Source of the DNA: Clostridiales bacterium
GTDB taxonomy: Bacteria; Bacillota; Clostridia; Oscillospirales; Oscillospiraceae
Assembly: GCA_021201475.1 (NCBI GenBank)
Contig: JAJQEV010000010.1
Coordinates: 1-64,000 of the forward strand
Length of the DNA: 64,000 nt
Direction of reading: 5' to 3'
The notes beneath the pieces are model-generated. The model was not told the origin of the DNA, searched no databases, and saw only the letters and a program-made list of their open reading frames with translations. Below are positions 1-64,000 of this stretch, piece by piece (the first letter of the stretch is position 1; each line of letters starts with the position of its first letter). Both the position numbers and the translations under genes were made by a program.

Positions 1-385
1 CGAGCGATACGGAGCTAACGCCGACGAGGTGAGACTGCCGCCCATGGCGGCTGGCGGAGCTGGCCGCCCACGTCCCTCTGCCGTCAAGCGGTATTTCCGC
101 TTCGCTCCCTAGCCTTACGGCGGGACGGGCGACAATTTTATTATCCGCCCGTCGATGAAATCTGACTGTACGGCCACCTTATTCTCCTTAATCCAGGATG
201 GATTGCGCCTTTAAGTTGATGACATTGCCTTTCAGGGGAGCTATTGATGTAGTGATTACAACAACTTCTTACCGCCCCTGAAAGGGGAGGGGAACCGGCG
301 ATAGCCGGTGGAGGGGTTTCTGTGCAAAACGGATTTTAGAATTGTTTTTCGTGCGTTCATGCTTCGGTGTGGAAAACACAAAGGC
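1..385. other. Non-coding lead-in with a palindromic repeat-like segment
   Basis: I see no convincing gene here. Positions about 274-320 hold two adjacent small palindromes (CCCCTGAAAGGGG, then ACCGGCGATAGCCGGT at 294-309), the look of a dispersed intergenic repeat. Positions 91-120 (GCCGTCAAGCGG, then TTCGCTCC) resemble bases inside the MITE-like element near 52.6 kb, but too briefly to claim a copy. The window starts inside this stretch, so an upstream gene end cannot be excluded. Confidence 0.5.
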
Positions 386-414
386 TTGACAAGCCCCGCC
401 CCCTGTGCTATAGT
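386..414 (+). promoter_or_regulatory. Sigma-A promoter of the first MATE gene
   Basis: A consensus -35 TTGACA (386-391) is followed by a 17-bp spacer and a -10 TATAGT (409-414). The predicted start site is near 421, which gives a leader of about 110 nt before the ATG at 533. Confidence 0.8.
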
Positions 415-420
415 GATGCT

Positions 421-502
421 GCTAAAACCTGGTGTGGATTTTTCCGGATTGCACGCTTTTCGCCACACAATTATCCGAATCGGATGATTGTGCGGCTTTT
501 TT
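421..502 (+). promoter_or_regulatory. Leader with intrinsic terminator (attenuator candidate)
   Basis: A 16-pair hairpin, with one mismatch, one wobble and a 3-nt loop, is formed by 462-477 and 481-496. It runs directly into CTTTTTT (497-502). It lies between the promoter and the MATE start, so it must be read through for expression. An alternative 6-bp helix, GTGTGG (432-437) with CCACAC (463-468), would open the base of the terminator. CGGAT (445-449) could also pair with ATCCG (473-477), but only as a pseudoknot with that helix. I do not recognise a known riboswitch class. Confidence 0.6.
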
Positions 503-532
503 GCGTGTTCGGAACGAAAAAAGGAGCCGACT

Positions 533-1864
533 ATGAACAGCAACCAGTTTATGAAGGAGCGGCCTGTTCTGCCGCTGCTGACCTCCATGGCCCTTCCCAT
601 GGTGATTTCCATGGCGGTGAACGCCCTGTACAACATCATTGACAGCTACTTTGTGGCCCAGATCAGCGAGGAGGCCCTGACTGCCCTCTCCCTGGTCTAC
701 CCGGTGCAGAACCTCATCAACGCCATCGCCATCGGCTTCGGAGTGGGGGTCAACGCCGTGATTGCTTTCCACCTGGGCGCATGGGACAGCCGGAGCGCCA
801 ACGTTGGGGCCACCCTGGGGCTGGTCTGCTCCGCCCTCCACGGGGTGATTGTCACAGCGGCCAGCATTGCGGTTATGCCCGCCTTTCTGGGGCTCTTCAC
901 TGGGGATGAGACCGTCCTGCGCTACGGGGTGCAGTATGCCACCATCGCCTTTTCCTTCTCCCTGATTATCATGCTGAATCTGTTTTTTGAGAAGGTTCTG
1001 CAGGCCGTGGGACGGATGAAAACCACCATGGCCGCCCTGATGTGCGGCTTCGCCTCCAATATCATCCTGGACCCGCTGTTGATTTGGGGGGTGGGCATCT
1101 TCCCCCGGATGGGAGTGGCCGGAGCCGCCCTGGCCACCGGCATCGGCCAGTTGCTGACGCTGGCGGTCTACCTGGCGGTTTACGCCACCCAGAAGCTCTC
1201 CGTGCAGGTGGGCCGGGAATTTCTGGTACTTGACCGGAACACCCTGAAGAAGCTCTACGCCGTAGGCATCCCCGCCATCCTGAACCAGGCGCTGCCTTCC
1301 CTGCTGATTTCCGCGCTGAACGGCATTCTGGCCGCCTACTCCCAGGCCTATGTGGTGGTGCTGGGGGTGTACTACAAGCTGCAAACCTTCCTGTATCTGC
1401 CCGCTAATGGCATCGTCCAGGGACTGCGCCCCCTCATGGGGTACAACTACGGGGCCGGGGAGTATGGCCGGGTACGCCAGCTGTACCGCACCACGCTGTA
1501 CATGAACGGAACCATCATGGCCCTGGGTACGTTCATCAGCCTGACGGCGGCGGAGCCGCTGATTGGCCTTTTCGCCCAGACGCCGGAGACGGCTGAAATC
1601 GGGGCGCGGGCCCTTCACATCATCTGCGCCGGGTTCCTGGCCTCCGCCGTGTCCGTCACTACCTCCGGCGCGCTGGAGGGGCTGGGCAAAGGGGCGGCGT
1701 CTCTGGTCATCTCCCTGCTGCGCTATGTGGTGGTGATTTTGCCGGTGGCTTTCCTCCTGTGCCGCCTCTGGGGGCCGGAAGGGGTCTGGCACGCCTTTTG
1801 GGTCACAGAGCTGGTGGCGGCTGCTGCGGCAGCGCTGGTGTACCGGAAATCGGTTCGGCTTTGA
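533..1864 (+). CDS. MATE family multidrug/toxin exporter
   Basis: This is a 443-residue integral membrane protein of the MATE family, which uses a cation gradient to export drugs or metabolites across the cytoplasmic membrane. The length and the strongly hydrophobic pattern fit the usual twelve-helix, two-lobe fold. Family signatures are visible, such as PLLTSMALPMVISM near the N terminus, DPLLIWGVGIFP near residue 182, and the second-lobe GYNYGAG. The start is the ATG at 533, eight bases after AAAGGAG; an in-frame ATG at 488 lies inside the terminator hairpin and has no ribosome site. It is expressed from the promoter at 386-414 through a leader carrying a terminator, so expression is probably conditional. 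The substrate cannot be told from sequence. Confidence 0.93.
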   Translation: MNSNQFMKERPVLPLLTSMALPMVISMAVNALYNIIDSYFVAQISEEALTALSLVYPVQNLINAIAIGFGVGVNAVIAFHLGAWDSRSANVGATLGLVCSALHGVIVTAASIAVMPAFLGLFTGDETVLRYGVQYATIAFSFSLIIMLNLFFEKVLQAVGRMKTTMAALMCGFASNIILDPLLIWGVGIFPRMGVAGAALATGIGQLLTLAVYLAVYATQKLSVQVGREFLVLDRNTLKKLYAVGIPAILNQALPSLLISALNGILAAYSQAYVVVLGVYYKLQTFLYLPANGIVQGLRPLMGYNYGAGEYGRVRQLYRTTLYMNGTIMALGTFISLTAAEPLIGLFAQTPETAEIGARALHIICAGFLASAVSVTTSGALEGLGKGAASLVISLLRYVVVILPVAFLLCRLWGPEGVWHAFWVTELVAAAAAALVYRKSVRL

Positions 1865-1872
1865 TTTCCCCC

Positions 1873-1901
1873 TTGCAGTTTGCGTGATTTTTGTATATAA
1901 T
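1873..1901 (+). promoter_or_regulatory. Promoter of the DUF1858/pepC pair
   Basis: TTGCAG (1873-1878), a 17-bp spacer and TATAAT (1896-1901) lie just after the MATE stop codon and 42 bp before the next start. Confidence 0.75.
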
Positions 1902-1942
1902 GATAAGGTAACTTGATTTTCAGAAAAGGAGCCTGACAACTG

Positions 1943-2140
1943 ATGCTGATTACCCCAAATACGATGCTGCGCGATATTCTGAGCACTGACCCCGAGGTAG
2001 AGCAGATCTTCCTGAACCAGGGGATGCACTGCCTGTCCTGCCTGGCCGCCAGCGGCGAGACGCTGGAGCAGGCCTGCGATGTCCACGGCCTGGACGTGGA
2101 CGACTTTGTGGAGGAGCTGAACAGCTTCATCAACCGCTAA
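1943..2140 (+). CDS. DUF1858 small disulfide-type protein
   Basis: This 65-residue protein matches the DUF1858 family, helical domains related to the N-terminal part of ScdA/hybrid-cluster companion proteins. The family's hallmark segment is visible as a conserved GMHCLSCLAA with a CxxC pair near residues 30-33, followed by an acidic helix ending in the VEELN pattern. The fold suggests a redox or metal-related role, but no reaction is established for stand-alone members. It follows its own promoter and precedes the peptidase gene by 42 bp, so the two are probably co-transcribed. AAAAGGAG lies 11 bases before the ATG. Confidence 0.8.
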   Translation: MLITPNTMLRDILSTDPEVEQIFLNQGMHCLSCLAASGETLEQACDVHGLDVDDFVEELNSFINR

Positions 2141-2182
2141 AGAACAATAACCAACACTGAAACAGAAAGAATGTGATACAAC

Positions 2183-3499
2183 ATGAAGGATGTCTCTCCC
2201 ATCACCGCCGGTCTGCTGGATCGGCTGGAGCAGGGCTATGAGGGCAACCCCCAGCTGAACGTCCTCTCTAACGCCCTGTCGGACACCACCCTGACCAGCG
2301 CCGCTTTTGTGCCATCCGCCGCCGCCAGACTGCGGATGGACTTCTCCGTGGAAGTGCCCACCACCGGCATCACCAACCAGAAGCAGAGCGGCCGCTGCTG
2401 GATGTTCTCCGCCATGAACCTGGTGCGGGAGCGGGTGGTGCAAAAGTGCAACCTGGGGGACTTTGCCATCTCCGGCGCATATCTGGCTTTCTATGACAAG
2501 CTGGAGAAGTGCAACAACTTCTTTGAAAGCGTGCTGCACTACGCCGACCTGCCCCTGGACGCCAGGGAGAACGTCACCCTCCTGCGCCGCTGCCTGACGG
2601 ACGGTGGCCAGTGGGATATGGCGGTGAGCCTGATGAAGAAGTACGGCGTGGTACCCTCCTGGGTCATGCCGGAGACGGTTCACTCCAGCGGCACGGCGGA
2701 GTGGAACAGTATTCTGTGCCACAAGCTGCGGGAGGACGCACTGGAACTGCGCTGCCTCCACACCCAGGGGCAGGACACGGCAGCACGCCGGGAGGAGATG
2801 CTCCAGGAGCTGTACAACGCCCTGTGCATCCTCTATGGACGCCCGCCGAAGGCCTTCGACTTCGTCTATACGGACAAGGACAAGCAGTATCACTGCTATC
2901 CTGGCATGACCCCCAAGACCTTCTTTGAGACCTTCGTAGGGGACGATTTGGACGAGTATGTGAACATCGTCTGCGGGCCTGACCACCCCTATCACCGCAC
3001 CTATTCCCAGCCCTTCATGGGCAACGTGGTGGAGGACGACATCGTCTACCTCAACGTGACCATGGACGAGTTGGAGGCCCTGGCCGTCGCCCAGCTGAAA
3101 AGCGGCGAGGGCGTCCCCTTCGCCTGTGACTGCCACCCCTTCCGGGAGCGGGCGGCGGGCTACTGGGATCAGGACTCCTTCCAGTACGGCCCGGTGCTGG
3201 GCGGCCTGACCTTCGGCATGACCGCCGCGGAGCGGCTGCAAACCAGGGATTCCACCATGAACCACGCCATGTTCCTCTGCGGCGTCAACCTGACGGAGGA
3301 CGGCACCCCCGACCGCTGGAAAATCGAGAACAGCTGGGGGGAGGCCAACGGCCAGAAGGGCTACTACGTTTGCAGTGAGAAGTGGTTCCGGGCCTACACC
3401 ATGCAGGTCATCGTCCGCAAGTCCCTGCTGACGGAGGAGCAGCGGGCCATGCTGGCCCAGCCGCCCATTCCCACCCCATACTGGGATACGCTGGCCTGA
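2183..3499 (+). CDS. pepC: Aminopeptidase C / bleomycin hydrolase-like cysteine peptidase (C1B)
   Basis: This 438-residue cytoplasmic cysteine peptidase of family C1B trims amino acids from peptide N termini. The papain-type triad is complete: Cys72 in QSGRCWMFSA, His361 in NHAMFL and Asn383 in ENSWGE. The length equals the usual 430-450 residues of bacterial PepC. In characterised relatives six subunits form a barrel with the active sites inside, and the C-terminal tail gates the S1 site; here the tail ends in PYWDTLA. The gene is second in a short operon after the DUF1858 protein and is closed by a strong terminator. A role in recycling dietary or host peptides is inferred from the family. 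Confidence 0.95.
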   Translation: MKDVSPITAGLLDRLEQGYEGNPQLNVLSNALSDTTLTSAAFVPSAAARLRMDFSVEVPTTGITNQKQSGRCWMFSAMNLVRERVVQKCNLGDFAISGAYLAFYDKLEKCNNFFESVLHYADLPLDARENVTLLRRCLTDGGQWDMAVSLMKKYGVVPSWVMPETVHSSGTAEWNSILCHKLREDALELRCLHTQGQDTAARREEMLQELYNALCILYGRPPKAFDFVYTDKDKQYHCYPGMTPKTFFETFVGDDLDEYVNIVCGPDHPYHRTYSQPFMGNVVEDDIVYLNVTMDELEALAVAQLKSGEGVPFACDCHPFRERAAGYWDQDSFQYGPVLGGLTFGMTAAERLQTRDSTMNHAMFLCGVNLTEDGTPDRWKIENSWGEANGQKGYYVCSEKWFRAYTMQVIVRKSLLTEEQRAMLAQPPIPTPYWDTLA

Positions 3500-3521
3500 G
3501 AGGTATTGACCTATGCTCTCT

Positions 3522-3556
3522 ACCCTGCCGACGGCGCTGCCGTCGGCAGGGTTTTG
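3522..3556 (+). terminator. Intrinsic terminator after pepC
   Basis: Perfect 13-bp stem, 3522-3534 with 3540-3552, a 5-nt loop, then TTTTG. It lies 22 bp after the pepC stop codon. Confidence 0.85.
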
Positions 3557-3585
3557 TTGTCTCCGTGTTGCAAAAATGCGACAAA

Positions 3586-3636
3586 TTTGTGAATTTTTCA
3601 CAAACAGGTTGCAATTCCCGCCGATTCTGGTATACT
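3586..3636 (+). promoter_or_regulatory. Promoter with adjoining palindrome (operator candidate)
   Basis: TTGCAA (3609-3614), a 16-bp spacer and TATACT (3631-3636) with a TG extension form the promoter. Immediately upstream, 3586-3604 is an 8-bp perfect inverted repeat, TTTGTGAA/TTCACAAA, separated by 3 bases. The half-sites are those of Rex operators, but the Rex spacer is 4 bases, so another repressor is equally possible. Confidence 0.6.
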
Positions 3637-3691
3637 GGATTGGGCGTATTTTCGTCCTGTTCATTTCACGACCAAACGAGGAGGCTCGACC

Positions 3692-6211
3692 ATGAGCTTA
3701 TATGAAGTCATCGCATCCCGCAACGCCTCCGGCCTGGAGCGCACCGCCGTCTGCCAAATGCGGAAGGACGGCGTTACCCTTCGCACGCTGACCTACCGCC
3801 AGCTCTTCGAGGGCATCGAGCGCTACTATCAGGTGCTGCTCCAGGCGGGTTATCAGCCCGGCGACCGCATCGGCATCTGCGGGGCCGCCTGCCCGGAGTG
3901 GCACATGGCCTTTTACGCCATCTCCCGGCTGGGCTGCACCTGCGCCGCCCTGGACCATTCCTACGCCCATGAGGAGATGGTACATATTGCGAAAAAGGCC
4001 CGGCTGCGGGGGCTTTACCTGACCGACGCCACCGCCGCCGTACTGGACGACCCCATGGAGGGGGTGAACCTGTACCGGCTGGAGGACGGCAGTCAGACCC
4101 AGTCCGTCCCCCGCGTGGGGGAGACGGAGTTTGCCAATCCGGAGGCGGCAGTGCTGATTTTTTCCTCCGGCACCACCTCCACCGCCGCAGGCATCCTCCA
4201 CTCGGAGGAGAGCGCCGTCCGCTCCATCGAGATGATCCTCCACTGCAACTATGTGGACAATGACCGCCAGCGGTTCATGGCCTTCCTGCCCAACTCCCAC
4301 ATCTACGGGCTGTACGCCCAGTGCATCGCTCCCGCCCTCCATCAGAGCAGCGTCTGCTACATGGAGGAGCTCAGTGCCGCCTGCATTATGGGGGCCTTCG
4401 GGGCCTACCACCCCACCATTTACTGCGGCGTACCCAAGGTGTACGAGCTGCTGTACAGCTCCATTCAGCAGAAGATTCAGGCCAGCCGGGCGGCCTCCGT
4501 CCTCTTTCATGCCCTCCATCCCCTGTGCCTGGCTGTCCGCAAGCGCTGGGGGCTAAACCCTGGCAAGGTGCTGTTTTCCTCCATCAACCGGGGCATCGGC
4601 GGCAGCGCGGATATTCTGGTGTGCGGCGGCGCGCCCATGCGGCCTGAGGTGGCGGACTTCTTCTTCGGGGCGGGGTTCCGGGTGCTCATCACCTACGGGG
4701 CCACCGAGACCAGCATCCCCACCCTGGGGAACTACGGGAAGCGCCTGACCACTGACAGCTGCGGCAGGCCCTACCCCGGCGTGGAAATGAAGCTCTCCGA
4801 GGACGGGGAGCTGCTGCTGAAGAACCCCTCCCTGATGCTGGGCTACTTTGACGACCCGGAGCGGACGGCGGAGGCCTACACCCCGGACGGCTGGTTCCGC
4901 ACCGGCGACCTGGCCAGCCTAGACGAACGGGGTAACATCCACATCAATGGCCGCTGCAAGGAGAACATCGTCCTGGCCACCGGCAAGAAGGTGGCCCCGG
5001 ACGACATCGAGGCCAACTACGCCGGTATTCCCGGAGTGGAGGACTTCACCGCCTGCGGCATCCCCTGCGGCGAGGACGGAAGCTATGACGAGGTGCATTG
5101 CTTCGTGGTGCAGGAGGAGCAGGCGGAGACGGAGGCGGTGGAGGCCGCCTTCCGCAGCCGCAGCGCGGAAAGCCCCCAGAACATGAAGCTCCACGGCATC
5201 CACTTCGTCCCCCGCATCCCCCGCACCGCCCTGGGCAAGCCCAAGCGCTACCAGCTGCGGAAACTGCTGGAGGCGAAACGTTCCTCTGTGGAGGAGGCTC
5301 TGGCCGACGCCCCCCGGCTCAGCACCGTGGAGGAGAAGGTGGCCTATGCGGTGCGGCAGGTCACAGGGCAGGACAGCTTCGCGCCGGAGAGCCGGCTGCG
5401 TCAGGATCTGGCGCTGGACTCCCTCTCCGCAGTGGAGCTGTGCGTCCAGCTGGAGAAGCTGACCGGTGTGCGCATCGACGATATGCTGCACCAGGACGCC
5501 ACCGTGGGCGACCTGATAAGCTGGTGTAGCCACCCGGAGACGGTGGTGCGGAAGAAGTTGATCCAATACCCCCTGACCCGCAAGAATATCGACTACACGC
5601 TGATGAACATCGCCTGGCTCCTGATCCGCACCTTCTACAGGGTCACTGTCCGGGGGGCGAACCTGCTGCCCACTGACACGGGCTACATCATCTGCGCCAA
5701 CCACGTCTCCAACTTTGACTACCTCTACCTGACCCTGACCTTCCGCAAGGAGCGGCTGAGCAAGCTGTGCTGCATGGCGAAGCAGGAGCTGTTCCAGGGT
5801 TCCTGGCTGAACCGGCTGCTGTGCCGGGTGGGAGGCATGGTACCCATTGACAGGACTGGCGCCGTGGGGGACAGTATGCACGCCCTGGCCGCCCGCCTGA
5901 GGGAGAAGTGGGGCGTCCTGGCCTTCCCGGAGGGCACCCGCAGCAAGGACGGCCGCCTGGCCGCCTTCAAGAAGGGGCCCGCCATGCTGGCGGTGCAGAC
6001 CGGCGTCCCCATCGTCCCCGTCTGCATCAAGGGGGGCTTTGAAATCTTCCCCAAGGGGCACAAGCTGCCCAACCTGTTCAACTTCAAGACCGGCCACCGG
6101 TACCGGGTACAGGTGCTCTATGGAGCGCCCATCGATCCCGCCGGGAAAACCCCGGAGGCCCTGACCGCCCTGGTGCGGCAGGCCGTGGCCGAGCTGGAGG
6201 CCAGCGCGTAA
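3692..6211 (+). CDS. Fused acyl-CoA/acyl-ACP synthetase - acyl carrier protein - PlsC acyltransferase
   Basis: One 839-residue polypeptide carries three lipid domains. Residues 1 to about 520 are an AMP-forming acyl-activating enzyme: YGATET, WFRTGD and the C-terminal catalytic region TALGKPKR are present. The phosphate-binding loop reads SSGTTSTAAG, where the family norm is SGTTGxPKG, so the usual Lys is absent. Residues about 530-610 are an acyl carrier domain with a phosphopantetheine serine in LDSLS (about 576). Residues about 630-839 are a PlsC/LPLAT acyltransferase with NHVSNFD (about 669) and FPEGTRS (about 745). The inferred job is to activate exogenous or recycled fatty acids, hold them on the built-in carrier and transfer them to a lysophospholipid. 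The domain order is the reverse of enterobacterial Aas. RBS GAGGAGG precedes the ATG. Confidence 0.88.
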   Translation: MSLYEVIASRNASGLERTAVCQMRKDGVTLRTLTYRQLFEGIERYYQVLLQAGYQPGDRIGICGAACPEWHMAFYAISRLGCTCAALDHSYAHEEMVHIAKKARLRGLYLTDATAAVLDDPMEGVNLYRLEDGSQTQSVPRVGETEFANPEAAVLIFSSGTTSTAAGILHSEESAVRSIEMILHCNYVDNDRQRFMAFLPNSHIYGLYAQCIAPALHQSSVCYMEELSAACIMGAFGAYHPTIYCGVPKVYELLYSSIQQKIQASRAASVLFHALHPLCLAVRKRWGLNPGKVLFSSINRGIGGSADILVCGGAPMRPEVADFFFGAGFRVLITYGATETSIPTLGNYGKRLTTDSCGRPYPGVEMKLSEDGELLLKNPSLMLGYFDDPERTAEAYTPDGWFRTGDLASLDERGNIHINGRCKENIVLATGKKVAPDDIEANYAGIPGVEDFTACGIPCGEDGSYDEVHCFVVQEEQAETEAVEAAFRSRSAESPQNMKLHGIHFVPRIPRTALGKPKRYQLRKLLEAKRSSVEEALADAPRLSTVEEKVAYAVRQVTGQDSFAPESRLRQDLALDSLSAVELCVQLEKLTGVRIDDMLHQDATVGDLISWCSHPETVVRKKLIQYPLTRKNIDYTLMNIAWLLIRTFYRVTVRGANLLPTDTGYIICANHVSNFDYLYLTLTFRKERLSKLCCMAKQELFQGSWLNRLLCRVGGMVPIDRTGAVGDSMHALAARLREKWGVLAFPEGTRSKDGRLAAFKKGPAMLAVQTGVPIVPVCIKGGFEIFPKGHKLPNLFNFKTGHRYRVQVLYGAPIDPAGKTPEALTALVRQAVAELEASA

Positions 6212-6479
6212 AGTAAGGAAGGGTGACAATCGTGATACAAAGATGCTGAAATTAACAATTTTTCTAACTTTTCACCTTTCACAAGATAAATTGGAAACAT
6301 AAAACTCAAAAAAACATTTACTTTATCTCTCCTATGTGATATTATTTTTTTATTACGAAACTGGGCCTTTACAAGTAGAGTGAATAATATTTATATACAC
6401 TAAGCAATTTAGGAAGGATGCCAGTAAAAAATATAGTTTTATGCGTTATTATAAAGACGCAACGGAGAAAGGAACGATT
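6212..6479. other. AT-rich intergenic stretch
   Basis: No gene is visible. Composition drops sharply to AT-rich compared with the flanking coding DNA and stays low through the small gene that follows, suggesting acquired or unconstrained DNA. I could not assign a confident promoter or a terminator for the upstream fusion gene. Confidence 0.5.
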
Positions 6480-6752
6480 ATGGCAAGAAGTATAAGATAT
6501 TTGGAATCATCAGCTACCCCAGAAGAAGACTCTTATGGATATAGGATTGAATGGGATGACATTAGTGTTGTTGACTTTGATATGACTGAACGCAAAGCAA
6601 AAATTAAACATTTTGGCCCTGGTTCTAGAAGTGTTTCTGGTTTTGATAATGCTTGGGATGTGTTCAATGATTATAGAGATAATCCTGATTACAGGGGCGT
6701 GCGGCTCATTCGGATAGATTCAGACGGGAATGAGCGCATATATGCAACATAA
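6480..6752 (+). CDS. Unrecognised 90-aa protein in an AT-rich patch
   Basis: I do not recognise this family. The protein is soluble and charged, with no signal peptide or membrane segment, and contains an acidic central part (IEWDDISVVDFDMTE). The ATG at 6480 is chosen because GAAAGGA lies seven bases upstream; an ATG at 6441 in the same frame has no ribosome site. Base composition and codons (many ATA, GAT, AAT, TTT) are clearly more AT-rich than the neighbours, which suggests recent transfer. It is monocistronic, between a fatty-acid gene and a convergent oxidoreductase. Confidence 0.6.
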   Translation: MARSIRYLESSATPEEDSYGYRIEWDDISVVDFDMTERKAKIKHFGPGSRSVSGFDNAWDVFNDYRDNPDYRGVRLIRIDSDGNERIYAT

Positions 6753-6855
6753 TAAACAACATACGAAAAGGGTCCCCCCGATGATTAGGAAACCTTTTTA
6801 GCCCACTTTATGCATATAATAAATAGTAGATTATATCTAAAGGCCATGTTTACCT

Positions 6856-6884
6856 CCATCCGGAACAGGATACGTTCCGGATGG
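6856..6884. terminator. Hairpin between convergent genes
   Basis: Perfect 11-bp stem, 6856-6866 with 6874-6884, and a 7-nt loop, between the stop codons of the convergent genes ending at 6752 and 6925. The T-run is poor (GGGGTTTC on the plus side), so termination strength is uncertain. Confidence 0.5.
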
Positions 6885-6924
6885 GGGGTTTCTTCGCCTC
6901 GAAAACTGTATGAAGATTCCTCGT

Positions 6925-8502
6925 TTACTGTATTGCCACCTGCTCCGCCACCCGGACGCCGTCCACGGCGGCGGACATAATGCCCCCCGCGTAGCCGCAG
7001 CCCTCGCCGCAGGGGTAGACGCCCCGGATGTTGGACTGACAGCCCTCGTCCCGCAGGATTTTCACTGGGGAGGAGGAGCGGGTCTCCACGCCGGTCAGCA
7101 CCGCCTCCGGCGCGGCGAAGCCGTGTACCTTCCGGTTCAGCACCGGCAGGGCCTCCCGCAGGGCGGCGGAGACGTAGCCGGGGAGAACCCCGTCCATCTC
7201 TGTCCAGGTGACGCCGGGCTGATAGGTGGGCAGCACGCCGCCGGGGCCGACACTGGGGCGGGACGCCAGGAAGTCCCCCACCAGCTGGGCGGGGGCGCGG
7301 TAGCCGCCGCCTCCCGCCAGAAAGGCGGCACGTTCCCATTGCCGCTGGAAGCGGACGCCCGCCAGCACGTCGCCAGGGCCGAAGTCCTCCGGGCCGACCC
7401 CCACCAGCAGGCCGCCGTTGATGTTCTTCCCGTCCCTGGCCCGATAGCTCATGCCGTTGGTGACCAAATGGCCCTCTTCACTGGCGGAGGCCACCACCTG
7501 CCCGCCGGGGCAGACGCAGAAGGAAAAGACGCTCCTGCCGCCGGGGAGGTGGCAGCTGAGGCGGTAGTCGCTGGGGGGCAGGGTCGCCCAGGCGTCCCCA
7601 TACTGGGCCTGGGAGATGGCCTCCTGCAAATGCTCGATGCGGACGCCGACGGCGAAGGGCTTGCGCTCCATGGCGACGCCGGATGCCAGCAGCATGGCGA
7701 AGGTGTCCCTGGCGGAGTGCCCGGGGGCCAGAATCAGCGTATCCACTGGGAGGTGGTAGCGTCCCTCCGGCCCGGATACGGTGATGCCGGTCAACGCGCC
7801 CCCCTGGACGTCCAGGCCGGTGAGGGCGGTCTCAAAGCGTATCTCGCAGCCCAGGGCCAGCAGCTCCTCCCGGATGCGGCGCACCACCTGGCGCAGCACG
7901 TCCGTCCCCACATGGGGGCGGAAGGAGTGGCGCACATCCTCCGGCGCACCTGCGGCCACCAGGGTGTCCAGCACCGTGGCGATGCGGGCGTCATGGGTGC
8001 CGGTGGTCAGCTTGCCGTCGGAGAAGGTACCTGCGCCGCCCTCCCCGAACTGCACGTTGCTGTCAGGGTTCAGCACGCCAGTGCGCCAGAAGGCGGAGAC
8101 GGCCTGCTCCCGCTGCTCCACCGGCTGGCCCCGCTCCAGCACCAGGGAGGGCACCCCCGCCCGGGCCAGATACAGGGCGGCGAACAGCCCGGCAGGCCCC
8201 ATCCCCACCACCACCGGCCTGCCGCCGGTACGGGTCACCTTGGGGAACGCATAGCGGGCCTCCGGCAGCAGCGTCACCTGATTGCTCTGGCAACGCTTCA
8301 GCACCCCCGCCTCATCGTCCACCGCCACGTTGACGGAGACCACCAGATGCAAATCCCGCTTCCTGCGGGCGTCGATGGACTGCTTCACCAGATGCAGCTC
8401 CCGGATACCGGTGGGGGAAATGCGCAGCAGCCTGGACACCTTGCGGCGCAGGGCGTCCTCGTCATAGCCGATGGGAAGGGTGATATTGTTGAGATGCAGC
8501 AT
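6925..8502 (-). CDS. FAD-dependent dehydrogenase, COG2509 type
   Basis: This 525-residue flavoprotein belongs to the uncharacterised FAD-dependent dehydrogenase group (COG2509). An N-terminal 90-residue segment precedes the dinucleotide-binding motif VVVGMGPAGLFAALYLARAG near residue 97, where acidic LER binds the FAD ribose. A second conserved block, FGEGGAGTFSDGKL, follows near residue 150, and the C-terminal flavin-contacting segment YPCGEGCGYAGGIMSAA is present. Several conserved cysteines occur in the last third (FCVCPGG, GCQSN). The substrate is unknown for the whole family. The gene is transcribed divergently from the next one from a promoter at 8549-8577. Confidence 0.88.
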   Translation of the reverse strand: MLHLNNITLPIGYDEDALRRKVSRLLRISPTGIRELHLVKQSIDARRKRDLHLVVSVNVAVDDEAGVLKRCQSNQVTLLPEARYAFPKVTRTGGRPVVVGMGPAGLFAALYLARAGVPSLVLERGQPVEQREQAVSAFWRTGVLNPDSNVQFGEGGAGTFSDGKLTTGTHDARIATVLDTLVAAGAPEDVRHSFRPHVGTDVLRQVVRRIREELLALGCEIRFETALTGLDVQGGALTGITVSGPEGRYHLPVDTLILAPGHSARDTFAMLLASGVAMERKPFAVGVRIEHLQEAISQAQYGDAWATLPPSDYRLSCHLPGGRSVFSFCVCPGGQVVASASEEGHLVTNGMSYRARDGKNINGGLLVGVGPEDFGPGDVLAGVRFQRQWERAAFLAGGGGYRAPAQLVGDFLASRPSVGPGGVLPTYQPGVTWTEMDGVLPGYVSAALREALPVLNRKVHGFAAPEAVLTGVETRSSSPVKILRDEGCQSNIRGVYPCGEGCGYAGGIMSAAVDGVRVAEQVAIQ

Positions 8503-8548
8503 AATAGACTTCTCCTATGGAAGTGAGTTCACGGTTGTTTGCACCGAT

Positions 8549-8577
8549 AGTTTAGCATAAAAACTTCGCCCACGCAA
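8549..8577 (-). promoter_or_regulatory. Promoter of the FAD dehydrogenase gene
   Basis: Read on the minus strand: TTGCGT (8577-8572), a 17-bp spacer and TAAACT (8554-8549), 47 bp before the start codon. Confidence 0.55.
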
Positions 8578-8592
8578 CAGGAGGAGTGTGCC

Positions 8593-9267
8593 TTGTATGC
8601 CTACTATGTGAAGAATCCTGCCCTTTGGCGGCCCTGTTATTATGAGGAGGCGGTCTGCGGTCTGCCCCTCCTGCGGGTGGAACTGCCCCGCCGCTGGAAC
8701 AGCCGCCGGGTGGGGGCGGTGCTGCGCCGGGCGGGGGTGCACTGCACGCTGAACCTGCCGGAGGGTGGAATGGTGACGCCGGAGCCGTCCCTGGTGTCCA
8801 CCCGCAGCCTGTGGCAGAGCGCGGCGGCGGAGCTGGCCCTGGCCGAACTGACCCGGCGGGGCATCCCCTGGGGAGAGGCCACGGTGGGCGTTCTGGCCAG
8901 CCGCACCACCAGGGAGGTGTGGGAAGCGCTGGAGCGGCTGTCCGGCCAGGTGCGGGCGCTGGCCCTGGACCTGCCGGAGCGGGAGCGGGTGGCGCTGCTC
9001 CTCCAGCGGGAGAGCGGCATTCCGGTGCTGGCCGGGGCGGGAGACGTGACGCTGTGCTTTACCCCGGCGGCGCCGGGGGAGGGGCGGCTGCTGCTGGGGG
9101 CGGAGCGGCCCGCGCCGGAGGGCTTCACCCTGACCGTGCCAGGGGTGCCGGTACCGGAGGGCTGCCCGGCGGAGGGGCTGTACGGGGTGCTGTACCAGAG
9201 TGGCAGGCTGCCGGGGTGGCCCGAGGTGTGCGCTCAAGAAAAGGTGCTCCCTTCCGATGGGACGTGA
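8593..9267 (+). CDS. Hypothetical protein, 224 aa
   Basis: I do not recognise a family. The predicted start is TTG at 8593, placed by GGAGGAG nine bases upstream. The product is soluble, rich in Leu, Arg and Gly, with no membrane segment. The first half looks like a Rossmann-like alternation of strands and helices, for example GEATVGVLASRTTREV near residue 100. The second half ends in a short Gly/Pro-rich tail. Strong GC3 bias matching the neighbours supports it as a genuine resident gene. It is divergent from the FAD dehydrogenase and is followed by accessory DNA. Confidence 0.7.
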   Translation: MYAYYVKNPALWRPCYYEEAVCGLPLLRVELPRRWNSRRVGAVLRRAGVHCTLNLPEGGMVTPEPSLVSTRSLWQSAAAELALAELTRRGIPWGEATVGVLASRTTREVWEALERLSGQVRALALDLPERERVALLLQRESGIPVLAGAGDVTLCFTPAAPGEGRLLLGAERPAPEGFTLTVPGVPVPEGCPAEGLYGVLYQSGRLPGWPEVCAQEKVLPSDGT

Positions 9268-9323
9268 CACCCGTCACCTCCGGTTTTCCTTGTCCAAGCC
9301 GCACAGCTGATCCAGCACCTGCA

Positions 9324-9515
9324 TTAGAGGCTGGCCCATTTTTTCACTGCCGCAGGCGAGATGCCTGCACGTCGTGCAACGCTTCCCTTTCGCATACGTT
9401 TTGCAACGCATTCCTCCACGAGCCAAATCCTGTATTCAAGCTCAATTTTCTTTCCGCTTTGCCATGCCTGTCCCCTCTTACTTTCCCGGTGTATATTGAA
9501 GGGGGAGTACATCAA
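9324..9515 (-). pseudogene. Possible transposase OrfA-like relic
   Basis: A short minus-strand frame encodes a helix-turn-helix-like stretch (GSVARRAGISPAAVKKW) after a basic segment, which resembles the N-terminal DNA-binding part of IS3-type OrfA proteins. A second frame starting MAKRKEN just upstream suggests a frameshift. No downstream catalytic part exists, so it is at best a decayed fragment. The assignment is tentative. Confidence 0.3.
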
Positions 9516-9568
9516 AATCAGAGCTTGAATTTCATGCAGTTTCCTCCCAAATTGTCATTTAAATTACA

Positions 9569-9707
9569 TTTCAAGCAGCGTAGTCTGGGCTATAATGCAA
9601 GGGAATCTTTTAGGAGGTGCTGGTATGAGTTTACTACAAGAGTATTTTTGACATAAATTGACCGCCTGAGTTGCGTAGAGTGCGTTCTACTATGCATCTC
9701 AGGCGGT
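9569..9707 (+). promoter_or_regulatory. Orphan promoter/leader-peptide/terminator unit
   Basis: TTTCAA (9569-9574), 16 bp and a perfect TATAAT (9591-9596) form a promoter. A strong Shine-Dalgarno TAGGAGGTG (9611-9619) precedes an 8-codon ORF (9625-9651, MSLLQEYF then TGA). Ten bases later a hairpin, ACCGCCTGAG (9661-9670) with CTCAGGCGGT (9698-9707), ends in TTTT. This is the architecture of a translation-coupled attenuator. No gene follows it within 2 kb in the same direction, so it is stranded or encodes a small RNA. Confidence 0.5.
9625..9651 (+). CDS. Putative 8-aa leader peptide
   Basis: ATG at 9625 lies six bases after AGGAGGT, and the frame closes at TGA 9649-9651. It is far too short for a folded product. 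Its interest lies in its place between a promoter and a terminator hairpin, as in ribosome-mediated attenuation leaders of resistance or biosynthesis genes. Whether it is translated is unknown. Confidence 0.35.
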   Translation: MSLLQEYF

Positions 9708-9956
9708 TTTGTTGAATTTGGGTAAATATATTAGGCTTCTTTTTTACCCTATGGCTAGAGACAGCTAACTTCAAATCAATATAATCCGAAGTAGGTTTCG
9801 CTTGTTTCATTTGTCTGCTTTAGTGCCCCGCAGTTACACTGAGGCCACGCTCTATCTCTACAGTCTTATTGACGGTATACAACGCAATTTAGAGACACTA
9901 CAATTATCTCGCGGGGGTCTAACCGCTGTTTAGTCTGACGATTACATTCTATCTAC
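9708..9956. other. Non-coding stretch, nothing recognised
   Basis: About 250 bp of mixed, fairly AT-rich DNA between the orphan attenuator and the terminator of the mgl unit. No open frame with a ribosome site and no clear repeat was seen. Confidence 0.5.
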
Positions 9957-10002
9957 AAAAAAACTGAGCCGCGCATAGATGAATTTCATCGCGCAGCTCA
10001 GT
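9957..10002 (-). terminator. Terminator of the mgl unit
   Basis: Read on the minus strand, ACTGAGC..GCGC (from 10002) pairs with GCGC..GCTCAGT (to 9963), followed by a run of seven T. It lies just after the stop codon of the InlB-repeat protein. Confidence 0.8.
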
Positions 10003-10012
10003 TCGTTTGTTT

Positions 10013-10441
10013 TTACGCTTCCTCCCAGATGGCGTACAGGGTGATGCCCTCCTCCACAGCGTCGGAGGAAAAATCCCACGCCTCGCTGCCGTCCGGATAC
10101 AGGGACCAGTACGCCAGGGTGTATCCCGGCCGCACCACGTCCTCCGGCTCCTCCACGGTGCCGCCGTAGGGAACCGACTGGGTCTCCGCGGCGCTGCCGC
10201 CCTGGGTGTCAAAGGTAACGGTCAGGCCGCCGGAGCTTCCTGCGCCGACGATGACCAGAATCAGCACCAGCGCCGCCATGACCGCCACAAGGGCGCTGCT
10301 CCAGCGGCCCACGCTCCGGCGCTGGGTGTCGTCCATCCCGCTCTTTTTGGGGTAGGTGGACACGCCGAACAGCCCGTACCGCCGGGGAGTGGCAGTTTCG
10401 GTTTCTTTTTTTTCCTCTTTCAGGGGAATTTGCTCGCTCAT
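10013..10441 (-). CDS. Membrane-anchored InlB B-repeat protein
   Basis: This 142-residue protein has a charged cytoplasmic N terminus, one membrane helix at about residues 47-68 (ALVAVMAALVLILVIVGAG) and a single extracellular InlB B-repeat/Flg_new module. The module is recognised by VTFDTQGGS near residue 75 and the closing ITLYAIW. Such modules are beta-grasp surface repeats of unknown ligand in many gut Firmicutes. The start lies four bases after the mglC stop codon, so the gene is the last member of the transporter transcript and is closed by the terminator at 9957-10002. A functional link to sugar uptake is not shown. Confidence 0.75.
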   Translation of the reverse strand: MSEQIPLKEEKKETETATPRRYGLFGVSTYPKKSGMDDTQRRSVGRWSSALVAVMAALVLILVIVGAGSSGGLTVTFDTQGGSAAETQSVPYGGTVEEPEDVVRPGYTLAYWSLYPDGSEAWDFSSDAVEEGITLYAIWEEA

Positions 10442-10444
10442 AAG

Positions 10445-11527
10445 TTACTTCCGAGTCAGGTACTTGCGCATATCAATGGAGCAGGCCAGCAGGATGATGG
10501 CGCCCTTGATAATGTACTGCATGTTGCCGGAGACGGACAGGAAGTTCAGCCCCACGAAGATGATGCGGAGCAGGAATACGCCCAGCACAACACCGCCGAT
10601 GGTGCCGGTGCCGCCGACGAAGGAGACGCCGCCGATGACGCAGGCCGCGATGGCGTCGCACTCGTAGTTCAGGCCGGTGTTTGCGGTGTTGGAGCCGATA
10701 CGCGCCGCCTCAATGAAACCGGTGTAGCCATAGGTGACGCCGGCCAGGGTGTGCACCATCATGGTGGTGAAGAACACGTTGACGCCGGACACGTTGGCCG
10801 CCTCGGCGTTGGAGCCCACGGCGAACATATTCTTGCCGAAGGTGGTCTTGTTCCAAATGAACCACATGACGATCAGCACGATGACGGCATAGATCACATA
10901 GTTTGGTATGACCAGCGCCCCTCCTGTTATCCTGCTGATGACGCTACCGGTGATGGCGTTCTTATAGGCGTCAGACAGGCCGGAGATAGACTGGCCGTTG
11001 TTGTCATGGGACATATAGTAGAGCAGGCAGATGCCGTAGACAATCAGCTGGGTGGCCAGGGTGACGATGAAGGGGTGCAGCTGGAACCGCGCCACAAAGA
11101 AGCCGTTGGTCAGGCCTACCAGCCCGCCTACCAGTAGCGCCAGCAGCAACACCAGCACCAGGGGCACCTCGCCCAGGTTGGTAAAGAACTTGTTAGCCGT
11201 AGTCAGGGACAGGAGCAGCGTGGCCGAGATGGCGGCGGTCAGACCCACGGTGCGGCCTGCGGAAAGGTCGGTGCCCGTCAGGACGATGCAGCCGCCGATG
11301 CCCAGCGCCATGGGCAGGCTGGAGGCGGTCAGGCTAATGATGTTGATGATGGAGCTCTTGGAGATGATGTTGGAGTTCCGGGTGTAGGTGAAAATCACGA
11401 AAACGATCAGGATGATGTAAATTGCGTTGTTCAGCAGTGTGTCCACAATAAAAGCGCGGCGATCCTTCCCGTCCATGGCCTTATAGCGTTCACTGGTCTG
11501 CCGTAACGATTTGACAGGGTTATTCAT
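10445..11527 (-). CDS. mglC: Galactose/methyl-galactoside-type ABC transporter permease
   Basis: This 360-residue permease belongs to the ribose/galactose ABC importer class (BPD_transp_2). About ten hydrophobic segments are visible. The family signatures include IVLTGTDLSAGRTVGLTAAI near residue 81, where substrate-binding permeases read G.DLS.G, and the glycine-rich GGTGTIGGVVLGVF near the C terminus. It would form a homodimeric membrane channel with the MglA ATPase, which starts 18 bp upstream on the same strand. The normal partner, the binding protein MglB, is missing from the window because the operon is interrupted upstream of mglA. Confidence 0.9.
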   Translation of the reverse strand: MNNPVKSLRQTSERYKAMDGKDRRAFIVDTLLNNAIYIILIVFVIFTYTRNSNIISKSSIINIISLTASSLPMALGIGGCIVLTGTDLSAGRTVGLTAAISATLLLSLTTANKFFTNLGEVPLVLVLLLALLVGGLVGLTNGFFVARFQLHPFIVTLATQLIVYGICLLYYMSHDNNGQSISGLSDAYKNAITGSVISRITGGALVIPNYVIYAVIVLIVMWFIWNKTTFGKNMFAVGSNAEAANVSGVNVFFTTMMVHTLAGVTYGYTGFIEAARIGSNTANTGLNYECDAIAACVIGGVSFVGGTGTIGGVVLGVFLLRIIFVGLNFLSVSGNMQYIIKGAIILLACSIDMRKYLTRK

Positions 11528-11545
11528 AGTGCAGCAGCCTCCCTC

Positions 11546-12967
11546 TTATACATATTTTGCGGCCAGCGTCAGAATCTCTTCCTGGGTCGTAGTCTTGGCG
11601 TCCACTTCCCCGGCCACACGGCCGCCGCTCATGACGATGATGCGGTCGCACACGCCCAGCAGCTCTGCCATTTCGGAGGATACCATCACAACGGTGGTTC
11701 CGGCGTTTGCCTGGTCGATGATCAGCTGGTAAATCTCATATTTTGCGCCCACGTCGATGCCCCGGGTGGGTTCATCCAGCAGTAGCACCTTCGGATTAGT
11801 CAGCAGCCAACGGGCAAAGATGACCTTCTGCTGGTTGCCGCCGGACAGGGAACGAATCTTGGTCTCCTGGGTGGGGGTCTTGGTCTTTAATGTGTCGATG
11901 CCCCACTGGGTCGCCTTCCGCATGGAGGGTTCGCTGAGCCACAGGCCATGGGCCAGGTGATGTTTCAGGCTGGAGATAACGGTATTATCCTTGATGTCCC
12001 GGATGCCGAAGATGCCGGTGGCGCGGCGCTCCTCCGTCAGCAGAGCGAAGCCTGCCTTCAGTGACTGGCGGGAGTTCTTATTGCTGACCTCCTTGCCCTC
12101 CAGCTTGATGGTGCCGGAGTGCCGGGTGGCGATGCCGAAGATGGACTCCAGCGTCTCGGTACGGCCGCTGCCGTCCAGCCCCGCCAGGCCCAGAATCTCG
12201 CCCTTCCGGGCGGTGAAGGCGACATCCTTCAGCTGGTTATACTGTCCGGTCAGCCCTTCCACCTCCAGCAGTACGTCGCCGGGCTTGTTGGTCTTGGGCG
12301 GGAACTGGTTGCTCAGCTCTCGACCCACCATCAGCTTGATCAGCGACTCGTTGTTCAGCTCGGCGGCAGGCTTTGTGGCAATCCACTGACCGTCCCGCAT
12401 GACGGTGACTTCATCGGAGATGCGCAGAATTTCCGCCATCTTATGGGAGATGTAAATAATGCCGCAGCCCCGCTCCCGGAGCATATCAATAATCCAGAAC
12501 AGATGCTCCACCTCCTGCTCCGTCAGGGAGGAGGTGGGCTCGTCAAAGACGATGACCTTAGAGTGATAGGAGACGGCCTTGGCAATCTCCACCATCTGCC
12601 GCTTGGAGACGGGCAGCTCGCTCATCTTCTGGTAGGGGTCCACATCGATTTTCAGCTCCTCGAAAATCGCCTTCGTGTCCTCCAGCATTTTCTTTTCGTC
12701 TACCATGATACCGGCGGTCAGCGGGTAGCGCCCCAGCCAGAGGTTATCCATGACGGAGCGCTTCAGCGCCTGGTTCAGCTCCTGATGCACCATGGCTACG
12801 CCGTTTTCCATGGCCTCCTTACTGGTTTTGAAGTTGACCTCCTTCCCCTCCAGAAAGACGGAGCCCTCGTCCTTGTAGTAAATGCCGAACAGGCATTTCA
12901 TCAGCGTGGACTTGCCCGCGCCATTCTCGCCCATCAGCGCGTGAACCGTGCCTCTGCGGACGGTCAA
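11546..12967 (-). CDS. mglA: Galactoside-type ABC transporter ATPase, 5'-truncated
   Basis: This protein carries two ABC cassettes, as in MglA/RbsA. The first Walker A (GENGAGKST) is close to the N terminus; it is followed by a second, degenerate one (GLDGSGRTE), with signatures SKRQMVE and LSGGNQQKV and Walker B VIVFDEPTS and VLLLDEPTR. The listed start is TTG at 12967. The same frame stays family-like for eleven more codons upstream (FPGVKALDHAQ) to position 13000, then abruptly turns into unrelated residues with no start before a stop codon near 13118. The normal first dozen residues (the ISKSF segment) and the promoter are therefore lost at the junction with the mobile region. Activity is doubtful. 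Confidence 0.85.
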   Translation of the reverse strand: MTVRRGTVHALMGENGAGKSTLMKCLFGIYYKDEGSVFLEGKEVNFKTSKEAMENGVAMVHQELNQALKRSVMDNLWLGRYPLTAGIMVDEKKMLEDTKAIFEELKIDVDPYQKMSELPVSKRQMVEIAKAVSYHSKVIVFDEPTSSLTEQEVEHLFWIIDMLRERGCGIIYISHKMAEILRISDEVTVMRDGQWIATKPAAELNNESLIKLMVGRELSNQFPPKTNKPGDVLLEVEGLTGQYNQLKDVAFTARKGEILGLAGLDGSGRTETLESIFGIATRHSGTIKLEGKEVSNKNSRQSLKAGFALLTEERRATGIFGIRDIKDNTVISSLKHHLAHGLWLSEPSMRKATQWGIDTLKTKTPTQETKIRSLSGGNQQKVIFARWLLTNPKVLLLDEPTRGIDVGAKYEIYQLIIDQANAGTTVVMVSSEMAELLGVCDRIIVMSGGRVAGEVDAKTTTQEEILTLAAKYV

Positions 12968-13414
12968 CTGGGCATGATCTAATGCTTTTACGCCGGGAAA
13001 GCAGCTTGTAGCCGCCTGGAGGCGTTCGGTCGCTGGGGAAGAACGGCGAAAAATACCGGCAAGCTTTTGCTTACATTTCGGCGGTTCGTATGCTTTAATA
13101 GCGGTTGCACAAAGGAATCAATGCGTGTAGCATACAGCACCGTTGGCAAGGCGGATGACGCGCCTCGGCAGTTCAGGGCGTGAAGTACGTCTTTTTTCCT
13201 CACAGATGCGTAGCGCAGCGGGAAAGCGATTCCTTCACGAAAGCCTACAACGAGATGTCCCATGCCTATGGCTGGCTACCATAACCAAAGGGCAAATATT
13301 ATAGTAACAGGCAAACGCAATAACGGAACATGTTGCAACGCTTCAATATTACAACAATTCTTCCCGGCTTCTGCTGCGGGACGTATCTCAAAAAGCAGTA
13401 AGCCGGACATGAGT
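12968..13414. other. Junction and non-coding DNA of the mobile region
   Basis: Positions 12968-13000 still encode the start of the MglA fold on the minus strand. Beyond 13001 the sequence changes character and no gene is convincing. A minus-strand frame of 91 codons (12988-13263) has no ribosome site and no family I recognise, so I treat it as fortuitous. Confidence 0.55.
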
Positions 13415-13459
13415 AATGCCTGCCGGGGATTGATTTCCCTGGCAGGCGTTATATTTTTT
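13415..13459 (+). terminator. Intrinsic terminator without an upstream gene
   Basis: AATGCCTGCC.GGGA (13415 on) pairs with TCCC.GGCAGGCGTT (to 13450), followed by ATATTTTTT. It would end rightward transcription, yet no rightward gene precedes it, consistent with deletion of upstream element DNA. Confidence 0.65.
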
Positions 13460-13517
13460 GCCTCAACACCCCCTCAAACGACACCAGACGTGTCCGTATG
13501 CTGAGGAGGTTTTGGGT

Positions 13518-13937
13518 ATGACAGTTGAACAGGAAATCCAAGTAGAAGGGCTGCGTGAACAAGGGTACGGTTATGCCACCATCGCCAAGTCAGCAGGGCT
13601 TACCAAAAATGCTGTTGTCGCATTTTGTCGAAAGAAAAGGCTGACGGGCTGCAAAGCCGAGAACAGTCGCATAGATATTCCATCAGACCGCTGCCCGAAA
13701 TGTGGAAAACCCATCGAGCAGAAACCCGGAAGAAAGCACATAAAATTCTGTTCTCCAGAGTGCCGCATAGCATGGTAGAACAGCCACCCGGAAGCCGTGA
13801 AGCGCAAGGCTGTCTATTCCTTCGTCTGTGCGGGGTGTGGGAAAAGGTTCACGGCATACGGCAACGCCCATCGGAAATACTGCTGCCATGAATGCTATAT
13901 CCGTGACCGATACAAAGGCGGTGGCGGTGATGAATGA
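13518..13937 (+). pseudogene. HTH/zinc-finger protein of an integrative element, amber-interrupted
   Basis: The frame opens at ATG 13518 (GAGGAGG twelve bases before). It encodes a sigma-70-region-4-like helix-turn-helix (YATIAKSAGLTKNAVVAFCRKK), then a zinc ribbon (CPKCGKPIEQ..FCSPECRIAW). At 13776-13778 a TAG follows TGG. Reading through it, the same frame continues with a second zinc finger (CAGCGKRF..CCHECYIRDRY) to a TGA at 13937 that overlaps the next gene's start. Homologous element proteins have this complete two-finger form with WW at the interruption, so TGG to TAG is a single-base nonsense change. The truncated product would be 86 residues. Confidence 0.75.
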
Positions 13938-14145
13938 GAAAGAATTTAGCGCGGCGCTTCGCTACCAGTCCGCCATATCCGTGGTAAAAAGTTTGTTCCG
14001 ACAGGGGCTGCTGACCGCCGAGGAATACTCTGAAATTGATACAAAACTGCTCAAAAAATACGCGCCATCTTTGGGTACATTATTCTCCGAAAATGACTTG
14101 ATAACCGGCGAGTTTAGCGCGATATATAGTAGCGGAAAGGGGTGA
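13930..14145 (+). CDS. SHOCT-like small protein of the element
   Basis: This 71-residue protein starts at ATG 13930, overlapping the end of the preceding frame (ATGAATGA). It resembles the short SHOCT-containing proteins found directly before large serine recombinases in Firmicute elements: an N-terminal KEFSAALRYQ segment, then the core LFRQGLLTAEEYSEIDTKLLKKY. The domain is a small helical module of oligomerisation type; its role in the element is unknown. It sits four bases before the recombinase start, so translational coupling is likely. Confidence 0.7.
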   Translation: MNEKEFSAALRYQSAISVVKSLFRQGLLTAEEYSEIDTKLLKKYAPSLGTLFSENDLITGEFSAIYSSGKG

Positions 14146-14149
14146 TTTT

Positions 14150-14887
14150 ATGCGTAAAATCAGCAAAATAGAGCCGATTATCCCGACGGTTCCTACCCGC
14201 AAAAAGGTCGCCGCTTATGCCCGCGTTTCCAAAGATACTGAGCGTCTTGCTCATTCGCTTTCTGCGCAGGTGAGCTATTACAGCGGACTGATTCAGAAGA
14301 ACCCTGAATGGGAATATATCGGCGTATATGCGGATTATGGGATAACCGGAACATCCGCCGATGGACGATCAGAGTTCATGCGGATGCTGAAAGACTGCAA
14401 GGCCGGAAATATCACTATCATTCTTACGAAATCCATCTCCCGCTTTGCAAGAAACACGGTTGACCTGCTGGAGACAGTACGGCAACGGAAGGAGCTGGGT
14501 ATTGAGGTCCGATTTGAAAAAGAACAGATCAACTCAATATCCGAGGACGGCGAGCTCATGCTCTCGCTACTTGTATTCTTTGCCCAGGAAGAAAGCCGTT
14601 CTATCTCGGATAACAGCAAGTGGGGCAAAAGAAAACGCTTTGAATCCGGCGAAATCGGTACGGCAAATAAACATATCCTCGGATACCGCTACGATGAGGA
14701 ACAGCGGAAATATATCATCATCCCGGAAGAAGCAGTTATCGTCCGCAGGATGTTCGAGCTTTATATTGACGGCGTTTCTTTGCAGGGAATCTGCGATAAT
14801 GCTAGTGATATATTTGGACTAACTCAAAAAGTGCCTAAAAAGTGCTTTTTCGCTGTGTTCGAGACCGTTTCGGCCTCGATTTTTTAA
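14150..14887 (+). pseudogene. Large serine recombinase, C-terminally truncated
   Basis: The 245-residue frame begins with the resolvase/invertase catalytic domain. Nucleophile Ser27 lies in YARVSKDTE, SISRFARN carries the second catalytic Arg motif, and LVFFAQEESRSISDN forms the long E helix. The recombinase domain then begins (KHILGYRYDEEQ..IIPEEAVIVRRMFELYIDG). At about 14800 (GICDN) the family match stops and roughly 20 unrelated residues lead to a stop codon. Complete family members have around 500 residues, with a zinc ribbon and coiled coil for DNA binding, all missing here. The enzyme cannot be expected to excise the element. Confidence 0.8.
14859..14886 (+). terminator. Terminator at the recombinase truncation
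   Basis: TCGAG (14859-14863) pairs with CTCGA (14875-14879), with further pairing inside, followed by seven T. It belongs to the DNA joined on to the recombinase fragment. Confidence 0.6.
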
Positions 14888-14922
14888 TACCTGTGTGGAT
14901 GACAATCCCAATACATAAATTC

Positions 14923-14969
14923 AGAGCGTGTATCGCCCCAATTTCGGGGATGGGTACACGCTCTTTTTT
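14923..14969 (+). terminator. Second terminator upstream of the replication genes
   Basis: AGAGCGTGTA (14923-14932) pairs with TACACGCTCT (14955-14964), with an inner CCCC/GGGG stem, followed by TTTTT. Two terminators in 110 bp isolate the following genes from the recombinase. Confidence 0.75.
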
Positions 14970-15000
14970 ATGCCATGAAACAAGTGGAGGTGAAGGAACC

Positions 15001-15288
15001 ATGAGCGGAAATACAGCAGATAGCAACGTGCGATATTCCAGAGATAAGCCCAATGACTGCAAGTTCTGCTACTACTGGCAGGGCCGGAAGAAGGGTTGTC
15101 TGATGGGAGAGCAGAACTGTGCCTATCTCATCCGTGAGGAGGAGCCATCTGAGCGCAGCCGGTGTGATGGCTGTCCCTACGGTGAATATTCGCCCTGCAT
15201 CGGCTGGTGTACCGTGGATGTGATAAACGCTGTTTTCAAGAACCGGCTGGCCGCAAGAGCAGACCGGAACCAGGAAAGGAGTCCGTGA
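15001..15288 (+). CDS. Cysteine-rich small protein of an integrative element
   Basis: This 95-residue protein starts at ATG 15001, behind GGAGGTGAAGG. Nine cysteines are arranged as CKFCYYWQGRKKGC and CDGCPYGEYSPCIGWC, which suggests one or two metal sites. It has no signal peptide or membrane helix. Proteins of this look accompany the replication genes of gut Firmicute integrative elements, but I know of no assigned function. The stop codon overlaps the start of the next small cysteine-rich gene (TGATG). Confidence 0.65.
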   Translation: MSGNTADSNVRYSRDKPNDCKFCYYWQGRKKGCLMGEQNCAYLIREEEPSERSRCDGCPYGEYSPCIGWCTVDVINAVFKNRLAARADRNQERSP

Positions 15289-15452
15289 TGGGAAAGAAGA
15301 AATATCCGGAGGATAGCTATGACAAGAGCAAGGACGGGAAGTTCCCAGACTGCCGCTACTGCCGGTATCACACCTCCGGCAGCAAGGGAATCCGGTGCCG
15401 GTATAAACACTGTCTGTACCGTAAGCGGCAGGCCGACGGGCGGAGGAGGTGA
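15288..15452 (+). CDS. Small basic CxxC protein of the element
   Basis: This 54-residue, very basic protein carries CRYCRYH near residue 23 and a later CRYKHC, again a likely zinc site. It overlaps the previous stop codon and ends six bases before the replication-type gene, so the three are one transcription unit. It reads like a partial duplicate of the second half of its neighbour's zinc motif. Function unknown. Confidence 0.6.
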   Translation: MGKKKYPEDSYDKSKDGKFPDCRYCRYHTSGSKGIRCRYKHCLYRKRQADGRRR

Positions 15453-15458
15453 GCTTTC

Positions 15459-16127
15459 ATGCCGGTCTTTCGTGTTGAGAAAAACACAAATTATACAACC
15501 ATGAGCAACTACCACCTGAGAGACAGGAACCTGACGCTGAAAGCAAAGGGTCTGCTCTCCCTCTGTCTGAGCCTGCCGGAGACCTGGGATTACAGCGTCC
15601 GGGGCCTGGTTGCCATCTGCAAGGAGGGCAAAGACAGCATCGTCAAAATCTTGCAGGAGCTGGAGCAGTATGGCTATCTGGAACGGCATCAGCTTCGCCG
15701 GGATGATGGAAAGATGGGCGGCATTGAGTATGTGATCTATGAAATGCCTCGTGAACCGTGTACGGAAAAACCGTGTGCGGGAAATCCGGACACGGTAAAA
15801 CCGGACACGGATAACCCGGATGCGGCAAAACCGGATGCGGCAAAACCGCGTCCGGAAAACCCGCCACAATTAAATAAAGAACAATTAAGTAAAGAAGAAT
15901 TAAATACTGACTCAAATAAAAGAAAGAATGAGAAAGAGCCTCGCCACCAGTATGGGGAGTATGGCAACGTCCTTCTGTCAGATTCTGAGCTTTCTTCTTT
16001 ACAGGCCGAGTTCCCCCAGGACTATCAGCGACGGATTAAGCGATTGTCCGAGTATATGGCCTCCACCGGGAAGTCATACAAGAGCCACCTGGCGACCATT
16101 CGGAGCTGGGCAAGGCGTGACCGGTGA
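15459..16127 (+). CDS. Winged-helix replication-initiator-like protein
   Basis: This 222-residue protein has the start typical of replisome-organiser proteins of integrative elements: FRVEKNTNYTTMSNYHLRD, then the winged-helix core LTLKAKGLLSLCLSLPETWDYSVRGL with recognition helix GKDSIVKILQELEQYGYL. A Pro/Asp/Lys-rich linker at about residues 104-130 is built from short repeats (NPDTVKPDTDNPDAAKPDAA). A C-terminal helical domain (LQAEFPQDYQRRIKRLSEYM) may contact helicase or ssDNA. It precedes a DnaC-type loader gene, the usual order. Its role in element replication is inferred from homologues and context. Confidence 0.75.
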   Translation: MPVFRVEKNTNYTTMSNYHLRDRNLTLKAKGLLSLCLSLPETWDYSVRGLVAICKEGKDSIVKILQELEQYGYLERHQLRRDDGKMGGIEYVIYEMPREPCTEKPCAGNPDTVKPDTDNPDAAKPDAAKPRPENPPQLNKEQLSKEELNTDSNKRKNEKEPRHQYGEYGNVLLSDSELSSLQAEFPQDYQRRIKRLSEYMASTGKSYKSHLATIRSWARRDR

Positions 16128-16201
16128 CAGGCGGCCTCTAATCCAGGAACAGCAGGAACCTACAGCCATGACAACTACAGATGCGAAGAAGGAGAAAGCT
16201 T

Positions 16202-16852
16202 ATGAACGAGCTGTTATCTTCCCTCTTTGACCGGAACATGAAGGCCGAGCCTTCCGACGAGGAGTATGTCGGAGAGGACGGCCTTTTTTACTGCAAGAAA
16301 TGCCATACGCCCACCCAATGCCGGGTGGAGATCGCAGGCAGACAGAGCATTGTCTCCTGTATGTGTAGCTGTGCCAAAGAGGAGCTGGACAAATACGAGC
16401 GTGAGCTGGCGGAGATGAACCGTCGGAATCATATCTACAGCCTGAAAGCCAACGGCATTCAGGAGCGGGCCTTGTATGACTGGACGTTTGAGAAGGCAGC
16501 GGACAGCCCCAGCATCCAGATGGCAAGGCGATATGTGGACAGTTGGCCGGAGGTCAAAAAGAACAACCTCGGTCTCCTGCTTTGGGGCGACGTTGGAACA
16601 GGAAAATCATTTACAGCCGCCTGCATTGCCAACGCCCTGCTGGGGACCGGGGTGCCGGTGCTGATGACAAACTTCTCGAAAATATTGAATCAGAAGGCAT
16701 TCCTGGTTCTGCGAGGGAAATGCCTGTGTAAAGCCCTTGTTGGAATACGGGAAGGAGATCGTCAGTGCGTATCCTTTCTGTTCTCTGCCCTCTGCGTCGT
16801 AAAACAGGAATTCTCCGAAGTCGGCCTGAGCGTCGCCGGGAAGATGCTCTAA
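16202..16852 (+). pseudogene. DnaC-like helicase loader, truncated by IS relic
   Basis: ATG 16202 is preceded by AAGGAGAAAG. The protein begins with a zinc-binding region (CKKCHTPTQC..CMCSC) and continues into the AAA+ fold with Walker A GDVGTGKSF and the segment PVLMTNFSKILN. At about 16690, codon 163, family similarity ends; the remaining frame to 16852 is read antisense to an istA fragment. Walker B and the arginine finger are missing. Loaders of this family are around 260-280 residues, so this one is inactive. Confidence 0.8.
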
Positions 16853-17217
16853 CGGGATATAGCCATCCTGCTGCATCCGTATAAGCCGCTTTTCATACGG
16901 ACATACACCTTGACCGAAGTATATCCTCCCGTGAATCCGTACTCCTCTTTCAGCCGGTCAAAAATGCGCTTGGCCGTATGCCGCTGCTTTCTGGGGATTT
17001 TTCGGTCAGCCTCCAGCCATTGATCTACGATGGGGATATACGGCCCCAGCACAGGAAAGCTCTTTGGATCTACATTCGGCTTTGCTGTCTCGTTCCAATC
17101 ATCACAGTAGGCATATTTCTGTACCGTGCGAAAATCATGCCCTGTGATGCGGGAAATTTCCCGCAAACTTTTCTCTTCATTTTCATAGAGATCTTTGATA
17201 TACTATACTTGAGCCAT
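16691..17217 (-). pseudogene. istA: IS21-family istA transposase relic
   Basis: On the minus strand an IstA N terminus opens at ATG 17217. It reads MAQV, then TAG at codon 5 (17205-17203), then YIKDLYENEEKSLREISRIT, the HTH and the start of the core. A frameshift near 16875 separates this from EHLPGDAQADFGEF and KGYALTISFPYSNKG. The fragment stops at about QECLL (about 16695), where it abuts the dnaC-like gene. Only about a third of a normal IstA remains, and istB is absent. Three independent lesions mark it as dead. Confidence 0.8.
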
Positions 17218-17289
17218 TCTTAACACCTTTCTGCTACCTCCTTAGTTCTTGAAACAAACTAATGGTAGCTGATATTTCAGGTGCTGACA
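17218..17289 (-). mobile_element. Probable outer end of the IS21 relic
   Basis: Read on the minus strand, the segment from 17289 starts TGTCAGCACCTGAAATATCA and runs into AAGGAGGTAGCAG, the ribosome site of istA. IS21-family ends start with TG and carry short subterminal repeats, so 17289 is a plausible terminus. The other end is deleted, so target duplication cannot be tested. Confidence 0.5.
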
Positions 17290-17361
17290 ATGGCTCTTTT
17301 TATGTAATCTTGGGTTCACATTCTGGGGCCTTTTGTACTGGTTTCATCTTACCGAAAACAG

Positions 17362-17399
17362 ACAGCACTTCAATAGTTTAGCCCTGGAGTGCTGTTTTG
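17362..17399. terminator. Bidirectional terminator before the ABC exporter genes
   Basis: ACAGCACT (17362-17369) pairs with AGTGCTGT (17388-17395), followed by TTTGTT on the plus strand and preceded by AAAACAG. It separates the mobile region from the transporter operon. I saw no confident promoter in 17400-17523. Confidence 0.6.
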
Positions 17400-17523
17400 T
17401 TAATCTTTCGGGAATTTAATATAGAATTAATCTTGCGATAATCTCGTCTTAAGCCACACGCTATATACTAAGTCCATACCAGAACACGAACAACAAGCGT
17501 TTTGTTGTACAGGAGGCAGACCT

Positions 17524-18324
17524 ATGAACTTTAGATTATTGAAAACTCTCATGAAGGAGCAGCTTTTCCCCGCATTGGCAGCGTTTGGCATTGCGCTGGT
17601 TGTCCTTCTCGTTTCCTGCATGGTGTTTGCAGGAAATACGGCGATAGAACACAGGATTCAGATTTGGATTTATGGCTGTGAGCCGCTGGACTTCTTTTTG
17701 CCGCTGCTGGCCTCACTGCCCTTTTCCTTCACACTGTATTACAAAAAGGCGGATGGATTTCTGCATTATTCCAGCACACGGATGTCGCGCAAACGATATG
17801 TGGCACATCATATGCTGGCGGGATTCCTGCTCTGTATGGCGGGAATTGCCTTGACCTATTTTTGCGGGCTTCTGTTTTCGGAGTACATCCTGCCATTTGA
17901 GGCGACTCCTGGCTACCAGTCCGGGTTGGAAAGCTATGTGTTCGGCGGCCTGATGGTTTCACATCCCGTGGCGTTCGGCCTTGTATGGTGCCTGTGGAAA
18001 GGTTTTAATGCAGGTCTGTTTACCCTGTTCGGGTACGGTTTGGCTCTGTATGCGGAGAATGTTTTCATTGTGAGCATTGCGCCTTTTGTATACTTTGTGG
18101 CGGAGAATTTGATTACCTCTCTGCTCCAGATACCGGAGTATAGCGTTGTCACGTCAATCCAGTTGAACCGGCTGAGTCCCAACAGTATGCACGTTTATAA
18201 TTATTTTGCCGGAACGATTTCCTTTGTCATCATCGCAGTCGTAATCGTGCTGGCACTGAGCAGGAGGGAGAAGAGCCGATATGAAGTTAAAGCTCATAAA
18301 AAGCAAGCTGTGGAAAAAGGATGA
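17524..18324 (+). CDS. ABC exporter membrane subunit 1
   Basis: This 266-residue hydrophobic protein has about six membrane segments, the pattern of ABC-2 type exporter permeases. The first helix is at about residues 14-38 (FPALAAFGIALVVLLVSC). No confident subfamily is recognised. The start is the ATG at 17524 after AGGAGGCAGACCT. The gene overlaps the next permease by 44 bp, so the two are translationally coupled and probably form a heteromeric channel. The sequence is less GC-rich than the surrounding chromosome. Confidence 0.75.
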   Translation: MNFRLLKTLMKEQLFPALAAFGIALVVLLVSCMVFAGNTAIEHRIQIWIYGCEPLDFFLPLLASLPFSFTLYYKKADGFLHYSSTRMSRKRYVAHHMLAGFLLCMAGIALTYFCGLLFSEYILPFEATPGYQSGLESYVFGGLMVSHPVAFGLVWCLWKGFNAGLFTLFGYGLALYAENVFIVSIAPFVYFVAENLITSLLQIPEYSVVTSIQLNRLSPNSMHVYNYFAGTISFVIIAVVIVLALSRREKSRYEVKAHKKQAVEKG

Positions 18325-19858
18325 TGTTCTCGCATATTTTATTATTTTAGCGGTGTTCGTGGCTATGAGCAGCAGCAACCTGACGCTGACGGTGGCGCAG
18401 TCAGCCCAGCTGTCTCTGTTCGAATATGTCCTGTATGCGCTGACAGACCACTATTATCTGATTTATGGCTGGCTGTTCTTCCTGGTGTTTGTGACCGGTA
18501 AGGAAGTGCGAAACCACGCCAATTCAGAGATCATACGGTATGGTTCGTTTTCCCGCTACAATTCCGTGACACTTACTGCTGCTGCGGTCAGACTTGCGCT
18601 GTTGATCGCTGTTCATATCCTGCTTGCAGCCATCATCGGCGCTTTCAGTCTGGCACCGGTCAATGCCTTTACCGTGAGCGAAGCGTCAAGCTATTATAGC
18701 GGCGGCTTCCTGGAGCTGCTGGCCGGCTATCAGCGCTATTTTGGAAGCCCAGTGGCAGCGCTGCTGGGTGCGGCGGGGTATCTGTGGCTGGGCAGCTTAT
18801 TTCTCTATGCTGTGATTTTCCTTGCCAGCCAATTCTGGGGCAGCAAGGGAATGCTGACAGCCTGCGTAATTATTATCGTGAGCGCCATCGTTGGGTTTGT
18901 ATCGCATTTTGATGAGTCGCCCCTGGAATTCCTTTTTGTCAACAATTATTATATTCTGCATCATGCGCTGCTGTTGGTTTCGCCGTTGGCGGTGGCAGTC
19001 AATCTGGCAGTCATGGGTGTATTCCTTCTGGCAGGAGCAAATGACCTGCCCCGCAGAATTCGGAGGAAAAAACGAATCCAATTCTGGGAAAACGGAAAGA
19101 ATCGCTCCGCATTTTTCTCTCCTGCGCCGAGAAGAGGGCTCGTACCGCTCTACCTGGTACTGCTGATCGCCCTTGGGGTATTTCCACAGCTTTCCTCCGG
19201 CGGTAATCTTGCTGACTTTGCGTGGTCACTGCTGCGGGGGTATTCAGCAAAGAGCGTCAACCTGATCGAGCTTTTGTATGCGCTCGCCTGGTTTGCCTTT
19301 CCGCTGATACAGATCAGCGTGTTCTGGCAGGCGGAGAGGGAGAGGAAAAACGATGCGGCATTGCTCCGCACCGGCAGCTTTCGGCAGTGGCGTACCCTGA
19401 CCGACCGGGGATGTGTTCGGTTTATTCTGCGCTATTGGCTCTGGTATGCGGCTTTGCTGGCGGGTACGATGACGGTTTTGTATCTCCTGTATGGCTATGG
19501 GGCAGGAGCGGCGGCGGAATATTACAGTTATTTCGGCGTGTCAGAGGCAGACTTTCTCGCCACCCTGCTCGCCGCCGTACTGCTGAAGCTGCCGGAGATG
19601 CTGTTATTGTACGAGCTGTCACTTGCTTTGTATGGCTTGTCCGGGAATACGGTGCTGTCCTTCTTTATCCCGTTCCTCGGCTATGGGGTGGGATTTCTGC
19701 TTCCCTTCCGCTGGTGGCCCTTTGGTATCTCAGCGGCATACCAGCTTTTGCAGCTTACCGCTGACGGTTGGAGCGGCTATGCTGCCGCCGCACTGTGTAT
19801 GGCGGGAATACTTGTTGCCCTGAAATTATTCAATATCGCAAGGAGGAAAAACAGATGA
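18281..19858 (+). CDS. ABC exporter membrane subunit 2
   Basis: This 525-residue protein has a dozen or so hydrophobic stretches and a short cytoplasmic loop rich in Arg/Lys in the middle (RRIRRKKRIQFWENGKNR, about residue 255). This is consistent with an ABC-2 type permease of double size. The start is the ATG at 18281 within the previous gene, preceded by GGAGGGAG. The stop codon overlaps the start of the ATPase gene (ATGA). The substrate is unknown; exporters of this layout next to a two-component system often handle peptides or lantibiotics, which is only an inference here. Confidence 0.75.
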   Translation: MKLKLIKSKLWKKDDVLAYFIILAVFVAMSSSNLTLTVAQSAQLSLFEYVLYALTDHYYLIYGWLFFLVFVTGKEVRNHANSEIIRYGSFSRYNSVTLTAAAVRLALLIAVHILLAAIIGAFSLAPVNAFTVSEASSYYSGGFLELLAGYQRYFGSPVAALLGAAGYLWLGSLFLYAVIFLASQFWGSKGMLTACVIIIVSAIVGFVSHFDESPLEFLFVNNYYILHHALLLVSPLAVAVNLAVMGVFLLAGANDLPRRIRRKKRIQFWENGKNRSAFFSPAPRRGLVPLYLVLLIALGVFPQLSSGGNLADFAWSLLRGYSAKSVNLIELLYALAWFAFPLIQISVFWQAERERKNDAALLRTGSFRQWRTLTDRGCVRFILRYWLWYAALLAGTMTVLYLLYGYGAGAAAEYYSYFGVSEADFLATLLAAVLLKLPEMLLLYELSLALYGLSGNTVLSFFIPFLGYGVGFLLPFRWWPFGISAAYQLLQLTADGWSGYAAAALCMAGILVALKLFNIARRKNR

Positions 19859-20529
19859 ATACTGTGATTAAATTGAAAAATATCAGCAAGAGCTTTGGAG
19901 GCAAACAAATTTACCGTGATGTGAATTTGGAAGTAAATGCAGGAGCGTGCATCGGGTTTGCAGGGCGCAACGGCGCCGGAAAATCCGTGCTGTTCCAGCT
20001 GATGGTGGGTCTGCTCCCGCCCGACAGCGGAGAAGTCAGGGTCAATGGTGAACTGCTGGGCAGCGGCGGAGAGGATTTTCCCAAAGACGTGGGGATTCTC
20101 ATCAATGAAACCGGCTTTATTGGGTATCTTTCCGGATTCCAGAACCTGAAAATGCTGGCGCAGATACGGGATATCGTGGATGACGAGACGATTCGGGAGA
20201 CTATGCGTTCCGTCGGGCTGGACGATGCGGACAGGACGCCGGTGCGGAAATACTCCATGGGAATGAAGCAGAAGCTGGGCATTGCACAGGCTATTATGGA
20301 AAACCAGAGCATTGTGATTCTGGACGAACCATACAATGCTCTGGATTTTGAGGCAAACCGGGAGGTCACGCAGATTCTGGAGCGGCTGAAAGGCCAGGGG
20401 AAAACGATTCTGCTGACCAGCCATCAGCACCAGTATCTGGAGAAGCTCTGCGATCAGATTTATTTCATCTGCAACGGAGACATCGTCCCATTCACCGAGG
20501 AAATCAAGGCGCAATACTTCTCCGTCTAA
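19855..20529 (+). CDS. ABC exporter ATPase
   Basis: This 224-residue ABC ATPase drives the two permeases encoded just upstream. Walker A is GRNGAGKSV near residue 37, the signature is YSMGMKQKLG, Walker B is IVILDEPYNALD, and the H-loop is LTSHQ. In the signature the usual LSGGQ is replaced by YSMGMKQ, which is common in exporters of the drug/antibiotic class (DrrA-like). The start is ATG 19855, overlapping the previous stop codon, with AGGAGG seven bases upstream. It ends 7 bp before the convergent histidine kinase. Confidence 0.9.
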   Translation: MNTVIKLKNISKSFGGKQIYRDVNLEVNAGACIGFAGRNGAGKSVLFQLMVGLLPPDSGEVRVNGELLGSGGEDFPKDVGILINETGFIGYLSGFQNLKMLAQIRDIVDDETIRETMRSVGLDDADRTPVRKYSMGMKQKLGIAQAIMENQSIVILDEPYNALDFEANREVTQILERLKGQGKTILLTSHQHQYLEKLCDQIYFICNGDIVPFTEEIKAQYFSV

Positions 20530-20536
20530 GATTTTT

Positions 20537-21898
20537 TCAGAATGTAATGATAAACGTTGTGCCGCTGCCTACGCTGCTTTCAATTTGAATGGTGCCTCCG
20601 TGGGCGGCGACGGTTTCCTTTGCGATAGCCAACCCCAGGCCGGTACCCTCCACCTGTTCAGAGGAAGTGCCACGGTAATAGCGTTCAAAGGCGTGGTTGA
20701 TCTCGTCGGGAGACATCCCTTTCCCATTATCGCCGATCCGGATGATAACATGGCCGTTTTCCTGTGCCATGTTAATTCGGACGGCGATTTTTGTGTTCGG
20801 GTTGTGGACAAAGGCGTTGCTGATGATGTTGAGCAGGCACCGCCCCATGTAGCGCCGGTCACAGTCCAGCCAGACAGGCTCCGATGGTGAGAAAAGAATC
20901 TCGGAGGCTCCCATCAGTTTAGGGCTTACCTTTCCGATGCAGTCCTGGATCAATGCGCCAAGCTCTACCTGTTCCCGTTTTAGTACGACCTGACCTTCAA
21001 TCATAGACTGACTGATTTTCAGATCGTCCACCAGACCCTCCAGCGTTTTCTCTGCCTTGAGGATTTCTGCCGCATACTGCTGGACCTCGGCTTCTGCAAA
21101 AGCATAGTCTGCGTCCGCCAGCAGCTCCCCATATCCTTTTATGGTAGACAGGGGCGTTTTGATGTCGTGAGAGATGTTGGCGATCCATTCCGCCCGCATT
21201 TTATCGTTGTAAGCCAGCTTGTCCCGTAAAATGCGGATTCGCTCAAACACCTCGGCAAACAGGTTCCTACGGGGGTGCGCTTTCAGCTCCCCGCCGCTGG
21301 AAACGGCTTCAATCTCCTCCATCATATCCGCTACGGGTGTGGAGATTTTTCTGGAAAAGGCGATGGAGGCGACCGCAACAAACAATGCCGCCACAACCAG
21401 GAAGATAACGACACAGTGCATCGCCACAGTCACTCTGTTCCCTGACAGATTGTAGGAATCCTTCGTAACAAGGGAGCTGCTGCATCCGATCAGAACCGTA
21501 TATTCCCCTGCGCCGCTATCGTAAGCGCTGGCATACACCGTATAGCCGGGGAGCCGGTCAGAGGTCAGGGTAATGTTCACCAGCTCAAAGTTGGTGTAGG
21601 CGTCTGGGATGTCAGAGTTCGTGTTATAAGCATAGACCGCGGCTCCGTCCCCATCGACGATTTGCAGCCACAGGTCATGTACATCCAGCTGCTCCATGCC
21701 TTCTTCCTCCAGAGAGAAGCCCGTCTCCGACTGGCTCAAATACTGATTGATGTTCAGGATAAGGTACTGCGGCATGGAAGTATCCACCGTTTTCCCGCCA
21801 AAAAAGAACAGATAACACAGGAGCGCTCCGGCCACCAGCGTTGCCACTACTGCAAAGACAAGGGTTTTCAGATATTCGGAGATAATTTTTCTGTTCAT
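20537..21898 (-). CDS. Sensor histidine kinase
   Basis: This 453-residue membrane sensor has a helix at about residues 11-33, an extracellular domain of about 130 residues, a second helix near residues 165-190 and a HAMP-like linker (RKISTPVADMMEEIEAV). The dimerisation/phosphoacceptor motif is ANISHDIKTPLSTIKGYGEL, and the HATPase_c domain carries N (NIISNAF), G1 (GDNGKGM), F (FERYY) and G2 (GTGLGLAIAKE) boxes. It autophosphorylates on the His of SHD and passes the phosphate to the OmpR-type regulator, whose stop codon overlaps its start (21895-21898). It converges on the ABC exporter, which suggests that the exporter is its target or cognate detoxifier. Confidence 0.93.
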   Translation of the reverse strand: MNRKIISEYLKTLVFAVVATLVAGALLCYLFFFGGKTVDTSMPQYLILNINQYLSQSETGFSLEEEGMEQLDVHDLWLQIVDGDGAAVYAYNTNSDIPDAYTNFELVNITLTSDRLPGYTVYASAYDSGAGEYTVLIGCSSSLVTKDSYNLSGNRVTVAMHCVVIFLVVAALFVAVASIAFSRKISTPVADMMEEIEAVSSGGELKAHPRRNLFAEVFERIRILRDKLAYNDKMRAEWIANISHDIKTPLSTIKGYGELLADADYAFAEAEVQQYAAEILKAEKTLEGLVDDLKISQSMIEGQVVLKREQVELGALIQDCIGKVSPKLMGASEILFSPSEPVWLDCDRRYMGRCLLNIISNAFVHNPNTKIAVRINMAQENGHVIIRIGDNGKGMSPDEINHAFERYYRGTSSEQVEGTGLGLAIAKETVAAHGGTIQIESSVGSGTTFIITF

Positions 21899-22614
21899 CG
21901 CTTTGCACTCCGATCATCAAAGATGTATCCTCTGCCCTTGACCGTTTTCAGCCAGAGGGGGTGGGACGGGTCAGGCTCCACCTTTTCCCGCAGATGGCGC
22001 ATATGGACGGTAACGGTGTTGTCGTACCCGTCATAATCGCTGTCCCACACGTTGCGGACAATCTGCTCCCGGCTCAGCGTGATATTCCGGTTGCGTACCA
22101 GATATTCCAACAGCAGATATTCCCTGGCTGTCAGGGAAACCGGAGCCTGTCCCCGCAAAAGCTCCCTCCGGTCAAAATCCAGCGTAAATTCCCCAAAGGA
22201 ATAGGATGAGGAGGTATCACTGCGGCCTTCATAATAGCTTTGCCGCCGCAGGATGGCGTTGATATGAGCAACCAGCTCCTTCGGGCTGAAGGGCTTGGTG
22301 ATATAGTCGTCGCCGCCGATGGTGTATGAGATGATCCGGTCAGTCTCCTCCGACTTCGCGGACAGGAACAGGACGGGACACATGGAAAATTCCCGTATCC
22401 TGCGGCAGACCTCGTAGCCGTCCATGTCGGGGAGCATGATGTCCAGAATCACCAGGTCGGGCTGCCATTCCCTGCAAATTTGCACAGCGTTCGTTCCCGT
22501 CTCCGCTACGGAGAGACTGCGGAACTGCTCCTTTCCCAGAATGACACGGATCATATTGCGGATTCCCTCATCATCGTCTACGATGAGGATTTTTTTGTCG
22601 TGTATGAAATCCAT
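21895..22614 (-). CDS. OmpR-family response regulator
   Basis: This 239-residue regulator has an N-terminal receiver domain (acidic pair DDD near residue 14, phosphoacceptor Asp in PDLVILDIMLPD, Thr/Ser switch LFLSAKS, Lys in YITKPF). A C-terminal winged helix follows (REQIVRNVWDSDYDGYDNTV, then HMRHLREKVE and VKGRGYIF). It is the upstream partner of the kinase. Both lie 22 bp downstream of the esterase gene on the same strand, so the three could be one operon. The direct targets are unknown; the convergent exporter is the obvious candidate. Confidence 0.94.
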   Translation of the reverse strand: MDFIHDKKILIVDDDEGIRNMIRVILGKEQFRSLSVAETGTNAVQICREWQPDLVILDIMLPDMDGYEVCRRIREFSMCPVLFLSAKSEETDRIISYTIGGDDYITKPFSPKELVAHINAILRRQSYYEGRSDTSSSYSFGEFTLDFDRRELLRGQAPVSLTAREYLLLEYLVRNRNITLSREQIVRNVWDSDYDGYDNTVTVHMRHLREKVEPDPSHPLWLKTVKGRGYIFDDRSAKR

Positions 22615-22636
22615 GATATTTATTTTGCCTTTCGTT

Positions 22637-23515
22637 TCAATTCAGGATATTACCTTTGTTCTGTTTATCCATAAGCTCAGGGAAAAGGTGCCGGAAGCAT
22701 TCCCAGACACACGCTTTTTCATCTGAATGATCGAGGCCCGGTAAAATCTTTTGTTGGATTCTCTCAAAGCCCATTGCTCTGGCACGGGTGACAAAGCCTG
22801 TGACTTTACTGCAACAGCCATCCTCCTCGCCGCAGCAGAACCAAAGAGAGGGCAGTGCATCGAAGTCCGCCTCTGCAAAGCGTTTGCCAGTACACTCCAT
22901 GGAGCCAACGTAGTCTGCCACCATGGGGAATTTTGCAATCATGTTAATCTCTTTCGGCGTAATCCCAAAAGCGGGATCGCCGTATTCCGTAGGGTAGGCT
23001 TTCCGGTTGGCGTTTGCCTTTTTGCGGAAGTCCTCACCGCTAAGTTCCAAGTCAGGTAACAGAAATTCATATTCCCGGACGCCAGCGCCCAGGGGCGCAA
23101 TCACGGCAAATTTTTCCGGATGCGCAAGGCCCAGCATGAGAGCGCCGGCGCCGCCCATGGAATAGCCGGTGATGAAGTTCTCCTCCCGAACTTTACTGCC
23201 GGAAAGGCTGTTGGTAATAAAGGGCATCAGCTCCTGAAAGAAGAACTCCGCAAAGCGATAGCCGGTGCCAAATTGAGGCTGGTCAGCAAAGTCGCTGTTC
23301 ATTCCCTCCGGCATCACAACCATTGCTTCAGAATCCCGCAGTAACTGTTGGAGATCACAGCGATAGAGGAAGTCCTCCGGTGTCTCCGTAGCACCATGCA
23401 GGAGCCAAACCACCGGCATTTTCCGGGTGTAATCCCGTTTCTCCGGCAGCAGGACAATCACCTGCATTTTGGTCATCATGATTCGACTGCACAATCTGAC
23501 AGTTATTTGATGCAT
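22637..23515 (-). CDS. Esterase, tributyrin/feruloyl-esterase-like alpha/beta hydrolase
   Basis: This 292-residue serine esterase of the Esterase_D/EstA type has the nucleophile elbow GYSMGG near residue 118, the oxyanion segment VVWLLHGATE near residue 35, and a C-terminal His in GLDHSDE. An acidic residue in the GEEDG loop would complete the triad. There is no signal peptide, so it is cytoplasmic. It is a paralogue of the esterase at about 51 kb. It sits first in a probable operon with the two-component genes, a grouping I have not seen explained. Possible substrates are short-chain acyl or acetyl esters. Confidence 0.85.
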   Translation of the reverse strand: MHQITVRLCSRIMMTKMQVIVLLPEKRDYTRKMPVVWLLHGATETPEDFLYRCDLQQLLRDSEAMVVMPEGMNSDFADQPQFGTGYRFAEFFFQELMPFITNSLSGSKVREENFITGYSMGGAGALMLGLAHPEKFAVIAPLGAGVREYEFLLPDLELSGEDFRKKANANRKAYPTEYGDPAFGITPKEINMIAKFPMVADYVGSMECTGKRFAEADFDALPSLWFCCGEEDGCCSKVTGFVTRARAMGFERIQQKILPGLDHSDEKACVWECFRHLFPELMDKQNKGNILN

Positions 23516-23717
23516 ATACTCCTCCTTACAGCCCGAACCGGGTCAGGCTTCCCACCACCTGAGCGCCGAAAAACGCTTCCTCATGTCCAACACCTTTGGA
23601 AAAACAGAATCATGCAGATTGCGATTCCCGGCCATAGTCATTCACCGTCTTTCTGCAGTTCCACAACCTATATAGCTGTACGCCATAACCGGCTCTCCTG
23701 CACACTAAACCATTATC

Positions 23718-23746
23718 AATATAGCACAGCGGCGCAGAAATAACAA
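23718..23746 (-). promoter_or_regulatory. Promoter of the esterase/two-component operon
   Basis: Read on the minus strand: TTGTTA (23746-23741), a 17-bp spacer and TATATT (23723-23718). The leader to 23515 is about 200 nt. The remaining DNA of the 23516-23891 gap shows nothing else I can name. Confidence 0.55.
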
Positions 23747-23828
23747 TACGATATTGTGAACTGTATAAAGTTTCCTTTTCCGAAAATTCCTGTGAAAAAG
23801 GTCCCTGGTTTCTGGCCGGATTCTCCGG

Positions 23829-23857
23829 TTGCAATCCGGAAAGAAAAGGCGTAAAAT
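23829..23857 (+). promoter_or_regulatory. Promoter of pcrA
   Basis: TTGCAA (23829-23834), a 17-bp spacer and TAAAAT (23852-23857), 34 bp before the helicase start codon. Confidence 0.65.
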
Positions 23858-23891
23858 AACATCAGAACAGATAGAATAGGGGAATTTTGAT

Positions 23892-26396
23892 ATGTTGGAA
23901 CCTGCACAGGCCCAGCGCTTCTGCCAGCTGCGGCGGGCCGTCATTGAAACAGAATACCTGCACCTGAACCCGGAGCAGCGCCAGGGCGTCTTTGCCACGG
24001 AAGGGCCGTTGCTGCTGCTGGCCGGGGCGGGCAGCGGAAAGACGACGGTACTGATTGACCGCATATCCAACCTGATTAAATACGGCTGCGGCAGCGACCC
24101 CCAATGCGGCGAGACGCCGGATTGGGCGACCCCTGAGGACGTGGAGTTCCTGGAGGGCTATCTGGCGCATCCCGCCCCGGAGGATGCCCGCCGGGCGGAG
24201 ATGCTGTGCCGGTGCCATCCGGTCACACCATGGTCCATCCTCGCCATTACCTTCACCAATAAGGCCGCCGGTGAGCTGAAAGACCGGCTGGCAGCCAGGC
24301 TGGGGCTGGAGGCGGACGGCGTCTGGGCCTCCACCTTTCACTCCGCCTGCGTCCGCATCCTGCGCAGGCATATTGACCTGCTTGGCTTTTCCACTTCCTT
24401 CACCATTTATGATACGGATGATTCCCTTCGGGTGGTGAAGGATGTGCTGAAATCCTTCAACCTGGACGACCGGACGCTGGCGCCCCGCGCCGTCCTCTCT
24501 GCCATCTCCAAGGCCAAGGAGGAGATGCTGCTGGCCGGGGATTACGCCCAGAAGGCCAGGGACTCCGGAGATCTTCACGGGCAGCAAATCGCCAGGGTCT
24601 ATCAGGAGTATGAGCGCCGCCTGTGGGAGGCCGACGCCCTGGACTTTGACGACCTCATTCTCCATACGGTGAGACTGCTGGAATCGGAGGACGAGGTGCG
24701 CTCCTACTGGCAGGATAAATTCCGCTATGTGCTGGTGGATGAGTACCAGGACACTAATCACCTGCAATACCTTCTGGTGTCCCTCCTGGCGGGAAAGTGG
24801 GAAAACATCTGCGTGGTGGGCGACGATGACCAGTCTATCTATCGCTTTCGCGGCGCCACCATTGAGAACATCCTACAGTTCGAACATCAATACCAGGGCA
24901 CCCGTGTCATCCGGCTGGAGCAGAACTACCGCTCCACCAAGAACATCCTGAGCGCGGCCAACGCCGTCATTGGCAATAACACCGAGCGCAAGGGGAAAAA
25001 TCTGTGGACGGAGCATCCCGACGGGGAAAAGATTAAATGCTACTCCGCCGTCAATGAGGCAGACGAGGCCCAGTACATCTCCGCCCAAATCATGTTGGCG
25101 GTCAGCTCCGGAATGGCGTGGAAGGATTGCGCTGTGCTGTACCGGATGAACGCCCAATCCAACGCCATCGAGCAGGGCTTCAAGCGCAACGGCATCCCCT
25201 ATAAGGTGATCGGCGGCATGAAATTCTTTGACCGGGCAGAGATCAAGGATATGCTGTCCTACCTCTGCGTCATTCACAACGAGGCGGACGATTTGCGCCT
25301 CCGCCGCATCATTAACGTTCCTGCCCGCGGCATTGGAGCCAAGACGGTGGACAGCGCTACCGAGCTGGCGCACCAGGAAAATCAACCGATCTCCGCCATT
25401 CTCCGCAAGTCCCGCGCCTATCCGGCGCTGTCCAAGAGCAGCGTCAAGCTAGACGCATTTCTGGCCATGATTGATGATTTGCGCCGGAAATCGGAGACGA
25501 TGGAGCTCTGCGACTTCTACGATGAGGTGGTAACAGCCACCGGCTATGTAGCGGCGCTGGAAGCGAAGAATACCTTTGAAAACCGGAACCGCATCGAAAA
25601 CGTCCGGGAGCTGCGCTCCAACATCCAGTCCTATGTGGAGAACGCCGTCCAACCCACTCTGGCGGGCTTCCTGGACGAGGTAGCTCTTTACACCGACCTG
25701 GACAGCGCCCAAGACAGCGACAACTGCGTCCTGATGATGACCATGCACGCCGCCAAAGGGCTGGAATTTCCCTGGGTCTTTGTGGCCGGTGTGGAGGAAG
25801 GCATCTTCCCGGGTCTGCGGGCCATTGGCGAACAGGATGAGATGGAGGAGGAGCGGCGGCTGTGCTATGTGGCCATGACCAGGGCCAAGGAGCGGCTGTT
25901 CCTGACCTCCGCCACCCAGCGAATGCTGTTTGGGCGCACCAACTCCAACCAGCCGTCCCGCTTCATTAAGGAAATCCCCGACGGCTATCTGGAAAAAAGC
26001 GGCCGGGCCTATGAGACCGACAAGCGGGAGTATGGCGGCCGCTGGAAAGACACTGACCAGTCTCAGTCCAACCAGGAAGGCGCCGAGCATGGGCAGGGCA
26101 GCCGCTATGGCAGGCAGCCGCACCAGTCTCTGAGGAACCGCGGCCCCCTGGGCGGAGGCATCAGTATTCACCATGACGCGAAGCCCACCGGCCAGCGGGC
26201 GGTACAGGCCTCCTTCCAGCTGCTGAGCCAATACCAGAAGGGTACCGTGGTGGAGCACACCGCCTTTGGCCGGGGCATGATCGTCAACGTGCTGCCTATG
26301 GGCGGCGATGCGTTGGTGGAGATTGCCTTTGACACGGTGGGCACCAAACGGCTGATGCTGAAAGCCGCCGTACAGCATATGACGCGGAAGGAGTGA
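23892..26396 (+). CDS. pcrA: UvrD/PcrA-type superfamily 1 DNA helicase
   Basis: This 834-residue ATP-dependent 3'-5' helicase acts in nucleotide-excision repair, plasmid/rolling-circle replication and recombination control. SF1A motifs appear in order: Q motif LNPEQRQ; Walker A AGAGSGKTT (about residue 45); Ia ITFTNKAAGELKDR; II VDEYQDTN; III VVGDDDQSIYRFRGA; IV QNYRST; V TMHAAKGLEFPWVFV; VI YVAMTRAKERL. About 45 extra residues sit between motifs I and Ia (GSDPQCGETPDWATPEDVEF), usual for gut Clostridia. The C-terminal beta-barrel that docks RNA polymerase in PcrA is present (VVEHTAFGRGMIVNV). It is followed by an HD hydrolase in an overlapping arrangement. Confidence 0.95.
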   Translation: MLEPAQAQRFCQLRRAVIETEYLHLNPEQRQGVFATEGPLLLLAGAGSGKTTVLIDRISNLIKYGCGSDPQCGETPDWATPEDVEFLEGYLAHPAPEDARRAEMLCRCHPVTPWSILAITFTNKAAGELKDRLAARLGLEADGVWASTFHSACVRILRRHIDLLGFSTSFTIYDTDDSLRVVKDVLKSFNLDDRTLAPRAVLSAISKAKEEMLLAGDYAQKARDSGDLHGQQIARVYQEYERRLWEADALDFDDLILHTVRLLESEDEVRSYWQDKFRYVLVDEYQDTNHLQYLLVSLLAGKWENICVVGDDDQSIYRFRGATIENILQFEHQYQGTRVIRLEQNYRSTKNILSAANAVIGNNTERKGKNLWTEHPDGEKIKCYSAVNEADEAQYISAQIMLAVSSGMAWKDCAVLYRMNAQSNAIEQGFKRNGIPYKVIGGMKFFDRAEIKDMLSYLCVIHNEADDLRLRRIINVPARGIGAKTVDSATELAHQENQPISAILRKSRAYPALSKSSVKLDAFLAMIDDLRRKSETMELCDFYDEVVTATGYVAALEAKNTFENRNRIENVRELRSNIQSYVENAVQPTLAGFLDEVALYTDLDSAQDSDNCVLMMTMHAAKGLEFPWVFVAGVEEGIFPGLRAIGEQDEMEEERRLCYVAMTRAKERLFLTSATQRMLFGRTNSNQPSRFIKEIPDGYLEKSGRAYETDKREYGGRWKDTDQSQSNQEGAEHGQGSRYGRQPHQSLRNRGPLGGGISIHHDAKPTGQRAVQASFQLLSQYQKGTVVEHTAFGRGMIVNVLPMGGDALVEIAFDTVGTKRLMLKAAVQHMTRKE

Positions 26397-26401
26397 ACAA
26401 A

Positions 26402-27094
26402 ATGGATGACGGCGAACGGCTGATGCTGCTTCTGCAATCGGCAGATTGGGGCGATGACGCCCCACTGGTGGCCCGCTTCCTGGAAAGCCCCTACGCCGGT
26501 GATTGCGCTGATGCGCTGGCCCGGCTGAACCGGGACGCCCTCTATGAAAGCAACCTTCATGGCGTAGGCCACATCGTCCGCACCGTATGCCACGGAGCCA
26601 TGGGAGCTATGGAGGAGGGCTGCACCCAGGGGGATACCTTGCTGCTGCTGGATGCCTGCGCCTACCACGATGTGGGCCGCATCAATGACCGGGAGGACAC
26701 CGAGCATGGCCGACGCTCCGCCCTGCGGCTAGGGGAGCTGACCGGCTGCACCGGGGAGGAACTGGCGGAGATTTCCGCAGCGGTGGACGTTCACGCCAGG
26801 GACGACGCCCTTCTGCCTCAGATGCTGGAGCGATACAGGGTGCAGAACATAGCGCGGGGTACCCTGCTGGCAAAGCTCTTAAAGGATGCTGACGGCCTGG
26901 ACCGGGTACGCATCTGGGACTTAAACCCCGGGTATCTGCGCTTCCCCCACAGCAAAGCGCGGGTGAACTTTGCCAGGGTGCTCTACAGCCACTGGCAGGC
27001 ATCCACCGGCGGGGTGCTGGTGCCGGATTTTGTCCGCAAGTGGAAGGCGTTGGACGAATACGGTAATCCGGTGTCATCGTCCGACAAAGGATAG
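26402..27094 (+). CDS. HD-domain hydrolase
   Basis: This 230-residue protein is of the HD superfamily. Metal ligands are visible as H in VGHIVRTV, HD in ACAYHDVGR, and a later H in VDVHARDD. The family contains nucleotide and (p)ppGpp phosphohydrolases and RNA-processing enzymes, so the exact substrate is open. ATG 26402 is preferred because AAGGAG (26388-26393) is spaced eight bases from it; a GTG at 26393 overlaps the helicase stop codon. The gene is co-transcribed with pcrA and closed by a strong terminator. Confidence 0.82.
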   Translation: MDDGERLMLLLQSADWGDDAPLVARFLESPYAGDCADALARLNRDALYESNLHGVGHIVRTVCHGAMGAMEEGCTQGDTLLLLDACAYHDVGRINDREDTEHGRRSALRLGELTGCTGEELAEISAAVDVHARDDALLPQMLERYRVQNIARGTLLAKLLKDADGLDRVRIWDLNPGYLRFPHSKARVNFARVLYSHWQASTGGVLVPDFVRKWKALDEYGNPVSSSDKG

Positions 27095-27106
27095 ATAAAA
27101 CAAAAG

Positions 27107-27150
27107 CCTCGCATCACTGTGGCAAAGCAGTGATGCGAGGTTGTCTTTTT
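27107..27150. terminator. Terminator between the HD hydrolase and hypE
   Basis: Perfect 13-bp stem, CCTCGCATCACTG (27107-27119) with 27128-27140, followed by TTGTCTTTTT. It also carries AAAAG on the left side, so it can serve the leftward hyp operon, whose last stop codon touches it. Confidence 0.88.
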
Positions 27151-28136
27151 TAACAAATTCTGGGCAAGCCCTCATCCTGGAGCACATCCAGCACACGCCT
27201 GCCGCCGATGGGGGTCTTAATGGTCAGGAGCCCCGGCTCCTCATCCCCCACCACGCCGATGCAGGCCGCGTGGCTGCCGTACTTGCTCCGCCGAAGCACT
27301 GCCAGGGCATCCTCCGCCTGAGCCGCCGGGAGGACGGCCACCAGCTTGCCTTCATTGCCCATATAAAGGGGGTCCAGTCCCAGCAGGCCGCAGAAGTCCC
27401 GCACCTGGGGGGTCACAGGAAGGGCTGCCTCCTCCAAAGTGATGCTGCATTTGGAAGCCTCGGCTAATTCCTTCAGCACAGTGGCCAGCCCGCCCCGCGT
27501 CACATCCCGGAGGGAGTGTACCTGGATACCGGCCGCCAGCAGCTCCTGCACCATGCCGCCGAGGGGAGCGCAGTCGCTCTGAATTCCGTTTTGAATCCCC
27601 ATCCGCTGGCTGAGGATGCAGGCGTGATGGTCGCCCAAGTCGCCGGACACCAGCACAACGTCCCCGGGGGCGCAGCGGGCGGCAGAAATCTCCATCCCGT
27701 CCGGGACGAAGCCAACCCCGGCGGTATTGACGTAGAGGCCGCCCTGGCCTTCCACCACCTTGGTGTCACCGGCCACGATAGTCACCCCGGCCTCCCTGGC
27801 CGTAGCCGCCATGCTTGCCACCAACGTCTCCAGCAGCGCGCTGTCCAGTCCCTCCTCCAGAATGAAGCCGCAGGTCAGGTATTGGGGAACGGCCCCCCGC
27901 ATGGCCAGATCGTTCACGGTGCCGCAGACGCACAGCCGCCCAATATCCCCGCCGGGGAAGGTCAGGGGCGTCACCACGAAGCTGTCCGTGGTCAGAGCGA
28001 TGCGCCCGGAGGCAGGCACGACGGCGCTGTCCTCCATCTGATTTAATATCTCATTGTCGAAGTGACGGGCGAAAATTCGCCCAATCAACTCGCCGGTGGC
28101 TCTGCCGCCTGCGCCGTGGGCCGTTGTGATTTTCAT
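27150..28136 (-). CDS. hypE: Hydrogenase maturation factor HypE
   Basis: HypE dehydrates the thiocarboxamide made by HypF on its own C-terminal cysteine to a thiocyanate, the source of the CN ligands of the [NiFe] site. The protein has the PurM-like two-domain fold (N-terminal ITTAHGAGGRATGELI, ATP-binding VIVAGDTKVV and GDLGDHHA). It ends in the required PRIC with the terminal Cys. The ATG at 28136 is preferred; a GTG three codons upstream abuts the hypD stop codon. It is the last gene of the ech-hyp transcript. Confidence 0.94.
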   Translation of the reverse strand: MKITTAHGAGGRATGELIGRIFARHFDNEILNQMEDSAVVPASGRIALTTDSFVVTPLTFPGGDIGRLCVCGTVNDLAMRGAVPQYLTCGFILEEGLDSALLETLVASMAATAREAGVTIVAGDTKVVEGQGGLYVNTAGVGFVPDGMEISAARCAPGDVVLVSGDLGDHHACILSQRMGIQNGIQSDCAPLGGMVQELLAAGIQVHSLRDVTRGGLATVLKELAEASKCSITLEEAALPVTPQVRDFCGLLGLDPLYMGNEGKLVAVLPAAQAEDALAVLRRSKYGSHAACIGVVGDEEPGLLTIKTPIGGRRVLDVLQDEGLPRIC

Positions 28137-28145
28137 GGTGAACAC

Positions 28146-29204
28146 CTACCTGTCACGATGATTGGTCAAATACTGGAAGCAGCTTCCCTCGGTGGAGACC
28201 ATACACGCCCCCTGGGGATTCATGGGATTGCACCCCTTGCCAAAGAGGGGGCAGTCTTGGGGCCGCAGCTTGCCGGACAGCACCGCTCCGCAGGAGCAGG
28301 CGGGATTGGCGTTGTCCCGGTTCAAACCGGCGCTGCCCCCTTCATAGGCGGAAAACTCCGGGCGAAGCATCATGCCGGAATCGGCAATCTCTCCCATACC
28401 GCGCCAAACGGCTGTGCAGGGCCGGAAATAATGACTGACAAGTGCTTGTGCTTCACAGTTTCCCTGCTCCGTCACAACGGAAGGATACAGGTTCAGCACC
28501 CTGCCCTGCCCCACGGAGCGTACCGCCCCGTAAATCGCCGTCAGCAGTTCGCCCCCCTGGAAGCCGGACACGACGAAGGGCAGCCGGTACCGCTCCGCCA
28601 GCGGGCGGAACGCCTGGGCCCCTGTCACCACGCTGACATGGCCAGGTGCAAGGAAAGCGTCGATATTTGCGCCATTTTCGCACAGATGCGCAATCACGGC
28701 AGGCATAGTTTTCAGGGCCGTTACCAGTTTCACATTGGTGATGCCCCGCTCCTCCAGCGTCTGTAGCAGAAGGGCATAGACCGGGGTGGTGGTCTCAAAG
28801 CCAACGGCGGCGAAGTACCACGTCCATTCCGGGTGCTGCTCCGCCAGAGGAAGAATGTCCATGGGTGAGTAAAGCATATAAACTTTACCCCCTCTCCCCT
28901 TCGCCAGGTTCAGAGTGCGCACCTCCCTGTCCCGGCTGCCCGGCACGCGGAGCAGGTCGCCAAAGGTGCAAACCGCGCAGCCCTCGGTCAGGCTCAGGTC
29001 AATCAGCCGGTCAATGTAGGCCGTGGGCGTGACGCAGACGGGGCAGCCGGGGCCAGAGATGAGCTGAATCCGCTCACTGAGCATCGAAGGAATCCCCAGT
29101 TTGGAGATGGCGGCGGTGTGGCTGCCGCACACCTCCATGATGCGCACGGGCGGGCCGTCATAGGCGGCCAGATAGGCTTTGACCGCCTCCAAATCAAACG
29201 CCAA
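28146..29204 (-). CDS. hypD: Hydrogenase maturation factor HypD
   Basis: HypD is the [4Fe-4S] scaffold on which the Fe(CN)2CO group is assembled with HypC. The 352-residue protein shows the catalytic cysteines in MEVCGSHT (about residue 25) and GPGCPVCVTP (about residue 55). The central VGFETTTP loop is present. The C-terminal cluster cysteines are in CSCGAVLSGKLRPQDC and GKGCNPMNPQGACMVSTEG. Length and motifs are complete. It overlaps the hypC stop codon by 11 bp, fitting the HypC-HypD complex. Confidence 0.95.
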   Translation of the reverse strand: MAFDLEAVKAYLAAYDGPPVRIMEVCGSHTAAISKLGIPSMLSERIQLISGPGCPVCVTPTAYIDRLIDLSLTEGCAVCTFGDLLRVPGSRDREVRTLNLAKGRGGKVYMLYSPMDILPLAEQHPEWTWYFAAVGFETTTPVYALLLQTLEERGITNVKLVTALKTMPAVIAHLCENGANIDAFLAPGHVSVVTGAQAFRPLAERYRLPFVVSGFQGGELLTAIYGAVRSVGQGRVLNLYPSVVTEQGNCEAQALVSHYFRPCTAVWRGMGEIADSGMMLRPEFSAYEGGSAGLNRDNANPACSCGAVLSGKLRPQDCPLFGKGCNPMNPQGACMVSTEGSCFQYLTNHRDR

Positions 29205-29412
29205 GAGCTTCTACCTCCCGGAAGATGTCCTCCATCTCCTCCGCCTCGTTGGCAGAGACCGTTTGCAGGATGCAGCCCGCGTGTACCAGCACCCAGTCCC
29301 CCACCTTGACCGGTACCAGTCCAGCCCGAGCCTGAACGATATTTCCGCTAAAATCCACCGTGGCGGTGCGGCCTTCCACCGCAGTCACTTTTCCAGGCAA
29401 TGCAACACACAT
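29194..29412 (-). CDS. hypC: Hydrogenase maturation chaperone HypC
   Basis: This 72-residue OB-fold chaperone carries the iron ligand group from HypD to the hydrogenase large subunit. It starts with the invariant MCVALPGKV; the Cys2 thiol binds iron after removal of Met1. The rest (VDFSGNIVQARAGLVPVKVG and GDWVLVHAGC) is typical. AGGAGGAAG precedes the ATG. It is positioned between hypF and hypD. Confidence 0.95.
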   Translation of the reverse strand: MCVALPGKVTAVEGRTATVDFSGNIVQARAGLVPVKVGDWVLVHAGCILQTVSANEAEEMEDIFREVEALGV

Positions 29413-29427
29413 GGGTTCTTCCTCCTG

Positions 29428-31689
29428 TCATTCAAATCGCTGATCTGTCACCTGCTGCGCCAAAATCGTGACCCAGGCCTGCCCCAGGGCGAGGCCGCCG
29501 TCTCCCGGTGGCACCTTACGGTTGTAGTAAACGTTGAAACCGTCCGCCCGCAGCAGAGCCGCAGTCCGTTCCAGCAGGATACGGTTCTGAAAGGTGCCGC
29601 CGGACAGGGCCACCTGCTCCACGCCGCTGACCTCCCGCTGGCGCCGGCAAATCGCCAGTGTCAGCTCCGCCACGGCATGGTGGAAGCCCAGGGCCAGCGA
29701 TGCAGGGGAGGCTCCGCGCTCCTGCCCTTCCCGCATAGCCCGTATCAGGGCGGCGCTGTCCCCCACAAGGCAGCCGCCCTGTTCCTCCACCGGGAAGGAC
29801 AGGGGCCAGGCCGATTCCGCCTGTGCTGCCGCCTGCTCCAGGAGGATGGCACACTCCCCTTCATAGCTGTTATAGTGGCAGATGTCCAGCAGCGCTGCCG
29901 CCGCGTCGAAGAGTCGTCCCATGGAGGAGGAGCGCACCGTGTTGACACCCAGGCGGAGCGCCGCTTCCACTGTTTGGAATCGCGCCCCTTCCCCGGTCAA
30001 ACCAGCTTGAAGCAGATAGGCCGTCAGGCTGGCATCGGCATTTCTGGCGCTCTCATCGCCGCCCAGCATGGGGACTGCGGCGATATGCCCCATACGCACC
30101 ATATTGGGGCCGGCGCAGAGCAGAAATTCCCCGCCCCAAACGGTGCCGTCCGCGCCATAGCCGGTGCCGTCAAAGGCAACCCCCAGCACAGGCCCGGTCA
30201 GGCCGTACTCCGCCATGGCCGAGGCGACGTGGGCGTGGTGATGCTGGACGGCGGCGCAGTCCCCATAGCGCTGATGGGTATAGTTCCCGGAAAAATATCC
30301 GGGGTGTCTGTCACAGATGCCACGCTCCGGCCTGATTTGAAACAGCTCTTCCATCCGCTCTGCCGCAGCCTGGTAGGATTGGAACGCATCCAACTCCTCC
30401 AAGTCCCCAAAGTGCTGGCTGAGATAGACCCGGCTGCCGCTGACCAGCCCGAAGCACGCCTTTAAATCGCCCCCCGCTGCAAAAAAAGGCTTCTTTGCTT
30501 TCTGCGGCAGGTTGATCGGCTCCGGCACATAGCCTCTGGCCCGGCGGAAGAACTGCGTCTCCCCTTCCACAATGCGGGCCACGGAATCGTCCAGCGGGGT
30601 CAAAATTTCCCGCCCGTGGGACAGCACCCCGTCCAGTAGTTCGCTCTCCCGCAGCCAGTTCAGCATAGGCTCATCTGCAATTACCATAGGCGCGCCGGAG
30701 CGGTTGCCGCTGGTCATCACCAGCGGGCCGCACTCCTCTGACAGGAGGATTTGCAGCGGATTGCAGGGCAACATGGCCCCGATTTCCAGGCTGCTGCCGC
30801 AGCAGGAAGGGGCAAAGTCCATACCGGGCCGCTTTTTCAGCAGGACAATGGGCCGGGCTGCTGAAGTCAGCAGCCGCTCCTCCTCATCGGAGAGACAGCA
30901 ATACCGCCGAACCATCCCCACATCGGGGAACAGCACCGCGAAGGGCTTCTTCTCCCGGCCCTTCAGCTGCCGCAGGCGGCGGTTCGCCTCCTCACAGTTG
31001 GGGTCGCAGGCCAGGTGATAGCCGCCGATGTCTTTCACAGCCAGGATTTTGCCGTCTTTCAGCAGTTCCACCCCCCGTTGGAGGGCCGCTTCCCGGGTGA
31101 GATGCTCCGCCCTGGTGTCCAGGGCCAGCACCGGGCCGCAGCTGTGGCAGGCGATGGTCTGGGCGTGACGGCGCACATCCTGTTTGGCCGTATATTCCCT
31201 TTGGCAGTCCTCGCACATGGGGAATACGTCCATCGTGATATTGCACCGGTCATAGGGCAATGCTTTGAGGACGCTGTAACGGGGGCCGCAGGCCACGCAG
31301 CTGATGAAGGGATAGCGGTATCGGCGGTTCCCCCTGTCATGCAGTTCCCGCACACAGCGGGGGCAGGTGGGCAGGTCGGGCGGAATCAGGGGCGGCTCCC
31401 CGGCAGACGGTTCGCTCTCCACAATGGCAAAGCTGCTGTTCTGCCCAGGGGGCAGTTGCTCTCGCTGAATGCGGTCAATACGGCCACCAGGGGGACACTC
31501 ACCTTCCAGACGCTCCACAAAGCGCTCCAGCACCGCCCGCTTCGCCGTTGCCTGAATCGTCACAATGCCGCCGCTGTTGCGGACGGTACCGCCAACCCCC
31601 ATCTCCTCCGCCAGACGGGCCACAAAGGGACGGAATCCGATGCCCTGCACCATGCCATATACGGTAATGCGCTCCGCCGCAGCAGCCAT
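29428..31689 (-). CDS. hypF: Carbamoyltransferase HypF
   Basis: HypF converts carbamoyl phosphate to carbamoyl-AMP and transfers it to the HypE cysteine. The 753-residue protein has all four parts. There is an acylphosphatase domain (GIGFRPFVARL, residues 1-90), then two zinc fingers (CPRCVRELHD..CVACGPRY and CEDCQREYT..CHSCG). A YrdC/Sua5 domain (KDIGGYHLACDP, MTSGNRSG) and a Kae1-like carbamoyltransferase domain (VQHHHAHVAS, FDGTGYGADG, ALSGGTFQN) follow. The start at 31689 follows GGAGGG. It is 68 bp downstream of echF, with a strong hairpin in between. HypA and HypB, the nickel inserters, are not in the window. Confidence 0.96.
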   Translation of the reverse strand: MAAAAERITVYGMVQGIGFRPFVARLAEEMGVGGTVRNSGGIVTIQATAKRAVLERFVERLEGECPPGGRIDRIQREQLPPGQNSSFAIVESEPSAGEPPLIPPDLPTCPRCVRELHDRGNRRYRYPFISCVACGPRYSVLKALPYDRCNITMDVFPMCEDCQREYTAKQDVRRHAQTIACHSCGPVLALDTRAEHLTREAALQRGVELLKDGKILAVKDIGGYHLACDPNCEEANRRLRQLKGREKKPFAVLFPDVGMVRRYCCLSDEEERLLTSAARPIVLLKKRPGMDFAPSCCGSSLEIGAMLPCNPLQILLSEECGPLVMTSGNRSGAPMVIADEPMLNWLRESELLDGVLSHGREILTPLDDSVARIVEGETQFFRRARGYVPEPINLPQKAKKPFFAAGGDLKACFGLVSGSRVYLSQHFGDLEELDAFQSYQAAAERMEELFQIRPERGICDRHPGYFSGNYTHQRYGDCAAVQHHHAHVASAMAEYGLTGPVLGVAFDGTGYGADGTVWGGEFLLCAGPNMVRMGHIAAVPMLGGDESARNADASLTAYLLQAGLTGEGARFQTVEAALRLGVNTVRSSSMGRLFDAAAALLDICHYNSYEGECAILLEQAAAQAESAWPLSFPVEEQGGCLVGDSAALIRAMREGQERGASPASLALGFHHAVAELTLAICRRQREVSGVEQVALSGGTFQNRILLERTAALLRADGFNVYYNRKVPPGDGGLALGQAWVTILAQQVTDQRFE

Positions 31690-31713
31690 AGAATCCCTCC
31701 CCCATTGGAAAGT

Positions 31714-31739
31714 CCGCCGGTGGGAGGACCCACCGGCGG
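31714..31739 (-). promoter_or_regulatory. Intercistronic hairpin between echF and hypF
   Basis: Perfect 11-bp GC-rich stem (31714-31724 with 31729-31739) and a 4-nt loop. On the transcribed strand it is followed by ACTTTCC and no real U-run. It could be a weak attenuator or an RNA-stability element setting the ratio of structural to maturation proteins. Confidence 0.55.
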
Positions 31740-31756
31740 CAGAATGAAGTCAATGA

Positions 31757-32920
31757 TTAAAGGTCAATGCACTTCTTGGGGCATACCCCGGCGCAGACGC
31801 CGCAGCGGACGCACAGCTCGTTGTCAACCATCCAGGTCTTGGTCTTGCGGTCTACGGTCAGCGCACCGGCAGGGCACTTCTTCGCGCACAGCGAGCAGTA
31901 CACACAAGCGTCGCCCTTCTTAGGCAGGTCGGTGAACTCGGCATTGTAGCCCGGCTCCAGGCAGGCAATGATGAAGTCCGCTTCCTCTTCCACCGGCACA
32001 TCCTTGGTGACATCGGGCAGTGTCAGAGCCTGCTTCGGACAGTTTTCTACGCAGATGCCGCAGCGGATACACTCGGCGTTGTCCACTTCCCAAATCTTTT
32101 CCTTCCGGTCCACCACGATAGCGCCCTTGGGGCACTGCTTGGAGCAGAGGCCGCAGTAGACGCAGTTCTCCGGCGTGGAGACGGGCAGGTCGGCCCACTC
32201 ATCCACATAGTCCGGCATAATGCAGGCGGGAACGGGAATCTCCTCCCCGTCCTTGTCAAACTGGGGCACATAGGGCCGACGGCCCAGCTTCCGCTGCACG
32301 CCCCACTCCTTGTCGGAAGCGGCCATAGCCGCCTCGTGGCCGGGGGCCATGGCGCTCTTCATGCTCAGGGCGTTCTCCGGGCAGGTGGAGATACAGCCCT
32401 CGCAGCCCAGGCATGCCTCCGCGTTGACGGACCAGCCGTCCTCCACCGTGATAGCCCCGGCAGGGCACTGGGCCGCGCAGGCGCCGCACAGGATACAGGC
32501 GTCGTTCACCACAGGTACGGCCATAGCCGGACCGGTGGGAATCGCGCCGGGCTCTGTCGTGTTGCCGGTGAAGGCGGCAGGAGCCTTGATTTGATTCGTC
32601 TCAATCACCTTATCCACATTGGGCGTAAAGTAACCTGGCACGATGGAAAGGGCCGACTTGGGGCAGACCTTCACGCAGTTGCCGCACTGGACGCAGTCAA
32701 AGCGGTTCATGTTCCAGGTGCCGGCTTTCCGATCAATAAAGATGGTGTCCGTAGGGCAATGGGTGCTGCACAGGCCGCAGAGGACACATTTGCTGTGATC
32801 CAGCAGGATGCGGCCCCGGGAACGTTCCGGGTAAACCGCCGGTTCGTAGGGGTAGTTGGTGGTGTACGGCTTGGAGAACAGGTTGCGCACGGCAACCCTG
32901 GCAAATGTCATCAATCCCAT
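31757..32920 (-). CDS. echF: EchF-like subunit expanded to an eight-cluster polyferredoxin
   Basis: This subunit passes electrons from ferredoxin to the hydrogenase. The N-terminal 95 residues match EchF/NuoI with two CxxCxxCxxxCP motifs (CVLCGLCSTHCP, CVQCGNCVKVCP). Three further two-cluster modules follow in tandem (CILCGACAAQCP/CLGCEGCISTCP, CVYCGLCSKQCP/CIRCGICVENCP, CVYCSLCAKKCP/CVRCGVCAGVCP). This makes eight predicted [4Fe-4S] clusters in 387 residues, whereas EchF is normally about 120-170 residues with two. The start lies 7 bp after echE. The extra clusters may form a wire to an additional donor or a storage relay; this is inference. Confidence 0.88.
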   Translation of the reverse strand: MGLMTFARVAVRNLFSKPYTTNYPYEPAVYPERSRGRILLDHSKCVLCGLCSTHCPTDTIFIDRKAGTWNMNRFDCVQCGNCVKVCPKSALSIVPGYFTPNVDKVIETNQIKAPAAFTGNTTEPGAIPTGPAMAVPVVNDACILCGACAAQCPAGAITVEDGWSVNAEACLGCEGCISTCPENALSMKSAMAPGHEAAMAASDKEWGVQRKLGRRPYVPQFDKDGEEIPVPACIMPDYVDEWADLPVSTPENCVYCGLCSKQCPKGAIVVDRKEKIWEVDNAECIRCGICVENCPKQALTLPDVTKDVPVEEEADFIIACLEPGYNAEFTDLPKKGDACVYCSLCAKKCPAGALTVDRKTKTWMVDNELCVRCGVCAGVCPKKCIDL

Positions 32921-32926
32921 GGTCTA

Positions 32927-34006
32927 TCACCTCTCCGTGCAGCTGACGCAGGGGTCAATGGTCAGGATAATCATTGGAATATCCGCCACGTCGCAGCCTT
33001 TCATAATCTCCGTCATGGCGGGAATGTTGGCAAAGGTCGGAGTGCGCACACGGAACCGGTCCAGATAAGGGGTGCCGTTGCCCTTGGTGAAGTAGCAGGC
33101 TTCGCCCCGGGGCTGCTCCATGCGCACCATAAACTCGCCGGTGGGGTTGCCCTTCACCGGGACAATCAGGTCACCCGCGGGAATCTTGTCCACCGCCTGA
33201 CGAATCAGGTCGATGGCGTTGAAAATCTCCTGAATCCGGACCTCTGTACGGGCGTAGCAGTCGCAGCCGTCCGAGGTGGCGATTTTCACATCCAAATCGC
33301 CATAGGCGGCGTAGCCCAGCATCCGCATATCCAGCGCACGGCCGGAGGCCCGGGCCATGGGGCCGCAGGCGCCCAGGCCCCAGGCGGCTTGCTCGGACAG
33401 GTAGCCAACCCCCACCAGACGACTTTTTACCGTATAGTCATTCAGGAAGGTGTCCACCACGTCGTGAAGATCCCGTTCGATTTTGTCAAACTTTTCCACA
33501 AAGCTATGGAGCATGGCGCTGTCCATGTCCTTGATGACGCCGCCCACGTTGTTCACGGAGAACACGCATCGGCCGCCGGTAGACGCCTCCAGCATATCCA
33601 GCACATCCTCCCGAATCCGCCAGCACTCGTTGAACAGGGACTCAAAGCCAAAGCCGTCCGCCAGCAGACCCAGCCACAGCAGATGGGAATGAACGCGGCT
33701 CATCTCCGCCCAGATGGTGCGCAGGTATTTGGCCCGGTTGGGAATCTCAATGCCCATGCCGTACTCAATGGACTCGCAGTAGCCCATGCCGTGCATGAAG
33801 GAGCAAATGCCGCAGATGCGCTCCGCCACATAGACGTAATCCTTAAAATCCCGTTTGTCCACCAAATGCTCCAGCCCTCTGTGGACGAAGCCGATTTCCG
33901 GGATAACGTCCACTACCTTTTCGTCCTCCAGAACCAAATCCAGGTGGATCGGCTCCGGCAGGACAGGATGCTGAGGGCCAAAGGGTACCACACTTTTCTT
34001 ACTCAT
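32927..34006 (-). CDS. echE: Group 4 [NiFe]-hydrogenase large subunit (EchE-like, NuoD family)
   Basis: This is the catalytic subunit that reduces protons or oxidises H2. The [NiFe] ligands are the two CxxC pairs RICGIC (about residue 63) and DPCVSC near the C terminus. These cysteines tell it from true NuoD. At 359 residues it ends in DPCVSCTER, so no C-terminal extension has to be removed by a maturation endopeptidase, and none is encoded nearby. The sequence starts with the NuoD-like FGPQHPVLPEPIHL. It is flanked by the NuoC-like and ferredoxin subunits, in Ech order. Confidence 0.93.
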   Translation of the reverse strand: MSKKSVVPFGPQHPVLPEPIHLDLVLEDEKVVDVIPEIGFVHRGLEHLVDKRDFKDYVYVAERICGICSFMHGMGYCESIEYGMGIEIPNRAKYLRTIWAEMSRVHSHLLWLGLLADGFGFESLFNECWRIREDVLDMLEASTGGRCVFSVNNVGGVIKDMDSAMLHSFVEKFDKIERDLHDVVDTFLNDYTVKSRLVGVGYLSEQAAWGLGACGPMARASGRALDMRMLGYAAYGDLDVKIATSDGCDCYARTEVRIQEIFNAIDLIRQAVDKIPAGDLIVPVKGNPTGEFMVRMEQPRGEACYFTKGNGTPYLDRFRVRTPTFANIPAMTEIMKGCDVADIPMIILTIDPCVSCTER

Positions 34007-34021
34007 CTCAGCGCACCTCGA

Positions 34022-34363
34022 TTACTTAAACGGCGTCTCGACGTTCAGCTTGTACAGCTTCCGGTCATAGTTCAGCCGAATGTTCTCAATATTGACTCCG
34101 AACAGCTCCGCAATTTCGTTTTCGTACATCCACGCGCAGGCATAGATAGGGGTGATGCTGGGGACCTCCTCCGTCTCCTCCACGGTGACGCGGAAGTTGT
34201 GCAGCTCATAATCCTTGGCCAGAGAGTAGGTCAGCTCATAGCCGATTTTCGTGCGAACGCTGTGGATTTGGCACAGCCGCCAACCGTAGCCCTTATAGGC
34301 CGCGCAGCGGGGCATCAGCTCGCCAATGTCAATGTCATCCACCTTGTAAGTCAGTTTTGCCAT
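34022..34363 (-). CDS. echD: EchD-like / NuoC-family subunit
   Basis: This 113-residue soluble subunit of the peripheral arm is related to the 30-kDa (NuoC) subunit of complex I. The recognisable core is VPSITPIYACAWMYENEIAELFGV, the conserved region that contacts the large subunit. Like EchD it is much shorter than NuoC. It lies 2 bp from echC and 15 bp from echE, inside the operon. It has no cofactor; it is a structural piece next to the catalytic subunit. Confidence 0.88.
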   Translation of the reverse strand: MAKLTYKVDDIDIGELMPRCAAYKGYGWRLCQIHSVRTKIGYELTYSLAKDYELHNFRVTVEETEEVPSITPIYACAWMYENEIAELFGVNIENIRLNYDRKLYKLNVETPFK

Positions 34364-34365
34364 GC

Positions 34366-34809
34366 TTAGATGCCCTCCTTTGGATCCTCGGTATAAGACT
34401 CATACTTTTTGTCCAGGATGGCCAGGGCCTGCACCACGCCGTCAATGATGGACTGGGGCCGGGCCGCGCAGCCGGTGACGTACACGTCCACCGGAATCAC
34501 TGTATCGGTGCCGCCCTGGATGTTGTAGCAGCTCTTAAAGATGCCTCCGGTGCAGGCGCAAGTGCCCACCGCCACCACCACCTTGGGATCGGGCATCTGG
34601 TCGTAAATCTGCTTCAGCACCGGGGCGTTCTGAGCGTTGCAGCCTCCGGTGGTCAGCAAAATATCCGCGTGCATGGGGTCGCCGGAGTTGATGATGCCAA
34701 AGCGCTCCAGGTCATAGCGGGGCATGGTAGATGCCAGAACCTCAATATCACAGCCGTTGCAGCTGGAGCAATCGTAGTGAATCAGCCAGGGAGATCTGGA
34801 TAATTTCAT
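34366..34809 (-). CDS. echC: Hydrogenase small subunit (EchC-like, NuoB family)
   Basis: This 147-residue subunit carries the proximal [4Fe-4S] cluster that connects the ferredoxin subunit to the [NiFe] site. The ligands are visible as CSSCNGCD (residues about 14-21), then GTCACTGG near residue 102 and VTGCAARPQ near 131. The length is that of EchC. It is homologous to NuoB of complex I. The gene follows the broken echB by 14 bp. Confidence 0.93.
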   Translation of the reverse strand: MKLSRSPWLIHYDCSSCNGCDIEVLASTMPRYDLERFGIINSGDPMHADILLTTGGCNAQNAPVLKQIYDQMPDPKVVVAVGTCACTGGIFKSCYNIQGGTDTVIPVDVYVTGCAARPQSIIDGVVQALAILDKKYESYTEDPKEGI

Positions 34810-34823
34810 CTTCTACCCCCTCC

Positions 34824-35701
34824 TTAACGAATCATCTGCAAAATCAGCAGATTGGTGCCGGCGGCCACCAGGGTAACGCCCCATGCCACCTGAAACATGA
34901 GCTGCCACTTGACGCGGGCACAGGTGTTGTCAATCAGCACTTCAAAGAAGTAGACCAGGACAATGCAGACCAGCGCCACCACCACGGACCACCACTGGTT
35001 GTTGGCAAAGAAGATGCCGACAAGCCCCATCAGCAAGACCTGTTCATACCAGTCCGCAATGGTGTAGCAGGCCAGTGTCGGGCCGGACAACTCTGTTGTG
35101 GTACCCTTCACCATCTCCTGATGGGCATGGTGAGAGGTGGAGATGTCAAAGGGACTTTTCCGCAGCTTGATGGCCAGAATCACCACCACCCCGATGAAAA
35201 AGCCGGGCAGCATCACAATGGCGGGCAGGCCCTCATGCGTGCCGATGGTGGATACCCGGAAGGTGCCGTCTGCCAGATAGAAACCCACGCCGGTGAGCCG
35301 GTGAGCAGCAGCATCGGCTCATAGGATGCCATCTGAACCAGCTCACGGTTGGCACCCATGGTGGAGAAGGGGGAGCCGGTGCAGCTGGCCGCCACCACCA
35401 GGAACATATCCGCTGTGGTCAGGGAGAAGAAGCACATCATAATGTCATTGCCGCTGAAAAACAGCGTACCGGACAGAATGACAAACAGCGTATAGGAGCC
35501 AATCATAATCAGCTGCATACGGCTGACCGTCATCAGTTCCTTTTTCAGCAGCTTTTGCAGATCCCAGAATGGCTGCAACACGGAGGGGCCTTTCCGCCCC
35601 TGCATACGGGCGGACACCACGCGGCCCATGCCGTCCAGCAATCCTCCCAGCAGTGGGGCAAACAGAAGGTATCCAACTCCAACAATCACACTCAGCATCA
35701 T
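34824..35701 (-). pseudogene. echB: EchB-like membrane subunit (NuoH family), frameshifted by 8-bp duplication
   Basis: This is the membrane anchor that links the soluble arm to the ion-pumping subunit. Starting at ATG 35701 or 35698 the frame encodes the NuoH-like LLDGMGRVVSARMQGRKGP and QPFWDLQKLLKKE, then ASYEPMLLLT. At 35290-35305 the octamer CCGGTGAG occurs twice in tandem. The second copy shifts the frame, giving about 25 aberrant residues and a stop codon. Deleting one copy restores LLLTGVGFYLADG and a full 289-residue protein (FDISTSHHAHQEMVKG and the rest to 34824). As read here the subunit is split. It could be a slippage switch, a real mutation or a sequencing error. Confidence 0.9.
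35290..35305 (-). repeat. 8-bp perfect tandem duplication inside echB
   Basis: CCGGTGAG (35290-35297) is directly repeated at 35298-35305. One copy is the in-frame state; two copies put the gene out of frame by +8. Confidence 0.93.
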
Positions 35702-37626
35702 GCGACCACACCTCCCAACAGCAGAATCATACAAAGCACGATGATAAAGCTGGAGATTGCCAGACTGGGGAACATCAGCTTTTTCTCCCCGAACCAGTCC
35801 TCCATGTACCAGGAAGTGGTCTGAATCTCCTTCTCCTCCCCCATGGAGTCCACAAAGTGCTGGCTGTCTCCGGTATTGATACCAGCCACATAGCTCATCA
35901 CCGGATGGGGGTGGGAACGCCTGGTCACCAGGAACACCATGAGAGGAATCACGAACACACAGAACAGCAACACCACCATAAACAGCAGATTGCCGGTGGT
36001 GATGGTGGGGTCTACCTCACCGTAAAGTTCGGTGACAATGGGCAACACCAGGTTGGTGGACAGCGCAGGGAAGCTGACGCACAGCAGAATCATAACAGCG
36101 GCGTGGGAGAACAGGGAGACGTACTCATTCCTGCCAGTGATGTCCTTCGTTGTGCGGATATGGTCCACCACCAGCAGGCGGCACAGCCACTTCGACCAGT
36201 ACAGGCAGGTGGTGGCGGAGCCAAAGCAGACAAACAGCGGCATAACTGTTCCCAGCAGGCCGCCTGCATCCACGAAGGCTTTCAGCGCAGCCCACTTGGA
36301 GACCAACATACCGAAGGGAGCCAGGAACATACCGCAGATGCCAATGACCATAACGACAGCCAGCTTTGGCATCCGCAGCATCAGGCCATGCATGGTCTCC
36401 ACGTCACGGCTGCCGGTGGAAATCTCCACCGCGCCAACAGACTGGAACAGCATGGACTTGGACACCGCATGGAACATAATCAGGAATACCGCCGCCCAGT
36501 AGGTCTCCGACGCGCCGATACCGGCGCAGGCGGTGATCAGGCCCAGGTTGGAGATGGTGGAATAGGCCAGAATCTTCTTGGCGTCCGTCTGGGAGATGGC
36601 CAACAGCGAGGCCACAAAGAAGGTGAAGCCGCCAATAAAGGCCACCATGTACCCGGCCCAGTTGTTTTGCAGGGCAGGGGCCAGCCGTAGCAACAGATAC
36701 ACGCCTGCCTTGACCATGGTGGCCGAGTGCAGCAGAGCGGAGGTGGGGGTGGGCGCCACCATAGCGCCCAGCAGCCACTGGCTGAAAGGCATTTGGGCGG
36801 ACTTCGTCAGCGCCGCAAAGCTCAGAAGCGCCACACAGGCAACGGCCACCATATCCCCGCCCTTCCCGACGGATACCATTGCCGACAGGCTGAAGGAGTG
36901 ATGGGTCACGGCAAACCAGATGATGCCCATCGCATAGCCCAGGCCGCCCAGCAGGTTCATCCACAGGGCGCGGAAGCTGTTATGTACCGCTTCATCCGTT
37001 CTGGTGTAGCCAATCAGGAGGAAGGAGCAGACGGAGGTGATCTCCCAGAAGAAATACATCCAGGTCATGCTCTCCGACAGTACCAGGCCGAACATGGCCC
37101 CCAGAAAGACAAACAGCATGGGGAAGAAAAAGCCTCTCCGGTCTGCAAACTCTGTGTGGTGATGCACATAGCCCCGCATATAGCCCACGGCATAGATGAC
37201 AATCAGGCCGCCGATGATGGCAACGATCAGCATCAGGATGACGCTGAGCCGATCCACCAGGATATGGGGCGTCTCCTCCACAGAGCCGCCGAACAGCTCC
37301 ACCCACAGCACGCCAAGGGTCTGGACGACGCTGAGCAGTACGATGGGATACTTCTTGTACTTGACGCTCAGATAGACCACCAGGCACATCAGGAACAGGT
37401 CGCCGACGATCATCAGGTGATCCACCAGCGAGGTCTCCTGAAACAGCAGCAGGTCTTCCTGCCCATTGGAAAGCCACCAGATGCTGACAGAGACAGCCAG
37501 CACCATCGTGACGCCGGAACCGATGTAAACGCAGAGGCCCCGCGCTTTGTCATCCTTCACCAGCGCCAGGACTGCGGCCATCAGAAACGGAAACAGAATC
37601 AGGACGGGTATCAAATTCACAATCAC
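35698..37626 (-). CDS. echA: Ion-translocating subunit (EchA-like, NuoL/MrpA family)
   Basis: This is the large membrane subunit of the Ech-type complex, homologous to the NuoL/NuoM antiporter-like subunits and expected to pump H+ or Na+. The core family block is visible: MTWMYFFWEITSVCSFLLIG with the essential Glu, followed by KSAQMPFSQWLLGAM and PTPTSALLHSATMVKAGVYL. The GTG start at 37626, with AGAGAAGG before it, gives 642 residues, the usual EchA size; the open frame upstream to 37830 lies in the leader and past the -10 element. Its stop codon overlaps the echB start (ATGATG). It is first in the operon. Confidence 0.92.
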   Translation of the reverse strand: MIVNLIPVLILFPFLMAAVLALVKDDKARGLCVYIGSGVTMVLAVSVSIWWLSNGQEDLLLFQETSLVDHLMIVGDLFLMCLVVYLSVKYKKYPIVLLSVVQTLGVLWVELFGGSVEETPHILVDRLSVILMLIVAIIGGLIVIYAVGYMRGYVHHHTEFADRRGFFFPMLFVFLGAMFGLVLSESMTWMYFFWEITSVCSFLLIGYTRTDEAVHNSFRALWMNLLGGLGYAMGIIWFAVTHHSFSLSAMVSVGKGGDMVAVACVALLSFAALTKSAQMPFSQWLLGAMVAPTPTSALLHSATMVKAGVYLLLRLAPALQNNWAGYMVAFIGGFTFFVASLLAISQTDAKKILAYSTISNLGLITACAGIGASETYWAAVFLIMFHAVSKSMLFQSVGAVEISTGSRDVETMHGLMLRMPKLAVVMVIGICGMFLAPFGMLVSKWAALKAFVDAGGLLGTVMPLFVCFGSATTCLYWSKWLCRLLVVDHIRTTKDITGRNEYVSLFSHAAVMILLCVSFPALSTNLVLPIVTELYGEVDPTITTGNLLFMVVLLFCVFVIPLMVFLVTRRSHPHPVMSYVAGINTGDSQHFVDSMGEEKEIQTTSWYMEDWFGEKKLMFPSLAISSFIIVLCMILLLGGVVA

Positions 37627-37701
37627 AGCCTTCTCTCTTTCAGCGTGTAACAAGAGGATGCAGACATACCCTTCGTGTGGCAGTTCATCCGATTTGCTGT
37701 G

Positions 37702-37750
37702 CCAGTTGGCACGGATTCCTGCTCCCTTTTCAGAAATCCATGCCAACTGG
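37702..37750 (-). promoter_or_regulatory. Long leader hairpin of the ech operon
   Basis: Between start site and echA, CCAGTTGGCA (37702-37711) and TGCCAACTGG (37741-37750) are a perfect 10-bp inverted repeat. Inside, GGATT and AATCC add a further five pairs after a single mismatch. The loop contains AAAAGGGAGCAGG. No U-run follows, so it is not a simple terminator; a protein- or metabolite-controlled RNA element, or mRNA stabilisation, is possible. Confidence 0.6.
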
Positions 37751-37818
37751 TCAGCCCAAAATGGACGCCCAAAGAGCCGCGCATTACCCTCACGCACACC
37801 GCTCCATAATACTGCACT

Positions 37819-37858
37819 ATTATAGCGCAATTTTCTGGTTTTGTGAACAGTTTAACAA
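37819..37858 (-). promoter_or_regulatory. ech promoter overlapped by a Rex operator
   Basis: On the minus strand the -35 is TTCACA (37847-37842), the spacer is 17 bp and the -10 is TATAAT (37824-37819). The 18-bp sequence 37841-37858 reads TTGTGAACAGTTTAACAA on the plus strand. It matches the Rex consensus TTGTTAA-N4-TTAACAA at 13 of 14 half-site bases, and it covers the whole -35 element. Rex is the NADH/NAD+-sensing repressor of fermentative and hydrogenase genes in Firmicutes, so high NADH should relieve repression. A weaker half-site (TTGTGAA) follows at 37867. Confidence 0.75.
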
Positions 37859-37936
37859 TCATTTTTTTGTGAATTTGGACAATTTTTTTTGCCTTTTCGG
37901 CCTATCATTCCGCAAATTTGTTTCCCGGAACTGCTT

Positions 37937-38791
37937 TTATTCCGCTTCCGTCTCCGTTTCCGCCGGGAGGAACCAGATGTCCAAATCCACGTCCCCCTCG
38001 ATTCCGCCGACTGTGCCGGAGCTGGAATACTGCCACATGGAGATGGCATAGGCGAAGCCGGGAGAATCGGCGTATTGGGCGTACCACAACTCGTAGTCCC
38101 ACAACTGACTGAGGTCATAGTTCAGATAGCCCAGCTCACCATTGCAGTACACCATGGCGTCATACCCGGCCGCTTCTATGGCGGCACAGAAGACCGCCGC
38201 GCAGGCTGTCACCGTGTCAGCATCCAGGCCGTCGGTGCGGGCATCGTCATAGGTGATGTATTCCCAGTCATAGGCGATGGGAAACTCCAGCGCCTGCCCG
38301 TCCAGCAGGGCCAGCACGAAGGCGGCCTCCTCCTCTGCTTCCTCCTCTGAGACAGCCTGAGAGAAGAAGTACACCCCCACCTGAAGCCCGGCCTCCTGCG
38401 CACCGGCGAGGTTCTCCGCAAACCGGCCGTCCTCCGTCAGCGCGCCGGTGCCGTATCCCCGGTAGCCCACCCGGAGCATGGCAAAGTCCACCCCGGACGC
38501 CGCCACCGCAGCCCAGTCCACCTCTCCCTGATGGGCGGACAGATCGACGCCGTACAGGGCTTCCCCGCTGTAGGACAGCGTCCCATCCTCGTCCCAGGAG
38601 AAGCTGCCCTCCTCCAGCTCGCTGCGCTCCAGGGTGCTGTCCACCTCAATATCCTGCCCGTTGAACTCCACCGTCTCCGGCAGATAATAGACCCACCGCC
38701 CCAGGTTGGAATCGGACGAGCAGACCAGCAGCCCCGCCAGGCAAAGCAGCAGGCAAAGGGCGGTCAGGCCCCGCCGTATCCATTGCTTCAT
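37937..38791 (-). CDS. Membrane-anchored GH25 lysozyme-like muramidase
   Basis: This 284-residue protein has an N-terminal hydrophobic segment after a basic start (KQWIRRGLTALCLLLCLAGL, residues 2-21), a signal or anchor with a cysteine near its end. A 60-residue linker precedes the glycosyl hydrolase 25 domain: GVDLSAHQGEVDW (about residue 80), YDWEY with the catalytic acidic pair, and the closing WQYSSSGTV..DLDIWF. GH25 enzymes cut the beta-1,4 MurNAc-GlcNAc bond of peptidoglycan. The ATG at 38791 is chosen because GGAGGG lies eight bases upstream. The gene is probably monocistronic and involved in wall turnover. Confidence 0.88.
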   Translation of the reverse strand: MKQWIRRGLTALCLLLCLAGLLVCSSDSNLGRWVYYLPETVEFNGQDIEVDSTLERSELEEGSFSWDEDGTLSYSGEALYGVDLSAHQGEVDWAAVAASGVDFAMLRVGYRGYGTGALTEDGRFAENLAGAQEAGLQVGVYFFSQAVSEEEAEEEAAFVLALLDGQALEFPIAYDWEYITYDDARTDGLDADTVTACAAVFCAAIEAAGYDAMVYCNGELGYLNYDLSQLWDYELWYAQYADSPGFAYAISMWQYSSSGTVGGIEGDVDLDIWFLPAETETEAE

Positions 38792-38857
38792 TTGCGTATC
38801 CCTCCGCGCCAAACGCCGTAATACCGTCATTCTACCACAGTTCGACAGAAAACGGTG

Positions 38858-38897
38858 AAAAAGGTGTGAAGAAATTCAAATTTCCTCACACCTTTTT
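38858..38897. terminator. Terminator after the second MATE gene
   Basis: AAAAAGGTGTGA (38858-38869) and TCACACCTTTTT (38886-38897) form a 12-bp stem with A- and T-runs on both sides. It ends leftward transcription of the MATE gene 27 bp after its stop codon. Confidence 0.85.
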
Positions 38898-38923
38898 CTG
38901 GTAAAACTGGTTTAGGGCCGTTT

Positions 38924-40306
38924 TTACGCCACATCGGGGACGTTGCGAATCACCTTCCGGTAGATACGCAGGAAGAAGTAAAGGGACAGCCCCATGCTCA
39001 CCAGCTCCGCGATGGGGAAGGCCCACCAGATGGTGGACAGGCCACCCACCTTGGACAGAAAATAGGCCACCGGCAGCAGCACCACGATTTGGCGTCCAAA
39101 GGACACCAGCATGGAGTATACGCCGTTCCCCAACGCCTGGAACGTAGTGCCCAGTACAATGCAGACACCGGCAAAGATATAGCTCAGAGAAAGGGTTCGC
39201 AGCGCAGGCACGCCAATTTCCAGCATACTCTCCGATGCGCTGAAAATGCTCAACAACTGCGCCGGGAATGCCTGGAACAGCACAATGCCCAAGGCCATGA
39301 AGCCCAATGCATAACAGACACCCAGCCTAATGGTCTGCACCAAACGGCTGCGCTTTTGCGCGCCGTAGTTGAAGGCGATGATAGGCACCATGGCGCTGGT
39401 CAGGCCAAACACCGGCATGAAGAAGATGGATTGCAGCTTGTAATAGACGCCGTAGACCGTGGTGGCGGTAGTGGTGAAGGAGACCAAAATCAGGTTCATG
39501 CCGTAGGTCGTCACCGAGCCGATGGACTGCATGATGATGGTAGGCACACCTACCACATAAATCCGCTTGATGATGTCCAGCTTAGGCTGGAAAACCTTGC
39601 GGAGGGACAGGCTGATTTCCGTATTATACCTGATGTTCATATAGAAGGCAATGCAGGCCGCTATATGCTGACCGATTACCGTAGCGATAGCCGCACCGGC
39701 CACACCCATCTCCGGGAAAATACCCACACCGAAAATCAGCAGCGGGTCCAGAATGATATTGATGATAGCGCCGGTGGATTGGCTGATCATGGTCTGGACG
39801 GTGTGACCGGTGGACTGGAGCAGCCGCTCCAGCATATTCTGCATAAACAGGCCAAAGCTGAAGCAGCAGCAGATGGTCATGTACTGAATGCCGCCGATGG
39901 CAATCTCGCTGTCCGCGCTGACCTGACTGTGATAGAACGGCCCGCTGACAAACGCACCCACCAGCACAAAGACCAGGAAGGAGCAGAACGCCAGAAAGAT
40001 ACCGTGATTCGCCATCTGGGTAGCCTCACCATGCTTCTTCTCCCCCAGCGCCTTGGACAGGATGGAGTTGACACCGACACCGGTACCGTTGGCCACGGCA
40101 ATCATCACCGTTTGAATCGGGAAGGCCAGGGAAACCGCCGTCAGGGCGTCCTCGCTGACCATGGAGACGAACACGCTGTCCACAATATTATAAGCCGCCT
40201 GCACCAGCATGGAGATAATCAGCGGCAAAGCCATGCTGAGCAGCAGCTGGTTGACGGGCAAGACGCCCATTTTATTATCTTGTACGGGTACGTTTTTCTC
40301 ATTCAT
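38924..40306 (-). CDS. MATE family exporter (second copy)
   Basis: This 460-residue MATE transporter has the usual two six-helix lobes. Family markers are LLLSMALPLIISMLVQAAYN near the N terminus, ANGTGVGVNSILSKALG near residue 75, DPLLIFGVGIFPEMGVAGAA near residue 190 and AFNYGAQKRSR in lobe two. It is only moderately similar to the exporter at 533-1864, so the two likely differ in substrate. It starts at ATG 40306 with AGGAGGAA upstream, from a promoter at 40369-40398, and is monocistronic. The substrate is unknown. Confidence 0.93.
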   Translation of the reverse strand: MNEKNVPVQDNKMGVLPVNQLLLSMALPLIISMLVQAAYNIVDSVFVSMVSEDALTAVSLAFPIQTVMIAVANGTGVGVNSILSKALGEKKHGEATQMANHGIFLAFCSFLVFVLVGAFVSGPFYHSQVSADSEIAIGGIQYMTICCCFSFGLFMQNMLERLLQSTGHTVQTMISQSTGAIINIILDPLLIFGVGIFPEMGVAGAAIATVIGQHIAACIAFYMNIRYNTEISLSLRKVFQPKLDIIKRIYVVGVPTIIMQSIGSVTTYGMNLILVSFTTTATTVYGVYYKLQSIFFMPVFGLTSAMVPIIAFNYGAQKRSRLVQTIRLGVCYALGFMALGIVLFQAFPAQLLSIFSASESMLEIGVPALRTLSLSYIFAGVCIVLGTTFQALGNGVYSMLVSFGRQIVVLLPVAYFLSKVGGLSTIWWAFPIAELVSMGLSLYFFLRIYRKVIRNVPDVA

Positions 40307-40368
40307 ATAGAAAGGTTCCTCCTTTTCTTCTCATGCTTTACACACGGCGTCAGTTGACTGTTTTCATT

Positions 40369-40398
40369 ATTATACATGAATCACTTGTTTCTTTGCAA
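40369..40398 (-). promoter_or_regulatory. Promoter of the second MATE gene
   Basis: Minus strand: TTGCAA (40398-40393), an 18-bp spacer and TATAAT (40374-40369), about 60 bp before the start codon. Confidence 0.7.
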
Positions 40399-40482
40399 GA
40401 TAGCAGCCTTATTTTCGGCATATTTCTGAAAATTATCTGCTTATAGTCGTGCTTTCTGACAATTTCGTCAAAGCCGGGCGAT

Positions 40483-40920
40483 TCATCCATTCCGTTCCAA
40501 CAGCTGCCGCAGCGCAGCGCGGAAGGCTTCCGTTTGCGACGGCTTCCGCCTGGGCGGCCCTTTCAGCCGCCCGCCGCCCCGGCGCACCTTGCCGCCGAGA
40601 TAGCGGGTGTAGAGCAGGCCGTCAATATTCTCCTCCGTATAGCGCTTGCCGTCCTGGTTCAGCACCGCTGCCTGCCGGCTCAGGCACATGGCCGCCAGGC
40701 CGTAATCCTGGGTCACCACCACATCCCCCGGCTCCACCCGGTTCACCAGGGCGAAGTCGGCGCTGTCCGCCCCTTTGGGCACCACGACGGTCTCCGCGCC
40801 CTCCCGCTGTAGCTCATGGGCTGTATCGCAGAAAATGAGGCATGGCACACCGTACCGACGGCACAGCGCCAGCGCATCGTTCACCACCGGGCAGCCGTCG
40901 CCGTCAATCAACACCCGCAT
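40483..40920 (-). CDS. YaiI/YqxD (UPF0178, DUF188) family protein
   Basis: This 145-residue protein of the PIN-like UPF0178 family has the conserved start VLIDGDGCPV (acidic metal-binding residues), the middle DFALVNRVEPGDVVVTQDYGLA and the basic C-terminal tail GGRLKGPPRRKPS. The fold suggests a nuclease, but no activity is known to me. Its start overlaps the phosphatase stop codon by 13 bp, so it is the distal gene of the der-plsY-gpsA-gph-yaiI run. Confidence 0.9.
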   Translation of the reverse strand: MRVLIDGDGCPVVNDALALCRRYGVPCLIFCDTAHELQREGAETVVVPKGADSADFALVNRVEPGDVVVTQDYGLAAMCLSRQAAVLNQDGKRYTEENIDGLLYTRYLGGKVRRGGGRLKGPPRRKPSQTEAFRAALRQLLERNG

Positions 40921-41579
40921 GACCCCTCCTTTTCCTTCAGGAAGGCCAGCACCTCTTGGGGGTTATCCACCAGAGCCGTCGCACCGGCCGCTATGAGTAC
41001 ATCTCTATCCCGGAAGCCCCAGGTCACAGACAGGCAAGGTAACCCGGCGTTTCGGGCCGTAGCGAGGTCCACCTCGCTGTCCCCCACATAGAGGGCGGAG
41101 GCGGGGTCTGCCCCCAGCGCCCGCAGCGCCTCCAGCACCGTGTCCGGTGCGGGCTTCCGGCGGATGCCCGCCCGCTCCCCGATGGCAACGGCAATCCTGT
41201 CCCCAAAGCAGGCACGGCACAGGTTCTTCACCGGTCCGTCCGGTTTGTTGGAAACGACGCCCAGGCGGTACCCCCGCTCCGTCAGCGCATCCAGCAGCGG
41301 CAACACGCCTTCGTAGGGGGCTGTTTTCACCCGGTCGTAGGCACAGTAGTAGCGTTGCAACAGGTCGAGGGCCTCCTCATACCGGGGATTGGCCGTCCCT
41401 CCGGGAATCGCCCGCTCCAGCAGCATTCCAATGCCGTTGCCCACAAAACGGCGCACCTCTTCCCTGCTGCGGAGCGGCTCCCCTACCGCAGCCAGCGCAT
41501 AATTGCAGGCAGCGTGCAGGTCGTCCAAAGTGTTCAAAAGGGTGCCGTCCAGGTCAAATAAAATCGTCCGGTACTTCAT
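40908..41579 (-). CDS. gph: HAD-family phosphatase, phosphoglycolate phosphatase type
   Basis: This 223-residue HAD hydrolase has all four motifs: I FDLDGTLLNT (residues 8-17, nucleophile Asp), II VVSNKP (Ser/Thr position), III Lys in RRKPAP, and IV VGDSEVD. The cap is helical (subfamily IA). The best match by pattern is phosphoglycolate phosphatase, but pyrophosphatase PpaX-like or other small-phosphate substrates are possible. It is encoded 25 bp after gpsA, in the same direction. Confidence 0.85.
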   Translation of the reverse strand: MKYRTILFDLDGTLLNTLDDLHAACNYALAAVGEPLRSREEVRRFVGNGIGMLLERAIPGGTANPRYEEALDLLQRYYCAYDRVKTAPYEGVLPLLDALTERGYRLGVVSNKPDGPVKNLCRACFGDRIAVAIGERAGIRRKPAPDTVLEALRALGADPASALYVGDSEVDLATARNAGLPCLSVTWGFRDRDVLIAAGATALVDNPQEVLAFLKEKEGSCGC

Positions 41580-41604
41580 GAAGTGATAACTGTCTCCAAA
41601 GCAG

Positions 41605-42615
41605 CTAGCTGACCCAGGCGTCCTCTACCTCGTGGGTCTTTTTACGGGTCATCAGCGAGTGGAACATATCCTCCACCCGCTCGCCCTCATACAGCACAGC
41701 GTAGGCCGCCTGGGTGATGGGCAGCTCCACGTTCCACTTCTTCGCCAACTCCACACCGGTGGCGGCGGCATAGTAGCCCTCCACCACCTTGCCGCCCATG
41801 GCATCCAGCGCCTCCTGGGGCGTCATGCCCTGACCGATCAGCACACCGGCGGTGTGATTCCGGGAGTGGGTGCTGGTGCAGGTGACGATCAAATCCCCAA
41901 CGCCGGTCAGCCCGGCAAAGGTGGACTGATAGCCGCCCATGGCGGTGCCCAGCCGGGCCATTTCCGTCAGCCCGCGGGTCATCATCATGGCGCGGGTGTT
42001 GTCGCCATACCCCATGCCGTCAATGACGCCGGCGCACAGTGCCATCACGTTTTTCAGCGCGGCTCCCACCTCGCAGCCCACCACGTCGGAGGAGGTATAC
42101 ACCCGAAACCGCTGATTCATAAAGAGGTCCTGCACCAGCTCGGCAGCGTCCCTGGACCTGGACGCGGCCACAATTGCGGTGGGCACCCTCCGGCCCACCT
42201 CCTCCGCATGAGTGGGACCGCACAGCACTACAATGGGGCAGTCAGGGCCAAGCTCTGACTCAATGACCTCGCTGAGCCGCAGGGAGGTCTTCTGCTCAAA
42301 GCCCTTGCCCACGCTGACAATGACCGTGCCGGGACGGATGATGGATTTCAGCTGCGCCGTGGTGGAACGGTAGGCAAAGGATGGGGTAGCCAGCACCACC
42401 ACATCGGCTTCCCCGGCGCAGCTCATGTCAGCGGTTAGGCCCAGCCCCTCCGGGATGGGCACACCCTGGAGCATGGGGTTTTCATGGGTCGTCCGGAGGG
42501 TATCACATTCGCTTTGGAAGAAGCTCCACATAGTCACATCGTTGCCGTTTTCCAGCAGCAGCAGCGCCAGCGCTGTCCCCCAGGCGCCGGAGCCCAATAC
42601 AACAATCTTTTTCAT
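41605..42615 (-). CDS. gpsA: Glycerol-3-phosphate dehydrogenase [NAD(P)+]
   Basis: GpsA reduces dihydroxyacetone phosphate to sn-glycerol-3-phosphate, the backbone of phospholipids and of the CDP-glycerol used for wall polymers. The 336-residue protein has the N-terminal Rossmann motif VLGSGAWGTALALLL, the catalytic-lysine region EVGAALKNVMALCAGVIDG, and the domain closing GYGDNTRAMMMTRGL. It is preceded by plsY by only 5 bp; the two act consecutively (G3P formation, then acylation). Confidence 0.96.
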   Translation of the reverse strand: MKKIVVLGSGAWGTALALLLLENGNDVTMWSFFQSECDTLRTTHENPMLQGVPIPEGLGLTADMSCAGEADVVVLATPSFAYRSTTAQLKSIIRPGTVIVSVGKGFEQKTSLRLSEVIESELGPDCPIVVLCGPTHAEEVGRRVPTAIVAASRSRDAAELVQDLFMNQRFRVYTSSDVVGCEVGAALKNVMALCAGVIDGMGYGDNTRAMMMTRGLTEMARLGTAMGGYQSTFAGLTGVGDLIVTCTSTHSRNHTAGVLIGQGMTPQEALDAMGGKVVEGYYAAATGVELAKKWNVELPITQAAYAVLYEGERVEDMFHSLMTRKKTHEVEDAWVS

Positions 42616-42620
42616 ATCGG

Positions 42621-43256
42621 TTACTCCTTTTTAAACTCGAACTTATTTTCCTCTCCGTGGGCGATGCGCCTGGCGTTGTCCCTGTGGCGCACTACAATCA
42701 GCACGCTGGCGACACAGGCCAACACCACCACAAGTCCGTCATGGTAGATGGTCCAGCAGGTGATGGGGAACAGCGCCGCCGCCACCATGGAGCCCAGAGA
42801 CACCATCCTGGTGCAGACTACAATCAGGACGAACACGCCCAGGCAAATCAGCGCAATGCGCCAGTCCATGCTGAGGATGACCCCGGCTCCGGCCAGGACG
42901 CCCTTGCCGCCCTTAAAGCCGAACATAAAGGGAAAGGAGTGCCCCAGAATGCAGAAAATGCCGCCAACCAGTTTGCCCGCGACGGCATAGTCCATCATCG
43001 TGCCGAAGATCCAGCCGCCGAAGGCGCAGGCGAGGATGGCCTTGGCCAGGTCGCCAATTACCACCCAGACCACCATCTTCTTGCCAAACACCCGGTAGAA
43101 GTTGGTCAGACCGGCGTTGCCGCTGCCGTGGTCGCGCACGTCATCGTGCAGGATATACTTGGAGATAATCAGCGCCGAGTTGCAGCAGCCCAGCAGATAG
43201 GCGACCACCGCCACCAGGGCGGTCACGCCAATGGTCATTGGTAATGCCTCGATCAT
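42621..43256 (-). CDS. plsY: Acyl-phosphate:glycerol-3-phosphate acyltransferase
   Basis: PlsY transfers an acyl chain from acyl-phosphate to G3P, the first step of phospholipid synthesis in most Gram-positives. The 211-residue, five-helix membrane protein shows the three PlsY motifs: motif 1 DDVRDHGSGNAGLTNFYR, motif 2 LGHSFPFMFGFKGGKG, and motif 3 in the last loop (SLGSM). The start codon overlaps the der stop codon (TGATG), coupling the genes. The AAGGAGGAG in the end of der serves as ribosome site. Confidence 0.95.
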   Translation of the reverse strand: MIEALPMTIGVTALVAVVAYLLGCCNSALIISKYILHDDVRDHGSGNAGLTNFYRVFGKKMVVWVVIGDLAKAILACAFGGWIFGTMMDYAVAGKLVGGIFCILGHSFPFMFGFKGGKGVLAGAGVILSMDWRIALICLGVFVLIVVCTRMVSLGSMVAAALFPITCWTIYHDGLVVVLACVASVLIVVRHRDNARRIAHGEENKFEFKKE

Positions 43257-44599
43257 CAGAAATTCTCCTCCTTGTCTCCTTTTTGCCGGATAATCAGGCG
43301 AATCGGTGTGCCGTCCAACCCAAAGGTGCCCCGAATCTGGTTTTCAATATAACGCTGATAGGAGAAGTGAAACAGCTTCTTCTCATTGCAGAACACCACA
43401 AAGGTAGGGGGCGCTACGCTGACCTGGGTCATATAGTAGAGCTTCAGGCGGCGGCCCCGGTCGGTGGGGGGCTGCACCCTGGTGGTGGCATCCGCCAGCA
43501 CGGAGTTCAGCACCCCAGTGGTAATGCGCATCAGTGAGGCTTCATACACCTTGTTGATGAGCTGGAACAGCGTGTTCACCCGCTGCCCGGTCTTGGCGGA
43601 GATGAAGGCCATGGGTGCATAGGGCATATAGGCCAGATCGCGGCGGATGTCCTCCTTAAATCTGTCCATGGTCTTGTCGTCCTTCTCGATGTCGTCCCAC
43701 TTGTTGACCACGATGATGGAGGCCTTCCCGGCCTCGTGGGCCAGCCCGGCCACCTTGGTGTCCTGCTCGGTGACGCCCTCGTGGGCGTCGATGAGGATGA
43801 GGCAGACATCCGCCCGGTCAATGGCCATAGTGGCCCGGAGGACGGAGAACTGCTCCACCCGGTCAGTGACACGGCTCTTTTTCCGCATTCCCGCCGTGTC
43901 AATGAAGCAGTATTTGCCGTGCTGATTCTCAAAGTAGCTGTCCACCGCGTCCCGGGTGGTGCCCGCCACGTCGGAGACAATGACCCGCTCCTCCCCCAGA
44001 ATCCTGTTGGTCAGGGAGGATTTGCCCACGTTGGGCTTGCCGATGATGGCTACCTTAATAATGTCGTCCTCCTCCCCTTCTTCCGCGTCTTTCGGGAAGT
44101 AGGAGAAGCAGGCCTCAAGCATCTCATCCATGCCGATGCCGTGGACGGCGGAAACGGCGATGGGGTCGCCCAGGCCCAGGTTATAAAATTCATAGATGTC
44201 GGTGTTGTTCAGGGCGGCCTGGCCGGTGCTGTCGCACTTGTTGACCGCCAGCACAATGGGCTTGTGGGAGCGCTGGAGGATGGAGGCTACCGCCTCATCG
44301 TTGGCGGTGATGCCCGTCCTGATGTCGCAGACAAAGACGATGACGGTGGCGTTCTGAATGGCAATCTCCGCCTGCTCCCGCATGAAGTTCAGAATTTCAT
44401 TGTCGTTGCGGGGCTCAATGCCGCCGGTGTCCACCACGGTGAACGTCCGGCCCAGCCACTCGCAGTCGGCATACAGCCTGTCCCGGGTGACGCCGGGGGT
44501 GTCCTCCACGATGGACAGCCGTTTCCCGACCAGCCGGTTAAAAAGCATGGACTTGCCCACGTTGGGCCGGCCCACGATTGCAATCATTGGTTTTGCCAT
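43256..44599 (-). CDS. der: Ribosome-assembly GTPase Der (EngA)
   Basis: This 447-residue protein with two consecutive GTPase domains and a C-terminal KH-like domain is needed for 50S assembly. Domain 1 has G1 GRPNVGKSM, G3 DTGG and G4 NKCD. Domain 2 has G1 GKPNVGKSS, G3 DTAGMR and G4 NKWD. The ATG at 44599 begins the typical MAKPMIAIVGRPNVG; the 25 residues upstream in frame are not family-like. GGAAGG lies six bases before. It is first in the der-plsY-gpsA-gph-yaiI operon. Confidence 0.97.
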   Translation of the reverse strand: MAKPMIAIVGRPNVGKSMLFNRLVGKRLSIVEDTPGVTRDRLYADCEWLGRTFTVVDTGGIEPRNDNEILNFMREQAEIAIQNATVIVFVCDIRTGITANDEAVASILQRSHKPIVLAVNKCDSTGQAALNNTDIYEFYNLGLGDPIAVSAVHGIGMDEMLEACFSYFPKDAEEGEEDDIIKVAIIGKPNVGKSSLTNRILGEERVIVSDVAGTTRDAVDSYFENQHGKYCFIDTAGMRKKSRVTDRVEQFSVLRATMAIDRADVCLILIDAHEGVTEQDTKVAGLAHEAGKASIIVVNKWDDIEKDDKTMDRFKEDIRRDLAYMPYAPMAFISAKTGQRVNTLFQLINKVYEASLMRITTGVLNSVLADATTRVQPPTDRGRRLKLYYMTQVSVAPPTFVVFCNEKKLFHFSYQRYIENQIRGTFGLDGTPIRLIIRQKGDKEENF

Positions 44600-44848
44600 A
44601 AGGCACCTTCCTTGTGTTTCATGGTAGTGACTCTCCTCACTGCAGAGCAGGCGGTCAGCAGCAGGATACTCCATATTAGTTTAGCACATTTTGTGGGTCT
44701 CCGCAACAATTTCAAGGAGAATAATATAAAGGCGCAAAGGCATTTTCCGGAAAAACGGCGGCAGGCGGACTTCCCTTTCCGGCGAAGCCGTGTTATACTA
44801 AAGGATAACGAACGCGAACCTTGCCGAAGGAAGGAGTAGGAATCCGCT

Positions 44849-45430
44849 ATGGTAACCTGGGAACAGCTACAGACGATGTGCATCCAGTGCCAAAAGTGCA
44901 GCCTGGCCGACACCCGTCACAACGTGGTGTTTGGCGACGGCAACCCCAACGCAGACCTCATGTTCGTGGGGGAAGGCCCCGGCGAGCAGGAGGACCTGAC
45001 CGGCATCCCCTTTGTGGGGGCGGCAGGGCAGCTGCTGGATCAGATGCTGGCCATTATCGACCTGGATCGCAGCCAGTACTATATTGCCAACATCGTTAAG
45101 TGCCGTCCACCCAGGAACCGCGACCCCCAAAACATTGAGCAGGACGCCTGCATCCCCTATCTCCGTACTCAGGTGAAGCTGGTACGGCCCAAGATGATTG
45201 TCTGCCTGGGCCGCATTGCCGCTCAGCGGCTGATCGACCCCAATTATCGCATCACCCGGGAGCATGGCCAGTGGGTGCAGAAGGGCCAGTTCTGGATGAC
45301 GGCCATCTACCACCCCTCCGCCCTGCTGCGGGACGTGAACAAGCGTCCGGAGACCTTTGACGACCTCGTCGGCATCCGGGAGAAAGTGAAGGAACTGTCC
45401 CCGGAAACATACGCGGCAAAGCAGCCGTGA
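44849..45430 (+). CDS. Type-4 uracil-DNA glycosylase
   Basis: This 193-residue enzyme of UDG family 4 is an iron-sulfur uracil-DNA glycosylase that removes U from DNA and starts base-excision repair. The cluster cysteines are seen in CIQCQKCSL (residues 11-19) and in [12 protein letters not shown] and DACIPYL. The active-site motif [17 protein letters not shown] is the family-4 form, and the closing motif is YHPSALLR. It is slightly shorter than archaeal family members. A likely -10 TATACT lies about 50 bp upstream. The next gene, also DNA-repair-like, is co-directional. Confidence 0.93.
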
Positions 45431-45476
45431 GGATGGAAAAGTCTGCCGCTCGCCCCGGAGGAAGGGAGGAATTGCC

Positions 45477-46157
45477 TTGCCGAACCGGTTGGATTTCACA
45501 ATAGAGACAAAGCAGACCCTGATCGACGCCATTCAGACGCTCGGTATCCTGCCCTTGTTCCGCAACACCCTCCCCGGCTTCTCTGTGGAGGAACACGCTG
45601 CGCCCTCCGCATGGTTTTCTGAGGAGCCGGGGGTATGGGAGTGGAAAGGCCCGGTCATTCAGGAGGCGGGCTGTGCCTACGGGAAATTCTTTGGGAACAA
45701 AGCGGCCTTTATCAGCACGGAGTGGTTCCCAGACTTTGCCAACTACCGCCGGGACGGGTATGACTTCGACGCCCGATATGACGACGGGCTGGCCACCTAC
45801 AAGGACAAGCAACTTTTCGACCTGCTGAGCGCCCATGCACCTATACTGTCCAAGATACTGAAACGGGAGGGCAACTACAGAAAAGGCGGCACGACAGGCT
45901 TTGACGCCTCCATGAACCGCTTACAGGCCCAGAGCTATGCGGTCATCAGCAACTTCGTCTACATGAAAGACCGCTATGGGAAAGAGTACGGCTGGGGCGT
46001 GGCGGAGTATTCCACGCCGGAACAGTTCTTTGGAGCGGCGTTTACCTCCGCAGTCTATCAGCGCCGGCCTGAGGAATCCTATCAGCGGATGCTGACGCAT
46101 CTGCACCAGCTTTTGCCGGACGCTTCCGGGGAGGCGCTGCGCAGTTTTCTTCAGTGA
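45477..46157 (+). CDS. AlkZ-related winged-helix protein
   Basis: This 226-residue protein resembles the short AlkZ-related proteins of Firmicutes (a fragment of the HTH_42/YcaQ glycosylase fold). Typical features are the N-terminal AIQTLGILPLFRNTLPGFSVEEH and the aromatic FISTEWFPDFANYRRDGYDF. Residues in the C-terminal half (NFVYMKDRYGKEYGWGVAEY) match these relatives. The start is TTG at 45477, with GGAAGGGAGG six bases before it. It lies 46 bp after the uracil-DNA glycosylase, so a DNA-damage role is plausible, but whether it retains glycosylase activity is unknown. Confidence 0.65.
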   Translation: MPNRLDFTIETKQTLIDAIQTLGILPLFRNTLPGFSVEEHAAPSAWFSEEPGVWEWKGPVIQEAGCAYGKFFGNKAAFISTEWFPDFANYRRDGYDFDARYDDGLATYKDKQLFDLLSAHAPILSKILKREGNYRKGGTTGFDASMNRLQAQSYAVISNFVYMKDRYGKEYGWGVAEYSTPEQFFGAAFTSAVYQRRPEESYQRMLTHLHQLLPDASGEALRSFLQ

Positions 46158-46320
46158 CGGATGGGCGGCACCGCCGTCGCAGCACCGCCTCTTTGCATTC
46201 TTTCCTGTTTTCCTTCCGTGCTCCGCTTTCTCCGTTGCCGCTGTCTAAAATGCTGTCAGCAGGGGCTGCAGGCATGAGGGTTGCCTTCCAAACGGACGAA
46301 GGGCAGGAAACTGCCGAACA

Positions 46321-47520
46321 TCAGGCGCTTTCCTTATAGTCCCGGCCATGATTCTGACCGCTGACTCTAAAGCAGGGCAGCTTGTCGATTTGGCGTTTTT
46401 TGGCGTCTATGGAGGGATGAACATAACGCTGCAGGGTAATTTTGACGTCGGAGTGTCCCATGATTTCGCTGAGGGATTTGATGTCTACGCCGCATTCCAC
46501 GCACCTGGTTGCAAAGGTGTGCCGGAGTGTGTGGTAGGTGTGGTCAGAAACGCCGGCCCTGCGGAGCAGCCGCTTGTAGCGGGCAAGGAGGACTCTCGGC
46601 TCCATATACTTGTCGGTTCCCGTTGCAACATACATTTCATCCGGCTGACGATGCCGGAGCAGTAATTGAAGAACTGGTTCCGGCAGAGGAATTGTCCGAA
46701 GGGAGCAGCTTGTCTTTGGGGCGCTGATGACTACCTTCGTCTTTTGAGCAGGCTGCCCGCCCATATTCACAATCCGAGACACCGTCCTGTTGATGCTGAC
46801 CGTCCCATTCTCCAGGTCAAAATCCGCCCAGCGCAGGCCGCAGACCTCCCCGATGCGCAGGCCGCCGTAGAGGGAAAGCAGCACCCCCATGCAAAACGGC
46901 GTATCTTCCCGGATGGCGGTTTCTTCCAGCTTTTCCTGCTCCTGCTTTGTCAGAACGCTGATCTCCGGCTGCCGGCTTCCCGTGGCCGGACAGTCCGGTA
47001 CGGCTCCGATTACCCCGCATTTTACGGCATAGCGCAGGACCTGCATTACAATCGACCTCAAATCCGCAACCGACTTGTGGGACAGCGCACCACCGTCCAG
47101 CCGACCGCACGATTTCTTGCCCGCCAGAAATTTCTCCAGCACAGAACGGTCAATCGCCCCTGCGGGCAGGTTTCCCAGGGCGGGGAGAACGTGCTTCTCT
47201 AATGCCATCGCGTAGGAGACGCAGGTAGATTCCTTGACTGTGGTCTGTTTGGTATCCAGCCACTCTGCGGCGATGTCACGAAACAGCACGCCTCCCTGGC
47301 TGTTTTCCTCATGCGCTGGCGGCAGGGGCGGCAGCGGCTGCTGCACAGGTGCTGCGCCGCCCTCCACCAGGAAGGTTTTCTTCTTCTGACGTACCTCTCG
47401 ATAGGATGCGCCGTAAACATATTTGTACTTTGATTTCCCTCCGGCAGGCTTCCCCACGATGATTCTGGCCTCCCACCTTCCGTCCGCACGTTTTCTGATG
47501 TTCTCACCACGTTTACCCAT
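46321..47520 (-). CDS. Tyrosine site-specific integrase, solitary
   Basis: This 399-residue phage/ICE-type integrase has an N-terminal AP2-like arm-binding part (GRWEARIIVGKPAGGKSKYK), a SAM-like core-binding domain and a complete catalytic domain. That domain has Arg in YGGLRIGEVCGLRW, Lys in the beta-hairpin (QKTKVVISAPKT), HTLRHTFATR, GHSDV and the nucleophile Tyr in LQRYVHP. A frame upstream to 47601 is open, but MGKRGENIRKR at 47520 is the family-like start. No excisionase, repressor, att repeat or tRNA is adjacent, so the element it served has been lost or it acts elsewhere. Confidence 0.88.
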   Translation of the reverse strand: MGKRGENIRKRADGRWEARIIVGKPAGGKSKYKYVYGASYREVRQKKKTFLVEGGAAPVQQPLPPLPPAHEENSQGGVLFRDIAAEWLDTKQTTVKESTCVSYAMALEKHVLPALGNLPAGAIDRSVLEKFLAGKKSCGRLDGGALSHKSVADLRSIVMQVLRYAVKCGVIGAVPDCPATGSRQPEISVLTKQEQEKLEETAIREDTPFCMGVLLSLYGGLRIGEVCGLRWADFDLENGTVSINRTVSRIVNMGGQPAQKTKVVISAPKTSCSLRTIPLPEPVLQLLLRHRQPDEMYVATGTDKYMEPRVLLARYKRLLRRAGVSDHTYHTLRHTFATRCVECGVDIKSLSEIMGHSDVKITLQRYVHPSIDAKKRQIDKLPCFRVSGQNHGRDYKESA

Positions 47521-47642
47521 AATTTTGGCCTCGCTTTCTAAAAATATGTGGTCAAAATTTCCAGCCACGGTGTTGACCACCGGCGTTTCATTCGCCTGCA
47601 ATTACCCTAACACAATTTGGCAGGTTTTATAGGCAACATTTA

Positions 47643-47690
47643 AAGGGTCTCCGAATAAATGAACAGGAGTGAATTGCGAGGGAACCTCTG
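47643..47690 (+). repeat. Diverged solo end of the MITE family
   Basis: From GAATAAATG to GCGAGGGAA, 33 positions align with the left end of the element at 52.5 kb with seven differences, nearly all transitions. No partner end is found nearby, so this is an old remnant. Confidence 0.5.
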
Positions 47691-47710
47691 CAAATTATAA
47701 ACGCAGCAAA

Positions 47711-47745
47711 GATGCCCAACCGCCCCTGGGGGGCAGTTGGGCATC
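47711..47745. other. Strong isolated hairpin
   Basis: GATGCCCAAC (47711-47720) and GTTGGGCATC (47736-47745) form a perfect 10-bp stem with an inner CCCC/GGGG pairing. There is no long T-run on the plus side and only TTTG on the minus side, so it is not an obvious terminator. It sits between the integrase start and the typA promoter. Confidence 0.5.
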
Positions 47746-47826
47746 AGGCAACGTTATCGTAACATTTTCCATAAGAAAGGTGCATCATTTGGCCTTATAA
47801 AGCCGCGGAATTGTGAAAAAATGGGG

Positions 47827-47854
47827 TTGCTATTTTTCAGGAGAGGTATATAAT
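47827..47854 (+). promoter_or_regulatory. Promoter of typA
   Basis: TTGCTA (47827-47832), a 16-bp spacer and TATAAT (47849-47854), with a leader of about 100 nt. Confidence 0.7.
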
Positions 47855-47959
47855 ATAGAATGCTGTAGTTCCGGAAATTGAAACGCAGCTTCCGCTTTTT
47901 CGCGGATAGAACTTTATCTTTGCATTGATGTGTGAACGACAAAAGAGAGGCAGAACTAC

Positions 47960-49792
47960 ATGGTACAGGCGAAACTGAGAAATGTTGCGATTATTGCCCA
48001 CGTTGACCACGGCAAGACCACTCTGGTGGACGCTATGCTCCAGCAGAGCGGCGTTTACCGGCAGAACCAGGAGGTCGTGGAGCGGGTCATGGACTCCGGC
48101 GACCTGGAGCGGGAACGCGGCATTACCATCCTGGCGAAAAATACCGCCGTCACCTACGGGGACACAAAAATCAATATCGTGGACACGCCGGGACACGCCG
48201 ATTTCGGCGGCGAGGTGGAGCGTATCCTGAAAATGGTCAACGGCGTCATCCTTTTGGTAGATGCTGCGGAGGGCCCCATGCCTCAGACCCGTTTTGTGCT
48301 GTCCCGGGCACTGGAACTGGGCCACAAGGTCATCATCGTGGTGAATAAAATCGACCGTCCCGACCAGCGGGTGCGGGAAGTCGTGGACGAGACGCTGGAG
48401 TTGCTGATGGATTTGAACGCCACAGATGAACAGCTGGATTCCCCCTTCCTGTACTGCTCTGCCCGGGAGGGCATCTGCTCCACCGACCCGGACGTGCGGG
48501 GCACCGACCTGGAGCCTCTCTTCCATACCATTTTGGAGCATATTCCCGCGCCGGAGGTGGAACTGGATGCCCCCTTCCAGATGCTGGTGTCCTCCATTGA
48601 CTACAACGAGTTTGTGGGCCGCATTGCCATCGGCCGCATCGAGCGGGGCGTGCTGGAGCAAAACGAGGAGATTCAGGTCTGCAACTTCCACAACCCTGAG
48701 GTCGTCTCCAAGAAGTTCAAAGCGTCTGCCCTGTTTGAGTTCAACGGCCTGAGCCGTGTCCCCTGCCGCAGAGCTGAGGCGGGCAACATTATCGCCATGT
48801 CCGGCATTGGGGACATCACCATTGGCGACACCGTCTGCGCCCCGGAGGCCATTGAGCCGCTGGAGTTTGTCAAGGTATCCGCCCCCACCATGGAGATCAC
48901 CTTCTCCGTAAACGACTCCCCCTACGCAGGCCGGGACGGCAAATTCGTCACATCCCGCCAGATTCGGGAGCGCCTGTTCCGGGAAACGCTGAAGGATGTA
49001 TCCCTTCGGGTCTCAGAGGTGCCGGATTCTACGGACTCCTTCAATGTGGCCGGGCGGGGCGAAATGCACCTGGGTATTCTGATTGAGACCATGCGCCGGG
49101 AGGGGTATGAGTTCCAGGTCTCCCCGCCCCGTGTGCTGTTTCGCACCATTGACGGCGTCAGGTGCGAGCCGGTGGAGCGGGTGGTCATCGACGTGCCCTC
49201 CGACTATATGGGCACCGTCATTGAGCAGCTGGGCTATCGCAAGGGCACCATGCTGGACATGAGTCCGGTGGGCGAACGAATGAAGCTTGAGTTCCTGGTG
49301 CCCTCCCGCGGCCTCTTTGGCTATCGCAATGACTTCCTGACCGCCACCAAGGGCGAAGGTATTATGGCCTCGGTCTTTGATTCCTACCAGCCCTATGCAG
49401 GGGAACTGGAGCGCCGCAACACCGGCTCTCTGGTAGCCTCTGAAACCGGCGTCAGCATCACCTACGGCCTGTACAACGCTCAGCAGCGGGGCACCCTGTT
49501 CATTGGCGCAGGCGTGGATGTGTACGAGGGCATGATCATCGGCATGAACCCCAAGGATGAGGACATCACCATCAACGTCTGCAAAAAGAAGCAGCTGACC
49601 AACACCCGGGCCGCCGGTTCGGACGATGCGCTGCACCTCATCCCGCCCAGACAGATGAGCCTGGAGCAGTGCCTGGAGTTCCTGGCAGACGATGAACTGC
49701 TGGAGGTGACGCCCCATTTCCTGCGCCTGCGCAAGAGCATTCTTTCCAACGACCTGCGGATGAAGTCCATCCACGGCAAAAAGAACCACTAG
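47960..49792 (+). CDS. typA: Ribosome-associated GTPase TypA/BipA
   Basis: This 610-residue translational GTPase of the EF-G type helps 50S assembly and stress translation. The G domain starts at once ([32 protein letters not shown] switch [21 protein letters not shown]). EF-G-like domains II, III and V follow ([20 protein letters not shown]), then the BipA-specific C-terminal domain ([20 protein letters not shown]). Length and all motifs are normal. It is monocistronic and ends in a terminator at 49848. Confidence 0.97.
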
Positions 49793-49847
49793 CGGAAAGG
49801 CAGATTTCCGGCAGGTCGGGCCGTATAAGCGAATGAACTCTTTTTAT

Positions 49848-49886
49848 AAGGATGGCCTCTGCGATAAGGCAGAGGTCATCCTTTTG
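49848..49886 (+). terminator. Terminator of typA
   Basis: AAGGATG.CCTCTGC (from 49848) pairs with GCAGAGG.CATCCTT (to 49882), followed by TTG. Confidence 0.8.
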
Positions 49887-49984
49887 ACTGTTCCGTTATC
49901 GCGGATGACAGCTTCCGTTTTCCGATACTCATTTGCATTTTCGTTTCTGACTATCGTGGCAGATTCCCCATACTATATCAAATC

Positions 49985-50025
49985 AATCAAGCGGGTCGTC
50001 CATCGTGGCGACCCGCTTGATTTTT
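49985..50025. terminator. Terminator at the lipoprotein 3' end
   Basis: AATCAAGCGGGTCG and CGACCCGCTTGATT flank a 10-nt loop, with TTTT to the right. It ends inside the last codons of the leftward lipoprotein gene and can act for both directions. Confidence 0.7.
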
Positions 50026-50872
50026 AACGCTCAAATTCAACGGAGATTTCGCCTTTTGTGCAGGAAAGATTTATCGTATCTTCTGCGCTGTTATCAACCG
50101 TCTTTTCAAGCGTTCCGTGATAATTTTCGTCCTCAATCTGAACACTTGCGTCGGATAGCTCCAGATTGTAATTGAAGTCCGTCTGCTGGCCGGATGGCTG
50201 TATCTGTATCTGGCCCTCCTTACATTGTACTTCTACTGTTCCGGCCAATGTGCCGGAAAGGAACGCCGAGCCTCGCTTTACATTGACCGCACAGTTTTCG
50301 GAGACAGAAAGCTCCTCCAGCGTTGCTTCTCCTTCGCCCAGGTCAAGAGTCAGCTTTTCAGCAGAAAGCGGCCCCTCCGCATAAAGGTGGCCCTGATCGA
50401 TGGAAATGGTCACGGTATCGAACGCATAGTCGCCCGGCAACGTCAGTGTCAGTTCACCGGCATTCTGATCAGGAATGTACAGTGTACTGTCTGTAACAGA
50501 ATATTCCGCAGTTTTGCCGCCGTCATAGGTCAGAGAAAACGCATCGCCGGAATAAATTTTGATTGTTCCGGTTGTCAGTTCGATCTCAATATTGACAAAT
50601 TCCTGCTCCGGATTTTCCTGCTTCTCGTCTTCTGCCGCCTCGGTACTTTGAGCGGTCTCCTCGGAATCTGTTGTGTCCGTACTTTGGCTGTCCTCCTCAG
50701 AGCCTGTCGCCTCCGTACTCTGAACCGCTTCCTCGGAGCTTGTTGCCTCCGTACTCTTTACGGTTTCTTCGAAATCCGTTGTTACAGATTCTGTGTTTGC
50801 GGAAGCTCCGCCACACGCCGTCAGAGAAAAAAAGGCGGCGAAACATAGGGAGAGCAAAATGATTTTTTTCAT
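50024..50872 (-). CDS. Lipoprotein with acidic 12-residue repeats and a DUF4097-like beta domain
   Basis: This 282-residue secreted lipoprotein has signal peptide KKIILLSLCFAAFFSLTACG with lipobox LTAC (Cys20). Residues about 38-85 are imperfect 12-residue repeats of the type STEATSSEEAVQ, STEATGSEEDSQ, STDTTDSEETAQ: a flexible, acidic, Ser/Thr/Glu stalk. The C-terminal part (VNIEIELTTGTIKIYSGDAF onward) alternates short beta strands, as in DUF4097/adhesin-like beta-helix domains. The function is not known; it would sit on the outer face of the membrane. The 36-bp DNA repeats can change number by slippage. Confidence 0.75.
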   Translation of the reverse strand: MKKIILLSLCFAAFFSLTACGGASANTESVTTDFEETVKSTEATSSEEAVQSTEATGSEEDSQSTDTTDSEETAQSTEAAEDEKQENPEQEFVNIEIELTTGTIKIYSGDAFSLTYDGGKTAEYSVTDSTLYIPDQNAGELTLTLPGDYAFDTVTISIDQGHLYAEGPLSAEKLTLDLGEGEATLEELSVSENCAVNVKRGSAFLSGTLAGTVEVQCKEGQIQIQPSGQQTDFNYNLELSDASVQIEDENYHGTLEKTVDNSAEDTINLSCTKGEISVEFER

Positions 50873-50910
50873 TCCTTCTGACCTTTCTTTTTCACGCCTT
50901 ATTTCCGGTA

Positions 50911-51765
50911 TTATACCTCATAGAAATCTAAAAAGCAACCGATCTCTCTGTCAAAAAACGCACCCGAATGACCAATGCCCTCTGCGATTTTAAACTGCAT
51001 CCGATCTGCCACACCCAGTTCCTTTGCCATTTTTTGCAGACGGACGGTGCCGGGATAGAACAGGTCTTCTGTCCCGCAGGCCACATAGATTCGGGGAAGC
51101 ATCCCGTGGCTGGCGACCTCCGGGAAGCGTTCCCACATGGCGTCCGGGGAATCAAGGAAATCCTGAATTGTCTGGTATTTCGTGATGACATTCAGTTCCT
51201 TCAGCTTAATCCCCTCATCCGGGCTGCCATACTCGGTGGGAAACGCCTTGCGGTTTGCAAAAACCATTCGTCGAAATGTCGCGGAATCCATATCAGCATA
51301 CTGTTTCAGGTATTCCGACTCCCGGAGCGATGCACCCATCACGCCAAGCGCTTCAAAGCGTTCTGGCTTTTGCAGGCCAAGAGAGAACGCGCCAAAGCCT
51401 CCCATAGAGACGCCGACCAGGAAATTGTCCTCTCTCGCAGGCGAGGCCGGGAAGGTGGCATAGATGAAGGGCATCAGCTCCTCAAAGAAATAGTCGGCAA
51501 AGCAATAGCCGGTCCCAAACTGCTCGTAATTGCTGAAATCGCTGTTCAGTGCCGACGGCATAACGAAGATTGCCCTGTGCTTTCTCATCATGCCTTCCAA
51601 ATCAGCGGTGTACAAAAAGGAACGATGATCCCCTCCTGCTCCATGAAGCAGCCATACCACTTTCAGTTTTTCCCCCTCTGTGGCAATCCGCTCAGGAAGA
51701 AGAACTGTCACATCCGTCGGCATAAAAAGAATGCGGCTCTGAAATCTTAGCGTTGCAATATGCAT
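50911..51765 (-). CDS. Esterase, tributyrin/feruloyl-esterase-like (second copy)
   Basis: This 284-residue alpha/beta hydrolase is paralogous to the esterase at 22637-23515. It has nucleophile elbow GVSMGG, oxyanion segment VVWLLHGAGG, YFFEELMPFIY and a C-terminal GIGHSG with the catalytic His. The ATG at 51765 is preferred because GGAGG is seven bases upstream; the frame continues to 51795. The preceding GNAT gene ends 26 bp upstream, so they may be co-transcribed. The substrate is unknown. Confidence 0.85.
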   Translation of the reverse strand: MHIATLRFQSRILFMPTDVTVLLPERIATEGEKLKVVWLLHGAGGDHRSFLYTADLEGMMRKHRAIFVMPSALNSDFSNYEQFGTGYCFADYFFEELMPFIYATFPASPAREDNFLVGVSMGGFGAFSLGLQKPERFEALGVMGASLRESEYLKQYADMDSATFRRMVFANRKAFPTEYGSPDEGIKLKELNVITKYQTIQDFLDSPDAMWERFPEVASHGMLPRIYVACGTEDLFYPGTVRLQKMAKELGVADRMQFKIAEGIGHSGAFFDREIGCFLDFYEV

Positions 51766-51791
51766 ACCGTCGCCTCCTCGTTTTAAACTTC

Positions 51792-52412
51792 TCATTTTTT
51801 ATGGCTCTCATAAGGTTTGCACAGGCGCCCGTAAGCCCGTCCGTACAGTTCCCGATAGAGCGTCTCAACCGCATGGTGTTGCCGCTCTTTTTCCTGCACA
51901 TTCGCAGCATCGCCAGTGGAGAGGAACAGGATATTGTAGTCTACTCCAAACAGCAGACATTTTGAGTTTGTTCTCTCCGCCCCATTGGAAAGATAGAAAC
52001 AAATGCGGCGTTCCCGTGTCTGCCTTTCCTCCTCCGTCTTTGCGGAATCAGGGCTTTCGGCCTCGATGAACACACCGCGCTCCGCAGACACATTTCCTTT
52101 CAGGCCCCGCAGAAACTCGCTTCCGATTCCATCCCCACGGAGTTCGGGAACAACAGCAAAGTAATCCAGCAGCGCATAAGAGCCGTTTTGGGTCAGGATA
52201 TAACAGGCGTAGGCAATCAGATCGTCATCCCGGTAATAGCCATAGCAGTCATACCGTCCCGCCTTTTGCAACCTCTCCATACCGAAAAGGGGACGGCGCT
52301 CCCCACGGGGAAAGTCCGCTCTGATATGATCTTTGTATATCATCCGCAGTTCGTCCGTACCTATTCTTTTCAAGACATTCACACAGTCACCATTGCCTTT
52401 CCTGTTCTTCAT
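51792..52412 (-). CDS. GNAT family N-acetyltransferase
   Basis: This 206-residue acetyltransferase has the acetyl-CoA binding motif A as VVPELRGDGIGSEFLRGL (R/Q-x-x-G-x-G/A), preceded by beta-strand 4, ALLDYFAVV. The N-terminal motif with ERRPLFGMERLQ and the aromatic YGYYRDDDLIAYACYIL matches the subgroup found widely in gut Clostridia. The acceptor is unknown. It starts at ATG 52412 with GAGGAAG upstream. Confidence 0.8.
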   Translation of the reverse strand: MKNRKGNGDCVNVLKRIGTDELRMIYKDHIRADFPRGERRPLFGMERLQKAGRYDCYGYYRDDDLIAYACYILTQNGSYALLDYFAVVPELRGDGIGSEFLRGLKGNVSAERGVFIEAESPDSAKTEEERQTRERRICFYLSNGAERTNSKCLLFGVDYNILFLSTGDAANVQEKERQHHAVETLYRELYGRAYGRLCKPYESHKK

Positions 52413-52496
52413 TCAGGACTTCCTCTCGAATACGTCTGCACTCGGTCGCCTCGTCCTCAGTCGCTTTTTAAACTGCGGGCGTGAGCATTTTCCCTT

Positions 52497-52923
52497 TTAG
52501 GGAACCTCTGAATAAATGGACGAGAGCGGATTGCAAGGAAATTTGCGTCTGCGACTCGCATGGCCTACGGCCATTGCTCCCTGCATTCGCGCATAAGAGG
52601 AATTGGCCATCGCCGTCAAGCGGCACTTCCGGAGCTTCGCTCCTCCCTGTCGGCCTGCGCTTCGTAAAAAGGCGCAAAAGCGCAGGATCAGGAGCGCCGT
52701 CAGGCGCGGGCATACCCCTTGAGGGTAATCCTGACGGATTTCAAGATTTTGTAAGATTTTGCGTGAAAAATATGCCAGTGGCATATTTTTAGCAAAATCC
52801 TGAGCCAGCTATGCTGGCGAAGCCACTTTGAACCGAAGTGATTTGTGCATCTTTCGCTCTGCTTATCCAATGGCGGAAATTTCCCGCAAGACGCCGAAGT
52901 ACATTTGTTCAGAGGTTCCTTAG
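52497..52923. mobile_element. MITE-like non-autonomous element, 419 bp, with TTAG target duplication
   Basis: The left end GGAACCTCTGAATAAATG (52501 on) and the inverted right end (52902-52919, reverse complement GGAACCTCTGAACAAATG) match at 17 of 18 bases. Similarity extends inward about 50 bp to GGAAATTT/GGGAAATTT. The element is flanked on both sides by TTAG (52497-52500 and 52920-52923), a 4-bp direct duplication. No transposase is encoded; the longest internal frame is short and repeat-like. TTAG fits the YTAR target of some IS5-group transposases, so mobilisation by such an enzyme in trans is inferred. Confidence 0.85.
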
Positions 52924-52994
52924 GAAAGGGCAGACGCTTACCCCTTTCCCGCACGGCAGTACACTGAAACGGAATGAGCGGGAGGGAATCACTC

Positions 52995-54233
52995 TCAGTC
53001 TGGGGTGCGGACGGACAGCAGGAAGAAAATCAGTCCGATGGGAAACATGACGGAGAGCACACCAACGCCGATGTTCTGAGAGCCGGAAAGCTGGGTCACC
53101 AAACCAACCAGCAAAGTGCCGGTAAAGGAAGCCCCCTTGCCGAAAATGTCGTAGATGCCAAAGTATTCTCCCGACCTGTCCTGGGGAATAATTTTTGCAA
53201 AATAGGAGCGGGAGAGGGACTGAATGCTCCCCTGGAAGATACCGACAACAACGGCCAGAATCCAGAACTGATACAGATGGGTCATAAAGGCAGCGTATAC
53301 CGTAGCGGCGAAATAGGCCGCAATGCAGACGATAATCAGCCATTCCGACCGGACCCTGCGGGAAAGCCTCCCAAAAATCAGCGCAGAGGGGAACGCCACG
53401 ACCTGGGTGACCAGCAGGGCCACCAGCAGCCCTACGGTGTCCAGCCCCAGAGAAGTCCCATAGGAGGTCGCCATGTCAATGATGGTGTAGACGCCGTCGA
53501 TGAAGAAGAAAAAGGCAACCAGGAACCACAGGGCTTTTGGGTTGGCCGTCAGCTCGCGGAAGATGCCTCCCAGGCTGTGGAGGCCCTCAAGGACAGGATG
53601 CGCTCCGGACGCGGTGTAATGTGTCTGCTCATAGGCCCTGCCCAGTGGAACCGTCCAGCCCAGCCACCACAGCGCCGTGATGCCGCAGCCCAGGGCGGCA
53701 GCGGCCACCATGGGGAGAACGCCCAACATGGCATACAGCACATAGATGACGACGGCGGCGATAAAGGGGACGCAGCTGCCGATGTAGCCCCAGGCGTAGC
53801 CCTTGGCGGACACCTCGTCCATCCGCTCCGCCGTGGTGACATCGCACAGCATGGAGTCGTAAATCACCAGACTCAGCTGATATGCGGTCTTGGACAGGGC
53901 AAATACCAGCAGAAACCAGAGCCAATGCACCGCAAAGCCCAGCAGCACACAGGACACCGCGCCGACCAGCACACTCCCGGCAAACAACCTGATTTTCATT
54001 CCGTGCAGGTCGGACAGGGCCCCCAGCGTTGGGCCAAGAATGGCCACAAGGATGGTAACCGCACTGGTCGCATAGGCCCAGTAGGCCAGGTAATCGGTCT
54101 CGGAAACTCCGGCGCTGCCGGCCAGCGTATGGAAAAAGATGGGCAGGAGCGTCGCCGCCAGCATGGTAAACGCGGAATTGCCCACATCGTACCAAATCCA
54201 TCTGCGCTCAACTGCGGTTGTCTCAAATTTCAT
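52995..54233 (-). CDS. MFS transporter, UMF1/Atg22-like
   Basis: This 412-residue transporter of the UMF1 (Atg22-like) branch of the major facilitator superfamily has about twelve membrane helices. The family start VERRWIWYDVGNSAFTM is clear, and the loop GALSDLHGMKIRLF is the MFS 2-3 signature. GSIQSLSRSYFAKIIP in the second half is diagnostic of the UMF1 group. The ATG at 54233 is chosen over an unsupported upstream extension. It overlaps the phospholipase-like gene by 11 bp. Relatives are suspected amino-acid or small-metabolite exporters; the substrate is unknown. Confidence 0.88.
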   Translation of the reverse strand: MKFETTAVERRWIWYDVGNSAFTMLAATLLPIFFHTLAGSAGVSETDYLAYWAYATSAVTILVAILGPTLGALSDLHGMKIRLFAGSVLVGAVSCVLLGFAVHWLWFLLVFALSKTAYQLSLVIYDSMLCDVTTAERMDEVSAKGYAWGYIGSCVPFIAAVVIYVLYAMLGVLPMVAAAALGCGITALWWLGWTVPLGRAYEQTHYTASGAHPVLEGLHSLGGIFRELTANPKALWFLVAFFFFIDGVYTIIDMATSYGTSLGLDTVGLLVALLVTQVVAFPSALIFGRLSRRVRSEWLIIVCIAAYFAATVYAAFMTHLYQFWILAVVVGIFQGSIQSLSRSYFAKIIPQDRSGEYFGIYDIFGKGASFTGTLLVGLVTQLSGSQNIGVGVLSVMFPIGLIFFLLSVRTPD

Positions 54234-55071
54234 AATAACGCTCCTCCTCTGCGGATAATACGGGGAGTTCCCGCCAGCCGTCGGACGGCCCAAAGGTCTG
54301 CTCCAGCCCCTCCGGAAATGCGCCGCCATCCAAAAAAGCCAGATAGGGCCCGATCAGCCTTGCATACTGCTCCAGCGCCCGATTCAGCAGCTTTTCCAGC
54401 CGAAGGTTGCTGTCCTCGCTCTCCGGCAGGGGGCGCTTTGCCATGACCATCCTGTGAAGCCTCTCATACTGTCCGCTGAGCCTCAGCCCCACATCGACCA
54501 CCGGCCGCCGCCAGCCACGCCCGCTGAGCAGCCCGCAGAAGAGCTTCATGGCGCGCAGCGTCCGTCTGATCTGTCCTGCTGTCATGTCTGCAAAAAAAGG
54601 CGCGATCACAGACGCATTTTCCGGGGACGGGACGATATGGGCTGTCACATCGGTGTGAAACACGTCCTTCCCATCCTTTTGCATCAGGTAACGGTCAAAC
54701 TCGCTCTCGATTTCTCCGTGGGTCAGTTCGGATACCGTGAGCTTCTTTTCAATGTACCCGTGACAGGCGCTGTCCAGCGCGTAGTGGCAGAGGAAGCCGA
54801 CCAGATAGGCCATTGCCCCCTCCCGGTTCTCCGCTGAGGCATAAATGGCCCGGGCAGGATAGAAGAACGCGCTGGCCGGACGGTCGTGCATGGTGCCTCC
54901 GAGGCGGCCGATTGGATTGCTTTTCAGCGGCTGGTAATAAAACAGGATATCCGGCCCGTGCAGGCCAATATCGTAGAGCTGCAGGTTTTTCCGAACGGCC
55001 TCGGCCGCCGTTTCCGGCAGGAGCGGCTCGGCCCTCCGGCCAAAATAAAAGTGCGCATAAGTCGTCGGCAT
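54223..55071 (-). CDS. Zinc-dependent phospholipase C-like protein
   Basis: This 282-residue protein is of the zinc-dependent phospholipase C family (PF00882-like). It has a run of His/Asp ligands: TYAHFYFGRRA, GLHGPDILFYY, FLCHYALDSACHGYIEKK. A signal peptide is missing, so it is likely cytoplasmic; in Firmicutes such proteins are common and of untested activity. The C-terminal half is helical and rich in Arg. Upstream of the MFS gene by overlap, it probably forms a two-gene operon. The substrate is unknown. Confidence 0.82.
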   Translation of the reverse strand: MPTTYAHFYFGRRAEPLLPETAAEAVRKNLQLYDIGLHGPDILFYYQPLKSNPIGRLGGTMHDRPASAFFYPARAIYASAENREGAMAYLVGFLCHYALDSACHGYIEKKLTVSELTHGEIESEFDRYLMQKDGKDVFHTDVTAHIVPSPENASVIAPFFADMTAGQIRRTLRAMKLFCGLLSGRGWRRPVVDVGLRLSGQYERLHRMVMAKRPLPESEDSNLRLEKLLNRALEQYARLIGPYLAFLDGGAFPEGLEQTFGPSDGWRELPVLSAEEERYYEI

Positions 55072-55234
55072 GGTATCACCTCATTCTTGTGTGCGTCCTG
55101 TGGGAGTTCAGCGCCCACTGATATTATCCGCCTCGGATGTAAAGTCCGAAACCAGGTATGTGTAAAAATCAGACAAATTTCCCCATCCGCTTGCCTTTCC
55201 CTATCGCGGGCTTTCTTCCTGTTCCCATACTCTG

Positions 55235-55284
55235 CAAAAAACAGCGCAGCTCCCTCCTCCAGTGGGAGGAACGGGCTGCGCTGT
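55235..55284 (-). terminator. Terminator of the LCP gene
   Basis: Minus strand: ACAGCGCAGC (55284-55275) pairs with GCTGCGCTGT (55250-55241), with an inner TCCTCCCAC/GGAGGAGGGA stem, followed by TTTTTT. Confidence 0.9.
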
Positions 55285-55308
55285 CAGCAGCTTACGGCTA
55301 TGGAATTG

Positions 55309-56412
55309 TCATTCTGCAGTCACGGCCGCGCTTTCGGCGGCCAGGTCGCCGGAGGAGGTGCTGCCATCGTCCTCGTCCGGGTCGCCGTAAAGCCAATCAT
55401 AGAGAGTGCTGCGGACCTCATCCCAATCGTTCATCACCAACACATCCATGCCGCGGATGGTATGGCTGGTGTACATACCGGCCTGGGGGAGACTGTAGGA
55501 GTTCAGACCGGCGTCGGCAATCATGTAGGCCGAGGCGGCAATGCTGACGATTTGGGTGGAGGTCATATCCGTGGCCAGATTGCTCGCGATAGCGTCGTAC
55601 ACCTGCAGCAGGGAGAGGATGCTCTCTCCCTTCATCTCCTCAAAGACGGCGGTGATCAGCTTGCGCTGACGGGCAGTGCGGTTAAAGTCGCTGTCAATTT
55701 TGCGGATACGGGCATAATCCAGCGCGGTCTCGCCGTCCAGGTGGTTCATACCCACCACCAAATCGGTGGAGACGCCGCCCCGCAGATAGACTTCATACTC
55801 GCCGTTCTCACCGCCGCTGAGGTAGTTGACCTCCGCTTCAGTCAGCTCAATGTCCACACCGCCCAGGGTGTCAATGACATCTACAAAGCCGTTAAAGTCA
55901 ATTTGTACATTATAGTCAATTTGAATCCCGTAGTTCAGCTCAATAGTGGCGTCCAGCAGCTCGGTGCCGCCGTACCGATAGGAGGCGTTGATGCGGTTAT
56001 TCTGGTAGTCCGGAATCTGTACATAGGTGTCCCGCAGGAGGGAGACCAGGGAGATTTGCTCCGTATTCGTGTTGATGCTCAGGAGAATCATGCTGTCGGA
56101 GCGACCGCTGTCATCCTCGGAACGGGAGTCCACGCCGATCAGCAGGATGTTGCAGACGCCTTCCACCTGAGTGACGACGTTGGCCTCGCCCCACTCCAGA
56201 ATCTCCTCACTGATGGTGTCCGAGCCGGCATTCTCCTCCTCGGTGTCGGTATCGTCCTCCAGATACTGCTCTGCGTCCAATTGATTGATTTTGCTCAGCT
56301 CATAGCCTACGAACGCCACTGCGCCAGCCATCAAAACCAGAACCACCGCCAGGAAAATCAGCAGCACCCGTTTCAGGCTGCCGCTCTGCTGTGGGTCACT
56401 TCTCTTTGCCAT
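55309..56412 (-). CDS. LytR-CpsA-Psr (LCP) family cell-wall polymer ligase
   Basis: LCP enzymes transfer lipid-linked teichoic acid or capsule chains onto peptidoglycan at the outer face of the membrane. The 367-residue protein has a basic cytoplasmic start, one helix at about residues 14-35 (VLLIFLAVVLVLMAGAVAFV), an acidic linker and an LCP domain. The domain shows ILLIGVDSRSEDDSGRSDSM with catalytic acidic and Arg residues, SLLRDTYVQIP, and YARIRKIDSDFNRTARQRKL. The ATG at 56412 is chosen by its AAAGGA. It diverges from three glycerophosphotransferase genes, a natural functional link. Confidence 0.92.
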   Translation of the reverse strand: MAKRSDPQQSGSLKRVLLIFLAVVLVLMAGAVAFVGYELSKINQLDAEQYLEDDTDTEEENAGSDTISEEILEWGEANVVTQVEGVCNILLIGVDSRSEDDSGRSDSMILLSINTNTEQISLVSLLRDTYVQIPDYQNNRINASYRYGGTELLDATIELNYGIQIDYNVQIDFNGFVDVIDTLGGVDIELTEAEVNYLSGGENGEYEVYLRGGVSTDLVVGMNHLDGETALDYARIRKIDSDFNRTARQRKLITAVFEEMKGESILSLLQVYDAIASNLATDMTSTQIVSIAASAYMIADAGLNSYSLPQAGMYTSHTIRGMDVLVMNDWDEVRSTLYDWLYGDPDEDDGSTSSGDLAAESAAVTAE

Positions 56413-56472
56413 AGCACAATATCCTTTCTCAAGCAAGACGAATATCGCCCACTTTTTACAGATTCCTTACTC

Positions 56473-56501
56473 AGTTTACTACAGTCAGTATGGAAAATCA
56501 A
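56473..56501 (-). promoter_or_regulatory. Promoter of the LCP gene
   Basis: Minus strand: TTGATT (56501-56496), a 17-bp spacer and TAAACT (56478-56473). Confidence 0.6.
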
Positions 56502-56533
56502 GCCGGATTTCCAGCGTTTCCACACTTTTTCTG

Positions 56534-56563
56534 TTGACAAACCAGTCTGCCAGGGGTCATAAT
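56534..56563 (+). promoter_or_regulatory. Promoter of the CDP-glycerol transferase genes
   Basis: Consensus TTGACA (56534-56539), an 18-bp spacer and CATAAT (56558-56563), 33 bp before the first TTG start. It is divergent from the LCP promoter 33 bp away, so shared regulation is possible. Confidence 0.7.
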
Positions 56564-56595
56564 AACATCAATCGACAAGAAATGAGGGATTTGCC

Positions 56596-57729
56596 TTGCG
56601 CTTTTTTCTGTTTGTGGCACGCTGGGGCCTGCGCCTTCTGTACATACCGTTCCTTCCACTGAAGCCTCGCAATAAGGTGGTCATGCTCTCCCGGGAATCT
56701 GACACGCCGCCGCTGGACTTCCGGCTGATTGAGAAGGAGCTGAACCGTCAGTCACCAGAGACAGAGGTGGTTTATTTTTGCAAAAAAATGGCGAAATCGG
56801 TGTCGATTATCTCCTACTGTCTGCTGATTTTCCGGTCATTGTATCACATCGCCACGGCCAGCGTGGCCATTACGGACACCTATTGTATTCAGCTCTGCGT
56901 CCTGCCCAAGAAGAAGGGGCTGACAGTGATTCAGATTTGGCACGCCCTGGGGGCGGTCAAGAAGTTCAGCTATCAGTGCCTGGACACCCCTTACGGCCAC
57001 AGCGCCGCCACGGCCAGGGCCATGTGTATGCACCAAAACTACGATTACATCCTGTGCGCCAGCGAGGCCACCCGGGCCATCTACGCCCAGGGCTTCCGCG
57101 TTCCGCCGGAGCAGATCCTGGTGAAGGGGATGCCCAGGGTGGACTACATCCAACGCCCTCATCACGGCCTCCGGGAGAAGCTGGAGGCGGCGCGGCCCGA
57201 CCTGGCGGGGAAGCAGGTGCTGCTGTACCTGCCCACCTTCCGGGACGGGCTGGAGGAAGGGGTTGACGCCCTGGTGCAGGCGGCCGCCGGGGATACGGAG
57301 GTGGCCCTGCTGGTGAAACCTCACCCCCTGTCCAACCTCCGGCTACCGGAGGAGACCAGAACCCCGGCGGGCTGGGGCACCTACGACCTGATGAAGGTGT
57401 GCGATGCCGTGATTACTGACTATTCCGCATCCTCCCTGGAGGCCAGCCTGCTGGACAAGGAGATTTATTTCTACCTCTTTGACCATGACAGCTATCTGGA
57501 GAACCAGGGGCTGAATGTAGACCCCCTCCTGGAGCTGGCGGATGCCTGCGCAGTCACGGCGGAGGGCGTTCTGGCCCTGGCAAAAGGGGACAGCTACCCC
57601 CGGGAGGCGCTGCGGCGCTTCCGGGAGAAGTACATCGAAACGGCTGGGGACAACAATACCGAGCAGGTGACGGCCTTCCTTTTGGAGCAGATCCCCGCAC
57701 CGCTGCGGCAGACGCCGGTGGGTGTGTAA
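56596..57729 (+). CDS. CDP-glycerol glycerophosphotransferase (TagB/TagF-like) 1
   Basis: This 377-residue membrane-associated transferase of the Glyphos_transf family moves glycerol-phosphate from CDP-glycerol to a growing poly(glycerol phosphate) chain or its linkage unit. The key acceptor-site motif IWHALGAVKKF (His near residue 117) and the CDP-binding ITDYSASSLEASLLDK (about residue 274) are both present. An N-terminal amphipathic/hydrophobic segment (FFLFVARWGLRLLYIPFLPL) gives membrane contact. The start is TTG with a weak GAGGG site. Because its motifs (HALG, SASS) differ from the next two copies, it could be the priming enzyme; this is inference. Confidence 0.88.
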   Translation: MRFFLFVARWGLRLLYIPFLPLKPRNKVVMLSRESDTPPLDFRLIEKELNRQSPETEVVYFCKKMAKSVSIISYCLLIFRSLYHIATASVAITDTYCIQLCVLPKKKGLTVIQIWHALGAVKKFSYQCLDTPYGHSAATARAMCMHQNYDYILCASEATRAIYAQGFRVPPEQILVKGMPRVDYIQRPHHGLREKLEAARPDLAGKQVLLYLPTFRDGLEEGVDALVQAAAGDTEVALLVKPHPLSNLRLPEETRTPAGWGTYDLMKVCDAVITDYSASSLEASLLDKEIYFYLFDHDSYLENQGLNVDPLLELADACAVTAEGVLALAKGDSYPREALRRFREKYIETAGDNNTEQVTAFLLEQIPAPLRQTPVGV

Positions 57730-57753
57730 TGGAGGCAGGAGTGTGATGGAACG

Positions 57754-59076
57754 GTGAAAACGAGCGTCAGAGGAGCCTTGCAGCAGGCGTATCGCCAGGT
57801 GACGGGCCGATTTCCTGCCACCCGGAAGCTGCTGCGGGCGGCGGTGTTCCAGGGGACGAAGCTGACCTACCGCCTGCGGACGGCCAGAGCGGCCACCAAC
57901 CCGAAGCAGGCGGTGTTCTGCACCTTCTCCGGGCAGAGCTATTCGGACAGCCCCAAGGCCATTTATGAGCGGATGCGCACCGACCCCCGCTTCCAGGACT
58001 GGGAGTTCATCTGGGTGTTCAAGGGGGCGGAGCGGTACCGGGGGGAGTACGGTGCGTCCGTGGGTTTCCCGGTGGAGGATACGTGCACCAGGGTGGTGGA
58101 ATACTTCACCCCGGCCTATGAGGCCGCCCTGGGGACGGCGAAATACTGGGTGTTCAACTATCGGGTGAACGAGTATATCTACCCACGGGCCGACCAGGTC
58201 TATATTGAGTGCTGGCACGGGACACCCCTAAAGCGGCTGGGCCATGACCTCTCCCTGGGGGGCAACGTGTACAACTCCCTGGAGGAGGTCTTTCGGAAGT
58301 TCGACCTGGATCGGGAGAAGATGACCTACCTCCTGTCCCCCTCCCCCTTCGCCTCGGAGAAGTTTTCCTCCGCCTGGGATTTGAAGAAGCACCACCGGGA
58401 ATCCGCCCTATTGGAGGTGGGCTACCCCAGGAACGACTTTCTGCTAAACGCCACCGCTCAGGATGTGGCCGCCATCAAGGCACGGCTGGGCCTTAACAGG
58501 CTGGAGGGCAAAAAAATCATCCTTTACGCCCCCACCTGGCGGGACAACCAGCGTAGCACAGACGAAGGTGGCTTCACCTACGAGTTGGGGCTGAACTTTC
58601 AGCAGCTGCGCCAGGCGCTGGGGGAGGAATATGTCGTCCTGTTCCGCGCCCACTACCTGGTGGCCAACCGGTTTGACTTCGCCAGCTTTGCAGGGTTTGT
58701 GTACGATGTCTCTGGCTATCCGGACATTAACCACCTGTACCTGGCGGCAGATCTGCTGATTACCGACTACTCCTCCGTGTTCTTTGATTACGCCATTCTT
58801 CACAAGCCTATGCTCTTTTATATGTACGATCTGGAAGCCTATCGGGACGAGATTCGGGGCTTCTACATGGGGCTGGAGGAGCTGCCCGGCCCCATCGTGG
58901 AGCGGGAGGAGGACTTGGCGCCCGCCATCCGGGAGGCCATGACGACCGACGCCTATGAGGAAAAGTATCGCGCCTTCTGCGCGAAATTCGCCCCGCTGGA
59001 GGACGGTCACGCCGCCGACCGGGTGATAGACGCCCTGCTGGCGGCAGGCGGCGGGAGCCAGGAGGGAACGCCATGA
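57754..59076 (+). CDS. CDP-glycerol glycerophosphotransferase (TagF-like) 2
   Basis: This 440-residue paralogue has the full motif set: CWHGTPLKRLGHDL near residue 154, LSPSPFASEKFSSAW, and LITDYSSVFFDYAILHKPML near 333. CTFSGQSYSDSPKAIYE near residue 50 is the N-terminal TagF-like block. The start is GTG at 57754, 24 bp after the first copy. It overlaps the third copy by 4 bp (ATGA). It belongs to a single transcription unit with the flanking copies and with the LCP enzyme as inferred ligase. Confidence 0.9.
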   Translation: MKTSVRGALQQAYRQVTGRFPATRKLLRAAVFQGTKLTYRLRTARAATNPKQAVFCTFSGQSYSDSPKAIYERMRTDPRFQDWEFIWVFKGAERYRGEYGASVGFPVEDTCTRVVEYFTPAYEAALGTAKYWVFNYRVNEYIYPRADQVYIECWHGTPLKRLGHDLSLGGNVYNSLEEVFRKFDLDREKMTYLLSPSPFASEKFSSAWDLKKHHRESALLEVGYPRNDFLLNATAQDVAAIKARLGLNRLEGKKIILYAPTWRDNQRSTDEGGFTYELGLNFQQLRQALGEEYVVLFRAHYLVANRFDFASFAGFVYDVSGYPDINHLYLAADLLITDYSSVFFDYAILHKPMLFYMYDLEAYRDEIRGFYMGLEELPGPIVEREEDLAPAIREAMTTDAYEEKYRAFCAKFAPLEDGHAADRVIDALLAAGGGSQEGTP

Positions 59077-60356
59077 GCGGACTGAAAAACAACCTTTACG
59101 ATTTGGTGGAGCGCTGGACGCCTGTGCGCCGGGCGGCCCGGGATGCTGTGACGGCGCTGCGCCGCCTCCAGTTTTGGCGGCAGACCCGGGGCTGCAAGGT
59201 GGAGGACGACCTGGTGTTGTTCTGCACCTTTGGCGGGAAGAGCTACGCCGACAGCCCCCGGGCGGTGTACCAGTATATGCTGTCTGACCACCGTTACGAC
59301 GGCTATCGCTTTGTGTGGGCCTTTCAGCAGCCGGAGCAATTTCCCCAGGTGGCGGCGATGCCCCGGACGGAGGTGGTGGCCTACGGCAGCCAGGCGTACA
59401 ACCGCAAAATGGCGGAGGCCAAATACTGGGTACTGAACTTCCGGGTGGCCGACCACATCTGGCCCAGGGAGGGCCAGGTGTACGTCCAGTGCTGGCACGG
59501 CACGCCCCTGAAGCGGCTGGGCTACGACATCCGGGAGGAGAGCAACGCCAACAGCATGAACAGTCTGGCGGAGATTCGCCAGAAGTACGACCTGGACGCC
59601 GCCAAGCTGACTTACCTGCTGTCTCCGTCCCCCTTCACCACGGAGGTGTTTATCTCCGCCTGGAATTTGAAGGCCAGGGGCAAGGAAGGGGCCATCCTGG
59701 AGCTGGGCTATCCCCGGAACGACGATTTGAAGAACTGCACCCCAGAGGAACTGGCCGCCGTTCGCAGCCGCCTGGGGCTGACGGAGGAGGCGCTGCACGG
59801 GCGGAAGGTGCTGCTCTACGCCCCCACCTTCCGGGACAACCAGCACCAGGGCGGCGGCTACCGCTACACCCCCCAGGTGGATTTCCAGCGTTTGCGGGAG
59901 GCGCTGGGGGAGGACTATGTGCTGCTGTTCCGGGCCCACTACCTGGTGGCCAGCGCCTTTGACTTCTCGGCGTATGGGGATTTTATTCAAAACGTGTCGG
60001 ACTACCCCGACATCAACGACCTGTACCTGGTCTCGGACGCACTGATTACCGACTACTCCTCTGTGTTCTTTGATTATGCCATCCTGGGCCGCCCGGAAAT
60101 TTTCTATATGTACGACCTGGAGGACTACCGGGACACCATACGGGGCTTTTATCTCAGCCTGGAGGAGCTGCCCGGCCCAATCGTGCAGACGGAGGAGGCG
60201 CTGATTGCCGCCATCCGCAGCGCCTGGACGGATTGCAGCTATAACGAGCGGTACGCCCACTTTACCCGCCGGTTCAACCCCCTGGAGGACGGCCAGGCGG
60301 CTCAGCGGCTGGCTGAAGCGGTTTTTCCCACGGAAAATGGGGGAAAAGAGGGCTGA
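59073..60356 (+). CDS. CDP-glycerol glycerophosphotransferase (TagF-like) 3
   Basis: This 427-residue protein is closely similar to the second copy along its length (CTFGGKSYADSPRAVYQ, CWHGTPLKRLGYDI, LITDYSSVFFDYAILGRPEI), so the two arose by tandem duplication. The two may work on different chain lengths or acceptors. ATG 59073 overlaps the previous stop codon. The supply side (gpsA for G3P) is in the window, but tagD (CDP-glycerol synthesis) and the flippase genes are not. Confidence 0.9.
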   Translation: MSGLKNNLYDLVERWTPVRRAARDAVTALRRLQFWRQTRGCKVEDDLVLFCTFGGKSYADSPRAVYQYMLSDHRYDGYRFVWAFQQPEQFPQVAAMPRTEVVAYGSQAYNRKMAEAKYWVLNFRVADHIWPREGQVYVQCWHGTPLKRLGYDIREESNANSMNSLAEIRQKYDLDAAKLTYLLSPSPFTTEVFISAWNLKARGKEGAILELGYPRNDDLKNCTPEELAAVRSRLGLTEEALHGRKVLLYAPTFRDNQHQGGGYRYTPQVDFQRLREALGEDYVLLFRAHYLVASAFDFSAYGDFIQNVSDYPDINDLYLVSDALITDYSSVFFDYAILGRPEIFYMYDLEDYRDTIRGFYLSLEELPGPIVQTEEALIAAIRSAWTDCSYNERYAHFTRRFNPLEDGQAAQRLAEAVFPTENGGKEG

Positions 60357-60442
60357 CAAATGGGCAAAACCGCCAAAGCGGGGGTAAAAATCCGCCGCTT
60401 TCCCTGAAAAGAGACGAAATTTATACTGTGGAAAGAAATCCC

Positions 60443-60530
60443 TTGCATTGCGGCGAGGTTTGTGCTAGAATACTATTGTTAAGGTAGCATCAATGATAAG
60501 AGTGGAGTTTCGGCTCCGCTCTTTCTTTTG
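60443..60530 (+). promoter_or_regulatory. rimP-nusA operon promoter and leader hairpin
   Basis: TTGCAT (60443-60448), a 17-bp spacer and TAGAAT (60466-60471) form the promoter. In the leader, AAGAGTGGAG (60498-60507) pairs with CTCCGCTCTT (60514-60523) around a 6-nt loop and is followed by TCTTTT. This terminator-like element lies about 65 bases before rimP. A link to NusA-dependent self-control of the operon is an inference. Confidence 0.65.
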
Positions 60531-60595
60531 AGATTTTCCCGCAGGCAGCGGGGTACGCACCGTTGGCGGTCTGCGGCGGCGAAGGGTAGGATACG

Positions 60596-61054
60596 ATGAA
60601 AAAAGTGACGGAACTGACCGCAGAGCTGGCGGCCCCCTTTATAAAAGCGGCAGGCTGTACCTTGTGGGATGTGGAATATGTCCGGGAGGGCGGCACCTGG
60701 TACCTGCGGGTGTATATCGACTGCGAGGGCGGCGTGAATATCGACCAGTGTGAGCAGGTGCATCGGCCTCTGGGGGACGCCCTGGATGAGGCAGACCCCA
60801 TCGAGGGGAGCTACGTCCTGGAGGTCTGCTCTGCCGGGTGCGACCGGGCACTGAAAAAGCCCCGGCACTTCGCCGCCTGCATGGGACAGGAGGTGGAGGT
60901 GCGCCTCTATCGCCCTCTGAACGGCAGCAAGGAATACCGGGGTACCCTGACCGGTTACGACCAGGGGGATGTGACCATCGAGATCCCAGGGGGCGAGGCC
61001 ATGCGCTTTGCCAAGAAGGAGCTGGCGCTGGTGCGCCTTTACGTTGACTTTTAA
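60596..61054 (+). CDS. rimP: Ribosome maturation factor RimP
   Basis: This 152-residue 30S maturation factor has the typical two-domain form: an N-terminal alpha/beta domain with GCTLWDVEYVREGGTWYLRV near residue 21 and IDCEGGVNIDQCEQV, and a C-terminal Sm-like domain (EVEVRLYRPLNGSKEYRGTL). The start ATG has GAAGGGTAGGATACG upstream. It is first in the standard rimP-nusA-ylxR-ylxQ-infB operon. Confidence 0.96.
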   Translation: MKKVTELTAELAAPFIKAAGCTLWDVEYVREGGTWYLRVYIDCEGGVNIDQCEQVHRPLGDALDEADPIEGSYVLEVCSAGCDRALKKPRHFAACMGQEVEVRLYRPLNGSKEYRGTLTGYDQGDVTIEIPGGEAMRFAKKELALVRLYVDF

Positions 61055-61087
61055 GGAGACCAAACTAGATAGGAGTGTAGCTGTGAC

Positions 61088-62350
61088 ATGGCAAAACGTG
61101 CAGTAAAAAAGGGCCCCACGCCGGAAGAGGATGCAAAGGAATTCTTTGCGGCGCTGGATCAGATTGAAGAAGAACGCGGCATTCCCAAATCCTATATGCT
61201 GGAGAAGATTGAGCAGGCCCTGCTCACCGCTTATAAGCATGACCACGACAAAATCACGGATAACGTCTCCGTGGTATTCGACGAGGAGAAGCTGGACATC
61301 CGCATGGTGGTGCGCCGTGACGTGGTGGAGGAAGTAGACAATCCGGACACGGAAATCTCCCTGGAGGACGCCCGCCAGTATCTGCCCTCCGTCCAACTGG
61401 GGGACGTAGTGAAGAAGGAAATCAAAATCAAGAACTTTGGCCGGGTAGCGGCCCAGACCGCTCGCCAGGTTATCGTCCAGGGCATCCGGGAAGCGGAGCG
61501 CAACATGGTCTTTGACGCCTTCGACGCCAAGACTAAGGAAATGCTCTCCGGTACCGTCTCCCGTACCGACCCCCGCACCGGCGCGCTGTATGTAAGGCTG
61601 ACGGCAGGGAAGGAAAAGACCGACGCCCTGCTCTCCGCAAGCGAGCAGGTCAGGGGCGAGTATTACAAGGAGGGCGACCGTATCCGCGTCTATGTGGTGG
61701 AGGTACGCCGCACCACCCGGGGGACACAGGTAGTGATTTCCCGCACCCATGCAGGGCTGGTGAAGCGGCTCTTTGAGCTGGAGGTGCCGGAGATTTTCGA
61801 CGGCGTAGTGGAAATCAAATCCATTGCCCGGGAGGCCGGCAGCCGCACCAAGATGGCCGTTTGGTCCAATGACCCGGATGTCGACCCCATCGGGGCCTGC
61901 GTGGGCGCCCGAGGCGCCCGTGTCAACGCCATCGTGGAGGAACTTCACGGCGAAAAGGTGGACATCATCAAGTACAATGAGGATATGAGCGCCTACATCG
62001 CCGCAGCCCTGGCCCCCGCCTCGGTGCTCAGCGTGACGATGGTGGAGGAGAAGAGTTACCGCGTGGTGGTGCCTGATGACCAGCTGAGCCTCGCCATCGG
62101 CAAGGAGGGGCAGAACGCCCGCCTGGCCGCCCGGCTCACCGGCTGCAAAATCGACATCAAGAGCCTCTCCGCCGCCCAGGAGGAGGACGCTCAGAAGGAA
62201 GCCCAGGCCGAGGCCGCGGCGGAGGAAGCGCCGCTGCTGGACGCGGAAACGGAGGCGCTGTTCGCCGATGAGGCCGAAGCCGCCGCAGAACAGGAGGACG
62301 ACCTGTTCGCGCAGGATGAAGAAGCCCCGGCGGAGGAGACCGAAGAATAA
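61088..62350 (+). CDS. nusA: Transcription factor NusA
   Basis: This 420-residue RNA polymerase accessory factor modulates pausing and termination. It has the N-terminal RNAP-binding domain (residues 1-145), an S1 domain ([19 protein letters not shown]), and tandem KH1/KH2 domains with [18 protein letters not shown] and [18 protein letters not shown]. The last 60 residues form an acidic, Ala/Glu-rich tail with no AR repeats, usual in Gram-positives though longer than in Bacillus. It lies 33 bp after rimP. Confidence 0.96.
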
Positions 62351-62389
62351 CGCGCAGCGCGCTGCGCCGAGAGCGAGGAGGGAAGCCTC

Positions 62390-62665
62390 ATGCCAAAAAA
62401 GATACCCATGCGGCAATGCGTTGGCTGCCGGGAAATGAAGCCCAAGCGGGAGCTGATTCGGGTGGTAAAAAGCCCAGAGGGGGAGCTTTCCCTGGATTTC
62501 CGGGGGAAGAAGCCCGGACGGGGCGCTTACGTCTGCCCCAACCCGGCCTGCCTGAAAAAAGCGAAGAAGTCCAACGCACTGGGCCGCGCCTTTGAGGTAG
62601 CCATCCCCGCCGAGGTCTATGACGCGCTGGAAGCGCAGATGGCCCAGAGGGATGGGGATGGATAA
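62390..62665 (+). CDS. ylxR: YlxR (DUF448) family RNA-binding protein
   Basis: This 91-residue protein has the conserved family start MRQCVGCREMKPKRELIRVV and the GRGAYVCPNPACLKKAKK segment with paired cysteines. Bacillus YlxR has been proposed to bind nucleic acid and RNase P; the function here is inferred from the operon position. It starts at ATG 62390 with GAGGAGGG before it. Confidence 0.93.
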   Translation: MPKKIPMRQCVGCREMKPKRELIRVVKSPEGELSLDFRGKKPGRGAYVCPNPACLKKAKKSNALGRAFEVAIPAEVYDALEAQMAQRDGDG

Positions 62666-63050
62666 CCGGTTCCTGTCCCTGCTGGGGCTGTGCAAGCGGG
62701 CGGGAAAGCTGGCCGCCGGGGAGACCCTGGCGCTGGAGGCCATCGAGGCCCACAAGGCCCGCCTGGTGCTGGTGACGGAGGACTGCTCCCCCCGCTCCCT
62801 GCGGAAGCTGACCAACGCCTGCGGCGAGCGGGTTCCCCTGATGCAGATGGCCCTCAGCCGGGCGGCGCTGGGCAGCGCCCTGGGCTGGGACGCCTGCGCG
62901 GCCGTGGCCGTGGAGGATGCGGGCTTCGCCGCCAAACTGGCCGAGCTTGTGGCTCAGGCTCAGCCGGAGTACGCGGCCCTGGCGGATGCGGTTGCCGCCC
63001 GGCAGGAGAAGCTGCTCCGCAGAAAGAAAGAGAAGCCCAGAAGGAAGTAA
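62658..63050 (+). CDS. ylxQ: YlxQ, L7Ae-like RNA-binding protein
   Basis: This 130-residue protein of the L7Ae/L30e/S12e family has MDNRFLSLLGLCKRAGKLAAG at the start and LVLVTEDCSPRSLRKL in the middle, followed by a long basic tail (EKLLRRKKEKPRRK). The start ATG at 62658 overlaps the ylxR stop codon; an ATG two codons upstream is also possible. It probably binds kink-turn RNA, as relatives do. Confidence 0.92.
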   Translation: MDNRFLSLLGLCKRAGKLAAGETLALEAIEAHKARLVLVTEDCSPRSLRKLTNACGERVPLMQMALSRAALGSALGWDACAAVAVEDAGFAAKLAELVAQAQPEYAALADAVAARQEKLLRRKKEKPRRK

Positions 63051-63178
63051 CGCTTCTTTCCCAGGCGTTCCGAATATAGTACCGATCCCTTTGGGATTTC
63101 ACGCAATATCGTGGGGGCTGTTGCCGAACAGGCAGCGGTGTCCGGCGGTATGGATTGTAGGAGGTGGCTGATTTTAGT

Positions 63179-64000
63179 ATGGATAACAAGTATAGAGTGC
63201 GCGAGGTAGCGAAGGATTTTACCCTGAACGGGAAGGCAATCGGCAACAAGGCGGTGACGGAGATTTTGACGAAGTACGCCTCCGCCCCCAGCAGCACCCA
63301 GGCGGTGCTGAGTGAGAGCGAGCTTGCCATCCTCTTCGACTACCTGACGCTGAACAACCAAATCGACGATTTGGCGGAGGTGTTCGCAGAGGCGGCGGCT
63401 CCGGCCAAACCCGCCCAGGAGGAGCAGGCGCAGAAGAAGGCAAAGAAGCCGGCTGCTCCCGCCAAGGGCGATAAGCAGGAAAGCACCAAGCCCGCCCCGA
63501 CCGAGCAGCCCAAGGCGGCGAAAACGCCTGCCAAGGGCGGCGCAAAGCCCCAGGTTCAGGCCAAACAGCCGGAGGCCCAGAAGCCCCAGGGTGGCAAGGC
63601 GCAGCCCGCCAGCCGCGTGCCCCAGAAAAAGGTGGTCAACACCCGCAACAATGTGGATGTGAACCTTGGCCGCTACGACGCCCACCTGGATGAGCTGGCC
63701 CCGGACCATGCGGATCGGATGGTCAGCGGCAAGCAGAAAATTTCCTCCAAGCGTTCCCAGCAGCAACGCACGGGCAAGCAGTCCGCCAAGCGCCGCCAGG
63801 AGGAGCAGCAGCAGCGCCTGCGCAGAATGCAGCAGGAGGCCGCCCGGAAGGCTCCGGTGAAAGTGCAGATCCCCGATGAAATCACCGTGGGCGAGCTGGC
63901 CATGCGGATGAAGAAGTCCGCCGCCGAGGTGGTGAAGAAGCTGATTTCCGAGGGCGTCATGGCCTCCGTCAGCGACACCATTGATTTTGACACCGCCGCC
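63179..64000 (+). CDS. infB: Translation initiation factor IF-2, 5' part
   Basis: The first 274 codons run off the window end. The N-terminal region begins with YRVREVAKDFTLNGKAIGNK (an IF2_N domain), then a long Ala/Lys/Pro-rich unstructured stretch (about residues 70-160). A second IF2_N domain (ITVGELAMRMKKSAAEVVKKLI) follows near residue 235. The G domain lies beyond the window. ATG 63179 is preferred; AGGAGG is 14 bases upstream, a long spacing, and an in-frame GTG at 63164 is an alternative. Confidence 0.92.
   Translation, partial: MDNKYRVREVAKDFTLNGKAIGNKAVTEILTKYASAPSSTQAVLSESELAILFDYLTLNNQIDDLAEVFAEAAAPAKPAQEEQAQKKAKKPAAPAKGDKQESTKPAPTEQPKAAKTPAKGGAKPQVQAKQPEAQKPQGGKAQPASRVPQKKVVNTRNNVDVNLGRYDAHLDELAPDHADRMVSGKQKISSKRSQQQRTGKQSAKRRQEEQQQRLRRMQQEAARKAPVKVQIPDEITVGELAMRMKKSAAEVVKKLISEGVMASVSDTIDFDTAA

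Follow-up and report, generated by a model that had tools for sequence, protein, structure and literature searches.

The membrane-bound Ech hydrogenases belong to the group 4 [NiFe] enzymes and comprise six subunits, EchA-F, of which EchF is a short two-cluster protein. Structures have been solved for relatives of the NuoH-like membrane subunit EchB, among them subunit M of Mbh (6cfw) and subunit 4 of formate hydrogenlyase (7z0s). Genes can be altered at short repeats in two familiar ways: contingency genes carry simple sequence repeats whose copy number decides whether the frame is open, and slipped-strand or microhomology-mediated tandem duplication forms a class of loss-of-function mutation. 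In Thermoanaerobacterium saccharolyticum, according to one study (PMC12288451), an earlier deletion of echB did not strongly affect either hydrogen or the fermentation products, and an nfnA deletion strain carried a single-base change in echB, Thr185Ala, at 50% frequency. Literature searches, some of them naming Ech, found no published tandem-duplication frameshift in echB.

The window analysed here, a 64-kb stretch of a 2.69-Mb genome assigned to a Clostridiales bacterium, contains an Ech-type group 4 [NiFe] cluster of six genes encoding NuoL-, NuoH-, NuoB-, NuoC- and NuoD-like subunits and a ferredoxin subunit, in which the NuoH-like gene is broken. We regard it as probable that an 8-bp tandem duplication specific to this lineage cuts EchB short after 135 of its 289 residues, likely leaving the sole [NiFe] hydrogenase of the genome, which is of the Ech type, without a membrane anchor and this energy-saving enzyme disabled. 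The features of the locus are as follows.

35698..37635, minus strand: echA, antiporter-like membrane subunit, open; PF00361; aligned over its full length to four of five relatives, the fifth (G014) being frameshifted
35213..35701, minus strand: 5' part of echB, 135 native and 27 foreign residues, then TGA; PF00146 profile positions 7-146
35289..35306, minus strand: period-8 tract, 18 bp, 2.25 copies; the extra copy, missing in 6/6 close relatives, shifts the echB frame
34824..35288, minus strand: 3' part of echB, in another frame than the 5' part, open from GTG; PF00146 positions 147-296
34366..34809, minus strand: echC, NuoB-like small subunit, open; PF01058
34022..34363, minus strand: echD, NuoC-like subunit, open; PF00329
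32927..34006, minus strand: echE, [NiFe] large subunit, open; PF00346 and PF00374
31757..32920, minus strand: echF-like polyferredoxin, open; PF00037, eight stretches
29428..31689, minus strand: hypF, open; TIGR00143 over residues 8-740 of 753; one-base difference near the 3' end
29224..29412, minus strand: hypC (matched stretch); PF01455
28146..29204, minus strand: hypD, open; TIGR00075
27150..28145, minus strand: hypE, open; TIGR02124

The [NiFe] large-subunit profile PF00374 matches once in the genome, inside the ech operon, above its cut-off at residues 43-111, and the translation carries an N-terminal RICGIC and a C-terminal DPCVSC, CxxC motifs which we take to be the hydrogenase signatures of this subunit. 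HypC is encoded in the cluster and HypA elsewhere in the genome. The [FeFe]-type profile PF02906 has two matches, one that spans nearly all of the profile and another limited to positions 1-163. Beyond the two halves of echB, no NuoH-family (PF00146) match is present in the 2.69-Mb genome, which thus has no back-up NuoH gene. On the assembly as given, echB therefore has the make-up of a frameshift pseudogene, with a frame broken relative to its orthologues and no second functional copy. The EchF-like subunit (31757-32920, minus strand) is a polyferredoxin of 387 residues with eight Fer4 stretches, 95-98% identical in five relatives and longer than the usual EchF. In the genus sample, NuoH-family proteins are of two kinds, an EchB-like kind in 8 genomes, the present one included, and a kind 31-36% identical to it in 22, never both in one genome.

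On the plus strand, CCGGTGAG is doubled head-to-tail at 35290-35305, inside the minus-strand echB, and Tandem Repeats Finder reports a period of 8 at 35289-35306 (2.2 copies, 100% matches), so both the sequence and the program bear out the tandem doubling described in the original prediction. The 16-mer formed by the two copies occurs once across the genome. An exact tandem octamer is not remarkable by itself, as the window contains three against a simulated mean of 1.27 (range 0-4, 60 first-order simulations); the other two lie at 5951-5966 and at 31361-31376, the latter within hypF and absent from the list of insertions relative to other genomes. The echB octamer stands out, when aligned with related loci, as an insertion relative to all six close relatives that breaks a conserved frame. 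Where the window could be aligned to these genomes, it has no other tandem-duplication insertion of at least 4 bp.

Translation of echB begins at an ATG at 35701, and the two-copy frame runs into foreign residues before reaching a TGA at 35213-35215, 403 bases ahead of echC. As had been proposed, the one-copy reading gives a complete NuoH-type protein of 289 residues and the two-copy reading loses the frame; the last native residue is 135. Among the 154 residues lost are the RKSPFDISTSHHAHQEMVKG stretch and roughly half the hydrophobic segments that a simple hydropathy scan locates in the intact database protein P0095.

The close relatives used for comparison are loci L002-L007, the more distant L008-L010 of the nine found being left out, and the close named relatives of the genome are metagenome-assembled genomes (MAGs). 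Their echB genes share about 90-93% DNA identity with that of the window; in all six the octamer is single, the frame is open at the site and the ten bases GCTCACCGGC are identical in the DNA alignment. This single copy supports the claim that a short tandem duplication frameshifts the NuoH-type subunit, and among these relatives there is no two-copy homologue with an intact frame. Of 32 genomes sampled from the genus, 30 match the one-copy EchB reading and two have no match. The matches are the genome's own split protein, five complete proteins at 93-95% identity, one at 94% that is cut by a contig end downstream of the duplication site (G011), one at 63% (G023) and 22 at 31-36%. An intact NuoH-like subunit is thus found in all five complete relatives and is missing from this genome. 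G023 (locus L018) was dropped from the DNA alignment, its open frame being known from the protein-match survey of the genus. Split EchB occurs in none of the other 29 matching genomes, each of which has one unsplit match, and of 200 genomes sampled from the family four match (E <= 1e-25), the present genome alone being split (0/3 others).

The nearest protein among the best 120 of 5721 listed, P0095, is intact, with 289 residues of which 285 are identical to the one-copy reading; the differences, at 52, 57, 83 and 122, are all N-terminal of the break. The window and P0095 have in common residues at 9, 18, 220, 224, 233, 268 and 284 that are not found in the relatives covering these positions (six relatives for 9 and 18, five for the rest). 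An intact allele, known as a protein, thus exists in this lineage or one very close to it, and together with the single copy in 6/6 relatives this would make the second copy new in the window's lineage. No close copy of the broken EchB was listed in searches with the two fragments, which could not list proteins of 289 residues: the best match to the 5' part, among proteins of 89-283 residues, was at 65%, and the top six to the 3' part, within the best 120 of 195, were at 56-60%. Two metagenomic EchB fragments diverge from the family alignment a few codons from the window's site, P0008 at residue 137 and P0003 at 141, and P0008 is the same as P0010 up to the point where it departs. A hot spot of breakage among such fragments was considered and set aside: a few of the 94 aligned do break near 137-150, but the search covers proteins of 89-283 residues and its hits include chimaeras and proteins cut by contig ends, so no claim is made on them.

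The second copy may have arisen by replication slippage or by a microhomology event, the simplest origin because the same two bases, GC, stand at each end of the duplicated unit in the single-copy form. EchB would be functionally null, as a conserved loop and the later hydrophobic segments lie within the 154 residues it lacks, and the Ech complex, judging from its family, would likely lose its membrane anchor. The 403 untranslated bases between the new stop and echC may in addition lower the expression of echC-F by polarity. Electrons would likely exit via the [FeFe]-type enzymes that remain, with no ion pumping linked to Ech. Slippage could delete the second copy again, although nothing here shows such a reversion. 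Provided the assembly is right, the loss-of-function part of this interpretation is supported by the comparisons above, and the probable nature of the duplication is that of a recent mutation of the ordinary kind, not of an ON/OFF switch.

The remainder of the operon is free of general decay, a point of the original prediction upheld by the alignments to relatives, the codon counts and the open frames of echA, C, D, E and F and of hypC, D, E and F, the single qualification being a one-base indel near the 3' end of hypF. In that region (29428-29460, minus strand) the window has one base fewer than all four relatives covering it and the HypF profile match ends earlier; the one-base gap is followed in G020 by another in the opposite direction. 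When 16 neighbouring genes were aligned to as many as six relatives each, the window showed no further net internal frameshift, in a scan that set aside compensated pairs and gene-end differences, including the one base in hypF. Codon counts of 14 genes against five relatives (G016 without hypE and hypD and with a partial hypF, G014 with a partial echA) show purifying selection. For echB, omega against the five relatives is 0.064-0.133 before the break and 0.074-0.113 after it; over the whole gene it is 0.093-0.119, the highest of the six ech genes in 5/5 comparisons (others 0.012-0.089). The sole EchB residue found only in the window, 122, is N-terminal of the break, and C-terminal of it the window is identical to P0095, which suggests that the high omega belongs to the gene in general, not to the window's lineage in particular, and is no sign of decay there. 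From the lack of another frameshift in the 16 genes and the selection still seen in both halves of echB, we infer that the break is recent, or an artefact.

An artefact is the main rival to the knockout reading: the octamer may have been doubled during the joining of contig ends or during polishing, the real echB being intact. The broken form is known from one assembly only, with no close copy of either part listed in the fragment searches and an unsplit EchB in every other sampled genus or family genome with a match, all as expected of such an error. A sister draft genome, G014, also has two frameshifts in a 29.5-kb contig: an extra G in a G run near 14871-14881 of contig C59 (locus L055) breaks the frame of echA, and a gene at about 26024-26067 of the same contig, presumably a GPH/MFS-type transporter from the reading of its sequence, is broken as well. 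Taken together, these two suggest that frameshifts in such draft genomes may be partly technical. The 18-bp tract is, however, shorter than a short read, and an error-prone assembly would sit poorly with a window that otherwise has neither a tandem-duplication insertion of at least 4 bp in its aligned part nor a net internal frameshift in 16 genes, so we consider an artefact unlikely, if a serious contender. The one-base frameshift in echA of G014 was also considered as an independent hit in a recurrent inactivation of Ech, a proposal rejected as the transporter frameshift on the same contig makes background an equal explanation. The split-gene scan behind these observations covered loci of 26 genomes. 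Its many pairs include several that are gene fusions or antisense shadow frames (the latter in the window too), and only echB, echA and the transporter gene were used.

The original prediction had also raised an ON/OFF switch, in which slippage keeps one- and two-copy cells side by side and renders the hydrogenase phase-variable. A perfect direct repeat that could delete, a near-identical intact allele (P0095) and the conserved remainder of the operon are compatible with it. As in phase-variable contingency genes, the copy number of a repeat inside the coding frame decides whether that frame is open. Unlike those genes, the window holds 2.25 octamer copies rather than a contingency-type array, with no variation seen within the genome, and has no counterpart in sampled relatives: the assembly contains one form only, the intact allele being known from a near-identical protein of another source; repeat number is invariant at one copy in 6/6 close relatives, whose ten-base sequence is identical yet in none duplicated; and split EchB is absent from the other matches in the genus (29 of 32 genomes) and family (3 of 200). 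The switch thus went unsupported, and we judge it very improbable. It is hardly to be expected, by the same token, that natural populations would keep one- and two-copy echB with 8-bp slippage toggling the membrane coupling of hydrogen metabolism as H2 levels change. A perfect short tandem repeat within a reading frame is, as a general lesson, not by itself evidence for a switch.

Continued production of EchB, whether its halves are made separately or the ribosome shifts frame in the overlap, is scarcely credible, for although both halves are open, each passes the PF00146 (NADHdh) cut-off and the 3' half has a GTG, this GTG has no Shine-Dalgarno-like stretch before it whereas GGAGG precedes echB and echC, no slippery sequence of a familiar kind was seen by eye in the overlap, and the fragment searches list no close split EchB.

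The knockout reading, if real, describes a natural one-step loss of the Ech membrane anchor in a genus in which 28/32 genomes have a [NiFe] large-subunit match, and would suggest that Ech coupling is dispensable for a time in at least one lineage. The exact tandem octamer, the two-base homology at its ends and the loss of the frame resemble loss by slipped-strand or microhomology tandem duplication, a case seen here once, in one assembly. The cluster follows Ech-type group 4 [NiFe] hydrogenases in its gene order, echA-B-C-D-E-F, and in its adjoining hyp genes, and differs from them in its frameshifted echB. The EchB of T. saccharolyticum, as described in PMC12288451, is the same subunit, altered there by a missense mutation in a laboratory strain that had been engineered and here by a frameshifting duplication; as no strong effect is reported for its deletion, the consequence of echB loss could be small, and losing the gene in nature need not carry a high cost.
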